A DNA stretch of 64,000 bases from Sporichthya brevicatena (GTDB lineage Bacteria > Actinomycetota > Actinomycetes > Sporichthyales > Sporichthyaceae), in assembly GCF_039525035.1 (NCBI RefSeq), contig NZ_BAAAHE010000040.1, positions 1 through 64,000 of the forward strand. The letters are read 5' to 3'. Under the pieces are notes generated by a model, which saw only the letters and a program-made list of their open reading frames with translations, made no database searches and had not been told where the DNA came from. Of the stretch, positions 1-64,000 are shown piece by piece. A program made the position numbers and the translations under genes. Every line of letters begins with the position of its first letter. Positions within the stretch are counted from its first letter, which is position 1.

Positions 1-61
1 CACCACCGACGGGTCGTTCCTCGCTCACCCATCAAATGCTACTGCACTCAAGCAGATATGC

Positions 62-75
62 AGAACACATGTTCT
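62..75. promoter_or_regulatory. LexA/SOS-like box
   Basis: The sequence AGAACACATGTTCT carries the GAAC-N4-GTTC core of the Gram-positive/actinobacterial LexA box, with arms AGAACA/TGTTCT around a 2-base centre. The outermost bases are A and T instead of the usual C and G. On the minus strand an ATG follows at 33-31, so the box may belong to a gene that runs off the left edge. No regulated gene is visible inside the window, so this is a motif call only. Apart from this box, bases 1-427 hold no gene that I can support. Confidence 0.4.
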
Positions 76-427
76 AGTGCTGTCAAGACCTCATTCGCCC
101 CTGCCGTCACTACTTTCTGACGCGCCATCAGGGGCCGCGCTTCGCGAAGGCCGCTGCGATACCTAGCCGCGCGTAAGGTGCACCGCGCGGTGCCGAGGCG
201 GGGCCAGGTCCGGCGCTCGCCATGGCACCGCCGGCGCCCGGTCATAGCCAGGGCCCTTCTTAGCCTGCGGCCACTCGCCGGCTCCGTGGCCATGCCCGCC
301 GTCAACCAGGCCCGGATCGTTCGCGATTCCCCGACCGCGCGGCGAGGCGCGGCGCGGCGAGGCGGCGCGTCATGCGCCGGACCGAGTGAGGGCGCTTCCC
401 GGCAGGGGGAGGGGTGACGGTGACAGG

Positions 428-1549
428 ATGGGAGGTATGGGAAGCGACCTCTTCACGGCCCGGCTCAAGCGGGCGCAGGCGGCGACGGCCGAGGCCGGGC
501 TCGACGCGCTGCTGATCACGCCCGGACCGGACCTGCGGTACCTCACCGGCTACGTCGCGAAGCCGCTGGAGCGGCTGACCTGCCTGGTCCTGCCGGCCGA
601 CGCCGATCCCGTCCTGATCGTCCCGTTCCTGGAGCGGGCGGCGGCCGAGGCGGCCGGCGTAGGGGAGCTCGGGCTGGAGATCGCCGACTGGCAGGAGACC
701 GACGACCCGATCGCGCTGGTGCGGCAACTGCTGCCGGCCTCGACGAAGGTCTACGGCCTCGACGACCACATGTGGGCCGAGAAGGTGCTGCGCCTGCGGG
801 CCGGTATCCCCGGGGTCGAGCAGGCCCTGGCCGGCGGCGTGCTGCGTGAGCTGCGCATCCGCAAGACGCCCGAGGAGGTCCAGGCGCTGCGGGACGCCGG
901 CGCTGCGATCGACCGCGTCCACGCCCGGATCGCCGAGTGGCTGCGGCCGGGGCGGACCGAGGCCGAGGTCGGCCGCGACATCGGCGACGCGATCGTCGCC
1001 GAGGGTCACGTCCGCGCGGACTTCATCATCGTCGGGTCCGGCCCGAACGGGGCGAGCCCGCACCACGACGTCTCGGACCGCGTCATCCAGCCCGGCGACC
1101 CCGTCGTCGTCGACATCGGTGGCACGACCGAGGCCGGATACTGCTCCGACGAGACCCGCACCTACGCGGTGGGGGAGCCGGACGCCGAGTTCCGGCGCTA
1201 CTACGAGGTCCTGCTCGAGGCGCAGATGGCCGCGTGCGACGCGGTGCGCCCGGGCGTCGAGTGCCAGGAGATCGACCGGGTCGCCCGTCGGGTCATCACG
1301 GACGCCGGCTACGGCGAGTACTTCATCCACCGCACGGGCCACGGCATCGGCATGGAGGGCCACGAGCACCCCTACATCGTCGAGGGGAACACCGAGGTCC
1401 TGGAGCCGGGCATGGCCTTCTCGATCGAACCTGGGATCTATCTCCCCGGTCGCCACGGCGCCCGCATCGAGGACATCGTGGTCTGCACCGACACCGGCGG
1501 CGAACGGGTCAATCTGACGCCCCGTGAGCTCATCGTTCTTCCGGGCTGA
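428..1549 (+). CDS. M24 family metallopeptidase (Xaa-Pro aminopeptidase type)
   Basis: Predicted cytoplasmic aminopeptidase that removes N-terminal residues preceding proline. The 373-residue protein has a creatinase-like N-terminal half and a C-terminal pita-bread domain with all five metal ligands: Asp in VVDIGG, Asp in CSDETRTY, His in TGHGIGMEGH, Glu in FSIEPG and Glu in ARIEDIV. The length is normal for the family. Two in-frame ATGs, 428 and 437, are possible; 428 is used because the GGAGG at 431-435 lies too close to serve 437. An AsnC-type regulator starts 3 bases after the stop and probably forms an operon with it, which suggests control by an amino acid. Substrate specificity (dipeptidase versus aminopeptidase P) cannot be told. 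Confidence 0.9.
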   Translation: MGGMGSDLFTARLKRAQAATAEAGLDALLITPGPDLRYLTGYVAKPLERLTCLVLPADADPVLIVPFLERAAAEAAGVGELGLEIADWQETDDPIALVRQLLPASTKVYGLDDHMWAEKVLRLRAGIPGVEQALAGGVLRELRIRKTPEEVQALRDAGAAIDRVHARIAEWLRPGRTEAEVGRDIGDAIVAEGHVRADFIIVGSGPNGASPHHDVSDRVIQPGDPVVVDIGGTTEAGYCSDETRTYAVGEPDAEFRRYYEVLLEAQMAACDAVRPGVECQEIDRVARRVITDAGYGEYFIHRTGHGIGMEGHEHPYIVEGNTEVLEPGMAFSIEPGIYLPGRHGARIEDIVVCTDTGGERVNLTPRELIVLPG

Positions 1550-1552
1550 CCC

Positions 1553-2011
1553 GTGGAAGCCCTGGATCGTCAGCTCATCGAGCTGCTGTGCGCCGACGGT
1601 CGGATGAGCTACACCGACCTCGGCAAACACACCGGGTTGTCGACCTCGGCGGTGCACCAGCGCGTGCGCCGGCTCGAGCAGCGCGGCATCATCCGCGGCT
1701 ACACGGCGGTGGTCGACCACGAGGCGCTCGGTCTCCCGCTGACCGCGTTCATCTCGATCAAGCCGATCGACCCGAGCCGCTCGGACGACTCGCCCGAGGC
1801 ACTGGCCGACATCAAGGAGATCGAGGCCTGCCACAGCGTGGCGGGCGACGAGAACTACATCCTCAAGGTCCGGGTGGGGAAGCCGTCGGACCTGGAGGCG
1901 TTGCTCGCCGAGATCCGCAGCAAGGCCAACGTCGCCACGCGGACGACGATCGTGCTCTCGACCCCGTACGAGGGACGACCACCGGCCACCGGGTCCGGGC
2001 CGGGTGCGTGA
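1553..2011 (+). CDS. Lrp/AsnC family transcriptional regulator
   Basis: Small feast/famine regulator of 152 residues. Residues 1-60 form the AsnC helix-turn-helix (LDRQLIELL, then the recognition region LSTSAVHQRVRRLEQRGII), and the rest is the RAM ligand-binding domain, including the conserved GDENYILKVRV stretch. Such proteins bind DNA as dimers or octamers and sense amino acids. The GTG start lies 3 bases after the peptidase stop, and the stop overlaps the GTG of the next gene, so the three genes are probably co-transcribed. Its ligand is unknown. Lysine is worth considering because a lysine catabolic cluster lies 6 kb downstream, but this is inference. Confidence 0.9.
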   Translation: MEALDRQLIELLCADGRMSYTDLGKHTGLSTSAVHQRVRRLEQRGIIRGYTAVVDHEALGLPLTAFISIKPIDPSRSDDSPEALADIKEIEACHSVAGDENYILKVRVGKPSDLEALLAEIRSKANVATRTTIVLSTPYEGRPPATGSGPGA

Positions 2012-3480
2012 GAGACCCGCTCGACGGGGACTGGGACGCCGAGGCCTACTGGTCGACCGAGCAGGTCGGTGAGGCTGTCCCCGGGGTGCTCACGCCCCTG
2101 ACCTGGTCGCTCTGGCGGCGCGGCGGGGAGGCCGGGCTGCGGGCTGCGCTGGTCGCGACCGGAGCCCTGGAGCGACGACGGGCCGGGGTGCCGCGGCGCG
2201 AACGCGACCGGGTGCTCGGGGTCTTCCACGGCCGCCTCGCCGTCAACGCGGACCGCACCGCGCGGCGCAGCGGCATTGCGCTCGCCCAGCCCCGCGCGGC
2301 CGCGTCCTCGCCTCGCGACGTGCGGGCGCTGGCGGAGGGCACCGCCTCCTGGTGGGCCGGCCACGTGGCTCGGGCACCGGGTCTGGACCGTGACGCGGCC
2401 CGCGCACTCTGGGGCCTCGCGGCCGACCGGTTCGCCCACGCCATGACGACCCACCTGGTGTGCGTGTTCGCCGCCGTGCGGCCGGTGCAGGACGGCCTCG
2501 CCCGGCTCTGCGACGCGGCGGACCGGCCCGAACTCGCACCCCGCCTCACCGCCGGCCTCGGGGGCCACCTCGAGCTCGACGTCGTCTCCGGGCTGTGGGA
2601 CCTCGCGCACGGCCGGGCCTCGGAGACCGAGTTCCTCGCCGCGCACGGATTCGCCGGGCCGGGGGAACTGGCCGCCCGGGTCTGGCGGGAGGAGCCGACC
2701 GCCGCGACGGAGTTGGCTGCGGCGTACGGTGCCGCCTCCGCGGGACCCGCGGACCTGCTGCGGCTGCGCGCGATGGAACGCGAGATCGCCGAACGGCAGC
2801 TGCGCGAGGCCCTGCCGACCTGGCAGCAGGCGCCGGCGCGCGCCCTGCTGCTGACCGCGGAGCGCGTTCTCCCGCTGCGGGGGCTCGGGAAGGCCGGGTA
2901 CCTGCGGGTGCTCGACGTCGCCCGGGCGGCGGCGCGGCGCAACGGCGAGCTGCTCGCCGCCGCCGGGTTCCTCGACGACCCTGAGGACGTCTTCCTGCTG
3001 ACCGCGGAGGAGATGTGCGCGGACGTCCCGCGCCAGGGTCTGGTCGCGGACCGCCGGGCCCGGCGCGCGGAACACCTCGCGGTGGCCCTGCCGCCGCGGT
3101 GGCGGGGGCGCCCCGTGCCCGTCCCGGTCACCAGCAGTCCGGTCTCGACCGGCACGGTGCTGCGGGGCCTCGGCGTCAGTTCCGGTCTGGCCGAGGGCCG
3201 GGCGCGGGTCGTGACGGACGCCCGCGACGCCGCGGTCGGCCCCGGTGAGATCCTCGTGGCACCGGACCCCGACCCGAGCTGGGCGCCGGTGCTGTTCCCC
3301 GCGGCGGGACTGGTCGTGGACAACGGCGGGACGCACAGCCACGCTGCCGTCCTCGCCCGGGAGCTGAGCCTCCCGTGCGTGATGGGCACCGGCGACGGGA
3401 CCCGCCGCCTCCGCACCGGGGACCTGCTGCGGGTGGACGGACACAGCGGACGGGTCGAGGTCGTAGGAGTGGCGCCGTGA
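2008..3480 (+). CDS. PEP-utilizing enzyme, mobile-domain protein without ATP-grasp
   Basis: The 490-residue protein ends in the swivelling phosphohistidine domain of PEP synthase, PPDK and rifampin phosphotransferase. The motif GGTHSHAAVLARE places the phospho-acceptor His at about residue 445, and the hydrophobic core before and after it is intact. The N-terminal 380 residues are helical and rich in Leu and Ala. They open with WSTEQVGEAVPGVLTPLTWSLW, resembling the middle segment of PEP synthase-like proteins. No ATP-grasp nucleotide-binding domain is present, so it cannot be a complete kinase by itself. It starts at GTG 2008, overlapping the stop of the AsnC gene by GTGA. A partner providing ATP-grasp, or a non-catalytic role, is possible; substrate unknown. 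Confidence 0.8.
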   Translation: MRDPLDGDWDAEAYWSTEQVGEAVPGVLTPLTWSLWRRGGEAGLRAALVATGALERRRAGVPRRERDRVLGVFHGRLAVNADRTARRSGIALAQPRAAASSPRDVRALAEGTASWWAGHVARAPGLDRDAARALWGLAADRFAHAMTTHLVCVFAAVRPVQDGLARLCDAADRPELAPRLTAGLGGHLELDVVSGLWDLAHGRASETEFLAAHGFAGPGELAARVWREEPTAATELAAAYGAASAGPADLLRLRAMEREIAERQLREALPTWQQAPARALLLTAERVLPLRGLGKAGYLRVLDVARAAARRNGELLAAAGFLDDPEDVFLLTAEEMCADVPRQGLVADRRARRAEHLAVALPPRWRGRPVPVPVTSSPVSTGTVLRGLGVSSGLAEGRARVVTDARDAAVGPGEILVAPDPDPSWAPVLFPAAGLVVDNGGTHSHAAVLARELSLPCVMGTGDGTRRLRTGDLLRVDGHSGRVEVVGVAP

Positions 3481-3521
3481 CGCGGCGTCGGGGTTGACGC
3501 GCGAACGAGGAGAGTCCGTTG

Positions 3522-4007
3522 GTGGAGGCGAAGAAGGGCCTGGCCGGCAAGTTCACGACCGCGATGCCGCAGCCGCGGCCGGACGGGCCGTTGTTCTTCC
3601 TGGCCAAGCTCATGACCAAGATGCACGTCGCGCTGTACCGCCTGTCGAAGGGGCGACTCGGCGGCCGGATGGACGCGGCGCGCCTGCTGGTCCTCCACCA
3701 CCGCGGGGCGAAGACCGGGCAGCCGCGCGCGACGCCGGTGATCTACCTGGAGGACGGGCCGAACCTCGTCGTCGTCGCGTCGATGGGCGGCCAGGACGTG
3801 AACCCGGCCTGGTACCACAACCTGCGCGCGCACCCGGAGATCGAGGTCGACATCCGGGGGCAGCGTCGTCCAGTTCGGGCCCGCCTGGCCACCGCGGAGG
3901 AGACGACCGCCCTGTGGCCGCAGCTGTCGCGGATGTGGCCGGCGTTCGAGGACTACAAGAAGCGCACGGACCGCGAGTTCCCGGTCTTCCTGCTCGAACC
4001 CCGCTGA
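3522..4007 (+). CDS. nitroreductase-family deazaflavin (F420)-dependent oxidoreductase
   Basis: A 161-residue protein of the Ddn/split-barrel family, which binds F420 or a related deazaflavin and reduces nitro compounds, quinones or other small molecules. Diagnostic stretches are the basic LVLHHRGAKTGQPRATPV segment, the VVVASMGG strand and WYHNLRAHPEIEV, all in the usual order and at the usual spacing. Start: AGGAGA at 3508-3513 precedes TTG 3519 and GTG 3522; GTG is preferred because the spacing is better. It follows the mobile-domain gene by about 40 bases and may be in the same transcript. Physiological substrate unknown. Confidence 0.85.
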   Translation: MEAKKGLAGKFTTAMPQPRPDGPLFFLAKLMTKMHVALYRLSKGRLGGRMDAARLLVLHHRGAKTGQPRATPVIYLEDGPNLVVVASMGGQDVNPAWYHNLRAHPEIEVDIRGQRRPVRARLATAEETTALWPQLSRMWPAFEDYKKRTDREFPVFLLEPR

Positions 4008-4092
4008 CGTCTGCAAATGGTCAAATGGGGACAGACACCGCGGAGAGGACCTCGCCGCGGGGGACAGTGAAGGTTGCACCAGGGAGGGACAC

Positions 4093-6459
4093 ATGCGGGG
4101 ACTGCGAGGGGCCGCCGGTGCGGTCGGGCTGGTCCTGCTGATCGGTGCCGCCGGCACGACCGCCCCGGGGACGGCGCTGGCCGGCGCCCCGGCGCTGCCA
4201 CCGGTCGCCGACGTGCTCCCCGATGTGGTGCCCGATGTGGTGCCCGATGTCGTGCCCGAGGAACTCCCCGACGTCACCCGCTACCCGTTGGCCGCGGACG
4301 TGGCCGACACGGTCGCGGCCTGGGGGCGGACCGCCACCGGCGCCGCGCAGTTGCGGACGTCCGCGACCGCCCCCGGGGCGCTGGAGGTCGGGACGAAGCG
4401 CCTGTGGCCGGCGCTCGACCAGGTGAAGCAGACCGTGTACGTGAAGGAGTACACGCTGCGCGGGGTCGGCAAGAACATCGAGGTCTGGGTCGCGAGCGGC
4501 GTCGGGCCCGACAACGTCGTCGGCACGGACTTCCCGCCGGGGGACTGCCGGGCGAAGGTGCCGGGCAGCACGCAGGTGACCGATGCGCAGGTGCGCGACC
4601 TGATTCACCAGTACGAGGACGTCATGCTCCCGCGGGAGTCGAAGGCGTTCAGCGTCGCGCCGCGGCGCAACGGGGCCGGTGCGTCGCAGGTCGGTCCGAC
4701 CGCGGGGCTCGACTTCTCCGGCGACGGGCACAAGGTCGTCACCCTCGTCGACAACGTGCGGGACCCCAACTTCTACGACTTCCCGACGAACCAGACGTAC
4801 GTCGCGGGCTTCTTCTCCCGACAGTTCAACGAACTGACGGACCGCAACATCATGACGATCGACGCCTACGACTGGGCGCACCGGACGGGCCGCAACCCCA
4901 AGCACGAACCGGCCGACGACGTCTGCGTCAGCCGCCCGTCGCGGCCGCTGCTGTACGAGGGGATCTTCGCGCACGAGTACCAGCACCTGCTGCAGTACTA
5001 CGTGGACCCGGCCGAGGTGAACTTCATCAACGAGGGCCTGTCCGACTACGCCCTCACCGTCACGGGCTACGGCCAGCCGCACCGGTCGGTGTTCCAGCAC
5101 CGGTACGAGAGCCACATCATCTGCTACCAGGGCTTCGGCACGGTCACGACGAAGTACCAGCCCAACGCGCGGCCGTGCGGCGGTCCGCAGAACTCCCTGA
5201 CGATCTGGGGTGACGAGGGCACCGGCGCCGAGATCCTCGCCGACTACGGGATCGCGTGGTCGTTCCTGCTGTTCCTGCGCGACCGCTACGGCGCGAAGAT
5301 CCTCGAGGAGATCCACCGCGACGGTGAGCGCCAGGGCCTCGACAGCGTCGCCCACGCTCTCAAGAAGTACGCCGAAAGCACGAAGCTCGCCGACGTCCTG
5401 CACGACTTCCAGGTGATGACGCTCGTCGACCGCGCCGTCGGCGGCAAGGACGGACGGGTCGAGGGCATCGCGAAGAGCCGCGTGACATCGTCGAGCCTGC
5501 AGTCCTACATCAACCTGCTGAACCCGGCGGGCTACGCGGCGCCGGGGGTCGCGCCCAACGGCGCTGACTTCGTGCCGCTGCGGGGGACCGGGGCGGGGCT
5601 GCTCAGCGGCGCGGACCTGAACTCGCTCGCGTTCACCGGCCGGAAGGTGCTCGACCCGGAGCCGATGCTGTGGTCGGTCGTGCCGCGCGTCCCGCTGTTG
5701 CCGACGATCTCGTTCCCGCAGCAGCAGGGCCTCCCGGCGCTGCCGGACATTGCGCCGCCGGAGCTCCCGCCGAGCGACCTGGACAACCCGGCGCTGTTCT
5801 CCGGCAACACGGGCCGCACCGACGCCACCGCGGTGTTCCGGGCCAAGGTGCCCGTCGACGCCCCGACGCTGAGCTACCTCACCAGCTACAACCTGGAGAA
5901 CGGTTTCGACTACGGGTACACCGTCATCTCCACCGACGGCGGTGCGACGTACCGCTCGCTCTCGAACTCCGCCACGGTCCAGACGAGCGCACCCGCGCCG
6001 CCCGGCAACGCCCTCACCGGTGCCTCGGGCGTGCCGCAGACCCTGACCTTCGACCTCTCCGAGTACGCCGGCCAGGACGTCATCCTCGGGTTCCGCTACC
6101 TCTCGGACCCGCTGGTGAACGCCGGCGGCTGGTACATCGACGACGTCAAGGTCGGCAACACCCTGATCAGCGACGGGACCTCGACCGCGCCGTTCCAGAC
6201 GTTCACCCAGATCCGTCCCCGGCCGGTGAACCCGTTCACGGTCACCCTCGTCGGTCTCGACGAGGCCGGTCACCGCGCCCGCGTCCTCCGCCTGAACCCG
6301 ACCTACCGGGCCGAGCTGACCCGTCGTCAGCTCCGAGGGTTCCGCAGCTACCCCGTCCTCGTCGCGATCATCTCCTGCGACGACTTCACCGAGACCCAGA
6401 CCGCCCACGCCCCCTACGACCTCAAGGCCAACGGCATCACCCAGCTCGGCGGCCGCTGA
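4093..6459 (+). CDS. secreted zinc metalloprotease with immune inhibitor A-like C-terminus
   Basis: A 788-residue exported protein preceded by a good AGGGAGGG ribosome site. Residues 1-30 form a signal peptide ending near ALAGA. A Val-Pro-Asp repeat follows, encoded by three 12-base units at 4222-4257. The catalytic motif HEYQH falls at about residues 294-298, and a second Glu in FINEGLSDYA lies about 19 residues later, so the zinc site resembles gluzincins rather than classic M6 peptidases. The C-terminal third (about residues 600-700) has DYGYTVISTDGG and GWYIDDVKVG, typical of the jelly-roll domain following immune inhibitor A peptidases. It probably degrades extracellular protein. It stands alone in its transcription unit. 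Exact MEROPS family uncertain. Confidence 0.8.
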   Translation: MRGLRGAAGAVGLVLLIGAAGTTAPGTALAGAPALPPVADVLPDVVPDVVPDVVPEELPDVTRYPLAADVADTVAAWGRTATGAAQLRTSATAPGALEVGTKRLWPALDQVKQTVYVKEYTLRGVGKNIEVWVASGVGPDNVVGTDFPPGDCRAKVPGSTQVTDAQVRDLIHQYEDVMLPRESKAFSVAPRRNGAGASQVGPTAGLDFSGDGHKVVTLVDNVRDPNFYDFPTNQTYVAGFFSRQFNELTDRNIMTIDAYDWAHRTGRNPKHEPADDVCVSRPSRPLLYEGIFAHEYQHLLQYYVDPAEVNFINEGLSDYALTVTGYGQPHRSVFQHRYESHIICYQGFGTVTTKYQPNARPCGGPQNSLTIWGDEGTGAEILADYGIAWSFLLFLRDRYGAKILEEIHRDGERQGLDSVAHALKKYAESTKLADVLHDFQVMTLVDRAVGGKDGRVEGIAKSRVTSSSLQSYINLLNPAGYAAPGVAPNGADFVPLRGTGAGLLSGADLNSLAFTGRKVLDPEPMLWSVVPRVPLLPTISFPQQQGLPALPDIAPPELPPSDLDNPALFSGNTGRTDATAVFRAKVPVDAPTLSYLTSYNLENGFDYGYTVISTDGGATYRSLSNSATVQTSAPAPPGNALTGASGVPQTLTFDLSEYAGQDVILGFRYLSDPLVNAGGWYIDDVKVGNTLISDGTSTAPFQTFTQIRPRPVNPFTVTLVGLDEAGHRARVLRLNPTYRAELTRRQLRGFRSYPVLVAIISCDDFTETQTAHAPYDLKANGITQLGGR
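4222..4257 (+). repeat. 12-base tandem repeat, 3 copies, in frame
   Basis: Three head-to-tail copies of GATGTGGTGCCC (the last with one C for G) lie in the metalloprotease gene and encode Val-Pro-Asp-Val repeats just after the signal peptide. The unit is a multiple of 3, so copy-number change would not break the frame. Confidence 0.85.
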
Positions 6460-6484
6460 GAGGGCCCGCGCCGCTCTCTTGGTT

Positions 6485-6575
6485 GCTCATTATTGAGCGG
6501 AGCGCTGCCTGTAATACCCGGACGACCCGATCTGAGCCCGTTCGCCGCCCGAATCTGGCACTGCGCGCATCAGAG
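6485..6575. repeat. left flank repeat: hairpin plus conserved 81-base unit
   Basis: A small hairpin (GCTCA-TTAT-TGAGC, 6485-6498) is followed by GAGCGGA at 6495, TAATACCCGGACGACC at 6512-6527 and GCGCATCAGAG at 6565-6575. The same words recur in the same order at 7646-7727 on the other side of the AbiEi-like gene. TAATAC and GCGCATCAGAG start exactly 53 bases apart in both copies. The 37 bases between the conserved words are much less conserved (about one third identical). Confidence 0.6.
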
Positions 6576-6692
6576 AGGTCGCCGGCCTGACGCCCAATCC
6601 TGACGCGTTGCCGCTCGGGCCCCGGCGAGCGAGTTCGGGCCCCTGTGGATAACTTCCGAGGCCTCGGCGAAATCGTGGCAATCTACGCGCCC

Positions 6693-7643
6693 ATGCGGGG
6701 GATTTCTGAGGGAACCGGACCGTTCACGCTGGCCCATGCGCTCGCCGCGGGTCACACCCGGGCCGACGTTCGGGCGCTCACCCGGTCGGGGCAGTGGATC
6801 CGGCTGCGCCGGAACGTCTACGTCACCGCGACGGACCGCGCCGTGGCGGCGACGTCGCCGGAGACGCTGCACGCGCAGGACACACGGGCCGTCCAACTTG
6901 CTCTGAGCCGGCGTCAGGTCGTTGGAGCCGACACGTCGGCGGTGCGAATCTTCGGCCTCGACCTGCGCCGTCAACCGGGCGACGAGGTCGTGCTGTTGAC
7001 GGACGACGAGGGCGTCGCCAGCACCCATCGGGACGGCTATTTCCTACGCGTCGCATCCCTGCCGTCCGAGCAGGTGACGACGTGCCATGGAACCCCGGTC
7101 ACGTCTCCGGCACGGACTTTGCTCGATGTGGCAGCGAACCACGGGTTCGAGGACGGCGTGGTCGCAGCCGAATCTGCGTACCGCAAGAAGCTGATCACGC
7201 CGGAGGAGTTCGGAGCGGTGGTCGCGGCCGGCGCCGGTCGACCTGGTATCCACGTGGCGCGAGACGTCCATGAGTTCGCGTGCCCGCTGACCGAGTCGGT
7301 GCTGGAGAGCGTCTCGCGAATCTCTTTCCGTGAAGCCGGTATCCGCATGCCGCTGAGCCAGGTGTACCTGATCAAGGACTACCCGCGTATTCGGGTCGAC
7401 TTCTACTGGCCGTCGCTGCGACTGGTCGGGGAGGCCGACGGTATGGCCAAGTACGGCATGCGTGGTCGTGAACCGATGGAGGAACTCCGTCTGCAGTGGG
7501 AGCGCGAACAGCGTCTCCGCGACGCCGGCTACGACATCGTCCGATGGGACTGGCGCATCGCCTGCAGCCCGCGGCTGCTGGCGGCGCGGGTCCTTCCGGC
7601 GATGGCGCGGGCCGAGGCACGCCTTCAGGGCCGCACCGGCTGA
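6693..7643 (+). CDS. AbiEi-like/DUF559-type protein, possible abortive-infection or toxin-antitoxin component
   Basis: The 316-residue protein begins with a winged-helix-like region (TRADVRALTRSGQWIRLRRNVYV, residues 21-45) typical of the AbiEi antitoxin N-terminal domain. It ends in an endonuclease-like module with VDFYWPSLRLVGEADG and a final GYDIVRWDW strand, matching the Vsr/DUF559 PD-(D/E)xK layout with likely acidic residues Asp in VDF and Glu/Asp in GEADG. Such proteins are common orphan genes in actinobacteria and their biological role is not established. No AbiEii nucleotidyltransferase toxin is adjacent. ATG 6693 lacks a clear ribosome site; GTG 6645 is an alternative. It is enclosed by two related flank repeats, suggesting it moved or duplicated as a unit. 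Confidence 0.75.
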   Translation: MRGISEGTGPFTLAHALAAGHTRADVRALTRSGQWIRLRRNVYVTATDRAVAATSPETLHAQDTRAVQLALSRRQVVGADTSAVRIFGLDLRRQPGDEVVLLTDDEGVASTHRDGYFLRVASLPSEQVTTCHGTPVTSPARTLLDVAANHGFEDGVVAAESAYRKKLITPEEFGAVVAAGAGRPGIHVARDVHEFACPLTESVLESVSRISFREAGIRMPLSQVYLIKDYPRIRVDFYWPSLRLVGEADGMAKYGMRGREPMEELRLQWEREQRLRDAGYDIVRWDWRIACSPRLLAARVLPAMARAEARLQGRTG

Positions 7644-7645
7644 TC

Positions 7646-7753
7646 GAGCGGACGGCGCATCTCTAATACGCGGACGACCAATTTCCGGCCCGCCAACGGA
7701 CGATCTGTGGTCGCCGGCGCATCAGAGGCAACACTCCGCTCAGTAATGAGCGG
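7646..7753. repeat. right flank repeat: conserved unit plus hairpin
   Basis: Second copy of the repeat described at 6485. GAGCGGA is at 7646-7652, TAATACGCGGACGACC at 7664-7679 and GCGCATCAGAG at 7717-7727. A hairpin follows (CCGCTCA-GTAA-TGAGCGG, 7736-7753, 7-base stem). Within this copy 7661-7679 and 7709-7727 also form an imperfect 19-base inverted repeat, 15 of 19 matching with mostly C/T differences. The hairpin may also terminate the AbiEi-like gene and the convergent kamA gene. Confidence 0.6.
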
Positions 7754-7772
7754 GGAGGGGCGGGGCGGCGGG

Positions 7773-9137
7773 TCAGGAGGCGGCGCGGGCGACCTGCTGG
7801 CGCCACCAGGCCTGGCCGGCGGCGGGGAGGGAGTGGATCGGGTCGTAGTACGGGTAGACGCGGGAGATCGCGGCGGTGTCGTCGGACTCGATCGAGGTCC
7901 GGTAGTTCTTCGTCCAGTGCGAGATGCCGCGGACCTGGTCGTACGACTCGACCTGGTGGACCCACCGCTTCCCGACGTACGGGACGTCGGCGACGATGCG
8001 CGGGGTCGCAAACCCGGGGAGGTAGCCCATGATCCCGTGCTGGAGCGCCTGGGCCTGGGCGAGGGAGAGCCGCCAGTGCTCGGAGTTCGGGATCATGTCG
8101 CACTGGTAGAAGTAGTACGGCGTGATCGCGGCGCCGTCGAGGAGTGCGAAGCACAGGTCGAGCAGCGCCGGCACCGAGTCGTTGACGCCGCGCAGCAGGA
8201 CGCCCTGGTTCCGGACGTCACGGACTCCGGCGTCGAGCATCGCCCCGGCGGCGCGCGCCACCATGGGGGTGACCGAGGCGGCGCTGTTCGCGTGCGTGTG
8301 GACCGCCAGGCCGACCCCGCGTCGCCGCGCGACGCGAGCCAGGCGCTCCATCCCCGCCCTGACCTCGTCGGCGAGCCAGTGCTGGGGGAGTCCGACGAGC
8401 CCCTTCGAGGCGAGGCGGATGTCGCGAACGTTCTCGATCTCGAGGAGTGCGCCGACGAACGACTCCACCCGCGGCCAGGGCACGTTGGCCACGTCGCCGC
8501 CGGAGACGACGACGTCACGGACGCCGGGAGTGGCCCGCAGGTAGTCGAGCATCCGGTCGTGCCGGTCGGCAGGCTTGAGCTCGAAGCGGTGCTTGTCGAC
8601 GGCCGGCGTCGAGTTGCCGACCAGGTCCATGCGGGTGCAGTGGCCGCAGTACTGCGGGCACGTGTTGGTGAGCTCGGCCAGCACCTTGGTCGGGTAACGG
8701 TGCGTCAGACCCTCGACGGCCCACATCTCCGCCTCGTGGAGGGAGTCGCGGGTCGAGTAGGGGTGGCTGGGCCACTCCGGGTCGCGGTCGGACGCGACGG
8801 GCAGCATGTAGCGGCGAACGGGGTCCGCGTAGAACGCGTCCGTCAATGAGCCGGGGCCGCCCGGGACGTGCGTCGCGGCCATGGTGTTGAGCATCTGAGG
8901 CGGAATCAGCATCGACATCGTCGCGTGCCGCTCCTGGTCGGCGACGAGGTCGGCGTAGAACCGCTCGTCGACCAGGTCACCGAGGACCGCCCGCAGTTGC
9001 GCCACGTTCTTCACGCAGTGGGCGCGCTGCCACTGCGCGGACTCCCACTCGGCCGCGGTCACCCCGCGCCAGCCCGGGAACCGCGTCCAGTCGGGCTCGA
9101 CGAGGACAGCCCGCTGGTACAGGTACGGCTGGACCAT
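7773..9137 (-). CDS. kamA: L-lysine 2,3-aminomutase (radical SAM, PLP)
   Basis: Converts L-lysine to L-beta-lysine, the first step of the aminomutase route of lysine breakdown. The 454-residue protein has the radical-SAM cluster motif CPQYCGHC at residues 160-167 (CxxxCxxC). The C-terminal part keeps the counterparts of the PLP lysine and lysine-binding aspartates: YQCDM, then VADVPYVGKRW. It is longer than the clostridial enzyme (416). Start: ATG 9137 has GGAGGG about 6 bases upstream; an upstream in-frame codon at 9167 is less likely. It is divergent from kdd-kamD-kamE-kal. Glutamate 2,3-aminomutase or EF-P modifying EpmB are alternatives by family, but the neighbours point strongly to lysine. 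Confidence 0.9.
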   Translation of the reverse strand: MVQPYLYQRAVLVEPDWTRFPGWRGVTAAEWESAQWQRAHCVKNVAQLRAVLGDLVDERFYADLVADQERHATMSMLIPPQMLNTMAATHVPGGPGSLTDAFYADPVRRYMLPVASDRDPEWPSHPYSTRDSLHEAEMWAVEGLTHRYPTKVLAELTNTCPQYCGHCTRMDLVGNSTPAVDKHRFELKPADRHDRMLDYLRATPGVRDVVVSGGDVANVPWPRVESFVGALLEIENVRDIRLASKGLVGLPQHWLADEVRAGMERLARVARRRGVGLAVHTHANSAASVTPMVARAAGAMLDAGVRDVRNQGVLLRGVNDSVPALLDLCFALLDGAAITPYYFYQCDMIPNSEHWRLSLAQAQALQHGIMGYLPGFATPRIVADVPYVGKRWVHQVESYDQVRGISHWTKNYRTSIESDDTAAISRVYPYYDPIHSLPAAGQAWWRQQVARAAS

Positions 9138-9189
9138 GGGTGCCCTCCACACGGCAGAGACGGGCAAATCTACTGCCCTAAGGTGTTTC

Positions 9190-9251
9190 GACAGGAGAAA
9201 GTATAGGTCAGAGCGCGATTCGAGACAGGAATTCCTGTCCTCTGGCTATGC
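9190..9251. promoter_or_regulatory. kamA/kdd divergent control region with 16-base palindrome
   Basis: GACAGGAATTCCTGTC at 9224-9239 is a perfect palindrome between the two divergent lysine genes. An extra half site, GACAGGA, lies at 9190-9196. A TATGCT hexamer at 9246-9251 is a plausible -10 element for kdd and places the palindrome in its spacer, the usual position for a repressor. On the minus strand TATACT lies near 9200 and could be the -10 of kamA. The regulator is not encoded next to the site. Confidence 0.6.
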
Positions 9252-9292
9252 TGGGACGAAAGATCTTCCCGTCGAGTCGGATCGGAGCGGCC

Positions 9293-10354
9293 GTGCGTGG
9301 GACCGGGCATCCGCTGGGGCTGCACCGGGTCGTCGACCCCGTGGGTGCGCTCCCGCAGGCCGCCTGGCGTCTCGACGCCGGCGCCGAGCTGTTCTCCGAC
9401 GAGGTTCGCATCGACGTCGAGCGGCTCAACCTGGACGCCGCCTCCTTCCGGCAGCTGTCCGAGGCTCACGGCGGCGACGGAGCGGCTGTGCGTGCGGAGG
9501 TGCTCGAGATCGTCGAGAGCCGGGGCAAGATGCACAACCCGGTCACGGGCTCCGGCGGCATGCTCATCGGCCGCGTCGCCGAGGTCGGCCCGGACAGCCC
9601 ACTCGGTCTGCGTGCCGGTGACCGCGTCGCCACGCTCGTCTCGCTCACCCTGACCCCGCTGGCCCTCACCGACGGACTGGCGCAATGGGACGGTCGCGGC
9701 GAGCAGGTCCCCGCCGCCGGCTACGCAATCCTGTTCGGCCGTTCCATCGCGGCCGTCCTCCCCATCGACCTGCCGGCCGAGACCGCGCTCGCCGTGCTCG
9801 ACGTCTGTGGCGCCCCGGCCCTCACGGCCCGGGTCGTACGGGAACGCGGGGCGCACGCCGTCGCAGTCCTCGGCGCCGCCGGCAAGAGCGGCTCCCTCGC
9901 CCTCGCCGCGGCCAGGGCGAACGGGGCCCGACGGCGCATCGGTCTGGTGCGCGACGAGGACGAGGCCGCCGCGCTGCGCGCCACCGACCTCGCCACCGAC
10001 GTCGCCGTCGTCGACGCCCGCAACCCGGTCGCCGTCCTCGACGCGGTGTCCTCCCGCGGCGGGCCGGCCGACGTCACCGTCGTCTGTGTGGACGTCCCCG
10101 GCGCCGAGGGCGGAGCCATCCTCGCCACGCGCGACCGCGGCACGGTCGTCTTCTTCTCGATGGCGACGTCGTTCTCCGCCGCCGCGCTCGGCGCGGAGGG
10201 CCTCGCCGCCGACGTCGAGATGCTCGTCGGCACCGGCTACACACCCGGGCACGCCGAGCTCGCCCTCGACCTGTTCCGACGTGAGCCGGGCGTCCGTGCG
10301 CTCTTCGCCCGGCGCCTCGACACCACCCCGACGACGCAGGAGGCGGTCGCGTGA
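9293..10354 (+). CDS. kdd: L-erythro-3,5-diaminohexanoate dehydrogenase
   Basis: Oxidatively deaminates 3,5-diaminohexanoate to 5-amino-3-ketohexanoate, third step of the lysine aminomutase pathway. The 353-residue protein starts GTGHPLGLHRVVDP and PQAAWRLDA, typical of Kdd N-termini. It carries a nucleotide-binding loop around AVLGAAGKSGSLA. GTG 9293 is chosen over ATG 9248 because GGAG lies 6 bases upstream and the protein then begins like its family. The stop overlaps the kamD GTG by GTGA, so expression of the two is coupled. Identification rests on N-terminal signatures and on synteny with kamD, kamE and kal. Confidence 0.88.
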   Translation: MRGTGHPLGLHRVVDPVGALPQAAWRLDAGAELFSDEVRIDVERLNLDAASFRQLSEAHGGDGAAVRAEVLEIVESRGKMHNPVTGSGGMLIGRVAEVGPDSPLGLRAGDRVATLVSLTLTPLALTDGLAQWDGRGEQVPAAGYAILFGRSIAAVLPIDLPAETALAVLDVCGAPALTARVVRERGAHAVAVLGAAGKSGSLALAAARANGARRRIGLVRDEDEAAALRATDLATDVAVVDARNPVAVLDAVSSRGGPADVTVVCVDVPGAEGGAILATRDRGTVVFFSMATSFSAAALGAEGLAADVEMLVGTGYTPGHAELALDLFRREPGVRALFARRLDTTPTTQEAVA

Positions 10355-11913
10355 AGCTCGACCTCGATCCCGACCTGGCGGCTCGAGCCCGCGCACTCGC
10401 CCGGGCGGCGGGGGAGCCGATCGTCGATCTCGCCCGCGCCCACACGACCACCTCGGTCGAGCGTGCGGTGCTCCGGCTCGCCGGGCTGAACGGCGCCGAC
10501 CCCGACGGCCGGCCGTGGGCCAACCACGTGGTCGACACGGTGCGCGACCAGGTCGGACTCGAGCACGGCGTCGCGCTGCCGGTGTGGGACGCGCTGCGTG
10601 AGCACGGGGACCTGCACGCCCTGGCCGGCGCCGTGGTCCGGGGCGAGGTCCGCTTCCGGGTTCCCACCGGCACGGCCGCCCGCGAGGCCCGCAGCGCGGC
10701 CCGCGTCGCGGCCGCCGGCGGCGTCGCCCGGATCGACGCCCGTCGCCGCGAGCGCGAGGCGTTGATCGAGGAGATCGGCGACGCGCCGCGCCGGCCGTGG
10801 ATCTACCTGATCGTCGCGACCGGTGACATCTACGAGGACATCCCGCAGGCGCAGGCCGCCGCCCGCGAGGGCGCCGACGTCGTCGCGGTGATCCGCTCGA
10901 CGGGTCAGTCGCTGCTCGACCACGTCCCCGAGGGCGCGACCCGCGAGGGCTACGCCGGCACCTACGCCACCCAGGAGAACTTCCGCCTGATGCGCGCGGC
11001 GCTCGACGACGTTTCCCGCGAGCTCGGCCGCTACGTCCGGCTGACCAACTACGCCTCGGGTCTGTGCATGCCGGAGATCGCGGCGCTCGCCGGGCTCGAG
11101 CGGCTGGACATGATGCTCAACGACTCGATGTACGGAATCCTCTTCCGCGACATCAACCCGATCCGCACCTTCACCGACCAGCGGTTCGCGCGCCAGATCC
11201 ACGCGCGCGCCGGGATCATCATCAACACCGGCGAGGACAACTACCTGACGACGGCGGACGCGGTCGAGGCCGCCCACACCGTGACGGTCAGTCAGTTGCT
11301 GAACGAGTACTTCGCCAAGGAGGCCGGTCTCGAGGACTGGCAACTCGGTCTCGGGCACGCCTTCGAGATCAATCCCGCGTTGCCGGACTCGTTCCGTCTC
11401 GAACTTGCGCACGCGATGCTCGCCCGAGCCCTGTTCCCGGACGCTCCACTGAAGTGGATGCCCCCGACCAAGCACATGACCGGTGACATCTTCGGCGGTT
11501 ACCTGCTCGACGGGTTCTTCAACCTGGCCGGGGCGCTCACCGGCCAGGGCATCCTGCTGATCGGGATGATGACCGAGGCGGTCGTGACGCCGTTCCTCTC
11601 CGACCGGGACCTGGCGCTCCGTAACGCCCGCTACGTCCTCGACGCGGCGGGGCGCCTCCACGAGGACCTGCAGCTCGCGCCGGACTCGTTCGTCGCGCAG
11701 CGCGCCCACACGGTGCTCGGCGAGGCGATCGACCTGCTCGAGCGCATCGGCGCCGAGGGTCTGCTCGCCGCGATCGGCGACGGCACGTTCGGGTTGATGC
11801 GTCGTCCGGCGGACCGCGGCAAGGGGCTCGACGGCGTCGCCGAGAAGGCCGAGGACTACTGCAACCCGGTCGCGGAACTGCTGGAACCCGACGTCCGGGA
11901 GCGTGCGGCATGA
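10351..11913 (+). CDS. kamD: beta-lysine/D-lysine 5,6-aminomutase alpha subunit
   Basis: Large subunit of the adenosylcobalamin- and PLP-dependent aminomutase that moves the terminal amino group of beta-lysine (or D-lysine) from C6 to C5. At 520 residues it matches the family (about 516). Recognisable stretches are IYLIVATGDIYEDIPQAQAAAREGADV, GLCMPEIAAL, MLNDSMYGILFRDINP and WMPPTKHMTGDIF of the TIM barrel. It forms a complex with KamE, encoded by the next gene, which overlaps it by ATGA. Cobalamin is therefore needed for lysine breakdown in this organism. Confidence 0.93.
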   Translation: MKLDLDPDLAARARALARAAGEPIVDLARAHTTTSVERAVLRLAGLNGADPDGRPWANHVVDTVRDQVGLEHGVALPVWDALREHGDLHALAGAVVRGEVRFRVPTGTAAREARSAARVAAAGGVARIDARRREREALIEEIGDAPRRPWIYLIVATGDIYEDIPQAQAAAREGADVVAVIRSTGQSLLDHVPEGATREGYAGTYATQENFRLMRAALDDVSRELGRYVRLTNYASGLCMPEIAALAGLERLDMMLNDSMYGILFRDINPIRTFTDQRFARQIHARAGIIINTGEDNYLTTADAVEAAHTVTVSQLLNEYFAKEAGLEDWQLGLGHAFEINPALPDSFRLELAHAMLARALFPDAPLKWMPPTKHMTGDIFGGYLLDGFFNLAGALTGQGILLIGMMTEAVVTPFLSDRDLALRNARYVLDAAGRLHEDLQLAPDSFVAQRAHTVLGEAIDLLERIGAEGLLAAIGDGTFGLMRRPADRGKGLDGVAEKAEDYCNPVAELLEPDVRERAA

Positions 11914-12674
11914 CGGAGGGTCAGATGAAGGACACGCGTTTCGTCCGTCCCTACGGTGACACCACGAACGACGGCATGATCCAGGTCTCGTTCACCCTGC
12001 CCGTCGCCCACGACGCGCGCGCCGAGGCCGCCGCCCTCCAGCTGGCCGCCAAGATGGGCCTCGACCCGGCAATGGTCGTCCACGCCCGGGGCATGGGCCC
12101 GGACTTCACCTTCTTCGTCGTCTACGGCCGGTGCCGGCACGTGGTCGACCTGGCGGAGATCACCGTCGCCGAGCGCGAGTACCCGCTGCTCACGCCGGCC
12201 GAGGTCAACGCCGCGATCCGGACGACTCTGCGGCGCAAGCTCGTCGTGGTCGGCGCGTGCATCGGGACCGACGCCCACACCGTCGGCATCGACGCGATCC
12301 TGAACATCAAGGGGTTCGCGGGGGAGAAGGGGCTGGAGTACTACCGGGAGATCAAGGTCGTCAACCTCGGGGCACAGGTCGAGATCGACGCCCTCGCCGA
12401 GGCGGCGCGAGCCCACGCGGCCGACGCCGTCCTGGTCTCCCAGGTCGTGACCCAGAAGGACGCCCACCTGACCAACACGCGGGCGCTGGTGAGCCGGATG
12501 AGTGAACTCTTCCCGGACGGCCGCCGGCCCCTGCTCGTCGTCGGGGGACCGCGTTTCGACCCGGGTGCTGCGGCGGACCTCGGCGTCGACCGGATCTTCA
12601 CACGCGGCACGACGCCGCGTGAGGTCGCCGGCTACCTCGTCCACGCCCTCGCCTCGGCGAGGATCGCGGCATGA
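11910..12674 (+). CDS. kamE: lysine 5,6-aminomutase beta subunit (cobalamin- and PLP-binding)
   Basis: Small subunit of the 5,6-aminomutase. The base-off cobalamin motif DxHxxG is present as DAHTVG with the cobalt-ligating His at residue 123. The PLP Schiff-base lysine is K134 in NIKGFAGEKG, 11 residues later as in the clostridial enzyme. A SQVVTQKD segment and a GGPRFDP segment complete the Rossmann B12 domain. The protein has 254 residues. Gene overlaps join it to kamD upstream and kal downstream. Confidence 0.93.
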   Translation: MTEGQMKDTRFVRPYGDTTNDGMIQVSFTLPVAHDARAEAAALQLAAKMGLDPAMVVHARGMGPDFTFFVVYGRCRHVVDLAEITVAEREYPLLTPAEVNAAIRTTLRRKLVVVGACIGTDAHTVGIDAILNIKGFAGEKGLEYYREIKVVNLGAQVEIDALAEAARAHAADAVLVSQVVTQKDAHLTNTRALVSRMSELFPDGRRPLLVVGGPRFDPGAAADLGVDRIFTRGTTPREVAGYLVHALASARIAA

Positions 12675-13087
12675 GTGAGCCTCGTCCCACCGCCCCCGCC
12701 GGAGCTGTCGTGGGGACCACCGTCACCCACCGCCGGTACGTCTCGCACGCGGAGGCGCACTACGGCGGGTCCCTGCTCGACGGGGCCTACGTCCTCGGCC
12801 TCTTCGGGGACGTCGCAACGGAGATGTGCCTGCGTACCGACGGTGACGAGGGTCTCCTGGCCGGGTATTCGAGCATCGCGTTCAAGGCCCCGGTGAAGGC
12901 CGGCGACGTCGTCGAGGTCACTGCCACCGTCACCCGCGTCGGCACCCGGAGCCGGACGCTCGACCTACGCGCGTACGTGTGCTGCCGGGCCACGCCCGAG
13001 GTGTCGGAGTCGGCCGGCTGCGTCCTCGATCCGCCGCTGCTTGTCGTCGAGGCGGTGGCCGACGTGGTCGTGCCGCCGGCGCGCTGA
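12671..13087 (+). CDS. kal: 3-aminobutyryl-CoA ammonia-lyase
   Basis: Hotdog-fold enzyme of 138 residues that eliminates ammonia from L-3-aminobutyryl-CoA to give crotonyl-CoA, the last specific step of the pathway. The sequence has the hotdog helix GGSLLDGAYVLGLFGDVATEM and the VKAGDVVEVTATVTRVG strand region. It overlaps kamE by ATGA and is last in the operon. The enzyme that makes its substrate, 3-keto-5-aminohexanoate cleavage enzyme (Kce), is not encoded in the cluster or anywhere in the window. A generic thioesterase would look similar, so the call leans on position. Confidence 0.8.
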   Translation: MSEPRPTAPAGAVVGTTVTHRRYVSHAEAHYGGSLLDGAYVLGLFGDVATEMCLRTDGDEGLLAGYSSIAFKAPVKAGDVVEVTATVTRVGTRSRTLDLRAYVCCRATPEVSESAGCVLDPPLLVVEAVADVVVPPAR

Positions 13088-13174
13088 CCGTTCGGCGCAT
13101 TCCGCGAAATTTCTCTTGTCCTCGCCGATGCGACTGACCTGCGACGTTGCGCATCGCCGCAGGTCATCGCCGGG

Positions 13175-13204
13175 TTGAGAAGGGGCGATTCGCCCTAGTA
13201 CGTT
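13175..13204 (+). promoter_or_regulatory. predicted housekeeping promoter of an ncRNA
   Basis: TTGAGA (13175-13180) and TACGTT (13199-13204) are separated by 18 bases and fit the actinobacterial -35/TANNNT -10 pattern. Transcription would begin near 13211. No open frame with coding character follows; a folded region and a strong terminator do. Confidence 0.5.
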
Positions 13205-13210
13205 TCCCGA

Positions 13211-13503
13211 CGTCCAACGCAGGACGACCAGTGAGGATCGCCGCCGGAACGACGACTCCATGCGCGGGCCGAAAAGGTGGTTGCACCGCCACCGGCGCCA
13301 GGTACGCCAGGGTGTTCGGAGATGTCGTGAAGGGGGAACGACCGGCACGGGGTTGGGCCCGAGAGGAGTCTGGAGACCAGTAGACAACGGAGTGCGGGTT
13401 CGCAGCCAACGATCACGCGCCCGGTCCGAAGGTTCTCCAGACACCAATCGCGCACGTTCCTGAACCCGACAGTGCGGGGCCGGACCTAACCGTCCGGCCC
13501 CGC
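13211..13503 (+). ncRNA. candidate structured non-coding RNA, about 290 nt
   Basis: The 526-base gap between kal and the tauE-like gene contains no supportable protein gene but shows several helices in order. CGTCC/GGACG is near the 5' end at about 13210-13226. GGTGG/CCACC encloses an 8-base loop. GTCTGGAGA (13368-13376) pairs exactly with TCTCCAGAC (13434-13442) and extends by CC/GG with one bulge. The transcript then ends in a 12-base terminator stem. Size and architecture resemble actinobacterial 6S-like RNAs of the Ms1 type, but I cannot match it by sequence. RNase P RNA, tmRNA and SRP RNA signatures are absent. It could instead be a leader or trailer RNA. Confidence 0.5.
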
Positions 13504-13510
13504 CGCTGTC
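13468..13510 (+). terminator. strong intrinsic-type terminator hairpin
   Basis: GCGGGGCCGGAC (13474-13485) pairs perfectly with GTCCGGCCCCGC (13492-13503) around a 6-base loop. GACAG/CTGTC at 13468-13472 and 13506-13510 extends the stem beyond a small internal loop. No long T tract follows, as is usual in high-GC actinobacteria. Bases 13511-13613 contain further GC-rich inverted repeats but nothing else I can name. Confidence 0.8.
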
Positions 13511-13613
13511 TGCACGGCGCGCTCCGCGCGCGAACGCTCGCGCAGCGGCCGCCTCCGCGAAGACCGCCGGGTTCCTCCGGTCGCGTGCTCGCAAGCTCGC
13601 GACGCTCTCTCCG

Positions 13614-14633
13614 TCACCGGCGCCCTTCGCTCCGAGCGGCGGCTTCGCTCGCAGGTGACGGGACGTCACTTCTGGGGGCCTTGGGCTTCCCGCGGCCGGT
13701 GAGGGCGCCGAGCCACTCCCGAAGCGCCGCGGCGGGGGTGAGGGGCCCGGGGCGGCGGGTGAGGCCCTGGGTGTGCCGGACCAGCGCCCAGAGCAGGGTG
13801 CCGAGGACCAGGGCGGCGGCGAGCCAGCCCAACAGGGCGCCGTTCCCGACGCCGAGCAGCTTGAGTGCCGAGGCGGTCAGCACGATGACCAGCGCCCGCC
13901 GGATCACCGCCTGCGAGGCGTGGGACGAGACGCGAGCGCCGACGTAGACGCCGGGGATCGCGCCGAGCAGCACGGAGGAGGCGACCTCGAACTCGAAGTC
14001 GCCGAACAGCAGGTGCCCGACGGCGGCCGCGCCGACGAGGGGGACCGCCTGGACCAGGTCCGTGCCGACGATCTCGGCCGCCTTGAGCCCGGGGTACAGG
14101 AACAGCAGCGCGACGATGATCAGCGAGCCCGAGCCCACCGACGTCATGCCGACGACGACACCGCCGACCACGCCGATCAGCAGCGTCGGGATCGGGCGGA
14201 TCACCACCGGTGGCGGGGTGTGGTCCGCGGTGCGGGCCTTGGTCCGGATCGTCTGCAGGGACTTGAGCACGATCCCGGCGGCCGCGAGGAGCAGCGCCCA
14301 GCCCAGCGCGTGCTTCACGAACGACTGCAGGTCGGCGTCCTCACCGCCGAGGGCGCGCAGGAGCAGCACGCCGCCGAACGCGGCCGGCACCGAGCCGAGC
14401 GCGAGCCAGGTCACGAGCGGGACGTTCACCGTCCCGCGCCGGGCGTGGACCGCGCCGCCGATCGGCTTCATCACCAGCGAGACGACGAGGTCGCTGGACA
14501 CGGCCGTCAGCGGGTTGACGTTGAAGAAGATGACCAGGACCGGCGTCATCAGCGCGCCGCCGCCCATGCCGGTGAGACCGACGATGAACCCGACGAAGAG
14601 ACCGGCCAGGGCCATCATCGGGTCGAGGTCCAT
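13614..14633 (-). CDS. TauE/SafE family sulfite/sulfonate exporter
   Basis: Membrane protein of 339 residues with about eight hydrophobic segments. It starts LAGLFVGFIVGLTGMGGGALMTPVL, the signature first repeat of TauE/SafE, and the second repeat begins LLIGVVGGVVVGMTSVGSG. Family members export sulfite, sulfoacetate or related anions. ATG 14633 is chosen because GGGAGGGGG precedes it by 5-6 bases. It is third in a run of three minus-strand genes with cysteine dioxygenase and a rhodanese-like protein, so it probably exports the sulfite formed from cysteine sulfinate. The C-terminal tail beyond the last membrane segment is charged and variable. Confidence 0.88.
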   Translation of the reverse strand: MDLDPMMALAGLFVGFIVGLTGMGGGALMTPVLVIFFNVNPLTAVSSDLVVSLVMKPIGGAVHARRGTVNVPLVTWLALGSVPAAFGGVLLLRALGGEDADLQSFVKHALGWALLLAAAGIVLKSLQTIRTKARTADHTPPPVVIRPIPTLLIGVVGGVVVGMTSVGSGSLIIVALLFLYPGLKAAEIVGTDLVQAVPLVGAAAVGHLLFGDFEFEVASSVLLGAIPGVYVGARVSSHASQAVIRRALVIVLTASALKLLGVGNGALLGWLAAALVLGTLLWALVRHTQGLTRRPGPLTPAAALREWLGALTGRGKPKAPRSDVPSPASEAAARSEGRR

Positions 14634-14733
14634 GACAGCCCCCTCCCCGAATCCCCGCGCCGGCACGCCGAAAAGCCCTGATTGTCACTGAGGTTAGTTC
14701 AGTCAGGGTGACGGTCGGGGCAGAACCCGCGGG

Positions 14734-15150
14734 TCAGGTGTGGGGGAGTCCGGCCGCCTTCCAGGCGGCGAACCCGCCGATGACGTCGGTGGCGCGCAGG
14801 CCGAGGTCCTGCAGGCTCGCGGCCGCCAGGCTGGAGGTGTAGCCCTCCGAACAGATGACGACGACGTGCAGGTCGTACGAGGCGATCGGCAGTCGCGCGT
14901 CGCTCCGGGGGTCGAAGCGCCACTCGAGCACGTTGCGCTCGACGACCAGGGCGCCGGGCACGGAGCCCTCGACGGCGCGCTGCGCCGCGGGCCGGATGTC
15001 GACCAGGACGGCGCCCTCGGCGATCGCGCGGCGAGCCAGCTCGGGGTCGAGGCGGCGCAGGCGACGGCGTGCCGCCGCGAGGATCTCGTCGATCGACCGT
15101 GCACCCGGCGGCGCCGTCGGTCCGGCGCTCAGGATGCTGATCGCGCTCAC
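14734..15150 (-). CDS. rhodanese-like domain protein
   Basis: A 138-residue single-domain rhodanese. The catalytic loop CSEGYTS (after HVVVI) carries the Cys that would bind persulfide. The N-terminal part has the usual VLVDIRP strand and arginine-rich helix, and the end carries DVIGGFAAWKAAGLP, a classic rhodanese C-terminus. The GTG start overlaps the stop of the cysteine dioxygenase gene by GTGA. Adjacent function suggests sulfur transfer during cysteine breakdown, between dioxygenase and exporter. Confidence 0.88.
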   Translation of the reverse strand: MSAISILSAGPTAPPGARSIDEILAAARRRLRRLDPELARRAIAEGAVLVDIRPAAQRAVEGSVPGALVVERNVLEWRFDPRSDARLPIASYDLHVVVICSEGYTSSLAAASLQDLGLRATDVIGGFAAWKAAGLPHT

Positions 15151-15665
15151 CAGTCCGCCCCCGCCCGCTCGGTCGACAGCGGCACCAGGCGTCCCTCGAC
15201 GAGCGCGTACCGGGTCATCGACTCCAGCCGCGGCGCGTAGACGTGCAGGCTGACCGCCGGCGCGTCCGCATCGTTGCGGACGCGGTGGACGTGGTCGGAC
15301 CCGAACGCCCGCAGGTCCCCACCCCGCAGGCGCCGGGTCCGGCCCGGCCGGAACGCCCGCCCCAGGCGTCCGGTGCCCCCCGGCGTCCACTCCGACAGCA
15401 CTCCACGCAACGGCAGCAGGGCCCCCGCCGAGCCGCCGTGGTCGTGGATGTCGGTGCCCTGGCCCGGTAACCAGGTGAGCAGCCACGCCTCCCAGTCGGC
15501 CTCCGCGGCGATCCGGGTGTGCACCCGCGCCGCCGGGTCGAACCGCACCGCGGGCCGCCAGAGTGCCGGCTGGGCCGCGAGTGCGAGAGCGATCCGGGCC
15601 GGGCTGCCCGCCGTCGTGATGGTCGAGCGCCCGGCCCGCGGTTCGGAGAGGGTTTGCGTGCTCAC
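15147..15665 (-). CDS. cysteine dioxygenase
   Basis: Cupin-fold iron enzyme (172 residues) that oxidises L-cysteine to cysteine sulfinate. The first cupin motif is TDIHDHGGSAGALLPLRG with the HxH pair, and the third iron-ligand His is in FGSDHVHRV. Bacterial type-I CDO proteins are about this size. Start GTG 15665 is chosen because the protein then begins like the family; the GGAG nearby is too close to act as a standard ribosome site, so a leaderless message is possible. It leads the operon cdo-rhodanese-tauE and is divergent from lnt. Confidence 0.87.
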   Translation of the reverse strand: MSTQTLSEPRAGRSTITTAGSPARIALALAAQPALWRPAVRFDPAARVHTRIAAEADWEAWLLTWLPGQGTDIHDHGGSAGALLPLRGVLSEWTPGGTGRLGRAFRPGRTRRLRGGDLRAFGSDHVHRVRNDADAPAVSLHVYAPRLESMTRYALVEGRLVPLSTERAGADW

Positions 15666-15805
15666 TCCTCGACGGTGCCAGCGGAGGCGCCCGAAAACAA
15701 GTAACCCGACCGAATAACTTTGGTATGCCGCGTCACGTGACGGCGGGGGAGCAGGGTGCGTTGTACCGTGCAATCCGGTTCCGCGCGGCGCTTGGAGGAG
15801 GTCCG

Positions 15806-17320
15806 GTGCGACCTCGTCTGTCCCTGGCGGTCCTCGCCGGGATCGCGCTCGCGCTCGCGTTCCCGCCGTACGACCTGTGGCCGCTGGCGTTCCCAGCCGT
15901 CGCCGCGCTCAGCCTGCTCGTCCGGGACCTGACTCCGAAGCGCGCCGCGGCGGTCGGCTACGTCTACGCGCTCGCGTTCTTCCTGACGTTGATCCGCTGG
16001 CTGCACGTCATCGGCTGGGACGCGATGATCGTGCTCTCGCTGCTCGAGTCGGCCTTCTACGCGCCGGCCGCGATCGCGATGGCCTGGAGCTACCGCTACC
16101 GCGCCTGGCCGCTGATCCACGCCGGACTCTGGGTGCTCGTCGAGGCCCTGCGTTCGCGCCAACCGCTCGGGGGTTTTCCCTGGGGCAAGCTCGCGTTCGG
16201 GGTGGTCGACTCCCCGCTCGCCGCGCTCGCGTCGATCGGCGGCAGTCCGCTCGTCAGCGCCGGCGTCGCCGCCGCCGGGACCGCGCTCGCCGCCGTCGTC
16301 CTCGCCGCCCGTTCCGGGCGGGTCCGGCCCGCGGGCGTGCTCGCCGGCGGGACGCTCGCCGGTGTGCTCGCCTGCCTGGCGATCCCGTTGCCGACCTCGG
16401 GCGGCTCGAGCGCGACCGTCGCGCTCGTCCAGGGCAACGTGCCGCGCGCCGGCCTCTCGCTCGCGGCGCAGCGCGACGCTGTCATCACCAACCACCTCAC
16501 GGCCACGCACCAGCTCGCGGCGGACATCCGCGCCGGCAAGGTGCCCGCGCCACAGATGGTCATCTGGCCCGAGAACGCCTCCGACGAGGACCCGTTCCGC
16601 GACCCGGACGTCTTCGCGCGCATGAACGACGCCGTCCGCGACGTCGGTGCCGACACCCTCATCGGCACGGTGCTCGACGCCCCGCCTGACCACGTCACCA
16701 ACACCGCGATCGTCTGGTCGCCCACGTCCGGCCCGGGGCAGCGGTATACCAAGCGCAAGCTGGTGCCGTTCGGCGAGTACATCCCGATGCGCGACCTGAT
16801 GACGAAGTTCATCGGCCGCCTCGCGCTGATCCCGCGCGACTTCCTGCCGGGAACCGAGTCCGGGGTCCTCGACCTCGGGGGCACGCGCGTCGGGGACGTC
16901 ATCTGCTTCGAGGTTGCGTTCGACGGTCTGGTCCGCGAGACCGTGCGCGACGGCGGGAAGCTGCTCGTCGTCCAGACCAACAACGCCACCTACGGCCGGA
17001 CCGGCCAGCCCGAGCAGCAGCTCGCGATCTCGCGTCTGCGCTCGATCGAGCACGGCCGCGCGATGGTGATCGCCGCCACCAGCGGGATCAGTGGCGTCAT
17101 CCGCGCGGACGGCAGCGTGGAGCACCGCACCCAGGAGTTCACGCAGCGCGTGATCGTCGCCGAGGTGCCGCTGCGCGGGGCGAAGACCCTCGCGACCCGG
17201 CTGGGCGCCTGGGTCGAGCTCGCGTTGTGCCTGCCCGTCGGTGTACTGCTCGTCACCGCGTGGCTGCGCCGGTTCCGCGCTCGACGTGCGGGCGACCCGG
17301 TTACGGTGGCTTCACCATGA
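15806..17320 (+). CDS. lnt: apolipoprotein N-acyltransferase
   Basis: Adds the third acyl chain to lipoproteins in the membrane. The 504-residue protein has about six N-terminal transmembrane helices (from LSLAVLAGIALALAFPP) and a nitrilase-like domain with the Glu-Lys-Cys triad: Glu in WPENASDE, Lys in KLVPFGEYIPM and Cys in GDVICFEVAFDG. A further C-terminal transmembrane helix follows. GTG 15806 is fixed by GGAGGAGG at 15794-15801. The stop overlaps the ATG of the dolichol-phosphate-mannose-like synthase by ATGA. In mycobacteria the same two functions are fused or adjacent. Confidence 0.92.
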   Translation: MRPRLSLAVLAGIALALAFPPYDLWPLAFPAVAALSLLVRDLTPKRAAAVGYVYALAFFLTLIRWLHVIGWDAMIVLSLLESAFYAPAAIAMAWSYRYRAWPLIHAGLWVLVEALRSRQPLGGFPWGKLAFGVVDSPLAALASIGGSPLVSAGVAAAGTALAAVVLAARSGRVRPAGVLAGGTLAGVLACLAIPLPTSGGSSATVALVQGNVPRAGLSLAAQRDAVITNHLTATHQLAADIRAGKVPAPQMVIWPENASDEDPFRDPDVFARMNDAVRDVGADTLIGTVLDAPPDHVTNTAIVWSPTSGPGQRYTKRKLVPFGEYIPMRDLMTKFIGRLALIPRDFLPGTESGVLDLGGTRVGDVICFEVAFDGLVRETVRDGGKLLVVQTNNATYGRTGQPEQQLAISRLRSIEHGRAMVIAATSGISGVIRADGSVEHRTQEFTQRVIVAEVPLRGAKTLATRLGAWVELALCLPVGVLLVTAWLRRFRARRAGDPVTVASP

Positions 17321-18102
17321 GTGAGCCCGTCCAGCCGTCGGTGCTGGTCATCGTCCCGACCTACAACGAGGCGCCCAACATCGTCGCGGTGACCGCGCGG
17401 CTGCGGGAGGCCGTCCCGTACGCGGACGTCCTGATCGCCGACGACAACAGCCCGGACGGCACCGGCGACCTCGCCGACTCCCTCGCCGCGTCCGACTCGC
17501 AGGTGCACGTGATGCACCGCGCCGGCAAGGCCGGTCTCGGCGCCGCGTACCTCGCCGGCTTCGCCTGGGGCCTGGACCGCGGCTACGACGTCCTCGTCGA
17601 GATGGACGCCGACGGTTCCCACCGGCCCGAGGACCTGCCCCGCCTGCTCGCCGCGCTCAAGGACAACGGCGGCACGGCCGACCTCGTGCTCGGTTCCCGC
17701 TGGGTCCCCGGTGGCGCCGTCGTGAACTGGCCCGCGACGCGCAAGCTGATCTCGCGCGGCGGCACCCTCTACGCGAAGCTCGCCCTCGGCATCCCGATCC
17801 GCGACGCGACTGGCGGTTTCCGCGCCTTCCGTGCCGACACCCTGCGCGGCCTCGACATGCAGGACGTCGCGTCCCAGGGCTACTGCTTCCAGATCGACCT
17901 GGCGTGGCGGGCCGTCCAGCGCGGGTTCACGGTCGTCGAGGTGCCGATCACCTTCGTCGAGCGCGAGCACGGCGTCTCCAAGATGAGCCGCGGCATCGTC
18001 ACCGAGGCGCTCTGGCGCGTCACGACGTGGGGCGTCGCCCACCGCGTCGCCCGGCTCCGCCGCGGCAACCGCGCCACGCCCACCCCGCCCGCCCGGGTCT
18101 GA
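17317..18102 (+). CDS. ppm1: polyprenol monophosphomannose synthase
   Basis: GT2 glycosyltransferase (261 residues) that transfers mannose from GDP-mannose to polyprenyl phosphate, making the lipid donor for protein and lipoglycan mannosylation. Seen: VLVIVPTYNEAPNI at the N-terminus, ADDNSPDGT, the DxD motif in VEMDADGSH, and LVLGSRWVPGG. No C-terminal membrane helices are present, as in the mycobacterial Ppm1 catalytic domain. It overlaps lnt, so the two are translationally coupled. GDP-mannose may be supplied by the nucleotidyltransferase fusion at 60719. Confidence 0.92.
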   Translation: MSEPVQPSVLVIVPTYNEAPNIVAVTARLREAVPYADVLIADDNSPDGTGDLADSLAASDSQVHVMHRAGKAGLGAAYLAGFAWGLDRGYDVLVEMDADGSHRPEDLPRLLAALKDNGGTADLVLGSRWVPGGAVVNWPATRKLISRGGTLYAKLALGIPIRDATGGFRAFRADTLRGLDMQDVASQGYCFQIDLAWRAVQRGFTVVEVPITFVEREHGVSKMSRGIVTEALWRVTTWGVAHRVARLRRGNRATPTPPARV

Positions 18103-18116
18103 CCCGCGCGCCCTCT

Positions 18117-18139
18117 CCTGCGGGATGACGTCCCGCAGG
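18117..18139 (+). terminator. hairpin after ppm1
   Basis: CCTGCGGGA (18117-18125) pairs with TCCCGCAGG (18131-18139) around TGACG, a plausible terminator of lnt-ppm1. The inner CGGGATGACGTCCCG recurs as its reverse complement at 18181-18195, just before fxsA. Confidence 0.6.
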
Positions 18140-18180
18140 GGTGCCCTGTCGGCCCGCGTACGGGCTGACACGGCTGCGCC

Positions 18181-18195
18181 CGGGACGTCATCCCG
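18181..18195. repeat. reverse-complement copy of the ppm1 hairpin core
   Basis: CGGGACGTCATCCCG is the exact reverse complement of CGGGATGACGTCCCG at 18121-18135. The two copies could pair with each other over the 45-base gap as an alternative to the local hairpin. A related palindrome, GGGGATGTCATCCCC, occurs at 18692-18706 inside fxsA. Confidence 0.6.
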
Positions 18196-18220
18196 CGGGT
18201 GGTGGGGGAGGATGGGCGGC

Positions 18221-18727
18221 ATGCCGTTGCTCGTGGTCCTCGCCCTGCTGATCGTGCCGATCGCCGAGATCTACGTGATCGTGCAGGTCGGCCAGGAGAT
18301 CGGCGCGGGCTGGACGATCCTCCTGCTGATGGGCTCGGCCGTCCTCGGCAGCTGGCTGATCAAGCGCGAGGGCCGACGGGCCTGGCTCGCGCTCCGGGAG
18401 AAGGTGAACAGCGGCGGGCTGCCCGCGAAGGAACTCGCCGACGGCGCGCTGATCCTGATCGGCGGCACGCTGCTGCTGGCGCCCGGCTTCCTGTCCGACA
18501 CCGTCGGGCTCTTCCTCGTCCTGCCGTTCACCCGACCGCTCGCGAGGCGGGGCCTCGTGGTCTTCGCGAAGCGCTACTTCGTCGTCATCCCCGGCGGGCC
18601 GACCGGTCCCGGCGGCTTCGGGCCCGGCGGCTTCGGGCCCGGCGGCTTCGGTCCTGGCGGCTTCGGTCCTGGCCGGCGGCCGGACGGCCGCGGGGATGTC
18701 ATCCCCGGCGAGATCGTCGACGAGTAA
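18221..18727 (+). CDS. fxsA: FxsA family membrane protein
   Basis: Small membrane protein of the FxsA family (168 residues), known in E. coli for relieving exclusion of phage T7 when overproduced; the normal role is unknown. Transmembrane segments are LLVVLALLIVPIAEIYVIV and ILLLMGSAVLGSWLI, then GALILIGGTLLLAPGFLSDT, a family signature. The tail has four GGFGP repeats, encoded by 15-base units, and an end (RGDVIPGEIVDE) that includes a 15-base palindrome. Start ATG 18221 lies 10 bases after GGAG; ATG 18212 is an alternative. Confidence 0.9.
   Translation: MPLLVVLALLIVPIAEIYVIVQVGQEIGAGWTILLLMGSAVLGSWLIKREGRRAWLALREKVNSGGLPAKELADGALILIGGTLLLAPGFLSDTVGLFLVLPFTRPLARRGLVVFAKRYFVVIPGGPTGPGGFGPGGFGPGGFGPGGFGPGRRPDGRGDVIPGEIVDE
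18611..18670 (+). repeat. 15-base tandem repeat, 4 copies, in fxsA
   Basis: Four head-to-tail copies of GGCGGCTTCGGGCCC (last two ending GGTCCT) encode Gly-Gly-Phe-Gly-Pro. The unit keeps the reading frame. The first two and last two copies differ in the same way, so the array probably grew by duplication of pairs. Confidence 0.9.
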
Positions 18728-18774
18728 TCCACATATCCACAGCCGGGGTTGTGGAGAACCGGCGCCAGATGTGG

Positions 18775-18816
18775 AAAAACCCCACCAAGGGGTGACACCC
18801 CCTTGGTGGGGTTGTT
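18775..18816. terminator. bidirectional terminator between fxsA and rbpA
   Basis: AACCCCACCAAGGGG (18778-18792) pairs over 15 bases with CCCCTTGGTGGGGTT (18799-18813) around TGACAC. An A run precedes the stem and TTGTTT follows it, so it has a U tract on both strands, fitting the convergent genes on either side. Confidence 0.92.
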
Positions 18817-18869
18817 TCGCAGGTCTGTTCGGTTGTGCGGTCGCGCGGGTCGGCGCGGGGCGCGTCGGG

Positions 18870-19238
18870 TCAGGCCGACTTGCGGGTGGCCGGGTGGCCG
18901 GGGATCCCACCGGCGCGGAGGACGGCCAGGCGCTCCTCGAGGATCTCTTCGAGCTCCTCGCGCGTCCGGCGCTCCATCAACATGTCCCAGTGGGTGCGGG
19001 CCGGCTTGCCCCGCTTGTCGTCCTGCTCGGGGTTGTCGGCACGCAGTGCGACGTTGCCGCAGACACGGCACTCCCAGACCACCGGAACCTCTTCGGCCTC
19101 GGCCGAGAAGGGCACCTCGAACGCGTGCCCCTTCGGGCAGGCGTAGCCCACGACCTGGCGCGGGGCCAGCTCGATGTCCCGGTCGGTCTCGTAGCTCGTC
19201 GCGCCGAGCCGCGAGCCGCGCAGTGCTCGCTCACTCAT
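18870..19238 (-). CDS. rbpA: RNA polymerase-binding protein RbpA
   Basis: Actinobacteria-specific activator that binds sigma A/HrdB-type sigma factors and stabilises the open complex. The 122-residue protein has the zinc-binding core (ACPKGH and ECRVCGN) and the basic linker plus sigma-interacting helix (KPARTHWDMLMERRTREELEEILEERL). ATG 19238 is preceded by AGGAGG with good spacing. A close match to a sigma-R promoter lies upstream at 19317-19343, as known for rbpA of Streptomyces. The presence of this gene is one of the firmest indications that the host is an actinomycete. Confidence 0.96.
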   Translation of the reverse strand: MSERALRGSRLGATSYETDRDIELAPRQVVGYACPKGHAFEVPFSAEAEEVPVVWECRVCGNVALRADNPEQDDKRGKPARTHWDMLMERRTREELEEILEERLAVLRAGGIPGHPATRKSA

Positions 19239-19295
19239 GTTCCGCCGCCTCCTGGGCTCCAGGCCCTGTCGTGGCAATCCCCCGGTTGGGAGCTA

Positions 19296-19315
19296 CTCGT
19301 ACTCACTGGTACGAG
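19296..19315. promoter_or_regulatory. inverted repeat in the rbpA leader
   Basis: CTCGTAC (19296-19302) and GTACGAG (19309-19315) form a 7-base inverted repeat around 6 bases. It lies at or just past the predicted rbpA start point and could be an operator or a 5' hairpin of the message. Confidence 0.4.
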
Positions 19316-19316
19316 C

Positions 19317-19343
19317 AACGGCCCGATGCTGCTATCAATTCCC
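19317..19343 (-). promoter_or_regulatory. sigma-R/sigma-H-type promoter of rbpA
   Basis: On the minus strand GGGAAT (19343-19338) is followed after exactly 18 bases by GTT (19319-19317). This fits the GGAAT-N18/19-GTT consensus of the thiol-stress sigma factors SigR/SigH. rbpA is a known target of SigR in Streptomyces. A palindrome, CGAAAC-C-GTTTCG, at 19357-19369 lies just upstream. Bases 19370-19549 contain nothing else I can name. Confidence 0.75.
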
Positions 19344-19549
19344 GGGAGCCGGTGTACGAAACCGTTTCGCCACCCTCTTGGTACCGCGTCCGGAGGCCGT
19401 CCGCCACTGAATTCGGGTCAAAGTTACCAACGCGTAGCGCCTTCCCAGTCCGACCACAGCGTCGCCACAGAAAACGCCACCGAAAGGCGGTATGCGCAGG
19501 TCACGGGCCAGCACGCCCCGTCGGCGGGTCTCGTGGGGCCGGGCCGGGA

Positions 19550-21235
19550 TCAGCCCCGCAGCGCGCCGACGTCCAGCGTGAGCGGACCCGCGGCCGGCAG
19601 CCCGAGGGCGGTGGCGAGCTCCGCCCAGGAACCCCACCCGGCGGCCGCGACCGAGGTGGCGAAGGACACGGGCCCGAGCGCGGCCGCGGCCCGGGGGTCC
19701 TCGCTCGACCGGGGCCGGGCGAAGCGGTTCAGGGGAGACGGGACGGGCAGGGGCCGCGCCGGGGCGTCGGGGGAGAGGCCGGCGAGGGCACGGGCCTGCG
19801 CGACGGCCTCCGGCAGCCCGCCGAAGGCGTCGACCAGGCCGCGTTCGCGAGCGTCCGCCCCGGTCCAGACCCGGCCCCGCGCCGCCACCTCGATCTCCTC
19901 CGCCGAGAGCCCCCGGGCGGCCGCGACCTTCGCCTTGAAGTCGGCGTAGACCCGGTCCAGCCAGGCCTCGAGCGCGGCGAGCTGGTCGGCGTCGAACCCG
20001 ACGCGCGGCGACGACATCCGGGCCCGCGCGCCGACGGCGACCGCGTCGTGGTCGATGCCGTGCCGGGTGAGGACGTCGCCCACGACGAGCTTGCCGCCGA
20101 ACACCCCGATCGAGCCGGTGACGGTCGTGGGCTGCGCGAGGATCCGGTCCGCGCCGATCGCGACGTAGTAGCCGCCCGACGCGGCGACCGCGCCCATGGA
20201 GACGACCAGTGGCTTGCCGGCGGCTCGCAGCCCCTGTGAGGTCCGCCAGATCGCGTCCGAGGCGATGTAGGAACCGCCGGGGGAGTCGACGCGCAGGACG
20301 ACCGCGCCGACGTGCTCGTCGCGCGCCGCGGCCCGTAGGGCCGCGTTCACGGTGTCGGCCCCCGCGGCCGCTCCGAACAGGTTGCGGCCGCTGCGGCCGG
20401 ACCGGATCGTGCCGACGACGTCGACGACCGCGACGTGGCGCCGGTCCCGGGCGGTGGCGGTGCGGAGCCGGGCGGCCGGGGTCTCGGTGAGGCGGTGCAG
20501 GAACCGCAGCTGCGCCCCGGGCAGCCGCGCGGTCAGGGCCGCGTACGCCTCGTCCCGGTAGCCCAGGTGGTCGACCAGCCCGGCGGCGAGGGCGTCCTCC
20601 GCCGCGATCGGCGCCCGGTCGACGAGGGTGCGCAGGTCGTCGGCGTCCAGCCCGCGGCGTTCCGCGAGCTCCTCCAGCACCGTGCCCAGGCTCGAGGTCA
20701 CCAGACGGGTCATCGCCTCGCGGTGGGGCTCGGTGTACCCGCGCTCGGTCACCAGATTCGGCGCGTTCTTGTACTCGCGCCGAGCACCGACCTCGGCCCG
20801 CAGCCCGAGCCGGTCGAACAGCTCGCGGAGGAACAGTGCCTCGGCCGCCATCCCGGTGACGCCGACCTCCCCGGTCGGCTGCAGCCAGATCTCCGAGCAC
20901 CCCGTCGCGATCAGGTAGCCCGACGTCCCGCGACCGAACTCGCCGAACGTCTCCGCCCACGCGACCGTCGGGCGGCCGGAGGCGCCGAACTCGGTGAGGG
21001 CGTCGCGCAGTTCCTGGGCGTGCGCCAGGGGGTGCGAGGTGCCGCCGGTGCGGACGATCAGCCCCGCCACCCGCGGGTCCTTCGCCGCGCGATGCAGGTC
21101 CGCGAGCACCGTGCGCAGCGCCGGTTGGCCGCGGCCCAGGGCCTTCGCCAGCGGGGCCTGCGGGGGTGGGTCGACGAGCGGGACGTCGAGGTCGAGCTCG
21201 AGCAGGAACGACGGGCGGCGACCGGGCAGCGACAT
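19550..21235 (-). CDS. sppA: signal peptide peptidase SppA, 67K type
   Basis: Serine protease that digests remnant signal peptides. The 561-residue protein is the long, two-domain form. The predicted catalytic lysine is K156 in REYKNAPN, and the nucleophile is about S353 in GAVAASGGYY; the motif DSPGGSY lies shortly before. There is no clear N-terminal membrane anchor, unlike the E. coli enzyme. ATG 21235 lies 11 bases beyond the stop of modC, so it is probably the last gene of the molybdate operon transcript, perhaps by chance of order. Confidence 0.9.
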   Translation of the reverse strand: MSLPGRRPSFLLELDLDVPLVDPPPQAPLAKALGRGQPALRTVLADLHRAAKDPRVAGLIVRTGGTSHPLAHAQELRDALTEFGASGRPTVAWAETFGEFGRGTSGYLIATGCSEIWLQPTGEVGVTGMAAEALFLRELFDRLGLRAEVGARREYKNAPNLVTERGYTEPHREAMTRLVTSSLGTVLEELAERRGLDADDLRTLVDRAPIAAEDALAAGLVDHLGYRDEAYAALTARLPGAQLRFLHRLTETPAARLRTATARDRRHVAVVDVVGTIRSGRSGRNLFGAAAGADTVNAALRAAARDEHVGAVVLRVDSPGGSYIASDAIWRTSQGLRAAGKPLVVSMGAVAASGGYYVAIGADRILAQPTTVTGSIGVFGGKLVVGDVLTRHGIDHDAVAVGARARMSSPRVGFDADQLAALEAWLDRVYADFKAKVAAARGLSAEEIEVAARGRVWTGADARERGLVDAFGGLPEAVAQARALAGLSPDAPARPLPVPSPLNRFARPRSSEDPRAAAALGPVSFATSVAAAGWGSWAELATALGLPAAGPLTLDVGALRG

Positions 21236-21245
21236 GATCGCCACC

Positions 21246-22310
21246 CTAGGCGGGATAGACCGAGGTCTCCGTCGCTTTCACGGTGGCCCAGACCTGCCGG
21301 CCGGGCACGAGGTCGAGGTCCGCCACCGCGCCGGCGGTGACGTCCGCGAGGACGTCCAGCGCGCCCTCCAACCGCAGGCGCACCGCGCCGGCGTGCAGCT
21401 CCATGTCGGTGATCTGCGCGGGGAAGACGTTCCGCGGCGTACCCACCGGCCGCTCGGTGAAGACGCTGACCGCGGACGGCGAGAACGCGACGAGCACCTC
21501 GACCGGATCGTGCGGCGCGAGGTGGTCCATAACGGCGGAGATCACCGTCCCGTCCGGCAACCGCACGCCCGTGGTGTCGGCGATCCCGCGGTAGAGGTTC
21601 AACCCGACGAGTTGCGCGACGTAGTCGGTCTGCGGGTGACGGGCGACCTCGGCGACCGGTCCGCGCTGCACCGCCCGGCCCTCCTCCAGGACGAGGACGT
21701 CGGAGGCGAGCACCATCGCGTCGAGCGGGTCGTGGGTGACGAGCACCGTCGCGCCGCCGAAATCGGCCAGGTGCTTGCGGAGGTTCGTGCGGACGTCGAG
21801 CCGCGTGCGCGCGTCGAGGGCGGCCAACGGCTCGTCGAGCAGCAGCAGCTTCGGTTCCGGGGCGAGCGCGCGGGCCAGAGCCACCCGCTGCGCCTGGCCG
21901 CCGGAGAGCGAACCCGGCTTCTTACGCGCGTGCTCGGTGAGGCCGACGCGCTCGATCCAGGCCGCCGCGCGCTCCCGGGCCTCGGTCTTCCCGACGCCGC
22001 GCGTGCGCAGCCCGAAGGCGACGTTGTCGAGTGCGGACAGGTTGGGGAACAGCCGGTAGTCCTGCCAGACGACACCGATCGGCCGGCGCTCCGGTGCGAC
22101 GTGGACGCCCGGCCCGTCGAGCACGGTGCCGTCGAGGCGGACCTCGCCCTCGTACGGGCGCAGCAGCCCGGTGAGGACGCGCAACGCGGTCGACTTGCCC
22201 GCCCCGTTCGGGCCCAGCAGGGCCACGGTCCCACCCGGGGGCACGGTCAGGCCGAGGTCCAGGTGGAAGGTGCCACGGCCGACGCGGAAGTCCGCGGTCA
22301 GTCCGGTCAT
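21246..22310 (-). CDS. modC: molybdate ABC transporter ATP-binding protein
   Basis: ATPase of the molybdate importer (354 residues). Walker A is GPNGAGKST, the signature is LSGGQAQRVALARAL and Walker B is LLLLDEPLAALD. The last 90 residues form the MOP/TOBE domain that binds molybdate (from around NVFPAQITDMELHAGAVRLRL). The ATG overlaps the modB stop by ATGA. Sulfate or spermidine ATPases lack this combination with ModA/ModB neighbours, so molybdate is the best substrate call. Confidence 0.93.
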   Translation of the reverse strand: MTGLTADFRVGRGTFHLDLGLTVPPGGTVALLGPNGAGKSTALRVLTGLLRPYEGEVRLDGTVLDGPGVHVAPERRPIGVVWQDYRLFPNLSALDNVAFGLRTRGVGKTEARERAAAWIERVGLTEHARKKPGSLSGGQAQRVALARALAPEPKLLLLDEPLAALDARTRLDVRTNLRKHLADFGGATVLVTHDPLDAMVLASDVLVLEEGRAVQRGPVAEVARHPQTDYVAQLVGLNLYRGIADTTGVRLPDGTVISAVMDHLAPHDPVEVLVAFSPSAVSVFTERPVGTPRNVFPAQITDMELHAGAVRLRLEGALDVLADVTAGAVADLDLVPGRQVWATVKATETSVYPA

Positions 22311-23173
22311 CGCGTCCGTCCCGGCGAGATCCAGTGCTCGCGCAGGCTGGCGAGCACGACGACCGAGATCACCATGAGCACCAGGCTCAGCGCGATCGCG
22401 GTGTCCGGGTGACCGGCTTCGAGCTCGCGGTAGACGGCGGAGGGCATGACCATCGTCCGGCCCTCGAGGCTGCCCGCGAAGGTGACCGTCGCGCCGAACT
22501 CGCCGAGCGCGCGGGCCCAGCAGAGCACCGCGCCGGCGGCGATACCCGGCATCACCTGAGGGAGCGTCACTCGTCGGAACGCGTACCAGCGGGTGGCTCC
22601 GAGCGTGCTGGCCGCCTCGGTGAAACGGGGATCCGCGCCGCGCAGGGCGCCCTCCACGGCGATGATCAGGAACGGCATCGCGACGAACGTCTCGGCGATG
22701 ATCACCGCGTTCGTGGTGAAGGGGAGCGAGTAGCCGGTCCAGTCGTGGACGTGCTGACCGATCACGCCCCGGCGGCCGAGCGCGGCGAAGAGCGCGACAC
22801 CACCGACGACCGGTGGCAGCACCAGTGGGACCGTCACCAGTGCGCGCACCAGGCCACGGCCGCGGAACCGGCCGTGCGCGAGCACCACGGCGATCGGCAC
22901 CCCGAGCAGGAGCGAGAGCAGCGTCGCCATCGACGCCGTGTACATCGACCGGGCGAGCGCGTCGCGCACGATCTCTCGGCCGAGCTGGTCGGGCAGCTCG
23001 GTCCACGGCGCGCGCACCATCAGACCGACGAGCGGGATGATCAGGAAGACCAGGCCGATGCCGGCCGGCGCGAGCAGCAGCGGCGGGATCCCGGACCGCT
23101 CCCGGGGCGCGCGCGGAGGGCGGGCCCCGCCGCCCACGGGGCCCGCCCTCTCGCTCTCGGTGGAGATGCTCAT
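22307..23173 (-). CDS. modB: molybdate ABC transporter permease
   Basis: Integral membrane permease of 288 residues with about six transmembrane helices. The EAA loop that contacts the ATPase is EAASTLGATRWYAFRRVTLPQVMPGIAAG. The first 25 residues are a proline-, glycine- and arginine-rich cytoplasmic extension. Overlap with modC and close spacing to modA show an operon for molybdate uptake. Confidence 0.93.
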   Translation of the reverse strand: MSISTESERAGPVGGGARPPRAPRERSGIPPLLLAPAGIGLVFLIIPLVGLMVRAPWTELPDQLGREIVRDALARSMYTASMATLLSLLLGVPIAVVLAHGRFRGRGLVRALVTVPLVLPPVVGGVALFAALGRRGVIGQHVHDWTGYSLPFTTNAVIIAETFVAMPFLIIAVEGALRGADPRFTEAASTLGATRWYAFRRVTLPQVMPGIAAGAVLCWARALGEFGATVTFAGSLEGRTMVMPSAVYRELEAGHPDTAIALSLVLMVISVVVLASLREHWISPGRTR

Positions 23174-23200
23174 CGCCCTCGCGATGCTGCCACGCCGTCG

Positions 23201-24055
23201 CTACGACGCCGGCGAGGCGGAGGGCGACGCGCTCTCCGTCGCCCCGGGAGACTCGAAGCCCGCCGCCTTGAGCACGTCCTGCGCGGCGTCGGTCTGGATG
23301 AACTCGACGAACTGGGTTGCCAGGTCCGCGTGCTTGGCGTCCTTCAACGCACTGATCAGGTAGTCGTTGATCGCGAGGTCCGACTCCTCGAAGCTGATGC
23401 CTTCGACCTTGCCGGCGGCGGCCGACAGCACGTCGGTGTGATACACGAGCGCCGCGTCGACCTCGCCGGCCTCGACCTTGGTGAGTACGGCCTTCACGTC
23501 AGCCTCGCGGGTGTCGGGCTTCGGGGTGATGTTCGCGGCGGCGAACATCTTGTCCGCGGCCGCACCGCACGGGGCGGTGTCGGCGCACAGCGCGATGTCG
23601 AGGCCGTCGTCGGCGAAGTCCTCGATGTCGTCGACCTCGCCCGGGTTGCCCGCGGGCACCGCGATCTCGAGCCGGTTCTTCACGAACGTCACGGCTTCAC
23701 CGGCACCGTTGCCGGCGTCGGTGACGGTCGTCATCGTGGCGGGGGATGCGGAGGCGAACACGTCCGCGGGTGCGCCCTCGTTGATCTGGGTCGCGAGTGT
23801 GCCGCTGGACCCGAAGTTGAAACGCACCGTCACCCCGGGGTGGTCGGACTCGAACTTCTTGCCGAGCTCCGTGAAGGCCCCGGTGAGCGAGGCCGCGGCG
23901 AACACCATCAGCTCGCGGCGCTCGGCGGCGGGCGTGCTCGAACCCGACGGCACGAGCGCATCGTCGTCGTCGTTGGAGCACGCGGCGAGGGGCAGGGCCA
24001 GGGCGAGAGCGGCGACGACGGCGCAGCTGCGCCGAAACCGCGGAGAGCGGGACAT
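23201..24055 (-). CDS. modA: molybdate-binding lipoprotein
   Basis: Periplasm-side binding protein of the importer, 284 residues. The lipobox is LPLAAC with the acylated Cys at residue 26. Molybdate ligand regions are VFAAASLTGAFTEL and FNFGSSGTLATQI, followed by GAPADVFASASP, the classic ModA order. GGAG precedes the start. The C-terminal tail is rich in Ser, Ala and Pro. The lipoprotein would be processed with help from Lnt, encoded nearby. Confidence 0.94.
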   Translation of the reverse strand: MSRSPRFRRSCAVVAALALALPLAACSNDDDDALVPSGSSTPAAERRELMVFAAASLTGAFTELGKKFESDHPGVTVRFNFGSSGTLATQINEGAPADVFASASPATMTTVTDAGNGAGEAVTFVKNRLEIAVPAGNPGEVDDIEDFADDGLDIALCADTAPCGAAADKMFAAANITPKPDTREADVKAVLTKVEAGEVDAALVYHTDVLSAAAGKVEGISFEESDLAINDYLISALKDAKHADLATQFVEFIQTDAAQDVLKAAGFESPGATESASPSASPAS

Positions 24056-24106
24056 GGAGGTCTCCAGAGTTCGCAGGTCCAGGTGGGGCGGCGATGTGAG
24101 GCGGCG

Positions 24107-24694
24107 TCAGTGGTGTTCGTGGCCGGGGGTGTCGCGCAGGACCCGGCCCGCCTTGCCGTGAGCCATCTCCGGGCTCAGGCGGAGCAGTGAGATCGAAGCG
24201 ACGTCGTAGACCTGGCGCGCACCGTGGGCGTCGCTGGGCAGGACGATGCGGGGACGCGTCAGCTTCTTGCCGTCCTCGGTCAGTGCGACGATCGCCCGCT
24301 TGTTCGCGAGCTCCGGGTCGATCTCGCCCCAGGCGATCGCGGAGAGGAACCCGTCGGTGGCCTGCACGAGGATCGCGTAGCGGAGCGGGTCGTGCCGGTC
24401 GGAGCTGAAGTTCGGCTCGACCGCGCGCAGGACGTCGAGCAGCAGCGGTCCGGTGTACCGATGCGTCTGGGGCCCGCCGCTGGTCCGGTAGGTCATCCGG
24501 ACCGCGCGTTGGTCGAACCGGGCCAGAGCCGCCCGGCTGATCGGGCCGCGGTCGCCCACGGCGCCCGTCACGGTGACGCCCTTGAGTTCGGCCGTCGAGC
24601 TGCCGGGGGAGTCGACGCTCGCGCTGCCGGGTGCCGCGGCGAACATGCCCACGGCAAGGACGCAGGCCACCACGACGGGGAGTGCTCGGGACAT
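24107..24694 (-). CDS. secreted molybdopterin-oxidoreductase-fold protein without the Mo-ligand Cys
   Basis: A 195-residue exported protein between the Mo-responsive regulator and modA. Residues 1-25 form a signal peptide. The mature part follows the sulfite-oxidase Mo-domain fold in outline: VTVTGAVGDRGPISRAALARF, HRYTGPLLLDVLRAV, ILVQATDGFLSAIAWGEI and VYDVASISLL at the end. The mature chain has no cysteine, so the usual thiolate ligand to molybdenum is missing; the tail ends in His (GHEHH). It may bind molybdate or a cofactor without redox catalysis, or be a degenerate enzyme. The function is unknown; the location in a mod operon is the strongest clue. Confidence 0.7.
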   Translation of the reverse strand: MSRALPVVVACVLAVGMFAAAPGSASVDSPGSSTAELKGVTVTGAVGDRGPISRAALARFDQRAVRMTYRTSGGPQTHRYTGPLLLDVLRAVEPNFSSDRHDPLRYAILVQATDGFLSAIAWGEIDPELANKRAIVALTEDGKKLTRPRIVLPSDAHGARQVYDVASISLLRLSPEMAHGKAGRVLRDTPGHEHH

Positions 24695-24744
24695 GGGGGA
24701 GCTCCAGCGGCTCGGTCCGGACCGTGCCGGCCCGGAGGTCGGGG

Positions 24745-25146
24745 TCAGTCGGCGTCGGCGAGCTCGACGATCACGTTGGTCGACTTGACCATCGCGATCG
24801 CGAGGACACCCGGTTCGAGGCCGAGGTCGTCGGCGGCCTCGCGGCTCATCAGCGAGACGATCCGGTAGGGCCCGCACTGCATCTCGACCTGGGCCATCAC
24901 GGTGTCGCGAACGACGTGGGTCACGATCCCGCGCATGCTGTTGCGGGCCGACGTGGTGACGGTCCGTTCGGGGTCGGGGTTCTCCGCCAGGGAGCGCGCG
25001 AACGCGGCGAGAGCGGCCCCGTCCACGGTCCGGTGTCCGTTGGCCTCGCGGGAGGCGGGCAGGCGGCCGCTGTCGGTCCAGCGGCGCACGGTGTCGGTGC
25101 TGACCCCCATCAGGTCAGCGACCTCGCTGATGCGAAACGTCGTCAC
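24745..25146 (-). CDS. Mo-responsive regulator: MerR-type HTH plus TOBE domain
   Basis: A 133-residue protein with an excisionase/MerR-like helix-turn-helix (ISEVADLMGVSTDTVRRWTDSGRLP, residues 6-30) joined to one molybdate-binding Mop/TOBE domain (MRGIVTHVV... to VKSTNVIVELA). It most likely senses molybdate or tungstate and controls the operon that it heads. The GTG start lies only 6 bases after a CATACT -10-like hexamer, so the message may be leaderless. It is the first gene of the run regulator, Moco-fold protein, modA, modB, modC, sppA. Confidence 0.88.
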   Translation of the reverse strand: MTTFRISEVADLMGVSTDTVRRWTDSGRLPASREANGHRTVDGAALAAFARSLAENPDPERTVTTSARNSMRGIVTHVVRDTVMAQVEMQCGPYRIVSLMSREAADDLGLEPGVLAIAMVKSTNVIVELADAD

Positions 25147-25152
25147 GACCCC

Positions 25153-25158
25153 AGTATG
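25153..25158 (-). promoter_or_regulatory. -10 element of the mod operon, probably leaderless
   Basis: On the minus strand CATACT ends 6 bases before the GTG of the regulator, so transcription would start at or next to the start codon. The same arrangement (CATAAT, 6 bases, GTG) is seen at the ArsR-SRPBCC gene at 40863. Confidence 0.5.
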
Positions 25159-25203
25159 GCAGATGCGAGGTATGTCTGGCGAGAGAGCCAGCCCCTGCCA
25201 AGC

Positions 25204-27408
25204 TCAGGCGGGAGGCCACCCCGTCGTGGTGGGGACCAACTCCGGCTCCTCCGGGGGAGGGGCAACCGGGAGGGTCTTGCCCGGCCGCGGGTGCGGTTCG
25301 AGGCGGAGCGGCTTGGCGATCCAGGCCGGGAGCCACCAGTTCCAGTCCCCGAACAGTGACACCAGGGCCGGCACGAGCACGGCGCGGACGATCGTCGCGT
25401 CGAGCAGGATGCCGATGCCGAGGCCGGTGGCGAGCACCTTGATCTCGGTGCCGGGGGAGGCCGCGAGGGCGACGAAGGCGAGGAACAGGATCAGCGCCGC
25501 GCCGGTGACGAGCCGTCCGGTCCGGGCCAGGCCCTCGATGACCGCGGTGTCCGTGTGCCCGGTCCGGTCGTACTCCTCCCGCATCCGGGCGAGGATGAAC
25601 ACCTCGTAGTCCATCGAGAGGCCGAAGAGGAACGCGAAGATCACCAGCGGCACCCAGAACGTGATCGCCCCGGTCGCCTCGATGTCGAAGATCTGCTCCG
25701 AGCCGTGGCCGTGCTGCCAGAACAGGACGGTCGCGCCGAACGTCGCGGCCACCGAGAAGATGTTCAGCACCACCGCCTTGAGCGGCAGCAGGATCGAGCG
25801 GAACGTCCGCACCAGCAGGATGAACGTCACCAGCGCGATCAGCGCCAGGCTGTACGGGAAGTTCTTGTAGACGGCGTCGATGTAGTCCTGGATCGTCGGG
25901 CCCGAACCGGAGAGGCCGACGACGCCGGGGATGTCCGCGAAGTTGGCCGCGAGCCGGTCGACGATGCCGGCCTCCGTCGTGTCGACGGTCTCGGCCGTGG
26001 GGATGACGTCGACGAGCACCGAGTCGCCGGTACGCCACTGCTCGTTCGCCGGGGCGAACGCGGCGTAGACGCCCGGGGTCGCCTCGGCGGCCGCGACCAC
26101 CTTGCCGGCGGACTCGTTCGCCTCCGGCCCGGTGATCAGCACCTCGATGGGGGAGACCACACCGGGGGCGACACCGCCGGCGTGCAGCGTCCGCAGGGCC
26201 TCATAGGCCGTGCCCCCGTTGGCCAGCGACTCGGTCCGGGCCTGCCCGATCTTGATGCCGAAGATCGGCGCGGTCAGCAACGCCAGGGCGAGGGTCGCGA
26301 GACCGGCGGCGAGCCACCGGGAGCGCACGATGCCACGGGCCCAGGCCGACCAGCCGCGGGACGGCTTGTCCTCGTGCCGGATCTTCGGCCAGTCGACGCG
26401 CGGCCCGATGCCGCCGAGGACGGCGGGCAGCAGCGTGCAGACCACGAGCGTGCTGATCAGCGGGATGAGCATGCCGCCGATGCCCATGCTCCGCAGCAGC
26501 GGCACGGGGATGACGAGCAGTGCGCACAGGCTGATCGCAACCGTGCCGGCGCTCGCGACCACGGCGTGGCCGGCGTACTTCATCGCGATGACGACGGCGT
26601 CGTGGTTGTCCCGGCCGTGAGCTCGTTCCTCACGCCATCGGTTGACGACGAGCAGGGAGTAGTCGATCGCGACCCCGAGGCCGACGAGTGCGATCAGGAA
26701 CTGCACGACGAAGCTGACGTCCATCACGTAGGTCGCGAGCAGCACGACCAGGAACGTGGTGAGGATCGAGACGGCGGCGATCAGCAGCGGGATGAACGCC
26801 AGCAGACTGGCGAACAGGAACAGCAGGACGGCCAGGGCACCGAGGCCACCGATCATCGTCTCGATGAACAGGCTCGACTCGCCCTCCTCGTCGCCTTCGC
26901 CCTCGGACAGCTTTCCGTAGCCGGTGGTCGCCCAGTCGATGTCGGTGTTCTCCATCGCCTCGTCGAGGGGCGGCTGGAGGTCCTCCCACGGGGCGTAGTC
27001 GAAGGAGGTGAACTCCTCCGGGTACACGTAGGCGAACATCGTCCGCCGGTCCTCGGTGAGGAACAGGTCCTCGTCGGCGGAGAAGTAGTCGGCGATCCGG
27101 CCGCCCGGAATGATCTCGCCGAGCTTCGCGAGGACGGGTTCGATGTCCGCGGCGCGATCGGGGATCGACTGCCCCTCCGGCACCGTCGCCGTCACGATGA
27201 TGGGGGTGTTCGAGGTTGGCCCGCCGTTGCCGAACCGCTCGAGCACGTCCTTCGACGTCTCGTAGCCCTGCTGGCCGGGCAGCGAGAAGTCGATGTTCAG
27301 CCGGTCCGGGACCTTGGCCGCCGTCATGCCGCCGATCACGAACATCAGCGCCCAGGCCAGGATGACGAGCCGCCGGTGCAGCAGCACGAAATGAGCGAGG
27401 CGTTCCAC
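25204..27408 (-). CDS. MMPL family RND-type transporter
   Basis: Large membrane exporter of 734 residues with two halves. Each half has one leading helix, an extracytoplasmic domain and a bundle of about five helices, for example LVILAWALMFVIGGM and FLIALVGLGVAIDYSLLVVNRWREE. The GVAIDYSLL and LSMDYEVFILARMREE stretches hold the proton-relay Asp-Tyr pairs typical of MmpL proteins. Family members export lipids or hydrophobic drugs. The GTG start at 27408 is preceded by a GGGGGGA stretch. No TetR regulator or accessory gene is adjacent, so the substrate cannot be inferred. Confidence 0.9.
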   Translation of the reverse strand: MERLAHFVLLHRRLVILAWALMFVIGGMTAAKVPDRLNIDFSLPGQQGYETSKDVLERFGNGGPTSNTPIIVTATVPEGQSIPDRAADIEPVLAKLGEIIPGGRIADYFSADEDLFLTEDRRTMFAYVYPEEFTSFDYAPWEDLQPPLDEAMENTDIDWATTGYGKLSEGEGDEEGESSLFIETMIGGLGALAVLLFLFASLLAFIPLLIAAVSILTTFLVVLLATYVMDVSFVVQFLIALVGLGVAIDYSLLVVNRWREERAHGRDNHDAVVIAMKYAGHAVVASAGTVAISLCALLVIPVPLLRSMGIGGMLIPLISTLVVCTLLPAVLGGIGPRVDWPKIRHEDKPSRGWSAWARGIVRSRWLAAGLATLALALLTAPIFGIKIGQARTESLANGGTAYEALRTLHAGGVAPGVVSPIEVLITGPEANESAGKVVAAAEATPGVYAAFAPANEQWRTGDSVLVDVIPTAETVDTTEAGIVDRLAANFADIPGVVGLSGSGPTIQDYIDAVYKNFPYSLALIALVTFILLVRTFRSILLPLKAVVLNIFSVAATFGATVLFWQHGHGSEQIFDIEATGAITFWVPLVIFAFLFGLSMDYEVFILARMREEYDRTGHTDTAVIEGLARTGRLVTGAALILFLAFVALAASPGTEIKVLATGLGIGILLDATIVRAVLVPALVSLFGDWNWWLPAWIAKPLRLEPHPRPGKTLPVAPPPEEPELVPTTTGWPPA

Positions 27409-27537
27409 GAGTCCCCCCAAGGACGACGTGACGACGGTAGAGGAGCGGTGTCGAGGATGGCGGCACGACGCTCTTCGTCGCATCCGGGTTTTCCCGGATT
27501 CCTCCCCGCAGCGTGTCCCGCAACCCGTCCCGGACGG

Positions 27538-28302
27538 TCAGGCGAAGGTGCGAACCAGGTCAAGCACGGCGGCGGCGTCCGGCCCGGTCGCGATCAGGCC
27601 GCTCTCGTCTCCGGGGATTCGCCGCGCCGCCACCTGACAGAACGTCATGGCGTCGCCGGTGACCGTGGTCACGGGGTCGCCGTCGGAGAAGGTCCAGGTC
27701 CCGCCCTCCGGGGTGGTCAGGACGACCGCCACCGGTCCGACCAGCGCCTGCCCGGCCTGGCTGAACGCGTAGGGGATCGTCCGCCAGGCCAGCCGGGCGA
27801 TGTGCCACATCCGCTCGCTGAACGGCTGCTCGACCCCGGCAGCGGGTGTGATGTCCCCGGTGTGGATCCAGCACTCGGCGAGGCGCGTGGTCGCGAGGGT
27901 GCGCGCCGGAAGCCGGCCGACCACCCAGGGCAGCGCCTCCTTGGGGTCCAGCCCGGCCAGGGTCGTCACCAGCGCGTCGGCGGTGTCCGACCACCGGGCG
28001 AGGAGGTCGGCGGGGGAGGCGCCGCGCTGAGCCTGCACGGCGCGGTCGGCGAGTGCGTCCATCGACTGCTCGCCGGCGTGCAGGGCGTCCAGGTCCCAGC
28101 CCGCCGCCCGGGCCGCGCCGTCGATGTCGCCCCGCGCGCTGCCGACCGCGACCTCGTCCGACTGGGCCAGGTGCAGCACGACGTCGGCGACGGACCAACC
28201 CGCACATCGCGACGGCGCGTCCCACTGGTCGGCCCGCAGGCCGCCCAGGACGGCGCGCAGCTCCGCGTGCTGGGCGGCGAGGTCGGTCGTGATCTGTTCC
28301 AT
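27538..28302 (-). CDS. TIGR03084/maleylpyruvate isomerase-like DinB-fold protein
   Basis: 254-residue protein beginning with the mycothiol-dependent maleylpyruvate-isomerase N-domain: H12 in LAAQHAELR, CAGWSVADVVLHLAQSDEV, and a later metal ligand in ECWIHTGDI. Such proteins bind a divalent metal and may use mycothiol, a thiol restricted to actinobacteria. The gene sits 13 bases upstream of an SDR gene on the same strand (order SelO, SDR, this gene). The reaction is unknown. Confidence 0.85.
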   Translation of the reverse strand: MEQITTDLAAQHAELRAVLGGLRADQWDAPSRCAGWSVADVVLHLAQSDEVAVGSARGDIDGAARAAGWDLDALHAGEQSMDALADRAVQAQRGASPADLLARWSDTADALVTTLAGLDPKEALPWVVGRLPARTLATTRLAECWIHTGDITPAAGVEQPFSERMWHIARLAWRTIPYAFSQAGQALVGPVAVVLTTPEGGTWTFSDGDPVTTVTGDAMTFCQVAARRIPGDESGLIATGPDAAAVLDLVRTFA

Positions 28303-28315
28303 CGAACCTCCGCAC

Positions 28316-29140
28316 TCAGGGAACGGCGAAGCCCGCGTCGACGGGGAGCGAGACGCCGGTGACGTACTTGGCCTCGTCGGAGACCAGCCAGGCGACCGCG
28401 CCCGCGATGTCCTCGGGCTGAAGGATCGTCACGTTCAGCAGGTTCCCGACGTCGGCCCCGCTCTCGGGCGGCGGCTTGTCGGCGAACAACGCGGCCATCG
28501 TGTCGTTGAGGACCATGGGCGTGGCCACGCCGCTGGGGTGGATCGTGTTGACGCGGATCGCGTGGGGCGCGAGCCACCGGGCCCAGGCGCGCATCAGCCC
28601 GACCTGACCGTGCTTGGCGGCGGTGTAGCCGTCGGCGGTGCCGTTGCCGCCGCCGGTCCTCCCGGACAGGCCCATCACGGAGCTGATCAACACGATCGCA
28701 CCGCCGTTGCCGGCCTCGATCATCGCCGGCGCGGCCGCGTGGACCGTGTTCCAGACACCGGTCAGGTTGACCGCGATCTGATCGGTGAACGCCTGCGGGT
28801 CGCCGATGTCCCAGGCCGGCAGCGCGATGCCCGCGTTCGCGACGACGATGTCGAGCCGGCCGAACTCGGCCACCCCCTGCGCCACCGCCGCCTTCATCGC
28901 CTCGACGTCGCGGACGTCGGCGGTGAGGCCGAGTGCGCGCCGGTCGGCCCGCTCGACGCCGGCCACCGTCTCGGCGAGTTCCGCCGGTGTGCCGAGCGGG
29001 TACCCGACACTCGGGATGTCCGCGCAGATGTCGAGGGCGAGGACGTCGGCGCCGTCCGCGGCCAGCCGGAGGGCGTGGGCGCGACCCATGCCGCGAGCCG
29101 CGCCGGTGATCAGAGCGACCTTGCCGTCCAGTCGTGCCAT
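28316..29140 (-). CDS. mycofactocin-type short-chain dehydrogenase
   Basis: SDR of 274 residues. The dinucleotide loop TGAARGMGRAHA, the DVRD motif, NAG (VVANAGIALP), the catalytic Ser in LISSVMG and YTAAKHG (YxxxK) are all present. The insertion ICADIPSVGYPLGTPAEL after the second strand is a signature of mycofactocin-coupled SDRs, whose NAD is bound very tightly. Substrates are secondary alcohols of many kinds. No mycofactocin biosynthesis genes are in the window. Confidence 0.88.
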   Translation of the reverse strand: MARLDGKVALITGAARGMGRAHALRLAADGADVLALDICADIPSVGYPLGTPAELAETVAGVERADRRALGLTADVRDVEAMKAAVAQGVAEFGRLDIVVANAGIALPAWDIGDPQAFTDQIAVNLTGVWNTVHAAAPAMIEAGNGGAIVLISSVMGLSGRTGGGNGTADGYTAAKHGQVGLMRAWARWLAPHAIRVNTIHPSGVATPMVLNDTMAALFADKPPPESGADVGNLLNVTILQPEDIAGAVAWLVSDEAKYVTGVSLPVDAGFAVP

Positions 29141-29150
29141 GCGGTGGAGC

Positions 29151-30623
29151 TTAGGTCCCGCAGAAGGTGACGTACTTCCCGCCGTTCGGGTCGGGCGCGG
29201 CGTACTCCTCGGCGCCCGGCTGCTCGGTGAACGGGTCGCGGACGATCTCGACCAGTTGCGTCACCGGGGCGAGATCGCCGCGCGTCGCCGCGGTGAGCGC
29301 CTCCTCGACCTTGTGGTTGCGCGGGATGTAGATCGGGTTGACGCGGTCCATCGCGTCGGCGTCGGGTTGCCGGGCGAGCCACCGCTCGGCCCAGGCGTCG
29401 AACGCGTCGCGGGCGAGGAACGCGTCCCGGGCTGGGGCGGGGTTGCCGCGTGCCGCCGAACTGAGCGACCGCCAGAACGAGGTCCAGTCGACGTGCTCCG
29501 TCGCCATCAGCTCGAGGAGGTCCTGAACCAGTTGGCCGTCCGCCTCCGGGTCCGACTCGGTCAGCCCCAGCTTCGCCAGGACTCCGGCCCGCCAGGCGTG
29601 GGCGAACCGGTCCGCGAACGTGTCGAGCACCGGCACCACGAGGTTGACGGCCTCGTCGGTGTCGCCGCCGAGCAGGGGGAGCAGGGCCTCGGCGAACCGG
29701 GAGAGGTTCCACAGGGTGATCGGAGGCTGGTTGGCGTACGCGTAGCGACCGCCCGAGTCGATCGAGGAGAACACGGTGCCGGGGTCGAAGGCGTCCAGAA
29801 ACGCGCAAGGCCCGTAGTCGATCGTCTCGCCGGAGATCGTGACGTTGTCCGTGTTCATCACGCCGTGCACGAACCCGAGGCACATCCAGCGGGCGACCAG
29901 CTCGGCCTGACGCGTCGTCACGGCGTCGAGCAGCGCCACGTACGGCTGCTCGGCCTGCGCCGCCTCCGGGTGGTGACGGGCGATCGCGTAGTCGGCGAGC
30001 CGCTGCAGCACCGTCTCGTCCCGCTTCGCGACGGTCAGGGCGGAGGCGTACTGGAAGCTGCCGACGCGCAGGTGGCTCGCGGCGATGCGGACGAGGACCG
30101 CACCGGGGAGCGCGCCCTCCTCGCGGTAGATCTGCTCGCCGGTGCCGAGGACCGCCAGCGCGCGGGTGGTCGGGACGCCGAGGGCGTGCATCGCCTCGCC
30201 GATCACGTACTCGCGCAGCATCGGGCCGACGGCCGCCTTGCCGTCGCCGCCCCGGGAGAACGGGGTGCGGCCGGACCCCTTCAGGTGCACGTCGCGCCGG
30301 TCGCCGCGGACATCGGTGAGTTCACCGAGCAACAGGGCGCGCCCGTCGCCGAGCCGGGGGGAGTACCCGCCGAACTGGTGGCCGGCGTAGCCCTGCGCGA
30401 TCGGCGTCGCCCCGTCGGGCAGTTCCGCGCCGAGGAAGAAGCGCACGCCTGCGGGGCTGCGCAGCCACTGCGGGTCGAGCCCGAGCTCGCGGGCGAGGTC
30501 GTCGTTCAACGCCAGCAGCGACGGCGACGGGAACTCCGCGGCCTGCCAGGCGACGTAGAGGCCCTCGAGGTCCCGCGCGAACGAGTTCTCGAGCCGGATG
30601 TCGGGCGCCGCGACGGAAGTCAT
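29151..30623 (-). CDS. selO: SelO/YdiU protein adenylyltransferase
   Basis: Pseudokinase that AMPylates proteins; 490 residues, as usual. Signatures include [41 protein letters not shown] and [22 protein letters not shown], where Asn and Asp coordinate the metal. The C-terminus ends YVTFCGT; animal and some bacterial forms carry selenocysteine near this place, whereas here it is cysteine. It starts at ATG 30623. The gene directly precedes the SDR on the same strand with a 10-base gap. Confidence 0.95.
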
Positions 30624-30651
30624 GGGCCGAGGCTACGTCCGCGGAGGGGAC

Positions 30652-30939
30652 TCAGCGGTTACGGCCGGCGTAGCGCTCCTCACGGCGGCGGGCCAGCAGC
30701 GCGAGCGGGTCGTTGTGCGGGTTCAGCTGGGGCGGGCCCCAGATGGTGAATACCCCGCGCTTGATCCGGTAGGAGATCCGCCACGGGATGTCCTCGTACC
30801 AGCGGGGCTGGTACGTGCCCGGCGCGAGCTGGCGGGCGCTGATCACCGCCGCCTTCGGCTCCTTCTTCACGATCGGAGCCGTGCGGTTGTCCTGGTAGAG
30901 CGCGTTGCTCTTCCCGTGCTCGTCAGCGTCGTTCGCCAT
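30652..30939 (-). CDS. small conserved-type protein of unknown function
   Basis: A basic 95-residue protein, predicted soluble, with no signal peptide or membrane helix. It holds aromatic-rich stretches (YQPRWYEDIPWRISYRIKRG, then FTIWGPPQLNPH) and an Arg-rich end. I do not recognise it. It is immediately upstream of selO on the same strand and is divergent from a MarR gene; the 84-base region between them includes a small palindrome at 30954-30964. Confidence 0.65.
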   Translation of the reverse strand: MANDADEHGKSNALYQDNRTAPIVKKEPKAAVISARQLAPGTYQPRWYEDIPWRISYRIKRGVFTIWGPPQLNPHNDPLALLARRREERYAGRNR

Positions 30940-30953
30940 GGCTACATAGTACT

Positions 30954-30964
30954 CTAATGATTAG
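30954..30964. promoter_or_regulatory. small palindrome, possible MarR operator
   Basis: CTAATGATTAG is a palindrome apart from its central base, within an A/T-rich patch between the divergent small gene and marR. MarR proteins often bind such short A/T-rich palindromes close to their own promoter. Direct proof is lacking. Confidence 0.35.
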
Positions 30965-31023
30965 TGCCCTAACAAAATGGGGTGCATCACAGCCGACCCG
31001 GTCGACGAGGCCGCAGGGGAGAC

Positions 31024-31521
31024 ATGACGACGCACGCGCCCGAGGGAGTGAACGGGACGGTCGACCGGGCCGACATCGACCTGGGGGAGAACCCGCTCGC
31101 GCTGGATCGGCAGGTCTGCTTCGCCCTGGCGGTGGCGTCGCGGTCGGTGATCGGCATCTACCGTCCGCTGCTCGAACCCCTCGGCCTGACGCACCCGCAG
31201 TACCTGGTGATGCTCGCGCTCTGGGACCGGGAGCCCCGGACAGTGAAGGACATCGGCGCGACGCTGCGGCTGGAGCCGGCGACGCTCTCTCCGATGCTCA
31301 AGCGGCTGGAGTCGCTCGGCTACATCAGCCGCCGCCGGAACACGGAGGACGAACGAGCCCTGTCCGTCGAGCTGACGGCCACCGGACGGGCGCTGCGCGC
31401 CGAGGCGGAGAAGATCCCCTACGCGGTCGTACGCCGCCTCGGGGTCGGCGTGGAGGACCTGATGGCGCTGCACGCCGCGCTCGGCCAGGTCATCACCGCG
31501 GCCGAACGAATCCCCGACTGA
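31024..31521 (+). CDS. MarR family transcriptional regulator
   Basis: 165-residue winged-helix regulator. The core (LDRQVCFALAVASRSVIGIYRPLLEPLGLTHPQYLVMLALWD) leads to the recognition helix ATLSPMLKRLESLGYISRRR, with wing residues DERALSVELTATG. GGGGAG precedes ATG 31024. MarR proteins usually repress drug-response or redox genes and release DNA on binding small phenolic or oxidising compounds. It leads a run of same-strand genes (AraC, VOC, UvrA-like) that could be its regulon. Confidence 0.92.
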   Translation: MTTHAPEGVNGTVDRADIDLGENPLALDRQVCFALAVASRSVIGIYRPLLEPLGLTHPQYLVMLALWDREPRTVKDIGATLRLEPATLSPMLKRLESLGYISRRRNTEDERALSVELTATGRALRAEAEKIPYAVVRRLGVGVEDLMALHAALGQVITAAERIPD

Positions 31522-31549
31522 GCCAGGTTCGCGCCGTACGATCCCGCAG

Positions 31550-32011
31550 GTGAGCACGCCCGCCGAGGAGCAGCGACTGCGGGACCTCGTGCTGCTCCGC
31601 AAGGTCCGCGACCGGATGGATCGGGAGTACGCCCGTCCGCTGAACGTCGAGGAGCTGGCCCGCGGCGTCCACATGTCCGCCGGGCACCTGAGCCGTGAGT
31701 TCAAGCGGGCCTACGGGGAGTCTCCGTACTCGTATCTGATGACGCGCCGGATCGAACGGGCGATGACGCTGCTCCGGCTCACGGACCGCAGCGTCACCGA
31801 CATCTGCTTCGCGGTGGGGTGCTCGTCCCTCGGCACGTTCAGCACCCGGTTCACCGAACTGGTGGGGGTGCCGCCGAGCGTCTACCGGCGGGACAGCGCG
31901 CCGGCGGCGGACGCCATGCCGCCCTGCGTCGCACGTACGGTCACCCGGCCGGTCCGCGTCAGGCCGGTCAGGAATCAAGAAGCACCCACGGGGGAGTCGC
32001 GGACAGCATGA
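31550..32011 (+). CDS. AraC family regulator, DNA-binding domain only
   Basis: 153 residues: a two-HTH AraC domain (residues about 15-120; LNVEELARGVHMSAGHLSREFKRAYGESPYSYL and SVTDICFAVGCSSLGTFSTRFTELVG) and a short tail. No sensor domain is attached, resembling MarA/SoxS-type activators. It begins at GTG 31550 and overlaps the following VOC gene by ATGA. Coupling to that gene suggests it controls it. Confidence 0.9.
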   Translation: MSTPAEEQRLRDLVLLRKVRDRMDREYARPLNVEELARGVHMSAGHLSREFKRAYGESPYSYLMTRRIERAMTLLRLTDRSVTDICFAVGCSSLGTFSTRFTELVGVPPSVYRRDSAPAADAMPPCVARTVTRPVRVRPVRNQEAPTGESRTA

Positions 32012-32427
32012 GTGCCATGGACATCACCATCTGCGCCACCTTCCTCCCGCACAACGACGCCGACGCCGCACTGGCGTTCTACCGCGACCTGCTGGGCTTC
32101 GAGCTCCGCAACGACGTGGGCTACGAGGGCCTGCGCTGGCTCACCGTCGGCCCGCCCAACCAGCCCGAGGTCAACATCGTCCTGCACCCGCCCGGCGCGG
32201 ACCCGGGCGTCACCGACGAGGAGCGCCGGGTCATCGCCGAGATGATGGCGAAGGGGACCTACGGCGCGATCATGTTCGCGACGAAGGACCTCGACGGCGT
32301 CTTCGCCAAGCTCGAGGCCGGGGGTGCCGACATCATGCAGGAGCCCATCGAGCAGGCCTGGGGCTCGCGTGACTGTGCCGTCCGCGACCCCGCGGGCAAC
32401 ACGGTCCGCATCCAGCAGATCGGCTGA
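32008..32427 (+). CDS. VOC family (glyoxalase/bleomycin resistance-like) protein
   Basis: 139-residue vicinal oxygen chelate protein of two beta-alpha-beta-beta-beta modules: [21 protein letters not shown] in the first and [21 protein letters not shown] in the second. Family members sequester antibiotics or catalyse isomerisation or dioxygenation with a metal. Its place behind a stand-alone AraC gene and before a UvrA-like ABC protein is a common actinobacterial arrangement linked to drug tolerance. Confidence 0.88.
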
Positions 32428-32462
32428 CCGAACGACGACGTCCAGGAAGGCGACCACCCCGT

Positions 32463-34862
<2,400 letters not shown>

Positions 34863-34863
34863 G

Positions 34864-35748
34864 TCAGATACCCGCCGCCGTCCGCCAGCGGCCGGGCGCC
34901 AGACCGTGGTGGGCGCGGAACCGCCGACTGAAGTACGTGGGGTCGGTGTATCCGACCTGCGCGGCGACGGCCTCGACGGTCAGGTCCGTCTCCAGGAGGA
35001 GTTCCCGGGCTGCCGCCATGCGGCGTTCGTGGATCCAGTCCAGAACGGTGCGCCCGGTCCGTTGGCGAACGAGCGTCGTCAGGTACGTCGGGGTCAGGGC
35101 GACGGCGGCCGCGACGTCGGACGTGCTCAGCGGCTCCGCGTACCTGGCGTCGATGAGTTCGAAGACCTGCGCGAGCACCGTCTCGCCCTGGTGGCGCAGA
35201 CCGGCGGCGTGGGGAGCAGCGAAGCGAGCGAGGTCGATCAGCGTCACGTGGAGCAGCGCGGAGAGGACCTCCTCCCAGCCGTCGATGCGCTCGGCGTGCT
35301 CGCGCTCCATCTCGCGCATCCGTGCGACCCATTCGTCGTGCCGGTCCGGCGGCACCCGCAGGTGCGCGTGTCGGGGGCCCCGGCCGGCGCGGACGAACGG
35401 CGTGAGCAGGGGATTGGACCACCACAGCCGGCCGGTCGTCCGCGCCCGGTTGGAGGCGGTCGCGTCCACCGTGATGACCGACGCGGCGTCGAACTCGATC
35501 GCCCAGCCGCGTGCGCCCGCGATTCCGCTCGCGTCGTGGACGACCCCGGGCGTCACGAGCAGCACGTCGCCGGCGGCGACGTCGAAGGCCACGTCGCCGA
35601 GTCGGTCCACGCCGGAGCCCTCGGCGTAGAACATCAGCTCGAGGTTTCCGTGCCGGTGCGGGCCCAGCAGAACGCGATGGTGCGTCGCGTCGAAGGGGAG
35701 TACCCGTACCCCAGGATCCCCCGTCCCCGTGTGACGGGCCGTCAGCAA
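34864..35748 (-). CDS. AraC family regulator with cupin sensor
   Basis: 294 residues: an N-terminal cupin-like sensor (HHRVLLGPHRHGNLELMFYAEG, residues about 20-50) and a C-terminal AraC DNA-binding domain (LSTSDVAAAVALTPTYLTTLVRQRTGRTVLDWI, then VEAVAAQVGYTDPTYFSRRFRAHHGLAPGRWR). The full-length architecture suggests response to a small ligand, often a sugar. No obvious target gene is adjacent on its side; the only neighbour is the short membrane protein upstream. Confidence 0.92.
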   Translation of the reverse strand: MLTARHTGTGDPGVRVLPFDATHHRVLLGPHRHGNLELMFYAEGSGVDRLGDVAFDVAAGDVLLVTPGVVHDASGIAGARGWAIEFDAASVITVDATASNRARTTGRLWWSNPLLTPFVRAGRGPRHAHLRVPPDRHDEWVARMREMEREHAERIDGWEEVLSALLHVTLIDLARFAAPHAAGLRHQGETVLAQVFELIDARYAEPLSTSDVAAAVALTPTYLTTLVRQRTGRTVLDWIHERRMAAARELLLETDLTVEAVAAQVGYTDPTYFSRRFRAHHGLAPGRWRTAAGI

Positions 35749-35785
35749 CGGGAGCTCCGGGCCGGCCAGGGCGCCACCTCCACCG

Positions 35786-35995
35786 CTACGGGTTCATTCT
35801 GGTGAACAGGACGATCCAGAAGGCAGCGTAGAGCCCGAGTACGAACATCGCGACCATGTACCAGTACGTGGACTCGACCGCTCCGTCGTGTGCGCGCATC
35901 CGGCCCTCCTCGCGAAGAAGTTCGGCCTCGCGAACCTCCGCGTCCGTCGCCACGGTCGGATTCTCCGGCACCGATGTCTCGATGATCTGCGACAT
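35786..35995 (-). CDS. small single-pass membrane protein
   Basis: 69 residues with an acidic N-terminal half (ATDAEVREAELLREEGRMRAHDG) and one C-terminal transmembrane helix (WYMVAMFVLGLYAAFWIVLF). It is preceded by a purine-rich GGGAGG stretch. I do not recognise a family. Orientation (N-in) is likely from the charge pattern. It is upstream of the cupin-AraC gene on the same strand but separated by 38 bases. Confidence 0.6.
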   Translation of the reverse strand: MSQIIETSVPENPTVATDAEVREAELLREEGRMRAHDGAVESTYWYMVAMFVLGLYAAFWIVLFTRMNP

Positions 35996-36135
35996 CTCCC
36001 TCGCTCCCTCCCGCGCCCTGTCGCGGTGACCGGCGCACCTCCAGTCTCGATTCAGGGCGGCGGAACGGGCAGAGTCGGAACTTCCCGGTTCTTGGACGAA
36101 CCTTCGAAACGCGGGTGGTGTGGCTCACCCTGACG

Positions 36136-36191
36136 GGGCGTCGGATTGGGCGTCAGATCGGGCGTCGGATTGGGTGTCGGATTGGGTGTCG
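36136..36191. repeat. 12-base tandem repeat, 4.7 copies, intergenic
   Basis: Four full units of the type GGGCGTCGGATT (with A, C or T changes) and one partial unit lie between a small gene and the Gly-rich gene. On the minus strand they would encode Thr-Pro-Asn-Pro repeats, but no gene supports that. The spacer 35996-36250 contains nothing else I can name. Confidence 0.85.
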
Positions 36192-36250
36192 TCGGACGGT
36201 CCGGACCGCAGGTCTCGCCGTCGGCGGCCCGGGTGAAGCAGACTGGGCAC

Positions 36251-37351
36251 ATGACGTCCGCGCGCCTCCGGGCGACCGCCCGGACCGGCGCGTTGAGTGC
36301 CGGCCTGCTGGTCCTGGCCGCCGCGCCGGCCGGGGCCGTGACGTCGGTGCCCGGGCTGGACGACGGGTGCCGGAGCAACGGCGACGGGACGGTCATCTGC
36401 CGCCTTCTTCCGGCGAGCGGGCCACAGCGTGTCCATGTCCCGGCGGGCGTGCACAGCGCCGTCATGAGCTTGCGCGGTGGCGCCGGTGGGGCCGGGACGC
36501 TCCAGACGCCGGTGCCGGTCCCGGGCCTGACCGAGAGCCCGGGTGGGCCGGGTGGGACCGCGACCGCGACGATCCCGTTGGTGCCGGGGTCCGAGCTCGA
36601 CGTCCGCGTCGGCGGTGCCGGGCTGTCCGGGGTCGACGGCGGCGCGGGTGGTCCGGGTGGCGGCGGCAACGGCAACACGCTCGTGCTGGGTGGCCTCGGG
36701 TTGGCCGGTGGTGGCGGTGGCGGTGCGTCCGAGGTCCGGATCGGTGGCTCGAACCCGTCCGGTGCCGACCCGCTGATCGCCGCCGGCGGCGGTGGCGGTG
36801 GCGGCAGCGGCGCGCTCACGGCTCAGGACGCGGTGGTCCTGGGTCCCGGTGGCGCCGGCGGCGGTACCACCGGTGAGCACGCACCGGGCGTGGATCCCGG
36901 CGAGGCGTTCGGCGGCGTTCTCGGCGGAGGCGGCACCGGCGGCACGCCGACGGCCGGCGGCGAGGCGTCCGGCCTCGTGATCCAGGGGTTGCCGCCGCTC
37001 ATGGGTGGCTCCGGCGTCCGTGGCCAGGGCGGCGACGCCGGCATGTTCACGATCCCGACGGCCTTCGAGGACGGGATCGGCGGAGGCGGCGGCGGAGGCG
37101 GCGGATACTTCGGCGGCTCCGCCGGCAGCGTCTTCGCCGGCGGCGGTGGAGGCAGCGGGTTCGGCCCCGACGGCACCGAGTTCGGCGTCGGCCCGGCCGA
37201 CGCCCGTGACGGCGAGGTCGTCATCGTCTTTGCTGCGCCCATTGACGCTCCTGCGGGCGGACCAAGACCCACGAGGCAGGACTCCCTGGCGCCAAAGGAA
37301 TCCACCGATCGGCTGATGCGAAACCGGCCAAACGGCACGCAAGTGAGTTGA
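36251..37351 (+). CDS. secreted glycine-rich protein
   Basis: 366-residue exported protein. The signal peptide spans about residues 1-29 (ALSAGLLVLAAAPAGA). A 45-residue module with two cysteines (DDGCRSNGDGTVICRLLP) comes next, then a Gly-rich body (about residues 75-335) with many GGAGG and GGGGG blocks that ends in DGEVVIVF, the usual last strand of the ALK-type Gly-rich domain. A charged, Pro-containing 30-residue tail (TRQDSLAPKES) follows and has no sorting motif. The surface role is unknown. ATG 36251 has no strong ribosome site. Confidence 0.8.
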   Translation: MTSARLRATARTGALSAGLLVLAAAPAGAVTSVPGLDDGCRSNGDGTVICRLLPASGPQRVHVPAGVHSAVMSLRGGAGGAGTLQTPVPVPGLTESPGGPGGTATATIPLVPGSELDVRVGGAGLSGVDGGAGGPGGGGNGNTLVLGGLGLAGGGGGGASEVRIGGSNPSGADPLIAAGGGGGGGSGALTAQDAVVLGPGGAGGGTTGEHAPGVDPGEAFGGVLGGGGTGGTPTAGGEASGLVIQGLPPLMGGSGVRGQGGDAGMFTIPTAFEDGIGGGGGGGGGYFGGSAGSVFAGGGGGSGFGPDGTEFGVGPADARDGEVVIVFAAPIDAPAGGPRPTRQDSLAPKESTDRLMRNRPNGTQVS

Positions 37352-37363
37352 ACTAACCACCGA

Positions 37364-37393
37364 CTAGGTAGACAACGCCACGACTACCTAGGA
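37364..37393 (+). promoter_or_regulatory. inverted repeat that could mask the ltp ribosome site
   Basis: CTAGGTAG (37364-37371) and CTACCTAG (37384-37391) are perfect 8-base arms around 12 bases. The second arm overlaps AGGAG (37389-37393), the only ribosome site for the ATG at 37406. It may be an RNA hairpin that limits translation or a DNA operator. Confidence 0.5.
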
Positions 37394-37405
37394 GAGATCC
37401 GCTCC

Positions 37406-38080
37406 ATGAGCAGTAATCCCCAGCCGCATCCGAACCAGAGCGACGGCGACCAAGCGTTCAGTGCGCTGCCGCCGCTCCCGCCGAAGGCGCCTAAGACAGG
37501 TAACTGGTTCGTGCGTCACAAGATCGCCACCGGCGTGCTCGCCTTCGTCGGGGTGGTTGGGGTTGCCGGGGCCGTTGGCGGCTCGGGTTCGTCGTCCGAC
37601 ACCGTCGCGCAGTCTCCGTCGGCTTCCACGGGCGCGTCGAACGGGGGTGCCGCTGGAAACAACGGGAGTGCCACCGGTAGCGACGCCAAGGGTGGTGGGA
37701 ACGAGGCGAAGGGCGGCGGGAACGAGGCGAAGGCCGGCGACGCGAAGCCGGCCGAGAAGTCCGAGCCGGCGATGACGATGTCCCAGAAGAACGCCGTCCG
37801 TTCTGCCGAGAGCTACCTCGAGCTGATGCCGTTCTCGAAGCTGGGTCTGATCCGGCAGCTGTCGTCGAGTGCCGGGGACGGCTACTCGAAGGCGGACGCC
37901 ACGTTTGCGGTCAACCAACTGAAGGTCGACTGGAACGAGCAGGCGTACCGGGCGGCCCAGGCGTACGTGGACATGATGGCGTTCTCGCGATCTGGCCTGA
38001 TCCAGCAGCTGACTTCGTCGGCCGGCGACCAGTACACGAACGCGCAGGCCACGTTCGCTGTCAACAAGCTCGGTCTCTGA
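37406..38080 (+). CDS. membrane-anchored protein with two Ltp domains
   Basis: 224 residues. A short Pro-rich cytoplasmic start leads to a membrane anchor (IATGVLAFVGVVGVAGAVG, residues about 40-58), a Ser/Gly/Ala and GGNEAK-repeat linker, then two tandem Ltp motifs, one from about residue 131 (KNAVRSAESYLELMPFSKLG) and one from about 178 (EQAYRAAQAYVDMMAFSRSG). The repeats resemble the domain of phage protein Ltp, which blocks DNA injection by other phages, and are also found in bacterial surface proteins of unclear function. It lacks a lipobox, so an anchor helix replaces lipidation. Phage exclusion is a possibility only. Confidence 0.78.
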   Translation: MSSNPQPHPNQSDGDQAFSALPPLPPKAPKTGNWFVRHKIATGVLAFVGVVGVAGAVGGSGSSSDTVAQSPSASTGASNGGAAGNNGSATGSDAKGGGNEAKGGGNEAKAGDAKPAEKSEPAMTMSQKNAVRSAESYLELMPFSKLGLIRQLSSSAGDGYSKADATFAVNQLKVDWNEQAYRAAQAYVDMMAFSRSGLIQQLTSSAGDQYTNAQATFAVNKLGL

Positions 38081-38150
38081 GAGAGCGAGCGGGAAGCCGG
38101 GGTCGCACTGCGCGACCTCGGCTCTCCGCCTGGTCGTGCAGCGCCGATAA

Positions 38151-38164
38151 TGTACGTTATGTCA
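38151..38164. promoter_or_regulatory. A/T-rich imperfect palindrome
   Basis: ATAATGTACGTTAT is nearly its own reverse complement (one mismatched pair). It lies in the spacer between the convergent Ltp gene and antitoxin-like gene, where bases 38081-38206 contain no toxin gene. It may be a leftover antitoxin-type operator. The call rests on the sequence alone. Confidence 0.3.
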
Positions 38165-38206
38165 AGTAACGTGGGTGTGGGAATCCCCTTCTGACCAGTG
38201 GGAACG

Positions 38207-38476
38207 TCAGCGCCGCTGCTCGCCGACGAGGCCCGAGATCGGTGGGCCTGGGGTCGGTTGGATTCGCCTGATGCTCTTGCTGGGCGTCCGCGGGTTCTTG
38301 GCCGGCGTGAGTACGCCGTCCCGGACGAGACGCTCGACCAGCGACGCAGACTCGACCGGGCACAGTCGGGCAACCGGCGTGCCCTGCTCGGTGATCACGA
38401 CTTCGTCGCCGGCCTGGGCGCGTGCGATCCACGAGGCCAGATCGGCGCGGAGCTCAGCGATCGGGACGTCCACCAT
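38207..38476 (-). CDS. Phd/YefM-family antitoxin (separate internal start)
   Basis: 89-residue antitoxin made from ATG 38476, inside the longer frame described above. The Phd fold signatures are IAELRADLASWIARAQAGDEVVITEQGTPVARLCPV; the C-terminus (PSKSIRRIQPTPGPP) is basic and would normally bind a toxin. The downstream 126 bases contain no PIN or RelE gene, so this is an orphan. Its own ribosome site supports separate translation; whether the fusion is also made is unresolved. Confidence 0.5.
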   Translation of the reverse strand: MVDVPIAELRADLASWIARAQAGDEVVITEQGTPVARLCPVESASLVERLVRDGVLTPAKNPRTPSKSIRRIQPTPGPPISGLVGEQRR

Positions 38477-38890
38477 GTGCTGCTCCCCCTGATGAATATC
38501 AGTCGTCGGTGTCGCCTCTGCGTGCAGAACCGCGGTGGACTCGAACCGCAGCGTCGACCAGTCGACCCAGCAGTCGTCCTGGAGCGTGGCGACCTCGGCG
38601 CCGCAGGACGCGCACAGCTGGTTCGGCCCGTCGAGCCCGTCACGCCGGCAGCACCCGCTCAGGCGCATGGCGTCGTCGTGCTCCCGCAGGCCCACGGCAT
38701 CGGCCGGGTTGACCACCACCGTCCCGTGCGGGCGGGTCGACACACCCCGCGGGTCGACCGCGTACGTTCCGGGCGGCATCAGCGGGTGCACGTCCTCCGG
38801 GCGCTCCGGAGCCCGCCAATCCGGTAGCGGAATCTCCACCAGATCGGTCGTCAGATCCGCGCCGCACCGGGCGCAGCGGAGCCGGGTCAC
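38207..38890 (-). CDS. Cys-pair protein fused in frame to a Phd/YefM-type antitoxin domain
   Basis: A single 227-codon frame. The first part (about residues 1-138) holds paired cysteines (RCARCGAD near the start, CASCGAEV near residue 93) and resembles uncharacterised zinc-ribbon-like actinobacterial proteins. The last 89 residues begin MVDVPIAELRADLASWIARAQAGDEVVITEQGTPVARL, a Phd/prevent-host-death antitoxin. There is no stop between them. An internal ATG at 38476 has its own GGGGAG site 6 bases upstream, so the antitoxin may also be made separately. The long frame starts at GTG 38890, one base past the TIGR03086 gene. No toxin gene is next to it. Confidence 0.65.
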   Translation of the reverse strand: MTRLRCARCGADLTTDLVEIPLPDWRAPERPEDVHPLMPPGTYAVDPRGVSTRPHGTVVVNPADAVGLREHDDAMRLSGCCRRDGLDGPNQLCASCGAEVATLQDDCWVDWSTLRFESTAVLHAEATPTTDIHQGEQHMVDVPIAELRADLASWIARAQAGDEVVITEQGTPVARLCPVESASLVERLVRDGVLTPAKNPRTPSKSIRRIQPTPGPPISGLVGEQRR

Positions 38891-38891
38891 G

Positions 38892-39446
38892 TCAGGGCGT
38901 GCGACCGGTGAACGCGATGAGCCGGGTCTGGGGGTCGGCGTCCTCGGGTACCTCGACCCTCAGGCCGAACGCGCCGCCCTGGCGCATCATCTCGTCCATC
39001 GGCTGCATGAAGGTGAACAACCGATTCACCTCGTCGGCGTCGAGGGTGTCGTCCTGGCCGGTGGCCCGGGACAAGTCCCAGGTGTGGATCAGCAGGTCGC
39101 CGACGCCGAAGATGGCAATCATCTCCTCGATGGTGCGCGTTCCGGCGGGGCTCTCGACCTCCTTGCCGGCGATCGCCGGGTCGGCCAGGGCGCCGAGGAT
39201 CGTGTCGCGCGCGGACTTCCAGGCGCCGACCGGGTCCTCGTCGACCGACGGTGCACCCTGCGCCGGTGCGCCGAGGAAGAACTCCGTGGTGCCGACGATG
39301 TGCCGGATGATGTCGCGCGCCACCCAGCCCTCGCACGGGCTCGGGCTGTCCCAGCCGTCCGCGGGTACGCGCTCGACCCGCTCGGTGAACGCCGCCGCGA
39401 TCTTCCGGTACCGATCGGCCGTCTGCGAACTCGAATTCTCGGTCAT
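38892..39446 (-). CDS. TIGR03086 family DinB-fold protein
   Basis: 184 residues, related to the mycothiol-dependent maleylpyruvate isomerase N-domain. It has the fold signature SPCEGWVARDIIRHIVG, and a metal-binding segment is seen in DLLIHTWDLSRATG. It is a common actinobacterial family whose reactions are unknown. The stop is followed one base later by the GTG of the antitoxin-fusion gene, so the two are co-transcribed. It is divergent from the GNAT gene. Confidence 0.88.
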   Translation of the reverse strand: MTENSSSQTADRYRKIAAAFTERVERVPADGWDSPSPCEGWVARDIIRHIVGTTEFFLGAPAQGAPSVDEDPVGAWKSARDTILGALADPAIAGKEVESPAGTRTIEEMIAIFGVGDLLIHTWDLSRATGQDDTLDADEVNRLFTFMQPMDEMMRQGGAFGLRVEVPEDADPQTRLIAFTGRTP

Positions 39447-39493
39447 GCTGCGAACCTAAGCCCGGGCACCGACAGCCGCCTAGCCTGCGAGGC

Positions 39494-40063
39494 ATGGCGC
39501 AGACGCTCGTGCTGGCTCCCCGACTCCGGCTCGTGCCGCTGGCGCTGGAGCATGTCGAGCACAGCGTCCGCCTCTACGCCGATCCCGAGGTGATGCGCCA
39601 CCTCACCGGTCGCGGCCGCACCCGCGAGGAGGCTGTCGAGGCGCACCGTGCGCTGCTGGCCGTCGCCGGCCGTGTCCCCGGGCTCGGCGTCTGGGTCGGG
39701 TTCGTCGGCGATGAGCTCATCGGCCGCTGGACCCTCGAACCGCCGCACCGCGACGACCATGGCCCGATCGCCGGCCAGGCCGAACTCGGCTACCGCGTCC
39801 GCCGCGAGTACTGGCGGCAGGGCTTCGCGTCCGAGGGTGCCCGGGCCCTGCTCCGGCACGGATTCGTCGACCTCGGGCTCTCCCGGATCTTCGCCGAGAC
39901 GATGGCGGTGAACGTCGCGTCCCGCCGGACGATGGAGGCCGTCGGGCTGCGGTACGTCCGGACCTTCCGGCTCGACTTCCCCGACCCACTCCCCGGCTCC
40001 GAGCTCGGCGAGGTCGAGTACGCGATCACCCGCGAGGAATGGCATGCGCGTCAGGTGTTCTGA
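39494..40063 (+). CDS. GNAT family N-acetyltransferase
   Basis: 189-residue acetyltransferase of the RimJ/RimL type. N-terminal TPRLRLVPL-like strand (APRLRLVPLALEHVEH), acetyl-CoA loop around YRVRREYWRQGFASEGARALL, and the closing helix VNVASRRTMEAVGLRYVRTFRLD. Substrates range from ribosomal proteins to antibiotics and are not predictable here. Its end overlaps the ArsR-fusion gene tail to tail by 13 bases. Confidence 0.9.
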   Translation: MAQTLVLAPRLRLVPLALEHVEHSVRLYADPEVMRHLTGRGRTREEAVEAHRALLAVAGRVPGLGVWVGFVGDELIGRWTLEPPHRDDHGPIAGQAELGYRVRREYWRQGFASEGARALLRHGFVDLGLSRIFAETMAVNVASRRTMEAVGLRYVRTFRLDFPDPLPGSELGEVEYAITREEWHARQVF

Positions 40064-40863
40064 CGGGCCGTGTGGGCCATCGCCAGGTCCCACGGCTCGG
40101 TGGGCAGCGGGTTCCCCGTCTCCAGCAGCGACTTGAGGTTCGCCAGCACCGCCGGCCAGCCGTTGGAGATGCCGCGGTGGAAGTCCGCGTTGGGCAGGTT
40201 CTCATGAGTGACCGTCAGTTTGACGATGTCGGTGTCGCTCTCGATGAGGTACGTGACGATCGACGGCCCGCCGGGCAGCACCTCACCAGGTGTCTCGAAG
40301 GTGACGACGAGTCGGCGCGGGTACTCGACCTCCAGCACGGTGCCGACGACGTCCAACTCCCCCGAGCCGTTGCGTCGGTGCTCCCAGGTCGAGTCGGGCT
40401 GCCAGTCGGAGACGTTGGCGTGGTCCCAGTACTTCGCGGTGAGGTCGGCGTCGGTCAATGCCTTCCACACCTGCTCGGCCGTGGCCTTGATGTAGGTCGT
40501 GTACACGTACGTCGGAATGGCGGTGTCGTTCATCGCGTACTCCTCCGCCCGCGCCTTGACGGCGCTCAGGGCTGCTAGTCGGGGGGCGTCGAACTCGGAG
40601 ATCCAGCGCTCCTGGATCTCGTGGATCGGCGTGGGGTTCAGGTAGTGCAGGCGCTCGCGCCCTCGCCGCACGACGCTCACGAGGTTCGCGGCCTGCAGGA
40701 GGTCCAGGTGCTGGGTCGCCGACTGTCGGGCCATGCCGAGATGTGCGCAGAGTTCGCTCAGGGTCTGGCCGTTCTGTTCGCGCAGTCGGTCGAGCAGGAG
40801 CCGGCGGGTCGGGTCGGCCAGGGCCTTGAAGACCCGGTCCATCTCCCCTGCTTCGTCGGCCAC
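40051..40863 (-). CDS. ArsR/SmtB HTH fused to SRPBCC (AHSA1) ligand-binding domain
   Basis: 270-residue regulator. Residues about 8-90 form a winged helix (VFKALADPTRRLLLDRLREQNGQTLSELCAHLGMARQSATQHLDLLQ), a subfamily without the metal-binding cysteines. Residues about 115-260 are an SRPBCC domain (YVYTTYIKATAEQVWKALTDAD) that could bind a hydrophobic ligand. The GTG start lies 6 bases after a CATAAT -10-like hexamer, indicating a leaderless message. A 22-base palindrome covers that promoter. An upstream TTG and the internal ATG 40842 are less likely starts. Confidence 0.82.
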   Translation of the reverse strand: MADEAGEMDRVFKALADPTRRLLLDRLREQNGQTLSELCAHLGMARQSATQHLDLLQAANLVSVVRRGRERLHYLNPTPIHEIQERWISEFDAPRLAALSAVKARAEEYAMNDTAIPTYVYTTYIKATAEQVWKALTDADLTAKYWDHANVSDWQPDSTWEHRRNGSGELDVVGTVLEVEYPRRLVVTFETPGEVLPGGPSIVTYLIESDTDIVKLTVTHENLPNADFHRGISNGWPAVLANLKSLLETGNPLPTEPWDLAMAHTARQNT

Positions 40864-40871
40864 GGGACGAT

Positions 40872-40893
40872 TATGCAGGTAATTACCTGCATA
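40872..40893. promoter_or_regulatory. 22-base perfect palindromic operator
   Basis: Starting TATGCAGGTAA at 40872 and continuing to its reverse complement at 40893, this is a perfect palindrome. It covers the -10 hexamer of the ArsR-SRPBCC gene and lies in the 72-base gap to the divergent methyltransferase. It is very likely the autoregulatory binding site of the ArsR-type protein. Confidence 0.75.
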
Positions 40894-40935
40894 TAGCAAG
40901 AGGCGCCGTCAGGGGGTGCCCGTACCGTTCCGCGG

Positions 40936-41592
40936 GTGCCCGAGCCTGACTTCCTGACCGCCACCCGCCGCTCCTACGACGCGGTCGCCGAGACCGTGGC
41001 TGACGCCTGGCGGCACGACCTCGACGTCAAGCCCTGGGACCGCGCGGCTCTGTCCGTCTTCGCGGAACTTGTCGGCCCGGGTGGCCGTGTCGCCGACGTC
41101 GGGTGCGGGACCGGCCGGGTAACGGCCTGGCTCGCCGCGCGGGGACTCGACGTCGTCGGGATCGACCTCTCCCCCGGCATGCTCGCCGTAGCACGGCGCG
41201 ACCACCCCGGATTGTCCTTCTCCGTCGGTGACATGACGGACCTTCAGCTCCCGGCCGGCTCGCTGGACGGCCTGCTCGCGTTCTACTCGATCATCCACGC
41301 CCCGCCGGCGCGCCTGCCCGACGCGTTCGCCGGGTTCGCGCGCGCCCTCGCGCCGCGTGGGCACTTACTGGTGGTCTTCCAGGCCGGCGACGAGGTGGTT
41401 CACTACGCCGAGGCGTTCGGGTGCACGATCGACCTGCACTTCCATCGCCGCACTTGTACCGAGGTGGCGGCCCTGGCCGAGGGCGCCGGACTCGTCGTCA
41501 GTGCGCGCCTGGAGCGGGAGCCCGTCGAGGGCCACGAACGGACCCCGCAGGGCTACGTCCTGGCCCGAAAGCCGGACGCCGGAATTAGTTGA
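40936..41592 (+). CDS. class I SAM-dependent methyltransferase
   Basis: 218 residues. Motif I is VADVGCGTGRVTAWLAARGLDVVGIDLSPGML, followed by FSVGDMTDLQLPAGSLDGLLAFYSIIHAPP, the standard Rossmann order for small-molecule methyltransferases. It begins at GTG 40936. It is divergent from the ArsR-SRPBCC regulator, whose operator lies between, and so may be its target. The substrate is unknown. Confidence 0.88.
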   Translation: MPEPDFLTATRRSYDAVAETVADAWRHDLDVKPWDRAALSVFAELVGPGGRVADVGCGTGRVTAWLAARGLDVVGIDLSPGMLAVARRDHPGLSFSVGDMTDLQLPAGSLDGLLAFYSIIHAPPARLPDAFAGFARALAPRGHLLVVFQAGDEVVHYAEAFGCTIDLHFHRRTCTEVAALAEGAGLVVSARLEREPVEGHERTPQGYVLARKPDAGIS

Positions 41593-41642
41593 CGCTACAA
41601 CTTGTTGGCGAGGGTGACGACCGACGAGATGTGGAGCACGCA

Positions 41643-42521
41643 ATGTCCTCGATCATGGCCCCCGAGGTCCCCGGAGCTGCGCTGGACGCCTTCCTGCGGG
41701 ACGTGGCGCCCCGGACGGCCGAGCGTCGCCCGTGGACGCCCGCCGACGGACCGATGCCCGCGCTGTACATCAGCCACGGCGCCCCGCCGCTGTTCGACGA
41801 CCCGCACTGGATCGACCAGCTCTTCACCTGGGCGCAGCGGCTGCCGGTGCCGCGCTCGATCCTCATCGTCAGCGCCCACTGGGAGTCCGCGCCGATCAGC
41901 CTGAGCGCGACCGGGGCCGCGACTCCCCTGGTCTACGACTTCGGCGGCTTCGCGGCGCGCTACTACAACGAACGCTACGAGACCCCGGACGCCTCCGCGC
42001 TGGCGCGCCAGGTGGCGGCGGTCCTGCCGGACACCGAGCCCGTCCACATCCATCCGCGCCGTGGCCTGGACCACGGCGCGTGGGTGCCGCTGAAGGTTCT
42101 GTACCCGGACGCGGACATCCCCGTCCTCCAGCTGAGCCTGCCGACCAACGCGCCGGACAAGCTGCTGGACCTCGGCCGGCGCCTGCGTCAGCTGCGCTCG
42201 GAGGGCGTGCTCGTCATCGGCTCCGGTTTCATGACCCACGGCTTGCAGTTCGCGACCCGGGAGATGTTCTTCTTCAACCAGGTCCCGGGCTGGTCGACCG
42301 ACTTCGACGCCTGGGCCGCCGACGCCCTCGCCCGCGGCGACGTCGACGCCCTCGCGAACTTCCGCCGGGCCCCGGGCATGCCGTACGCCCACCCGACCGT
42401 CGAGCACTTCACCCCGCTGTTCGTCACCCTCGGCGCCGCCACCGACCCCGAGGCCCCCGCCCTGACGGTGATCGACGACTTCCAGTTCGGCTTCGCGAAG
42501 CGCTCGCTCCAGGTGGCCTGA
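41643..42521 (+). CDS. class III extradiol ring-cleavage dioxygenase (DODA type)
   Basis: 292-residue LigB-fold enzyme. Iron or zinc ligand histidines are seen in YISHGAPP and SAHWESAP, and further His in RGLDHGAWVPL and SGFMTHGL, the DODA/YgiD pattern. DODA family enzymes open catechol rings such as L-DOPA; the real substrate may differ. GGAG 6 bases before ATG 41643 fixes the start. A terminator hairpin follows at 42531. Confidence 0.88.
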   Translation: MSSIMAPEVPGAALDAFLRDVAPRTAERRPWTPADGPMPALYISHGAPPLFDDPHWIDQLFTWAQRLPVPRSILIVSAHWESAPISLSATGAATPLVYDFGGFAARYYNERYETPDASALARQVAAVLPDTEPVHIHPRRGLDHGAWVPLKVLYPDADIPVLQLSLPTNAPDKLLDLGRRLRQLRSEGVLVIGSGFMTHGLQFATREMFFFNQVPGWSTDFDAWAADALARGDVDALANFRRAPGMPYAHPTVEHFTPLFVTLGAATDPEAPALTVIDDFQFGFAKRSLQVA

Positions 42522-42530
42522 ACCCTCGTA

Positions 42531-42574
42531 ACGTCAGCGGGATCGTGCGCTATGACGCGCGGTTCCGCTGACGT
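42531..42574. terminator. bidirectional terminator hairpin
   Basis: ACGTCAGCGG (42531-42540) pairs perfectly with CCGCTGACGT (42565-42574); the loop itself contains a smaller CGTGCGC/CGCGCG hairpin. It lies between the convergent dioxygenase and YchJ-type genes. Confidence 0.7.
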
Positions 42575-42583
42575 CGTGGTGTG

Positions 42584-42955
42584 TCAGCGGGCGACGACCC
42601 CGTCGACGTAGTACCAGCGGCCGCCCTCGCGAACGAAGCGGCTGCGTTCGGTCTGGACGCCGGCGTCGTGGGTGGCCCGGAACTCGACCATGCCGGCGGT
42701 GTCGAACACCCCGCCGCTGGCGGAGATCACCTCCAGGCCCAGCCACCGCACGTCCGGGTCGAGCGTCAGCTTCTTGGGCCGGGTCGACGGGTGCCACGTC
42801 GCGAGCAGGTAGTCCGCGTCCCGGAGGACGAAGGCGCTGTAGCGGGAGCGCATCAACGCTTCCGCGGACGCGGCCGGGGCGTCGCCGCGGTGCAGCGGGC
42901 CGCAGCACGCGTCGTAGGGCGCCGGGGCGCCGCACGGGCAGGGGCGGGGCGGCAT
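42584..42955 (-). CDS. YchJ/UPF0225 family protein with SEC-C motif
   Basis: 123-residue protein that begins CPCGAPAPYDACCGPLHRG, the zinc-binding SEC-C motif, then MRSRYSAFVLRDADYLLATWHPSTRP and the NTF2-like fold. Function is unknown in all bacteria. It starts at ATG 42955. It is divergent from the nitrate reductase fusion. Confidence 0.9.
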   Translation of the reverse strand: MPPRPCPCGAPAPYDACCGPLHRGDAPAASAEALMRSRYSAFVLRDADYLLATWHPSTRPKKLTLDPDVRWLGLEVISASGGVFDTAGMVEFRATHDAGVQTERSRFVREGGRWYYVDGVVAR

Positions 42956-43025
42956 GACAGCAGACCGTACTCACGTGTCGTCCCCGGGTGCAGTGAGGGC
43001 GGGTGTCGCCGCACGCGATACGGAT

Positions 43026-43041
43026 GAAACGGATCGGAAAC
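43026..43041. promoter_or_regulatory. possible GlnR half-site pair upstream of nitrate reductase
   Basis: GAAAC, 6 bases, GAAAC at 43026-43041 has the 11-base repeat spacing of GlnR boxes, which alternate GTNAC-type and GAAAC-type half sites. Only the GAAAC-type half is clear, so the match is partial. GlnR commonly controls nitrate assimilation genes in actinomycetes. Confidence 0.25.
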
Positions 43042-43063
43042 ACGCGGCGGCTTCCCTGGCAGG

Positions 43064-46000
43064 GTGAGCCCCCACTCCCCCTCGACCACCCGCGTGCGCG
43101 GCGTCTGTTCCTACTGCGGCGTGGGCTGCGGCATCGTCCTCGAGATCGGCCGGGACGCGGCCGGCGGACGGCGGGTCCTCTCCGTCGCCGGGGACACCGA
43201 GCACCCGGCGAACCGCGGCCGTCTCTGCACGAAGGGCGCGACGAGCGCCGAGGTCGCCTGCGCGCCCGGTCGGCTCGAGTCCGCGCTGCTGCGTCCCGAG
43301 CGTGGCGCGACCCCGATCGCCGTCGGGGTGGACGACGCGATCGCCGAGGCCGTCGTCCGCCTGCGTGCGATCGTCGACGAGCACGGCCCGGACGCGGTCG
43401 CCCTCTACGTCTCCGGGCAGATGACGACCGAGGCGCAGTACCTGTCCAACAAGTTGGCCAAGGGCTACCTGCGCACCAACAACATCGAGTCGAACTCGCG
43501 GCTGTGCATGGCGAGCGCCGGCGTCGGCTACAAGCAGTCGCTCGGTTCCGACGCCCCGCCCGGGTCGTACGACGACTTCGACGCCGCCGACGTCTTCCTG
43601 GTCGTCGGCTCGAACATGGCCGACTGCCACCCGATCCTGTTCCTGCGGATGATGGAGCGGGTCAAGGCCGGGGCCAAGCTGATTGTCGTCGACGTCCGGC
43701 GCACCGCGACCGCCGACAAGGCGGACCTGTTCCTTCAGGTGCGCCCCGGTACGGACCTCGCGCTGCTCAACGGGCTGCTGCACCTGATCGTTGCGAACGG
43801 CGACCACCACCCCGACTTCATCGCCGAGTTCACGACGAACTGGGACGCCGTCGAGGCGATGCTGGCCGACTACGCCCCGGCCCGGGTCGCGGAGATCACC
43901 GGTCTCGCCGAGCAGGACCTCCGCACCGCGGCGGCGTGGATCGGCGGCGCCGCGAACTGGATGACCTGCTGGACGATGGGCCTCAACCAGTCCGTCCAGG
44001 GCACGTGGAACACCAACGCGATCTGCAACCTGCACCTCGCCACCGGCGCGATCTGCCGGACCGGCTCCGGCCCGTTCTCCCTCACCGGACAGCCGAACGC
44101 CATGGGCGGGCGGGAGATGGGCTACATGGGGGCCGGCCTGCCCGGGCAGCGTGCCGTCCTCTCCCCCGACGACCGCGCGTTCGTCGAGAACCTCTGGAAC
44201 CTGCCGGCCGGGACGCTGCGCACGGACGTCGGTCAGGGCACCGTCGAACTGTTCGAGAAGGCCGCCGCCGGGGAGATCAAGGCGATCTGGGTGATCTGCA
44301 CCAACCCCGTCGCCTCGGTCGCCAACCGCAACACCGTGATCGCCGGGCTCGAGGCCGCCGAGCTCGTCATCGTCCAGGACGCGTTCACCGACGCGGAGAC
44401 CATCGCCTACGCGGACATCGTGCTGCCGGCGGCGCTGTGGACCGAGGTCGACGGCGTGTTCGTCAACTCCGAACGGAATCTGACCCTGCTTCAGCCCGTG
44501 GCGGACGCGCCGGGCGAGGCCTTGCCGGACTGGGACCTGATCGCGCGCATCGCGCGCGGGTTGGGCTTCGTCGAGGCGTTCGCCTACGACCGCGCCGAGC
44601 AGATCTTCGACGAGCTGCGTGCCTTCGCGAACCCCGCGACGGGCTACGACCTCCGCGGCGTCACCTACGACCGGTTGCGCACCTCCCCCGTCCAGTGGCC
44701 CGCTCCGCCGGACGACGACGAGGCGCGCCACCCGATCCGCTACCTCAACGACGGCCGTAGCCGTGCCCTCGTCACGCGGGAGGACGGTTCGACCCCCCGG
44801 TTGGCCTTCGCCACTCCCGACGGCCGCGCGGTCTTCCACGCCCGCCCGCACGTCGGGCCGGCCGAGCTGCCGGACGCCGAGCATCCGTTCGTCCTCACGA
44901 CCGGTCGCGTCCAGCACCAGTGGCACACGCTGACCAAGACCGGCAAGGTCCCGCGGCTGGCGAAGCTCAACCCCGGCCCGTTCGTCGAGGTCCACCCCGA
45001 CGACGCCACCGCGCTGGGCCTGGCCGCCGGCGACCGCGTCGAGATCACCTCGCGCCGCGGCCGCGCGGTGCTCCCCGCGGTGATCAGCGATCGCATGGCC
45101 CCCGGCACCTGCTGGGCCCCGTTCCACTGGAACGACGCCTTCGGCGCCGACCTCTCGATCAACGCCGTCACCAATGACGCCGTCGACCCCGCCTCCTTCC
45201 AGCCGGAGTTCAAGGTCTGCGCCGTCGCCCTCGCCCGCGTCTCCGCCCCGGCACTGGAGATGACATCTCCAGTGCACTCGGCCGATCCGGTGGAGATGAC
45301 ATCTCCACCGGATTCCGCGATTTCGGTGGAGATGTCATCTCCAGTGGAGTCGGCGCTGGCGGCCGCGCTCGGGCTGGGCGAGGTCGCCGGGGCGGAGTTC
45401 ACCGCGCCGGAGTTCACCGCGCCGGAGTTCACCGCGCCGGAGTTCACCGCGCCGGAGTTCACGGGGATCCAGCGGCAGTACCTCGCCGGGCTCACGGTCG
45501 GGCTCGCGTCGCCGCAGGCGCGGCCGGGGACGCCGGTGCTGCCCGCGGACGCCCCGTTCGACGACGAGCGCCGAGCGTGGGTCGCGGGCCTGCTGGCGGG
45601 CCTGTTCTCCCGCGCCGACGTGGGGCCGGGCCCCACCGCGAGTGGAGATGTCATCTCCACTGGAGATGTCATCTCCAGTGCGGGGGCGCCGCCGGAGACC
45701 GTGGTGCTCGCCTGGGCGTCGCAGACCGGGAACGCCGAGGACTTCGCGAGCGGGGCCGCGGCCCTGCTCGCCCGGGACGGCCTGCCCGTCCACCTCACGA
45801 TGATGGACGATCTCGACGTCGCCACGCTGCCGCAGGCCTCGACCCTGCTCGTCGTCACCAGCACCTTCGGGGACGGCGAGTCCCCCGACAACGGCCAGGG
45901 GTTCTGGGCCGCTCTCAGCGACACCGCCGCGCCGCGACTCGACGGCGTCCGGTTCGCCGTCCTGGCCTTCGGCGATCCGAACTACGCCGACTTCTGCGGC

Positions 46001-47416
46001 CACGGCCGCCGGCTCGACGCCCGCCTCGCCGAACTCGGCGCGACGCGTCTGGCCGATCGCGTCGACGCCGGTCCCGACGACCGCGCCCGCGCCGCCAACT
46101 GGCTCACGGCGGTCCGCGACCTCCTCCGCCCCGACGGAGAGCGTCCGGAGCCCCCGCCGGCGGCGGCGCCGACCGCGCCCGCGACGCGTCCGGTTCCGCG
46201 CCCGGTCGCGGTGACCCTCCCGCCGTCGGTGCCGGTCCCCGCGCCCGATCCCGGCGCCGAGTACGTCTCCCCCGACGTCCAGCCGGACGTCGAGGCGGCC
46301 GGTCTGTTCACCCGGCGCCAGCCGCTGCCGACGCGGCTGGTCACGAACCTCGCGCTCACCGGCGCCGGGTCGGCGAAGGACGTCCGCCGGTTCGGGTTCG
46401 CGCTCGACGCCGGTTGCACCTACGAGGTCGGGGACGCGCTCGGGGTCTGGCCCAAGAACGACGAGACGGTCGTCGACGAGTGGCTCGCGGTCACCGGACT
46501 CGACGGGGACGCCGTCGTCGCCCTCGACGACCGACCGGAGACGGACCTGCGCACCGCCGCGCGGGAGTACCTCGACATCGTCCGGATCACTCCGGACCTG
46601 ATGCGGTTCGTGAACCAGCGTCACCCCGACCGCGACCTGGCCCGGCTGCTGCGCGCCAACAACAAGATCGCGCTCGAGCAGTGGCTCTGGGGCAAGCAGG
46701 CGATGGACCTGCTCGCCGAGTACCCGGTCCGCGCCGCGACCGAGGACTGGCTGGACGTGATCCGCCCCCTCGCCCCGCGCCTGTACTCGATCTCGTCGAG
46801 CCCGAAGGAGTTCCCGCACGAGGTCGCGCTGACGGTCTCCGCCGTGCGCTACGCCTACGAGGGGCGGGCCCGGCACGGCGTCTGCTCGACCTTCCTCGCC
46901 GACCGTTGCGCCGACGAGACCGTTCCGGTCTTCCTCCAGCGCTCGCCGCACTTCCGGCCACCCACCGACGGCCGGACGCCGATGATCATGATCGGCCCCG
47001 GCACCGGCGTCGCGCCGTTCCGCGGCTTCCTCCAGGAGCGCCGCCAGCTCGGCCACCACGGCCGCAACTGGCTGTTCTTCGGCGAGCAGCGCTCCGCGAC
47101 GGACTTCTACTACCGCGCCGAGCTCGAGGAGATGTACGGCGCGGGGCTACTCACCCGGCTCTCGCTCGCGTTCTCCCGCGACCAGCGCCAGAAGGTCTAT
47201 GTCCAGGACCTGATGCGTGCCGCCGGCCGTGAGTTCTGGCGGTGGCTCGACGCCGGTGCGCACGTCTACGTCTGCGGCGACGCCGGACGGATGGCGAAGG
47301 ACGTCCACGCCGCGCTGATCGAGATCGTCCGCGACCACGGCGGTCTCGGCGAGCGGGCCGAGGAGTACGTCCGGAGCCTCGTCACCCAGCGCCGGTACGT
47401 GCGCGACGTGTACTGA
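43064..47416 (+). CDS. assimilatory nitrate reductase fused to CysJ-like NADPH flavoreductase
   Basis: A 1450-residue cytoplasmic fusion that should carry electrons from NADPH to nitrate in one chain. Residues 1-730 form a bis-MGD molybdoenzyme with an N-terminal 4Fe-4S motif (CSYCGVGC, then RLCTKG) and [14 protein letters not shown], whose Cys is the expected Mo ligand. A repeat-rich linker (about 730-875) follows. Then come a flavodoxin domain ([14 protein letters not shown], from about 879), an FAD domain (RLYSISSSP, near 1240) and an NADPH loop ([14 protein letters not shown], near 1308), ending YVRDVY like CysJ. The linker holds palindromes and a tandem repeat listed separately. It starts with GTG 43064. 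No nitrite reductase or transporter is next to it. Confidence 0.93.
45251..45275. repeat. linker palindrome 1
   Basis: Arms GCACTGGAGATG and CATCTCCAGTGC around a single A, 25 bases. It is part of the nitrate reductase gene and reads as Glu-Met-Thr-Ser-Pro. Confidence 0.85.
45285..45313. repeat. linker palindrome 2
   Basis: Arms ATCCGGTGGAGATG and CATCTCCACCGGAT around a single A, 29 bases with 14-base arms. The outer arm differs from palindrome 1, but both arms changed together, so hairpin-forming ability is kept. Confidence 0.85.
45327..45343. repeat. linker palindrome 3
   Basis: TGGAGATG-T-CATCTCCA, 17 bases with 8-base arms; the flanking bases do not pair. It reads as Glu-Met-Ser-Ser-Pro, the third copy in the linker. 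Confidence 0.8.
45392..45463 (+). repeat. 15-base tandem repeat, 4 full copies plus a partial one, in the linker
   Basis: GCGCCGGAGTTCACC is repeated four times after a partial copy and encodes Ala-Pro-Glu-Phe-Thr. Copies are nearly identical, indicating recent expansion. It lies between palindromes 3 and 4. Confidence 0.92.
45641..45680. repeat. linker palindromes 4 and 5, overlapping
   Basis: AGTGGAGATG-T-CATCTCCACT (45641-45661) and CACTGGAGATG-T-CATCTCCAGTG (45658-45680) overlap by four bases, just before the flavodoxin domain. They are read in another frame than the first three, giving Gly-Asp-Val-Ile-Ser. Confidence 0.85.
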
Positions 47417-47423
47417 CGAGACG

Positions 47424-48191
47424 TCAGCTCCGCAGGGTTCGCTTCTCGATCGGCTTGTCCGCGGCCTGCTCGGGCGTCAGGGGCAGGACGCGGTGGACGA
47501 AGACGCCGGGCAGGTGGACCTCGTCCGGGTCGAGCGCCCCGACCTCGACCAGCTCCTCGACCTCCGCGATCGTGACGCGGCCGGCCATCGCGGTGACGGG
47601 GTTGAAGTTCCGGGCGGCGCGGTGGAAGACGAGGTTGCCGTGGCGGTCCCCCTTGATCGCCCGTACCAACGCGAAGTCGGCGAAGAAGGCCTGCTCGAGC
47701 ACGTACGTCCGTGTCACCCCGTCGACGGTGAACTCCGCGGTCGGGCGCGGCGGCGACGCCGCGACGACGTTGCCGTCGGCGTCGTAGCGCCACGGGATGC
47801 CACCGGTCTCGACCAGCGTCCCGCCGCCGGCCGGGGTGTAGAAGGCCGGGATGCCGACGCCCGCGGCCCGCAGCCGCTCGGCGAGGGTCCCCTGCGGGAT
47901 CAGTTCGACCTCGAGCTCACCGGCGAGGTACTGCCGGGCGAACTCGCGGTTGTCGCCGATGTAGGAGGCGGTCATGCGCGCGATCCGGTGCGCGTGCAGG
48001 AGCTTGCCGAGGCCCATCTCCCCGACGCCGCAGTTGTTCGACGCGACGTGCAAGTTCCTCGTCCCCTGCTCCACCAGCGCGTCGATCAGCACGGCCGGGA
48101 CGCCGCAGAGCCCGAACCCGCCGACGGCCAGCGTCGCGCCGTCGCCGATGTCCGCGACCGCCTCCGCGGCGGATGCGACCGTCTTGTTCAT
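47424..48191 (-). CDS. scoA: 3-oxoacid CoA-transferase subunit A, without subunit B
   Basis: 255 residues with the subunit A signature VGGFGLCGVPAVLIDAL, SNNCGVGEMGLGKLL and GDRHGNLVFHRAARNFNP. It forms a heterodimer with subunit B, which carries the catalytic glutamate, to move CoA between acetoacetate and another acid. Subunit B is normally the next gene, but here the next gene on this side is the convergent nitrate reductase, 7 bases away. It overlaps the DUF3037 gene by one base. The partner must be elsewhere or the gene is not functional as a transferase. Confidence 0.9.
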   Translation of the reverse strand: MNKTVASAAEAVADIGDGATLAVGGFGLCGVPAVLIDALVEQGTRNLHVASNNCGVGEMGLGKLLHAHRIARMTASYIGDNREFARQYLAGELEVELIPQGTLAERLRAAGVGIPAFYTPAGGGTLVETGGIPWRYDADGNVVAASPPRPTAEFTVDGVTRTYVLEQAFFADFALVRAIKGDRHGNLVFHRAARNFNPVTAMAGRVTIAEVEELVEVGALDPDEVHLPGVFVHRVLPLTPEQAADKPIEKRTLRS

Positions 48192-48589
48192 CAGCGCGTG
48201 TCCGCCGGGAGCACCAGGGAACGCATCAACCGTGCGAGGTCGGCCGCGGGGTCGAGCGTCAGGCCGGTGTGCACCGGACCGGGCTGGATCACGGTGCTGC
48301 GGGGCGCGGTCAGCCAACGGAAACGCTTTCCGAGGTCCTCGGCCGCGACCGGCCCCGCCCCGGCGCCGCCCGCGCAGACGTCGGCCGCGGTCGCCAGCGC
48401 ACGCTCGATCGCCGCGACTTCGGCGCGCCCGTCGAGCGCCCGCAACCGCTCGACGTCCAGATGCGTCTGCGCCGCCAGGTAGTCCCGCGCCCGGCAGTAC
48501 AGGAGCACCCCGCCGTTGATGAACTCCCCACGCTCGACGCGGGGCACGACGCGCAGCAGGGCGTACTCGAAGCTCACCCGCCCGGTCAC
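48191..48589 (-). CDS. DUF3037 domain protein
   Basis: 132-residue protein that begins VSFEYALLRVVPRVERGEFINGGVLLYCRARDYL, the DUF3037 signature. The rest is variable. Genes of this family are often found next to HipA-like kinase genes, and here it overlaps one by GTGA. No biochemical function is known. The overlap on both sides places it in the middle of an operon with the kinase and scoA. Confidence 0.88.
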   Translation of the reverse strand: MTGRVSFEYALLRVVPRVERGEFINGGVLLYCRARDYLAAQTHLDVERLRALDGRAEVAAIERALATAADVCAGGAGAGPVAAEDLGKRFRWLTAPRSTVIQPGPVHTGLTLDPAADLARLMRSLVLPADTR

Positions 48590-49443
48590 GCCTGTCCCCC
48601 ACGGCGACGCCGGTTCAGCCAGGCCGGTCGGTTGTCGCCGCGCTCGGCGACCACCGGTCCGGCCGCGGCGGCCTCAGCCAGCGCCGGCAGCCACTGCGGC
48701 TGCGCGTCCAGCCGCGCCCGCAGCCGCGCGACGTAGGCGACGCGCAGCTCGTCCGGCGTGCGATCGTCCTCCGCGACCAGCCACTCGTCCGGCACGGTGG
48801 CGAGCACCGAGGTCAACAGGTCGTCCGTCACCCGCGGGGCGCAGAGCTCGGCCGCCGCCGTCACGTCCGGGGTGAACCGGACCAGCGCGTGCTCCCCGAT
48901 GTCGTAGGGCCGGGCGACGGAGGAGTCGGCCCGGGCCCAGTCGTGATGGAACGTCAGGGCCGCGCCGTGGTCGATCAGGATCAGCCGGTCGTGCCAGTGG
49001 AGCATGTTCGGGTTCCGCCACGAACGGTCCGCGTTCTGGATGAACGCGTCGAACCAGAGCACCTGGCCGGCCAGGCCGAGGTCGCGGTCGAGGTCGGCCG
49101 GGTCGAAGTCCAGCGCCCCCGGCAGGTAGTCGACGCCCAGGTTCAGACCCGGGCTCGCCTTCAGCAGCGCCTGGATCTCCTCGTCCGGCTCCCCCGGCGC
49201 CAGCGCCGGGTCGAGCTCGATCGCCACCAGGTCCGGCACGGGGAGGTCGAGGGCGCGGGCGAGACCGGCACAGATCACCTCGGCGACGAGCACCTTCGGG
49301 CCCTGACCGGCGCCGCGGAACTTCACGACGTACGTGCCGAGGTCGGCGGCCTCCATCAGCCCGGGCAGCGACCCGCCCTCACGCAACGGCGCCACGTAGC
49401 GCGTCGCGACACGGACGGGCAGGCCGATCTCTCGGGAACTCAC
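48586..49443 (-). CDS. HipA-like kinase (stand-alone, DUF3037-linked)
   Basis: 285 residues with a HipA C-terminal type kinase core: the putative catalytic loop DAFIQNADRSWRNPNML and the metal-binding IDHGAAL (DFG equivalent), preceded by a Lys-containing YVVKFRGAGQGPKVLVAEVI segment. HipA proteins phosphorylate translation factors and cause growth arrest, but this short form lacks the N-subdomain 1 of HipA and no HipB antitoxin is present. It overlaps the DUF3037 gene by GTGA, suggesting that protein as the partner. It begins 16 bases after the acyltransferase gene. Confidence 0.82.
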   Translation of the reverse strand: MSSREIGLPVRVATRYVAPLREGGSLPGLMEAADLGTYVVKFRGAGQGPKVLVAEVICAGLARALDLPVPDLVAIELDPALAPGEPDEEIQALLKASPGLNLGVDYLPGALDFDPADLDRDLGLAGQVLWFDAFIQNADRSWRNPNMLHWHDRLILIDHGAALTFHHDWARADSSVARPYDIGEHALVRFTPDVTAAAELCAPRVTDDLLTSVLATVPDEWLVAEDDRTPDELRVAYVARLRARLDAQPQWLPALAEAAAAGPVVAERGDNRPAWLNRRRRGGQA

Positions 49444-49458
49444 CCGCCGAAGTCTGCC

Positions 49459-50139
49459 TCAGCCGGCGGCGAGCTGCTCCTTGACGTCGGTCGCGTAGGC
49501 GTCGACGTACTCCTGGCCGGACAGCTCCTGGATCGCCCGCATGATGTCGTCGGTGATCTCGCGGTAGAGCCGGGCGTCGCGCTTACGGCCGTCGTACTTG
49601 GCGAGATCCATCGGCGGCCCGAACTTCACGGCGACCGGGTGGCGACGGGGCCACACCTTGCCGGGCGGCTGGACCTCGAAGCTGCCGATCATCGCGCAGG
49701 GCAGCAGCGGGGCCCCGGTCTCCAGCCACAGCCGGGCGACGCCGACGCGGCCGCGGTAGAGCCGACCGTCCGGCGACCGCGTGCCCTCGGGGTAGATGCC
49801 GAGCAGGTTGCCCTCGGCCAGCACCTCGGCCGCGGTCGCGATCGCCGCGAGCCCGGCCCGGCCACTGTCCCGGTCGACCGGCTTCTGGCCGAGCGCGTTG
49901 AAGAAGCTCGCGGTCAGCTTCCCCGCCACACCCTGGCCGGTGAAGTACTGCGCCTTGGCCAGGTAGATGACCTTGCGGTCGAGCACGTGCGGCACGAAGA
50001 AGTGGTCCGAGAACGACACGTGATTGCCGGCGAGGATCGCGGGGCCGCTCCTCGGCACGTGCTCCAGGCCGCTCACCGTGGGCTTGAACACCGCCTGGAC
50101 CACGGGTCCCAGGAAGATTTTCATCCCCCTGTAGAGCAC
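49459..50139 (-). CDS. 1-acyl-sn-glycerol-3-phosphate acyltransferase family protein
   Basis: 226-residue membrane-associated acyltransferase. The catalytic HX4D motif is NHVSFSDHFF and the phosphate-binding motif is YPEGTRSPDG; GQKPVDRDSGRAGL lies in between, as in PlsC. Start GTG 50139 is preceded by GGGAGG; the ATG 50124 is too close to AGGGGG. It likely makes phosphatidic acid or acylates another glycerol- or lipid-phosphate acceptor. It heads the run acyltransferase, HipA-like kinase, DUF3037, scoA. Confidence 0.88.
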   Translation of the reverse strand: MLYRGMKIFLGPVVQAVFKPTVSGLEHVPRSGPAILAGNHVSFSDHFFVPHVLDRKVIYLAKAQYFTGQGVAGKLTASFFNALGQKPVDRDSGRAGLAAIATAAEVLAEGNLLGIYPEGTRSPDGRLYRGRVGVARLWLETGAPLLPCAMIGSFEVQPPGKVWPRRHPVAVKFGPPMDLAKYDGRKRDARLYREITDDIMRAIQELSGQEYVDAYATDVKEQLAAG

Positions 50140-50230
50140 GGCGGAACCTCCCGGGCGGCCGGAGCCATCGACTGCGCGGGGCGCAGCTCCCCGTCAGCCG
50201 CAACTCTAATGGTCGCCCGCGACCGCTCGG

Positions 50231-52276
50231 TCAGGTGCTCGCCGACCCGCCCACCGACCGGGTCCGCGCGAACTCGGCGAACCAGCGGACGACGTCCGGG
50301 TCGTCCACCGCCGCGAGGTTGGCCGCCTTCTCCAGCGGCACGCCCTGGAGCAGCCGCTTGATCGGCACCTCCAGGCGCTTGCCGGTCAGCGTGTGCGGGA
50401 TGGCGGGCGCCGCGATGATCTCGTCCGGGACGTGCCGCGGCGTGCGCTTGGTCCGCAGCTCGGTCCGGATCGCCGCGATCAGCTCGTCGTCGAGCTCGTG
50501 ACCGGGCGCAGGGACGACGAACAACGGCAGGTAGTACCCGCCGCCCGGCTGCTCGACGCCGAGGACGAGCGTCTCCTGGATCTGCGGCATCGCCTCCAGC
50601 ACGCCGTAGAAGTCGCTGCTGCCCAGGCGGACGCCGTCGCGATTGAGCGTGGCGTCCGAACGGCCGTGGATGACGACGGAGTGGTCGGAGTACAGCGTGA
50701 TCCAGTCCCCGTGCCGCCACACGCCCGGCCAGGGGTCGAAGTAGGAGTCGAGGTACCGCGCGTTGTCGGTGTCGTTCCAGAGGTGGAGCGGCATCGACGG
50801 CATCGGGCGGGTGATGACGAGTTCCCCCACCTCGCCGGTCACCGGCTTGCCGTCGTCGTCCCAGGCGGCGATCGCGGCGCCGGCGAGCGGGCCGGAGATG
50901 CGCCCCGCCCGGACCGGCAGCAGGTCGTTGCCGCCGACGAAGGCACCGCAGATGTCGGTCCCGCCGCTGGTGGAGTCCAGCCGGACGTCGGCGGAGACGT
51001 TCTCGTAGACCCACGGGTACCCGGCGGTCGGCAGCGCGGACCCGCTGACCTGGATGGTTTGCACGCACGAGAGGTCGGCGCGCTCCTTGGGCACGATCCC
51101 CGCGTTCTGCGTGGCGGTCACCAGCGCGGCGCCGAGGAAGAAGACCTTCGCGCGGACCAGGCCGGCCGCCTCCCAGAGGACGCCGAAGTCGGGGTAGCCC
51201 GGGCTGCCCTCGTAGAGCACGATCGACGACCCGGCGGCCAGGCCGAGCAGCTGGGAGTTCCAGAGCATCCAGCCGGTGGTCGTGTAGGTGAAGTAGGTGT
51301 CCCCGAGACCGAGGTCGGCGTAGAGGTGGGCCCACTTCAGACCCTCCATCAGAATCCCGCCGTGCCCGTGCACGAGCCCCTTGGGCATCCCGGTCGTGCC
51401 GGAGGTGAACAGCACCCAGAGCGGGTGCGAGAAGTCGGTCTGCTCGAACTCGAGGGGCGCGTCCGTGGCGATCGCGTCGACCCAGGCGGTCACCGCCGGC
51501 CCGTCGGCCGCGTAGCCCGGCAGTGGCTCGCCGGGGAACGCGTAGGAGACCTGGACGACCTGACGCACCGTCGGAAGGCTGGCCGCCAGCTCGACGGCGA
51601 CGTCGCGGCGGTCGATCGTCCGGCCCTGCCAGTGGTAGCCGTCGACGGCGAGCAGCACGGTGGGCTCGAGCTGCGAGAGGCGCGCGATCGTGCCCTCGGA
51701 ACCGAAGTCGGGCGAGAGCAGCGCCCACACCGCGCCGACCGACGCGGCGGCCATGCACCCGATCACGGCGTGCTCGATGTTCGGCAGGTACGCCGCCACC
51801 CGGTCCCCCGGCCGGACGCCGACGGAGCGGAGCCAGGCCGCGAGTGCGGCGACGTCACGCCGGAGCTGCCCGCGCGTGATCGTGCGCGGCTCCAGTTGCC
51901 CGCCCGCGGCCGGTTCCTTCAGGCAGATCAGCGCCGGATCGTCGTCCGCGCCCGGCCGCAAACATCGCTCGGCGAAGTTGACGCTCGCCCCGGGGAACCA
52001 GCGGACGCCCGGCATGGTGTCGCCCTCGCGGACCGCGGTCCACGGGGTCGGCGACCGCATGTCGACGAAGTCCCACATGGCGGCCCAGAACCGGTCGGTC
52101 TCCTCGACCGACCAGGCCCACATCGAGTCGTGGTCCGGGAAGTCCCGGCCCTCACGCTCGGACAGCCAGGTCAGGAACCGCGTCATGGTGCACGCCGCGG
52201 CACGCTCGGGCGAGGCCTGCCACAGCACCGGGCCGAGGTCGTCGGCGGCAGCGGGGCCGGACGGAACCTGCGACAT
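50231..52276 (-). CDS. aacS: acetoacetyl-CoA synthetase
   Basis: 681 residues, the typical length of acetoacetate-CoA ligases. Marks include the AMP-binding loop LFTSGTTGMPKGLVHGHGG, the N-terminal MWAWSVEETDRFWAAMWDF and the FAERCLRPGADDDPALI segments specific to AacS, and the C-terminal catalytic Lys in LTGKRLEVPIKRLLQG. It activates acetoacetate with ATP and CoA. GGGAGG precedes ATG 52276. Acetoacetate is a by-product of the Kam/Kce lysine route, so a link to 7773-13087 is possible, but ketone-body or polyketide metabolism are alternatives. Confidence 0.92.
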   Translation of the reverse strand: MSQVPSGPAAADDLGPVLWQASPERAAACTMTRFLTWLSEREGRDFPDHDSMWAWSVEETDRFWAAMWDFVDMRSPTPWTAVREGDTMPGVRWFPGASVNFAERCLRPGADDDPALICLKEPAAGGQLEPRTITRGQLRRDVAALAAWLRSVGVRPGDRVAAYLPNIEHAVIGCMAAASVGAVWALLSPDFGSEGTIARLSQLEPTVLLAVDGYHWQGRTIDRRDVAVELAASLPTVRQVVQVSYAFPGEPLPGYAADGPAVTAWVDAIATDAPLEFEQTDFSHPLWVLFTSGTTGMPKGLVHGHGGILMEGLKWAHLYADLGLGDTYFTYTTTGWMLWNSQLLGLAAGSSIVLYEGSPGYPDFGVLWEAAGLVRAKVFFLGAALVTATQNAGIVPKERADLSCVQTIQVSGSALPTAGYPWVYENVSADVRLDSTSGGTDICGAFVGGNDLLPVRAGRISGPLAGAAIAAWDDDGKPVTGEVGELVITRPMPSMPLHLWNDTDNARYLDSYFDPWPGVWRHGDWITLYSDHSVVIHGRSDATLNRDGVRLGSSDFYGVLEAMPQIQETLVLGVEQPGGGYYLPLFVVPAPGHELDDELIAAIRTELRTKRTPRHVPDEIIAAPAIPHTLTGKRLEVPIKRLLQGVPLEKAANLAAVDDPDVVRWFAEFARTRSVGGSAST

Positions 52277-52371
52277 GAAACCTCCCGGGGAACGGTGTCG
52301 ACGTCATTCTTCCCCGGGTGCCCGGCTTCGCCCCTGGCAGCCGGGTCAGGGCGGTACGGCAGAATTCGCCC

Positions 52372-53832
52372 GTGCGCGACAGATGGCGGTTCCGTTCCCG
52401 GCGTGTCCTCGCCGCCGGGATCACCCTGGCGGTCCTCGGGACCGTCCCGGCCTGCGGCGGCGACGGGGGGACCTCGACGCCGGGCCCGGACTCGACCACG
52501 GCAGCGACCGCGCCGGATCTGGGCCTCGCGATCACGCCGTCGGCCTACCCGGACCCGTACAGCGGGGCGGTGGACGCGGCCGCGCAGGCTCCGGACCTGG
52601 CTCTGGTGCTCGCGCGCGGCATCGCGAAGGCGGACAAGCTCTCCGGAGACGTGAAGTCCCCCGCCTCCGACCTGGCGGCGGAGTTGACGTCCCGGCTGGC
52701 CACCCACGTGTACGCGGTGGGGTCGGCGGTCAGCACCGTCTACCAGACCGACCGCAAGAGCAAGCAGTCCGAGGCGGCCTGGGCCGCGGTCGAGACGAAC
52801 TCGACGGCCCTGATCAAGCTGGTGCGCTCGCTCGCGGCCGAGTCCACCGGGAAGGGCGGTCGCGGCGGCAAGGGGACGGCCCGACTCGCGCCGACCGCGG
52901 ACACCCCGCCGCCGAGTGCGCCGCCGGCCAACCCGGGCGACAAGGGGAAGAAGGGCAAGAAGGAGTCCCCCTCCCCTCGCCCGACCGCGACCGAACCGCC
53001 GTTCGACCTCGACGAGTACGACTTCGCGAAGTCCTGGCGCGAGCACGTCGGCCTGCTGACCGACTACGCGCTCGCCGCGCGGGGCCGCAACGAGAACGAC
53101 CAGCGGACCGCCCGCCGCCAGCTCGACGGCTGGGCGTCCCAGGCCGGCCAGTACTTCCGGGCGATCACCAAGAGCCGGCTGTCCTCGTACACCGTGCGCA
53201 CCGACCTCGGCGACTACCTCGACGCGATCACCGAGGCGATCGAGGGCCTCGCGAGCCGGGACGGCGAGAGCTTCGTCGCCCTGCGCGAGGCGGCCGACGC
53301 GATGCCGGAGATCTCCCAGCGTCTCGCCGCCGGCCTCGCCGCGGCGACCGACCGCAAGGGCAGCGTCACCGACAAGGCCGCCGAGCTGCGCGCGAACCTC
53401 ACCGCCACGATGACCGGTCACTCCTACCTGACCGTCATGGCCTTCCAGGTCGCGGTGAAGGCGGGCTCGGCCGGGCTGGTCGGCACGAACTACCGCCGCG
53501 TCCAGGTCAGCCTCGACGACAACTCCAAGCAGATCGCCGACTTGGTGAAGGACGTCGGCGGGCCGTTCAAGGAGGCCGAGTTCCTCCAGGGCTGGCGCAT
53601 CCACCTCCGTGACCTGGAGAACTACACGCGCGGGCTGCTCGACGGGGACCTGGAGGTCCGGCGCACCGCCGCGGAGGCCCTCCACACCTACCTGGGCACG
53701 GTGTCGACGTTCCTCAAGAACGTGACGAAGGGCGCGATCCCGGCCGAGACCGTCGAGGAACGCCTGCGAGCCCAGCTCGCCGCGATGATCGGGGCGGTGG
53801 ACGCCCTCGAGGTGGCCTTCCGCAGCAACTGA
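52372..53832 (+). CDS. predicted surface lipoprotein of unknown function, next to sigK
   Basis: 486 residues. N-terminal lipobox TVPAC gives a lipidated Cys at 28. It contains two all-helical regions with similar character: one (about residues 60-160), a Lys/Gly/Pro-rich linker (GKGGRGGKG, KGKKGKKES) and a long second one (about 215-480, including EHVGLLTDYALAARGRNENDQRTARRQLDGW and LRAQLAAMIGAVDAL). Such helical bundles sometimes sense or bind copper or lipids, but no known motif is visible. It ends 20 bases before the sigK start on the same strand. The GTG start lacks a Shine-Dalgarno site. I do not recognise the family. Confidence 0.7.
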   Translation: MRDRWRFRSRRVLAAGITLAVLGTVPACGGDGGTSTPGPDSTTAATAPDLGLAITPSAYPDPYSGAVDAAAQAPDLALVLARGIAKADKLSGDVKSPASDLAAELTSRLATHVYAVGSAVSTVYQTDRKSKQSEAAWAAVETNSTALIKLVRSLAAESTGKGGRGGKGTARLAPTADTPPPSAPPANPGDKGKKGKKESPSPRPTATEPPFDLDEYDFAKSWREHVGLLTDYALAARGRNENDQRTARRQLDGWASQAGQYFRAITKSRLSSYTVRTDLGDYLDAITEAIEGLASRDGESFVALREAADAMPEISQRLAAGLAAATDRKGSVTDKAAELRANLTATMTGHSYLTVMAFQVAVKAGSAGLVGTNYRRVQVSLDDNSKQIADLVKDVGGPFKEAEFLQGWRIHLRDLENYTRGLLDGDLEVRRTAAEALHTYLGTVSTFLKNVTKGAIPAETVEERLRAQLAAMIGAVDALEVAFRSN

Positions 53833-53852
53833 GGCGGGCCGGCCCGACCGAC

Positions 53853-54494
53853 ATGGACACCAATCCGGGCGGCTTCCGGCCCCGAAGATCGGACATGAGC
53901 TCCGGTCCTGTCCCGCTGCCCACGGCCCGCACGGTGCCGGCGGACGCCCCCGAGCGCCTCGAGGACCTCCTGGTCCGCGTGGCGCGGGGCGACACCGCCG
54001 CGTACGAGGCGGTCTACACCCGCGTCTCCGGACCGGTCTACGGACTGATCCGCCGCGTCCTGCGCGACCCCGCGCAGTCCGAGGAGGTCGCCCAGGAGGT
54101 GCTGGTCACCGTCTGGCAGACCGCCTCCCGCTTCGACGCGAACCAGGGCTCGGGCATGTCCTGGATCCTGACGATGGCCCACCGCCGCGCGGTGGACCGC
54201 GTCCGCTCGGAGCAGGCCGCCACCGACCGCACGCGTCGCCTGGCGCCGCAGTCCTACGAGCCCGCCTACGACGACGTCTCCGAGGCCGTCGAGACCCGGC
54301 TGGAGAAGGAAGCGGTCCGGCGCTGCCTGGGCACGCTCACCGACCTGCAGCGCGAGTCCGTCGGACTGGCCTACTACGGGGGCTACACCTACCGCGAGGT
54401 CGGTGAACTCCTCGACGTGCCGCTCGGCACCGTGAAGACCCGCATGCGGGACGGACTGATCCGCCTGCGCGACTGCCTGGGGGTGACGGCATGA
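53853..54494 (+). CDS. sigK: ECF sigma factor SigK
   Basis: 213-residue ECF sigma factor. The sigma-2 region (YEAVYTRVSGPVYGLIRRVLRDPAQSEEVAQEVLVTVWQTASRFD, then MSWILTMAHRRAVDRVRSEQA) and sigma-4 region (LTDLQRESVGLAYYGGYTYREVGELLDVPLGTVKTRMRDGL) are complete. RskA is encoded next, with ATGA overlap, giving the standard SigK-RskA pair that in mycobacteria responds to envelope or redox signals. ATG 53853 or ATG 53895 could be the true start; neither has a good ribosome site. A lipoprotein gene precedes it closely. Confidence 0.93.
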   Translation: MDTNPGGFRPRRSDMSSGPVPLPTARTVPADAPERLEDLLVRVARGDTAAYEAVYTRVSGPVYGLIRRVLRDPAQSEEVAQEVLVTVWQTASRFDANQGSGMSWILTMAHRRAVDRVRSEQAATDRTRRLAPQSYEPAYDDVSEAVETRLEKEAVRRCLGTLTDLQRESVGLAYYGGYTYREVGELLDVPLGTVKTRMRDGLIRLRDCLGVTA

Positions 54495-55252
54495 GTTCCT
54501 CGAACACCGGTGCCGACCTGCACCTGCTCAGCGGCGCCTACGCGATGGGCGCCCTCGACCCTGCCGAGGCCGAGGAGTTCGCCGTCCACCTCGACAGCTG
54601 TGCGCAGTGCCGGGAGGAGGTGGCCGAACTCACCGCCACCGCGAACGTGCTGGGCATCGCCGCCGCCGAGACCCCGCCGCCCGGCTTCCGCGAGCGGGTG
54701 ATGGCCGAGGTTGCCACGACGCGCCAGCTGCCCCCGGTCGTGACTCCGCTGGAGTCCGCGGGCCGCCGCCGGGGCCGCCGTGACTCGCGGGTCCGCCAGT
54801 GGACCCTGGGCGCGGCCGCCGCGGTCGCCGTCGTCGCGCTCGGTGTCGGGACCTGGGCGCTGACGCTGAACGAGGAGAACTCCGAGCTCCGCCGGCGCAC
54901 TGAGCTGATCGCCGCCGTGCAGACCGCCCCCGACGCGCAGTCGGTGTCGGCGAAGGCCGGCGACGCCACGGCGGCCGTGATGATGTCGCGCAGCGCGGGC
55001 GCCATGGTCTTCATGGCGCACGGCCTGCGGGACCCGGGTGCGGGCCGGACCTACCAGATCTGGCTGCTCGGCCCGGGCTCGTCGGTCCGGTCCGTCGGCA
55101 CCTTCGACACCGACGGCCGCAACACGACGCGCGTGATGAAGGGCTTCCCGGACCGGGCGACCGCGCTGGCGGTCACCGAGGAACCCGCGGGTGGCTCGGA
55201 CCGGCCGACGACCTCGCCGGTCCTCGCGGTCAACTTCCCCGCCGGGGCCTGA
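54491..55252 (+). CDS. rskA: anti-sigma-K factor RskA
   Basis: 253-residue membrane anti-sigma factor. The N-terminal zinc anti-sigma domain has HLDSCAQC (HxxxCxxC), one transmembrane helix lies near LGAAAAVAVVALGVGTWAL (about residues 108-128), and the C-terminal extracytoplasmic domain has VMMSRSAGAMVFMAHGLRDPGAGRTYQIWLLGP, the RskA domain. It holds SigK inactive until cleaved in response to a signal. Overlaps sigK. A GC-rich hairpin lies just after the stop, around 55255-55285. Confidence 0.93.
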   Translation: MSSSNTGADLHLLSGAYAMGALDPAEAEEFAVHLDSCAQCREEVAELTATANVLGIAAAETPPPGFRERVMAEVATTRQLPPVVTPLESAGRRRGRRDSRVRQWTLGAAAAVAVVALGVGTWALTLNEENSELRRRTELIAAVQTAPDAQSVSAKAGDATAAVMMSRSAGAMVFMAHGLRDPGAGRTYQIWLLGPGSSVRSVGTFDTDGRNTTRVMKGFPDRATALAVTEEPAGGSDRPTTSPVLAVNFPAGA

Positions 55253-55312
55253 GCGCCCCGCGGGGACAGTCCCGCGGGGGCAGTCCGCGACGGGAGATCC
55301 CGCCGGGCCGGC

Positions 55313-55906
55313 TCAGCCGGTGCGGCGGGCCCGGCGCTGGGCGAGCTCGTCGGTCGCGACGTCCCCCGTCGCGTCGGGACGCTCGCCGGGGAGCTCGGCG
55401 AGCGAGCCCTCCACCTCCTGCCAGACGCGGCCGACGGCGATGCCGAACACGCCCTGGCCGCCCTGGAGCAGGTCGACGACCTCGTCCGGGGAGCTGCACT
55501 CGTAGACGGTCGCGCCGTCACTCATCAGGGTGAGCGTCGCGAGGTCGGAGACCCCCCGGTCGGCGAGGTGGCTGACGGCCTGGCGGATCTGCTGGAGCGA
55601 GACGCCGGCGTCGAGCAGTCGCTTGACGATCTTCAGGACGAGGATGTCGCGGAAGCCGTAGAGCCGCTGCGTCCCCGAGCCGGTGGCCGGGCGGATGCTC
55701 GGCTCGACCAGGCCGGTGCGGGCCCAGTAGTCGAGCTGCCGGTACGTGATGCCGGCCGCGGCGCAGGCCGTCGGGCCGCGGTACCCGATCTCCTCGGTCA
55801 GCGAGGTGATCTCGGGCTCGAACAGCAGGCCCTGCTCGCCCGCTGCCAGCACTGCGCGCGTGTCCGGCGCGGTGCCGGTCGCGGGGGTGCCCGGGGTGTC
55901 GCTCAC
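55313..55906 (-). CDS. MerR family regulator (Rv1830-like position)
   Basis: 197 residues: MerR-type winged helix near residues 43-120 (YRGPTACAAAGITYRQLDYWARTGLVEPSIRP and GSGTQRLYGFRDILVLKIVKRLLDAGVSLQQIRQA) and a tail without metal-binding Cys pairs. Homologues sit downstream of the DUF151 gene in mycobacteria, so the same order here supports orthology. Ligand and targets are not clear. The 184-base upstream spacer has two direct GTCAA words (minus strand) near 55965-55975 that may be its site. Confidence 0.88.
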   Translation of the reverse strand: MSDTPGTPATGTAPDTRAVLAAGEQGLLFEPEITSLTEEIGYRGPTACAAAGITYRQLDYWARTGLVEPSIRPATGSGTQRLYGFRDILVLKIVKRLLDAGVSLQQIRQAVSHLADRGVSDLATLTLMSDGATVYECSSPDEVVDLLQGGQGVFGIAVGRVWQEVEGSLAELPGERPDATGDVATDELAQRRARRTG

Positions 55907-56090
55907 GGCGCCTCCTGCCCTCTCCCGGTGCTCGTAATTACACCGGGGACGTTTGACTCCTTGACGGTAAGCGGGGTGCCGGGACCCGTCAACGCAACTC
56001 GCCGATCCAGCGTGGTGCTGGTGGGGCAGTTGTTACTGATGTGACTGAGTCCAGCTCACCGTCGAGACGCAGGCGGTGGGGTCGCCGGGC

Positions 56091-56570
56091 TCAGCCGGAC
56101 GTGTCGAAGTCCTCGGGAGAGATCTGGTCGAGGAACTCGCGGAACTTCTCGACCTCGTCCTCCTGCTCGTCCGGGATCGCGATCCCGGCCTCGTCGAGGA
56201 CCTCTTCGCTGCCGAAGATCGGGGTGCCGGTCCGCAGGGCGAGCGCGATCGCGTCGGACGGGCGGGCGCTGACCTCGATGCCACCCGAGAAGTGCAGCTC
56301 GGCGTAGAACACACCGTCCCGCAGGCCGGTGATACGGACCTGCTGAAGCTCCTGACCGAGCGCCTGCAGCACGTCCCGGAACAGGTCGTGGGTCATCGGC
56401 CGGGCCGGCACGACACCCTGCTGGGCGAACGCGATGGCGGTCGCCTCGACGGCACCGATCCAGATCGGCAGGTAGCGCTCCCCCGCCATCTCGCGCAGGA
56501 GAACGATCGGCTGATTGGCGGGCATTTCCACGCGGACACCGACGACGTCGAGCTGGTTCACATCCGCCAC
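56091..56570 (-). CDS. bifunctional nuclease family (DUF151) protein
   Basis: 159-residue protein with the DUF151 fold: VGVRVEMPANQPIVLLREMAGERYLPIWIGAVEATAIAFAQQG, and the acidic tail typical of actinobacterial members. The family was shown to have nuclease activity in plants and archaea; its bacterial role is unclear. It starts at GTG 56570. It is between two MerR genes in the conserved block. Confidence 0.92.
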   Translation of the reverse strand: MADVNQLDVVGVRVEMPANQPIVLLREMAGERYLPIWIGAVEATAIAFAQQGVVPARPMTHDLFRDVLQALGQELQQVRITGLRDGVFYAELHFSGGIEVSARPSDAIALALRTGTPIFGSEEVLDEAGIAIPDEQEDEVEKFREFLDQISPEDFDTSG

Positions 56571-56581
56571 AGTACCCGGGC

Positions 56582-57286
56582 TCAGGGGCTCAGGGTGTGC
56601 CGAAGACCAGCCTGGAGAAGGGCCGCATGAAGTCGCGCGAGGCGGGTGGCGATCTCGGCCGCCGTGTCGCGGCTGCGCTCGAGTCCGGCGCTCCCCCGCC
56701 GCCGCGTGTTGGGCTGCACGACGAGCTGTTCGACCAGACCGACCTCGCGGTCCGCAGCGCCCTTGAACGAGCGCAGGTGCCGTGGTTCGAGCCCGTACCG
56801 GCCCAGCTCGGCGACGATGCGCGCGATGCTCACGTCGTCACCGTCGTAGTAGCCGCCCCGGCGCCGGTGCAGCAGGCCGGACTCCTCGATCGCGGCCAGC
56901 TGCTCCGCGTCCAGGCCCGTCTCCTCGAGCATCTGCTCGCGGGTGAGACGCACCTCGGACGGGGTGAGGTCGAAACGCAGCCCGGTGTCCGGCAGGGCCG
57001 CCTCGGCCAGCTCGCCGTTGCCGCGGTCGATGGCCTCGAGCTGGTCCTTGATGACCCGGAGCGGCAGGTAGTGCGCGTGCTTGGCGGTGAGGACGTACCG
57101 CAGCCGCTCGACGTCCTGGGCCGAGAACTTGCGGTAACCCCCCGGCGTGCGGGCCGGCTCGACGAGACCGGCGGCCTCGTAGAAGCGGATCTTGGAGATC
57201 GTCAGGTCGGGGAAGTCGGGGCGCAGGCGGTTGAGCACCTCGCCGATGCTCAGGTGCGACCCCTCGGCCGGTGCCGGCGCGCTCAA
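56582..57286 (-). CDS. ftsR: MerR-like regulator of the FtsR/Rv1828 type
   Basis: 234 residues. It opens with a MerR winged helix (LSIGEVLNRLRPDFPDLTISKIRFYEAAGLVEPARTPGGYRKFSAQDVERLRYVL) with the extra residues between helix 1 and 2 characteristic of the FtsR/Rv1828 group. FtsR activates the cell-division gene ftsZ in corynebacteria. The TTG start at 57286 overlaps the garA stop by TTGA and has GGAGAG upstream. Symbol is by family and synteny. Confidence 0.82.
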   Translation of the reverse strand: MSAPAPAEGSHLSIGEVLNRLRPDFPDLTISKIRFYEAAGLVEPARTPGGYRKFSAQDVERLRYVLTAKHAHYLPLRVIKDQLEAIDRGNGELAEAALPDTGLRFDLTPSEVRLTREQMLEETGLDAEQLAAIEESGLLHRRRGGYYDGDDVSIARIVAELGRYGLEPRHLRSFKGAADREVGLVEQLVVQPNTRRRGSAGLERSRDTAAEIATRLARLHAALLQAGLRHTLSP

Positions 57287-57816
57287 CTGGAGCTCTCCGA
57301 ACCGGCCCCTTCACCCGGTGCCCCCGGCGCCGAGGCGAAGAAGACGAGTCGGTACTTGCCGATCTGGACCTCGTCGCCGCCGGAGAGGACGGCCTCCTCG
57401 ATCCGCTCGCGGTTGACGTAGGTGCCGTTGAGGCTGCCCGCATCCTTCACCCGGAAGGACCCGTCGCCGACGCGGTGGAAGTCCGCGTGCCGACGGGAGA
57501 CGGTCACGTCGTCGAGGAAGATGTCGCTGTCCGGGTGCCGGCCCGCGCGGACCGTGTCGGAGTCGAGCAGGAACCGGCTGCCGGACTGCGGACCGCGCTG
57601 CACGATGAGCAGCGCCGAGCCCGGGGGCAGCGCGTCGACGGCCGCCTGGTCGCCGGGTGAGAGCAGGCCGGCCTCGGCCTCCACCTCGAGTCCCGCGATC
57701 GAGATGCTCGACGTGTTGTCGACGCCGTCCGACCCGGCCGAGGGCAGCGCGGAGCCACAGTTCGGGCAGAACCGAGCGTCGTCGGGAGGCCGGTGGCCGC
57801 ACTGGCTGCAGAACAT
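57283..57816 (-). CDS. garA: FHA-domain regulator GarA with N-terminal zinc ribbon
   Basis: 177 residues. The N-terminus has two Cys pairs (CSQCG and CPNCG, residues 3-27), then VDNTSSISI, which lies where the mycobacterial protein has the phosphorylated ETTS motif. The FHA domain (about 85-165) has GRHPDSD, TVSRRHADF and SLNGTYVNRE, the phosphothreonine-binding residues. GarA/OdhI inhibits 2-oxoglutarate dehydrogenase and glutamate enzymes depending on its phosphorylation by Ser/Thr kinases. The zinc ribbon replaces the plain tail of the mycobacterial form. The start was set at ATG 57816 because it follows CCGGAG. Confidence 0.88.
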   Translation of the reverse strand: MFCSQCGHRPPDDARFCPNCGSALPSAGSDGVDNTSSISIAGLEVEAEAGLLSPGDQAAVDALPPGSALLIVQRGPQSGSRFLLDSDTVRAGRHPDSDIFLDDVTVSRRHADFHRVGDGSFRVKDAGSLNGTYVNRERIEEAVLSGGDEVQIGKYRLVFFASAPGAPGEGAGSESSS

Positions 57817-57895
57817 TGCTCCGGCCTTTCCCTGTACCTGAGGTTGAGCGTCCACGAAACTTATGTGCCCGAGATTCGAGGGTCAACCGACGAGA

Positions 57896-58276
57896 TCACT
57901 CGATGGATGTGGCGTACTCCGACGCCGACAACAGATCGTCGAGCGCGGCCGTGTCGTCGGGCCGGACCTCGAACATCCAGCCGCCACCGTAGGGCTCCGC
58001 GTTGACCAGTTCGGGAGCGGTCTCGATCGCCGAGTTGACCGCCACGATCTCGCCGGAGACCGGCGCGTAGATCTCGCTCACACTCTTGGTCGACTCGAGC
58101 TCGCCGCAGGGCGAGCCGGCCTCGATCTTGTCGCCGGGTTGCGGCAGCGAGACGAAGACGATGTCGCCGAGCTGGGACTGTGCGTGGTCGGTGATCCCGA
58201 CGCGCACCGTCCCGCCGTCGGTGAGCTGCGCCCACTCGTGCTCGGCGGTGTACTTCAGGTCGTCGGGGACGGACAT
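57896..58276 (-). CDS. gcvH: glycine cleavage system H protein
   Basis: 126-residue lipoyl carrier. The lipoylated Lys is in GELESTKSVSEIYAP and the start is MSVPDDLKYTAEHEW, standard for GcvH. It shuttles the aminomethyl group between the P and T proteins. The rest of the glycine cleavage system is not in the window, but gcvH next to garA is conserved across actinobacteria. Confidence 0.96.
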   Translation of the reverse strand: MSVPDDLKYTAEHEWAQLTDGGTVRVGITDHAQSQLGDIVFVSLPQPGDKIEAGSPCGELESTKSVSEIYAPVSGEIVAVNSAIETAPELVNAEPYGGGWMFEVRPDDTAALDDLLSASEYATSIE

Positions 58277-58291
58277 CGCGGCCTCTCGCTC

Positions 58292-59272
58292 CTAGTTGTT
58301 CTCACTCGGCCGGGCGTAGTCGAGGTCCGCGGCCGGACGCGTCGCGTCCACCGTGATCTGCTTGCGGGTCTCGACGGAGGGGATCGCGCCCCGCTCGTCC
58401 AGCACCGCGAACACCCCGCCGGGGATCCGCAACGCGGGCACGAGGGTATCCGGGTCGCCGATGACCTTGAACAGGTACGGCGCGGTCACCGTCTGCCCGT
58501 CGATCCGGACGCTGCCGGGCCCGGAATCGAGGAAGTCCGTGCCGGCGACGACGCGGATGTCGTTGATCTGCACGGCCTCGGCGCCGGCGTCGCGGAGCTC
58601 CTGCAGGGCATCCAGCAGGACGGCCGCGTCGACCTTCTGCTGGGGGTCCTCGATGCGCAGCGCGATGCCCGGTCCCTTGGCCGCGACGGTCCCGGCGAGG
58701 ATGCCGAGGACGGCCCGCCGGCCCTGGGCCTCGGTCAGTGCCGCCTTCGACCGGTCCGACCCGGACTGCAGCTCCGCCTTGCGCTGCTCCAGGTCGCGGA
58801 TCTCGCTGTCGAGACGCTCCGAGCGGTCGTTGAGGTCGTCGAGGATGCGGATCAGGTCGCTCTGCCGCGCCGAGCGCAGGTTGTTGTCGTCGGCCTGCAG
58901 CCGCAGCTGCACGACGGCGAAGAAGCCGAGCAGACCGCACAGGACGGCGATCATCACCTGCGTCGGTGCCGCGCGCCGGACACGCAACGCGGCGAGCAGC
59001 CCGCGGAACCCGGCCGGGGGCGGGCTGAACGACTGCTCGCCCCGGGGCAGCGTCGACGAGACCGGCGGGGCCGCGGGGGCCTCGCTCCCCTCGTCGGCCG
59101 GCGCCGGCCGACCGCCGACCTTGTAGCCGGCGATGAGGAGCGTCTCGTCCTCGCCCGAGCTGTCCGGTGCCGAGCTGTCCGGTGCCGAGCTGTCCGGTGC
59201 CGGGCCCGAGCCGTAGTCCAGGCTCGCGTCCGGCTGGTCCTCGGGGCGCGGGTTCTCGGGAGGGGTGGTCAT
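58292..59272 (-). CDS. DUF881 membrane protein (Rv1825-like)
   Basis: 326 residues. A disordered N-terminal 90 residues include three APDSS repeats encoded by 15-base units. One transmembrane helix (VMIAVLCGLLGFFAVVQL, near residue 105), a coiled coil (ILDDLNDRSERLDSEIRDLEQRKAEL) and an extracytoplasmic DUF881 domain (GPGIALRIEDPQQ, then LRDAGAEAVQINDIRVV) follow. Function is unknown; it pairs with another DUF881 protein and Sbp. Its gene follows Sbp on the minus strand with one or two bases between. Confidence 0.9.
   Translation of the reverse strand: MTTPPENPRPEDQPDASLDYGSGPAPDSSAPDSSAPDSSGEDETLLIAGYKVGGRPAPADEGSEAPAAPPVSSTLPRGEQSFSPPPAGFRGLLAALRVRRAAPTQVMIAVLCGLLGFFAVVQLRLQADDNNLRSARQSDLIRILDDLNDRSERLDSEIRDLEQRKAELQSGSDRSKAALTEAQGRRAVLGILAGTVAAKGPGIALRIEDPQQKVDAAVLLDALQELRDAGAEAVQINDIRVVAGTDFLDSGPGSVRIDGQTVTAPYLFKVIGDPDTLVPALRIPGGVFAVLDERGAIPSVETRKQITVDATRPAADLDYARPSENN
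59157..59201. repeat. 15-base tandem repeat, 3 copies, in DUF881 gene
   Basis: GAGCTGTCCGGTGCC repeated three times in the + strand; on the coding strand it encodes Ala-Pro-Asp-Ser-Ser. It lies in the disordered N-terminal region and keeps the frame. Confidence 0.9.
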
Positions 59273-59273
59273 G

Positions 59274-59606
59274 TCAGGCCGAGAGCAGGTGCCGCCGGAT
59301 CGCGGCGACGTTGGAGAAGATCCGGATGCTGAGCACGACGATGATGCCGGTCGTCAGCTGTCCGCCGACGCCGAGTCGGTCGCCGATGAAGACGACGAGG
59401 ACCGCGACGAGCACGTTCGCGATGAACGAGACGACGAAGACCTTGTCGCTGAAGATGCCGTCGAGCAGCGCCCGCAGCGCGCCGAAGAGGGCGTCGAGGG
59501 CGGCGACCACCGCGATGGGCAGGTAGGGCTGCATCCACACCGGCACCGTCGGGTCGAAGATCAGCCCCAGGGCGATGCCGATGACGAGACCGAGCGCACC
59601 GATCAC
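59274..59606 (-). CDS. sbp: small basic protein Sbp (DUF1290)
   Basis: 110-residue membrane protein with three hydrophobic segments (GALGLVIGIALGLIF, LPIAVVAALDALFGALRALLDGIF and VVSFIANVLVAVLVVFIGDRLG) and the conserved SIRIFSNVAAIRRHLL end. It is found between DUF881 genes in many Gram-positive bacteria, often near division or sporulation genes. GTG start overlaps the upstream DUF881 stop. Confidence 0.92.
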   Translation of the reverse strand: MIGALGLVIGIALGLIFDPTVPVWMQPYLPIAVVAALDALFGALRALLDGIFSDKVFVVSFIANVLVAVLVVFIGDRLGVGGQLTTGIIVVLSIRIFSNVAAIRRHLLSA

Positions 59607-60616
59607 GAGGCGGCCCCCGTCGCGGTCGGGACCGGGCTCGGGCCGGGCGTCGCTCCGGACGTGGGACCGGGCGTGGGGGCGGGCGTGGCTCCGGGGGTGG
59701 GGGGGGGCGTGGGGGTGGTCGTCGCGTCGGTCGTCGCGCCGGTCGTCGCGCCGGACGTGGCGAGCACCGCGTTCCGCAGGGTCACCCCGGTCGCGCCGGG
59801 GAGCCGGAGGTCCTTCTCGGTGGTGACGGTGAACCGGATCCCGAAGCCCGCAAGGGTGTGGAACCAGCGGCCGCCGGGGCCGTCCACGAAGTCGACCTCC
59901 AGGTCGTTCGGGTTGCCGATCGCGAGCACGACGTACGGCGGGCTCAGGGGGCGGTAGGCGACGAGGATCGCGTCGCCCGCGGACCGGACCGCGGTCAGCT
60001 GGGTCAGCCGCTGCCCGTTGACGCTGATGGCCTCGGCGCCGGCGGCCCAGAGGCCGTTCAGCAGGCGCTGCAGGTCGGTGTCGAGCACCCGGCCGGTCCC
60101 GGACCGCAGGTTGGCCGAGGGGGCGTCGTCGACGACGACCTTGATGCCGGGTCCGCGGACCGCGGTCACGCCGGCGAGCGCCGAGAGCCGTTCGAGGTCG
60201 GACCGCGCGGCCGAGCCGGCGGAGGTCGCGGCGAGCGCGACGTCGCGGAGGCCGTCGACCTCGGAGCGCAGGGCCACCAGACGGTCGTAGAGGTCGTCCG
60301 CCTGCTCGGTCTCGGCGCGGACCCGCTCGATCAGCTCGTTGCGGGCCTGGGCGACGGCCGGGGCGTTCGCGCGGGTCTGCTGCGCCGCGACGGTGAGGAC
60401 GAGGCCGGCGAACGCGAGCACGACGACGAGTGCGACTCCGGCACGCCGGCCGGAGCGTCCCGGTCCGCTGCGCACGGGCTGGTCCGACAGTCCCGCGGCC
60501 GCGACGGCGGCCCGCCGCGCGGCCTCCCGCCGGTAGCCCTCGTCGAGGGTGTTGGACATCAGGTCCGACAGCAGCGACATCGACGCGTCGGGGCGGCGCG
60601 TCGACGCATCGTTCAT
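59603..60616 (-). CDS. DUF881 membrane protein (Rv1823-like)
   Basis: 337 residues: cytoplasmic tail, one transmembrane helix (AGVALVVVLAFAGLVLTVAA, about 60-80), a coiled coil and a DUF881 domain (VTAVRGPGIKVVVDD, then LNGLWAAGAEAISVNGQRLTQLTAV). The last 55 residues are low complexity: ATTGATTDATTT and a Pro-Thr tract, encoded by short repeats. It belongs to the block pgsA-like, DUF881, Sbp, DUF881, gcvH, garA. It starts at ATG 60616. Confidence 0.9.
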   Translation of the reverse strand: MNDASTRRPDASMSLLSDLMSNTLDEGYRREAARRAAVAAAGLSDQPVRSGPGRSGRRAGVALVVVLAFAGLVLTVAAQQTRANAPAVAQARNELIERVRAETEQADDLYDRLVALRSEVDGLRDVALAATSAGSAARSDLERLSALAGVTAVRGPGIKVVVDDAPSANLRSGTGRVLDTDLQRLLNGLWAAGAEAISVNGQRLTQLTAVRSAGDAILVAYRPLSPPYVVLAIGNPNDLEVDFVDGPGGRWFHTLAGFGIRFTVTTEKDLRLPGATGVTLRNAVLATSGATTGATTDATTTPTPPPTPGATPAPTPGPTSGATPGPSPVPTATGAAS

Positions 60617-60677
60617 GCCGTCATCGTTCCACGGCGCGTCGGCCCGGCGCGGGAGTGGTCGGCGGCGCGTTCCGGGG

Positions 60678-60725
60678 GCAGGTCGGGTGGCAGGTCAGGT
60701 TGCTGGTCAGGTTGCAGGTCAGGTT
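60678..60725. repeat. 12-base tandem repeat, 4 copies, containing the stop codon
   Basis: GCAGGTCAGGTT and three close variants lie at the 3' end of the nucleotidyltransferase fusion gene. Each of the last three units contains an in-frame TGA on the minus strand, at 60719, 60707 and 60695, so the gene has redundant stop codons one unit apart. The array extends into the 102-base spacer. Confidence 0.88.
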
Positions 60726-63229
60726 GCGGCGCGCTCGACGACCTGGCACCACTCCTCCGCGAGCGCGGCGGCGTCGACGTCGTTGTCGGCCTCCGCCCAC
60801 AGGTGGGTGGTCGCCTCCGACGGGTCCGGCAGCACCATGACCCAGCTGCCGTCGCGCTGCACGACGCGGACGCCGTCGGTGGTGTCGATCGTGCGGTGGC
60901 CGGCGGCCTCGACGACCGCGCGCATGACCTTGCCCTTGAGCGCCCAGGGGGTCGGCAGCACGCGGTACTCGACGTGGGCGCGCGGGATCCGGGCGTCGAT
61001 CTGGCTCAGCGTCAGCTGGGTGCGGGCGATCAGGCCGACCAGGCGGACGAACGCGGCCGTCCCGTCGACGGCATTGCCGACCTCGGGGATGACGAAGCCG
61101 CCGCGGCCGTCGCCGCCGAGGATCAGCCGCGGGTCGGTGACCGCGCGGGCCAGGTCGTCCGAGGACGTCGCGGTCCAGGCGATCTCGACGCCGTGGAAGC
61201 CGGCGACTTTCTCCGCGACGCGGGTGGTCGTGACGGGCAGGGCGATGCGTCCGCCCCGGCGCTCGGCCGCGATCAGGTCCATGACGACGAGCAGTGCGCG
61301 GTCGTCGGCGACCGCGACGCCGCGCTCGTCGACGAGGGAGATGCGCTCCCCCAGCGGGTCGAAGTAGACGCCGAAGGCAGCCTTCGAGGAGGCGACGAGC
61401 TCGCCGAGGCGGGCGAGGGAACGCGCCTTGTCCTCCGGCGTCTGCGTCGGGCGGGCCTCGTCGATGCCCATGTTCACCGTGAGGACGTCGACGCCCAGCC
61501 CGCCGACCACGCGTGGCAGCAGCAGTCCGGCCGCGCCGTTGCCGGCGTCAACGACGACCTTCATGTCCGGGGTGTCGTCCCGGTGCGGGACGCCGGAGGT
61601 GTCGACGGTGGCCAGGACCTGCTTCACGTAGTGCTCGACGACGCGGCCGGGGAAGGTCAGGTCGCCGATCTCGCCCGGGAACGCGCGGCGGTACTCCTGC
61701 CGGGAGAAGACGCGTTCGACGCGACGACGGTGCGCGGCGGACAGGTCGGCGCCGGTCGCGTCGATGAACTGGATGTCGACGCTGTCCGGAATGCCGGGAG
61801 TTGTCCGGATCAGGACGCCGCCGGCGTGACCGCGGGTCGCCTCCAGCCGGGCGACCGGCGGCGGCTGCATCTCGAGGTCGCGGACGTTGATGGCCGCCGC
61901 CTGCAGGGCCGAGATGACGGACTGCTTGAGCGCCCGGGCGGCCCGGGAGCCGTCGCGAGCGGTGAGGACGGTGTCGCCCTTCTTCAACGTCGTCGCGTAG
62001 GAGCTCGCGAGGCGGACGGCGTGCTCGGGCGTGATCTCGACGTTGACGATGCCGGAGACGCCGCGCGGCCCGAACAGGGCGCGCTGGCCACGGGCCTCCC
62101 AGATGACGTTCTGGTTGACGACGGCGCCGGCGTCGATCGTCTTCGAGGGGTAGATCTTCACCCCGGCGGCGATGATCGCCTCCTCGCCGATCAGGCAGTG
62201 GTCGCCGATGACGACGCCCTGGTCGACCCGCGCCCCGCGCATCACGTCGGTGTTCTTGCCGACGACGCAGGCGCGCAGGTTCGTGCCGGGGCCGATGTAG
62301 ACGTTGTCGTGGATGACGGCGCGGTCGAGGAACGCGCCGCTCTTCACGACCACGTTGCTGCCGATCACGGTGAACTCGCGCAGGGTGGCGCCGGCCTCGA
62401 CCTTCGCGTAGTCGCCGATGAACAGCGGGGGGCGCAGTTCGACGCTCGGGTCGACCTCGGCGCCCTCGCAGATCCAGATGCCGGGGCGGATCTCGAACCC
62501 GTCCTGATCGGCGGTCTCGACGGCGTTGGAGAGCACGTCGGCCTGCACCTTCAGGTAGTTCTCGTGGGTGCCGACGTCCTCCCAGTACCCGTCGGCGACG
62601 TAGCCGTAGACGGGCAGCCCCTCCTTGAGCAGGAGCGGGAAGATGTCACCCGACCAGTCGGACGGCTCGCCGATCGGCACGTACTCGAAGACCGACGGTT
62701 CCATCACGTAGATGCCGGTGTTCACCGTGTCGGAGAAGACTTGGCCCCAGCTCGGCTTCTCGAGGAAGCGCTCCACGCGGCCGTTGTCGTCGAGGATCGT
62801 GATGCCGAAGTCGAGCGGGTTCGCGACGCGCGTCAGGCAGACGGTCACCATCGCCTCGCGCTCCCGGTGGAAGCGGATCACCTCGGAGAGGTCGACGTCG
62901 GTGAGGGCGTCGCCGGAGATGACGAGGAACGTGTCGTCGCGCAGCGCGTCCTCGGCGTTCTTGACGCTCCCGGCGGTGCCCATCGGCACCTCCTCGGTCG
63001 CGTACGTGATCGACATCCCGAGTTCCTCGCCGTCGCCGAAGTAGTTGCGCACCAGCGAGGCGAGGAACTGGACGGTGACGACGACGTCGGTGAAGCCGTG
63101 ATGCCGCAGGTGCCGCAGCACGTGCTCCATGACGGGGCGGTTGACGACGGGCAGCAGCGGCTTCGGCATGGAGGCCGTGATCGGGCGCAGGCGCGTGCCC
63201 TCTCCGCCGGCCATCACGACGGCCTTCAC
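60719..63229 (-). CDS. mannose-1-phosphate guanylyltransferase fused to left-handed beta-helix and phosphomannomutase-like domain
   Basis: 836 residues. The N-terminal nucleotidyltransferase (about 1-230) has the [21 protein letters not shown] loop and a DVGTHENY end. A beta-helix repeat region (about 245-370; hexapeptide [18 protein letters not shown]) follows, then a phosphomannomutase-like domain (about 380-836) with [14 protein letters not shown]. In place of the canonical DGDxDR metal loop it has [16 protein letters not shown], so mutase activity is doubtful. It probably makes GDP-mannose or a similar sugar nucleotide. This architecture is common in actinobacteria. The gene lies next to the CDP-alcohol transferase. 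Confidence 0.88.
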
Positions 63230-63257
63230 TGCGTACCTCCCGTCCCGAGCCGGTCGG

Positions 63258-63863
63258 TCAGGCCCGGCGGTCCGCCTCGACCAGGTTCCGGACCTGGACG
63301 AGGTAGAGCACGCCGGCCCACCAGTACAGCCCGCTACCCCAGATAGCGAAAGCCCATCCGAGGACGTTCGCCACTGTCTGGACCGTCGTCATCTCGCCGG
63401 TCCCGTCCCCGAGGAGCAGGAACGGGAAGGCGTACAGCAGGTTGAAGGTCGCGGCCTTGCCCAGGTAGTGGACGGGGAGGGCCGGACCGTAGCCGAGGCG
63501 CCGCAGGGTCGGGACACACCCGAGCAGCACCAGGTCGCGCCCCACGAGGGCGAGCGTGAGCCAGAGCGGGACGATGTCGCGGACGGTGAGCCCGACCAGC
63601 GTGGCGAGGATGTAGAGCCGGTCCGCGGCGGGGTCGAGGAGCTGCCCGAGGCGGCTGGTCTGGTTCAGCCGGCGGGCGAGGTACCCGTCGGCCCAGTCCG
63701 TGAACCCGGAGAACATCAGGACCAGCAGCGCGAGGCCGTCGCGCTCGGGGCCCAGGATCAGCCAGAGGAACAGCGGGACGCCGGCCAGCCGCAGGAAGCT
63801 CAGCAGGTTGGGCAGCGTGAGGATCCGGTCCGGATGCGCTGTCGTCGTTCCCTCCCCGCTCAC
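63258..63863 (-). CDS. CDP-alcohol phosphatidyltransferase family protein
   Basis: 201-residue membrane enzyme with six hydrophobic segments. The family motif DxxDGxxARx8GxxxDxxxD is present as [12 protein letters not shown]...[12 protein letters not shown]. It transfers a phosphatidyl group from CDP-diacylglycerol to an alcohol such as glycerol phosphate or inositol. Its position upstream of the DUF881-garA block matches pgsA2 of mycobacteria, but the acceptor is uncertain. It starts at GTG 63863. The remaining 137 bases to the right edge contain no supportable gene. Confidence 0.88.
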
Positions 63864-64000
63864 GCGCCGACCTTATAGATCGCCCCTCGGCGGCCCTGGG
63901 GAGAGGTTCGGGCGTGCCGCCCGCCCACAGGACGCGGTGGGGCCGGCGGCACGCCCGGCCTGGGTGGTACGAGCGATCGGATGGGCCCCCGCCTGCCGAC

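Follow-up and report, generated by a model that had tools for sequence, protein, structure and literature searches.

Short palindromes that occur in tens to hundreds of copies beside the 3' ends of genes have been described as REP, BIME and REPIN elements (PMC3733652, PMC3116915). They lie mainly in convergent or codirectional gaps and form arrays as well as inverted pairs, and related genomes carry different families. REPs were found less than 20 bp from the 3' end of either ORF in convergent pairs, and a minority is located in frame within genes (PMC3733652). All of these features recur in the palindromes that we analyzed in the genome of Sporichthya brevicatena (G000, 5.23 Mb, 71.6% GC in the sampled part), starting from five copies in a window of 64,000 nucleotides, the whole stretch of DNA under study. 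The main family, here called family A, is defined by the 17-base core TGGAGATGWCATCTCCA with outer arms that are variable but usually complementary, and its units measure about 17-31 bp. A second palindrome, family D, has the core GGGTGWCACCC and is typically AAGAAAGGGTGACACCCCTTACTGCGCAGTAAGGGGTGTCACCCTTTCTT.

Unlike in REPs with GTAG or CGTC, the stem of family A is symmetric around one central A/T. Neither motif was present at any one offset in more than 3% of family A or more than 7% of family D, so there is no tag; GTRG at -9, present in 33% of family A, belongs to the arm of the palindrome itself. Moreover, in contrast to RAYT-linked REPs no Y1/RAYT gene was detected in G000. CGTC REP families without a dedicated transposase have also been described, in a text that makes no mention of Actinobacteria (PMC3733652). 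Since neither the tag nor the transposase was found, we do not class family A as a REP in the strict sense. The REPIN unit consists of two inverted REPs; here family D forms mostly inverted pairs and family A occurs solo or in arrays. Rickettsia palindromic elements are likewise tolerated in frame in conserved protein genes, but these are stem-loops of 105-146 bp with terminal repeats (PMC2229807), whereas family A is far shorter and usually intergenic. Bidirectional intrinsic terminators share with families A and D the location of their stem-loops, just 3' of stop codons and in convergent gaps, and their T-tract is present in family D but absent in family A. A search of the open-access literature and of Rfam gave no description of these sequences or of actinobacterial dispersed palindromes. 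The kind of element is known, with the Rickettsia elements as a parallel for palindromes in coding sequence, and family A itself is, judged by its sequence, apparently undescribed. We consider it probable that family A is a lineage-specific, REP-like family of dispersed palindromes with a putative role as RNA hairpin at 3' ends, of which copies in frame within genes are tolerated.

The palindromes of the window and their genomic copies

The gene that carries the five palindromes (43064..47416, + strand) encodes a molybdopterin oxidoreductase/flavodoxin fusion according to Pfam. Its N-terminal part comprises the domains Molybdop_Fe4S4, Molybdopterin and Molydop_binding up to residue 720, its C-terminal part a flavodoxin/FAD/NAD reductase from residue 885, and both palindrome sites lie within the linker of residues 720-885 between these two domain blocks. 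A sequence-only reading had reported five in-frame palindromes with a common core in this linker, and we confirmed them: all are perfect, in frame and built on TGGAGATG-W-CATCTCCA. The exact core TGGAGATGWCATCTCCA is found at 45255-45271, 45291-45307, 45327-45343, 45643-45659 and 45661-45677. Copy 1 (GCACTGGAGATGACATCTCCAGTGC, 45251..45275, given without strand like all palindromes below) has an arm of 12 bases and copy 2 (ATCCGGTGGAGATGACATCTCCACCGGAT, 45285..45313), 36 bases past copy 1, an arm of 14; both are translated as EMTSP. Copy 3 (TGGAGATGTCATCTCCA, 45327..45343, arm 8) follows 36 bases past copy 2 and is read as EMSSP. At the second site copy 4 (AGTGGAGATGTCATCTCCACT, 45641..45661, arm 10) and copy 5 (CACTGGAGATGTCATCTCCAGTG, 45658..45680, arm 11; 18 bases past copy 4) are both translated as GDVIS. 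These arms agree exactly with the range of 8 to 14 given before, and the translation in two frames was equally well recognized. Outside the core the flanks of copies 1 and 2 are unlike (GCAC/GTGC vs ATCCGG/CCGGAT) and both sets pair, as had been claimed.

In the window a 15-base core with up to two mismatches was found six times, against 0.11 expected from shuffles. The RNA hairpins predicted for the window copies have energies of -15 to -24 kcal/mol each. No Rfam model reached the gathering level in the window; the matches below this threshold were microRNA models, which we attribute to chance similarity with a long hairpin. Between both palindrome sites the linker also contains a tandem repeat with a unit of 15 bases (GCCGGAGTTCACCGC, translated as EFTAP, 45391-45465), of which the sister species (G001) has fewer units, so that the linker varies through this repeat as well.

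Genome-wide, the 17-mer of family A is dispersed in 122 copies, compared to about 6.6e-5 expected from composition and none for the reversed control. The sister species contains 60 copies, and none were found in a third congener (G002) or in 57 further genomes (G003, G004 and 55 others). With the shorter core GAGATGWCATCTC the counts were 170, 77 and 1 in the three congeners, respectively. Isolated exact matches to the 17-mer also turn up in distantly related genomes. Those with contexts that we inspected (from Anaerostipes, Thiobaca, Nostoc and ten more) were rejected as unrelated sequence, being either near-identical repeated copies or conserved flanks.

Position, arm pairing and reading frame

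To determine the context of the copies we used pieces of both genomes, about 1.26 Mb from G000 and 1.11 Mb from the sister species, and accepted up to two mismatches to the core. As genes were called with a purpose-written gene finder, counts near gene ends are approximate. Among the 67 family A copies in the 1.26 Mb of G000, 30 were located in convergent, 16 in codirectional and 1 in divergent gaps and 20 in coding sequence, classes that make up 1.3%, 4.9%, 2.0% and 92% of the sequence, respectively. The nearest copy is centred at a median of 20 bases past the stop codon, the typical position being 15-30 bases 3' of it, and 81% of the intergenic clusters lie within 30 bases of a stop compared to 24% of random non-divergent intergenic points. 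The protein linker is therefore not the chief habitat, since the majority of copies lie directly 3' of stop codons. A more general enrichment of TGWCA-centred palindromes at gene 3' ends was also considered and dropped, as only the named families show it.

This position would fit simple bidirectional terminators multiplied by selection and without mobility, an explanation that we regard as possible but not likely. Family D in particular looks, from its sequence, like a bidirectional intrinsic terminator. Its cores number 297 in G000 and 272 in the sister species, with background numbers elsewhere, and occur mostly as two inverted cores 27 bases apart, the outer sides of which are T-rich (4.6 T in 10 bases; 62% with five or more). 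It is found at sites of the same type as family A, and both families mix in clusters and can replace each other. Family A, however, is no canonical intrinsic terminator, as its GC-rich stem lacks a T-tract: only 1.2-1.5 T were counted among the 10 bases that follow the stem, and a terminator scan found none at the window copies. Moreover, about one third of the loci lie within genes, where termination would be harmful. As a REP-like family, the copies would instead fold in the transcript into a strong hairpin that may mark or protect 3' ends, and such hairpins could help to stop read-through between convergent genes.

In solo copies 4.28 of the six outer arm positions 9-14 pair, compared to 3.25 after shuffling of partners, and none of 5000 shuffles was as high. 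Within arrays the outer arms pair less strongly (3.23 vs 2.88 shuffled; 15 of 5000 as high). Such covariation may arise because the hairpin is under selection or because one arm, folded in the hairpin, templates the repair of the other. Outside genes the period of arrays is mostly 37 and sometimes 36 bases. In 24 of 36 cases adjacent family A copies have the same orientation. The cores of neighbouring copies are 99% identical and spacers between loci 43-49%, while spacers within 37-base arrays reach 79%, a sign of local duplication. Pairing between the two ends of an array was no better than chance and was not considered further.

A site for a DNA-binding protein, such as a nucleoid protein, a regulator or a gyrase-recruiting site, would also explain why the 17-base core is near-invariant when spacers and outer arms diverge, and for the REPs of E. 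coli gyrase, IHF and Pol I have been cited as binding partners (in PMC6006769). We nevertheless find it unlikely that such a protein maintains the copies, because just 1 of the 67 copies lies in a divergent gap, the type that bears promoters, because symmetric binding by itself would not call for the covariation of the outer arms, and because the third congener has a version with a different stem instead.

The sequence-only reading had also proposed that the palindromes are tolerated in frame within genes, and this is supported beyond the window. All 12 spacings of arrays within genes (36, 30, 27 or 18 bases) were divisible by three, compared to 8 of 37 outside genes (Fisher p = 1.4e-6), so selection keeps the reading frame. 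The 31 copies within genes of the two genomes use two frames, 22 and 9 times; the third frame, which yields TGA when W is A, was never used. In TilS, an acyl-CoA dehydrogenase and a polyketide synthase-like gene the copies are located between Pfam domains, and in an MMPL protein close to the C-terminus. Two AMP-binding enzymes carry them within the domain match ahead of the conserved TSG motif, where distant homologues vary in length. A minority of the REP-like copies would accordingly land in interdomain linkers or loops and survive there only if the frame is kept and the stop-bearing frame avoided.

Comparison of congeners and exchange of families

As suggested in the earlier reading, we compared the linker in close relatives. 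The orthologue of the host gene in the sister species, obtained by whole-genome search, is 94% identical and has one copy at the first linker site compared to three in the window, a difference of +72 bases or 2 x 36, and one compared to two at the second. In the third congener the orthologue lacks a copy at the first site, while its second site is taken by a CGGATGACATCCG palindrome, and two members of the sister genus showed a palindrome at neither linker site. The arrays of the window gene may have grown from one to three and from one to two copies, or they may have shrunk in the sister species; such local changes in copy number could arise by slippage or by recombination between self-complementary units.

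An orthologous interval of the sister species could be assigned to 44 clusters of G000. At 38 of these both species hold the same family, and at the remaining ones it is absent, mixed or of the other family. Copy numbers at orthologous clusters differ (e.g. 5/3, 4/1, 3/1 and 2/1), and among the 14 family A copies that could be matched the centre had flipped between A and T in 4. The core was unchanged at orthologous sites with differing flanks, although the conservation of its innermost positions is partly due to ascertainment, as the search required them. Since most loci are common to the sister species, recent mobility must be slight. Occupancy appears to be mostly inherited and copy number fluid, and we infer mobility from these patterns.

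The claim of a mobile element thus holds in part: copy number and presence differ between species, whereas no transposition junction or clean target-site duplication was found at the few empty sites compared. A Y1-type transposase, which had been suggested as the acting enzyme, was not found. The search with PF01797 (Y1_Tnp) was negative in all three congeners and positive in control genomes including E. coli, and a REPtron-like search yielded no candidate transposase gene flanked by family A copies. Dispersal, insertion in frame and the differences in presence would fit a MITE-like element with an unrecognised transposase, in which the palindrome represents fused terminal repeats. This seems quite improbable to us, since we found neither a longer element with such ends nor, at the few empty sites compared, a clean target-site duplication, nor a transposase flanked by copies. 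For the REP-like family some enzyme other than a detectable Y1 transposase would have caused the dispersal. Selection on the linker peptide with an incidental DNA palindrome, which the uniform frame within the hydrophilic linker of the window gene might suggest, is refuted by the genome-wide distribution and deserves hardly any credence, given the use of two frames, the 122 copies that lie mostly outside genes and orthologues with fewer or no copies. That the DNA or RNA palindrome rather than the peptide is multiplied is instead supported by the dispersal, the two frames and the pairing outer arms, and this proposal withstood the tests named with it, namely a lack of other genomic copies and orthologues with the same peptide but no palindromes.

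Palindromes of related structure occupy further sites. In the window the last codons of fxsA (PF04186) contain GGGGATGTCATCCCC (18692..18706), which has the same GATGWCATC centre, so the palindrome reported near this gene is real; its stem resembles one repeat type of the third congener. GPGGF-type short repeats lie at the C-terminal end of FxsA (18605-18675) just ahead of this palindrome, which is in frame. After the fxsA stop lies a member of family D with an A-run and T-rich ends (18778..18813), which lacks one base per arm in the sister species with the pairing kept. CGGATGWCATCCG was counted 63 times in the third congener, 6 times in G003 and in neither G000 nor the sister species; in the third congener it is arranged in tandem with a period of 25-27 bases, often after stops. 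The same genome carries the GGGGATGTCATCCCC type in inverted pairs. It also contains near-identical 25-26 base tandem arrays of CAACGGATGTCATCCGCAGCG (L225, L226, L227), a possible strain-typing repeat, and GGGGATGTCATCCC in inverted pairs that are spaced by 59 bases and enclose CTCGACCGC (L243:309-376, L242:7118-7185, L231:4742-4809).

The stem dialect is GGAGATG in two species and CGGATG in the third, in addition to the GGGTG terminator family. The second site of the host gene holds family A in G000 and in the sister species and the G002 type in the third congener. Likewise, acyl-CoA dehydrogenase orthologues (L151:4335-5531, L245:1501-2715) carry two in-frame family A copies in one case and two in-frame family D copies at the same place in the other. 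That the same sites, even in frame within genes, are held by different dialects could point to a factor with affinity for the centre. We tentatively suggest, as a possibility with the odds against it, a genus-wide REP-like system without tag and Y1 transposase, in which the common centre GRTGWCAYC is kept while whole genomes switch stem dialect, the stems being rewritten or replaced by some factor that recognises the centre.

Our study adds an apparently undescribed, transposase-orphan REP-like system in which conserved enzyme genes carry palindromes in frame, and a clear comparison of array growth between sister species. It provides a test case for how a repeat may spread without a RAYT, for the role of hairpins 3' of stop codons in high-GC bacteria, be it termination or protection of transcripts, and for why different stem families hold the same sites.
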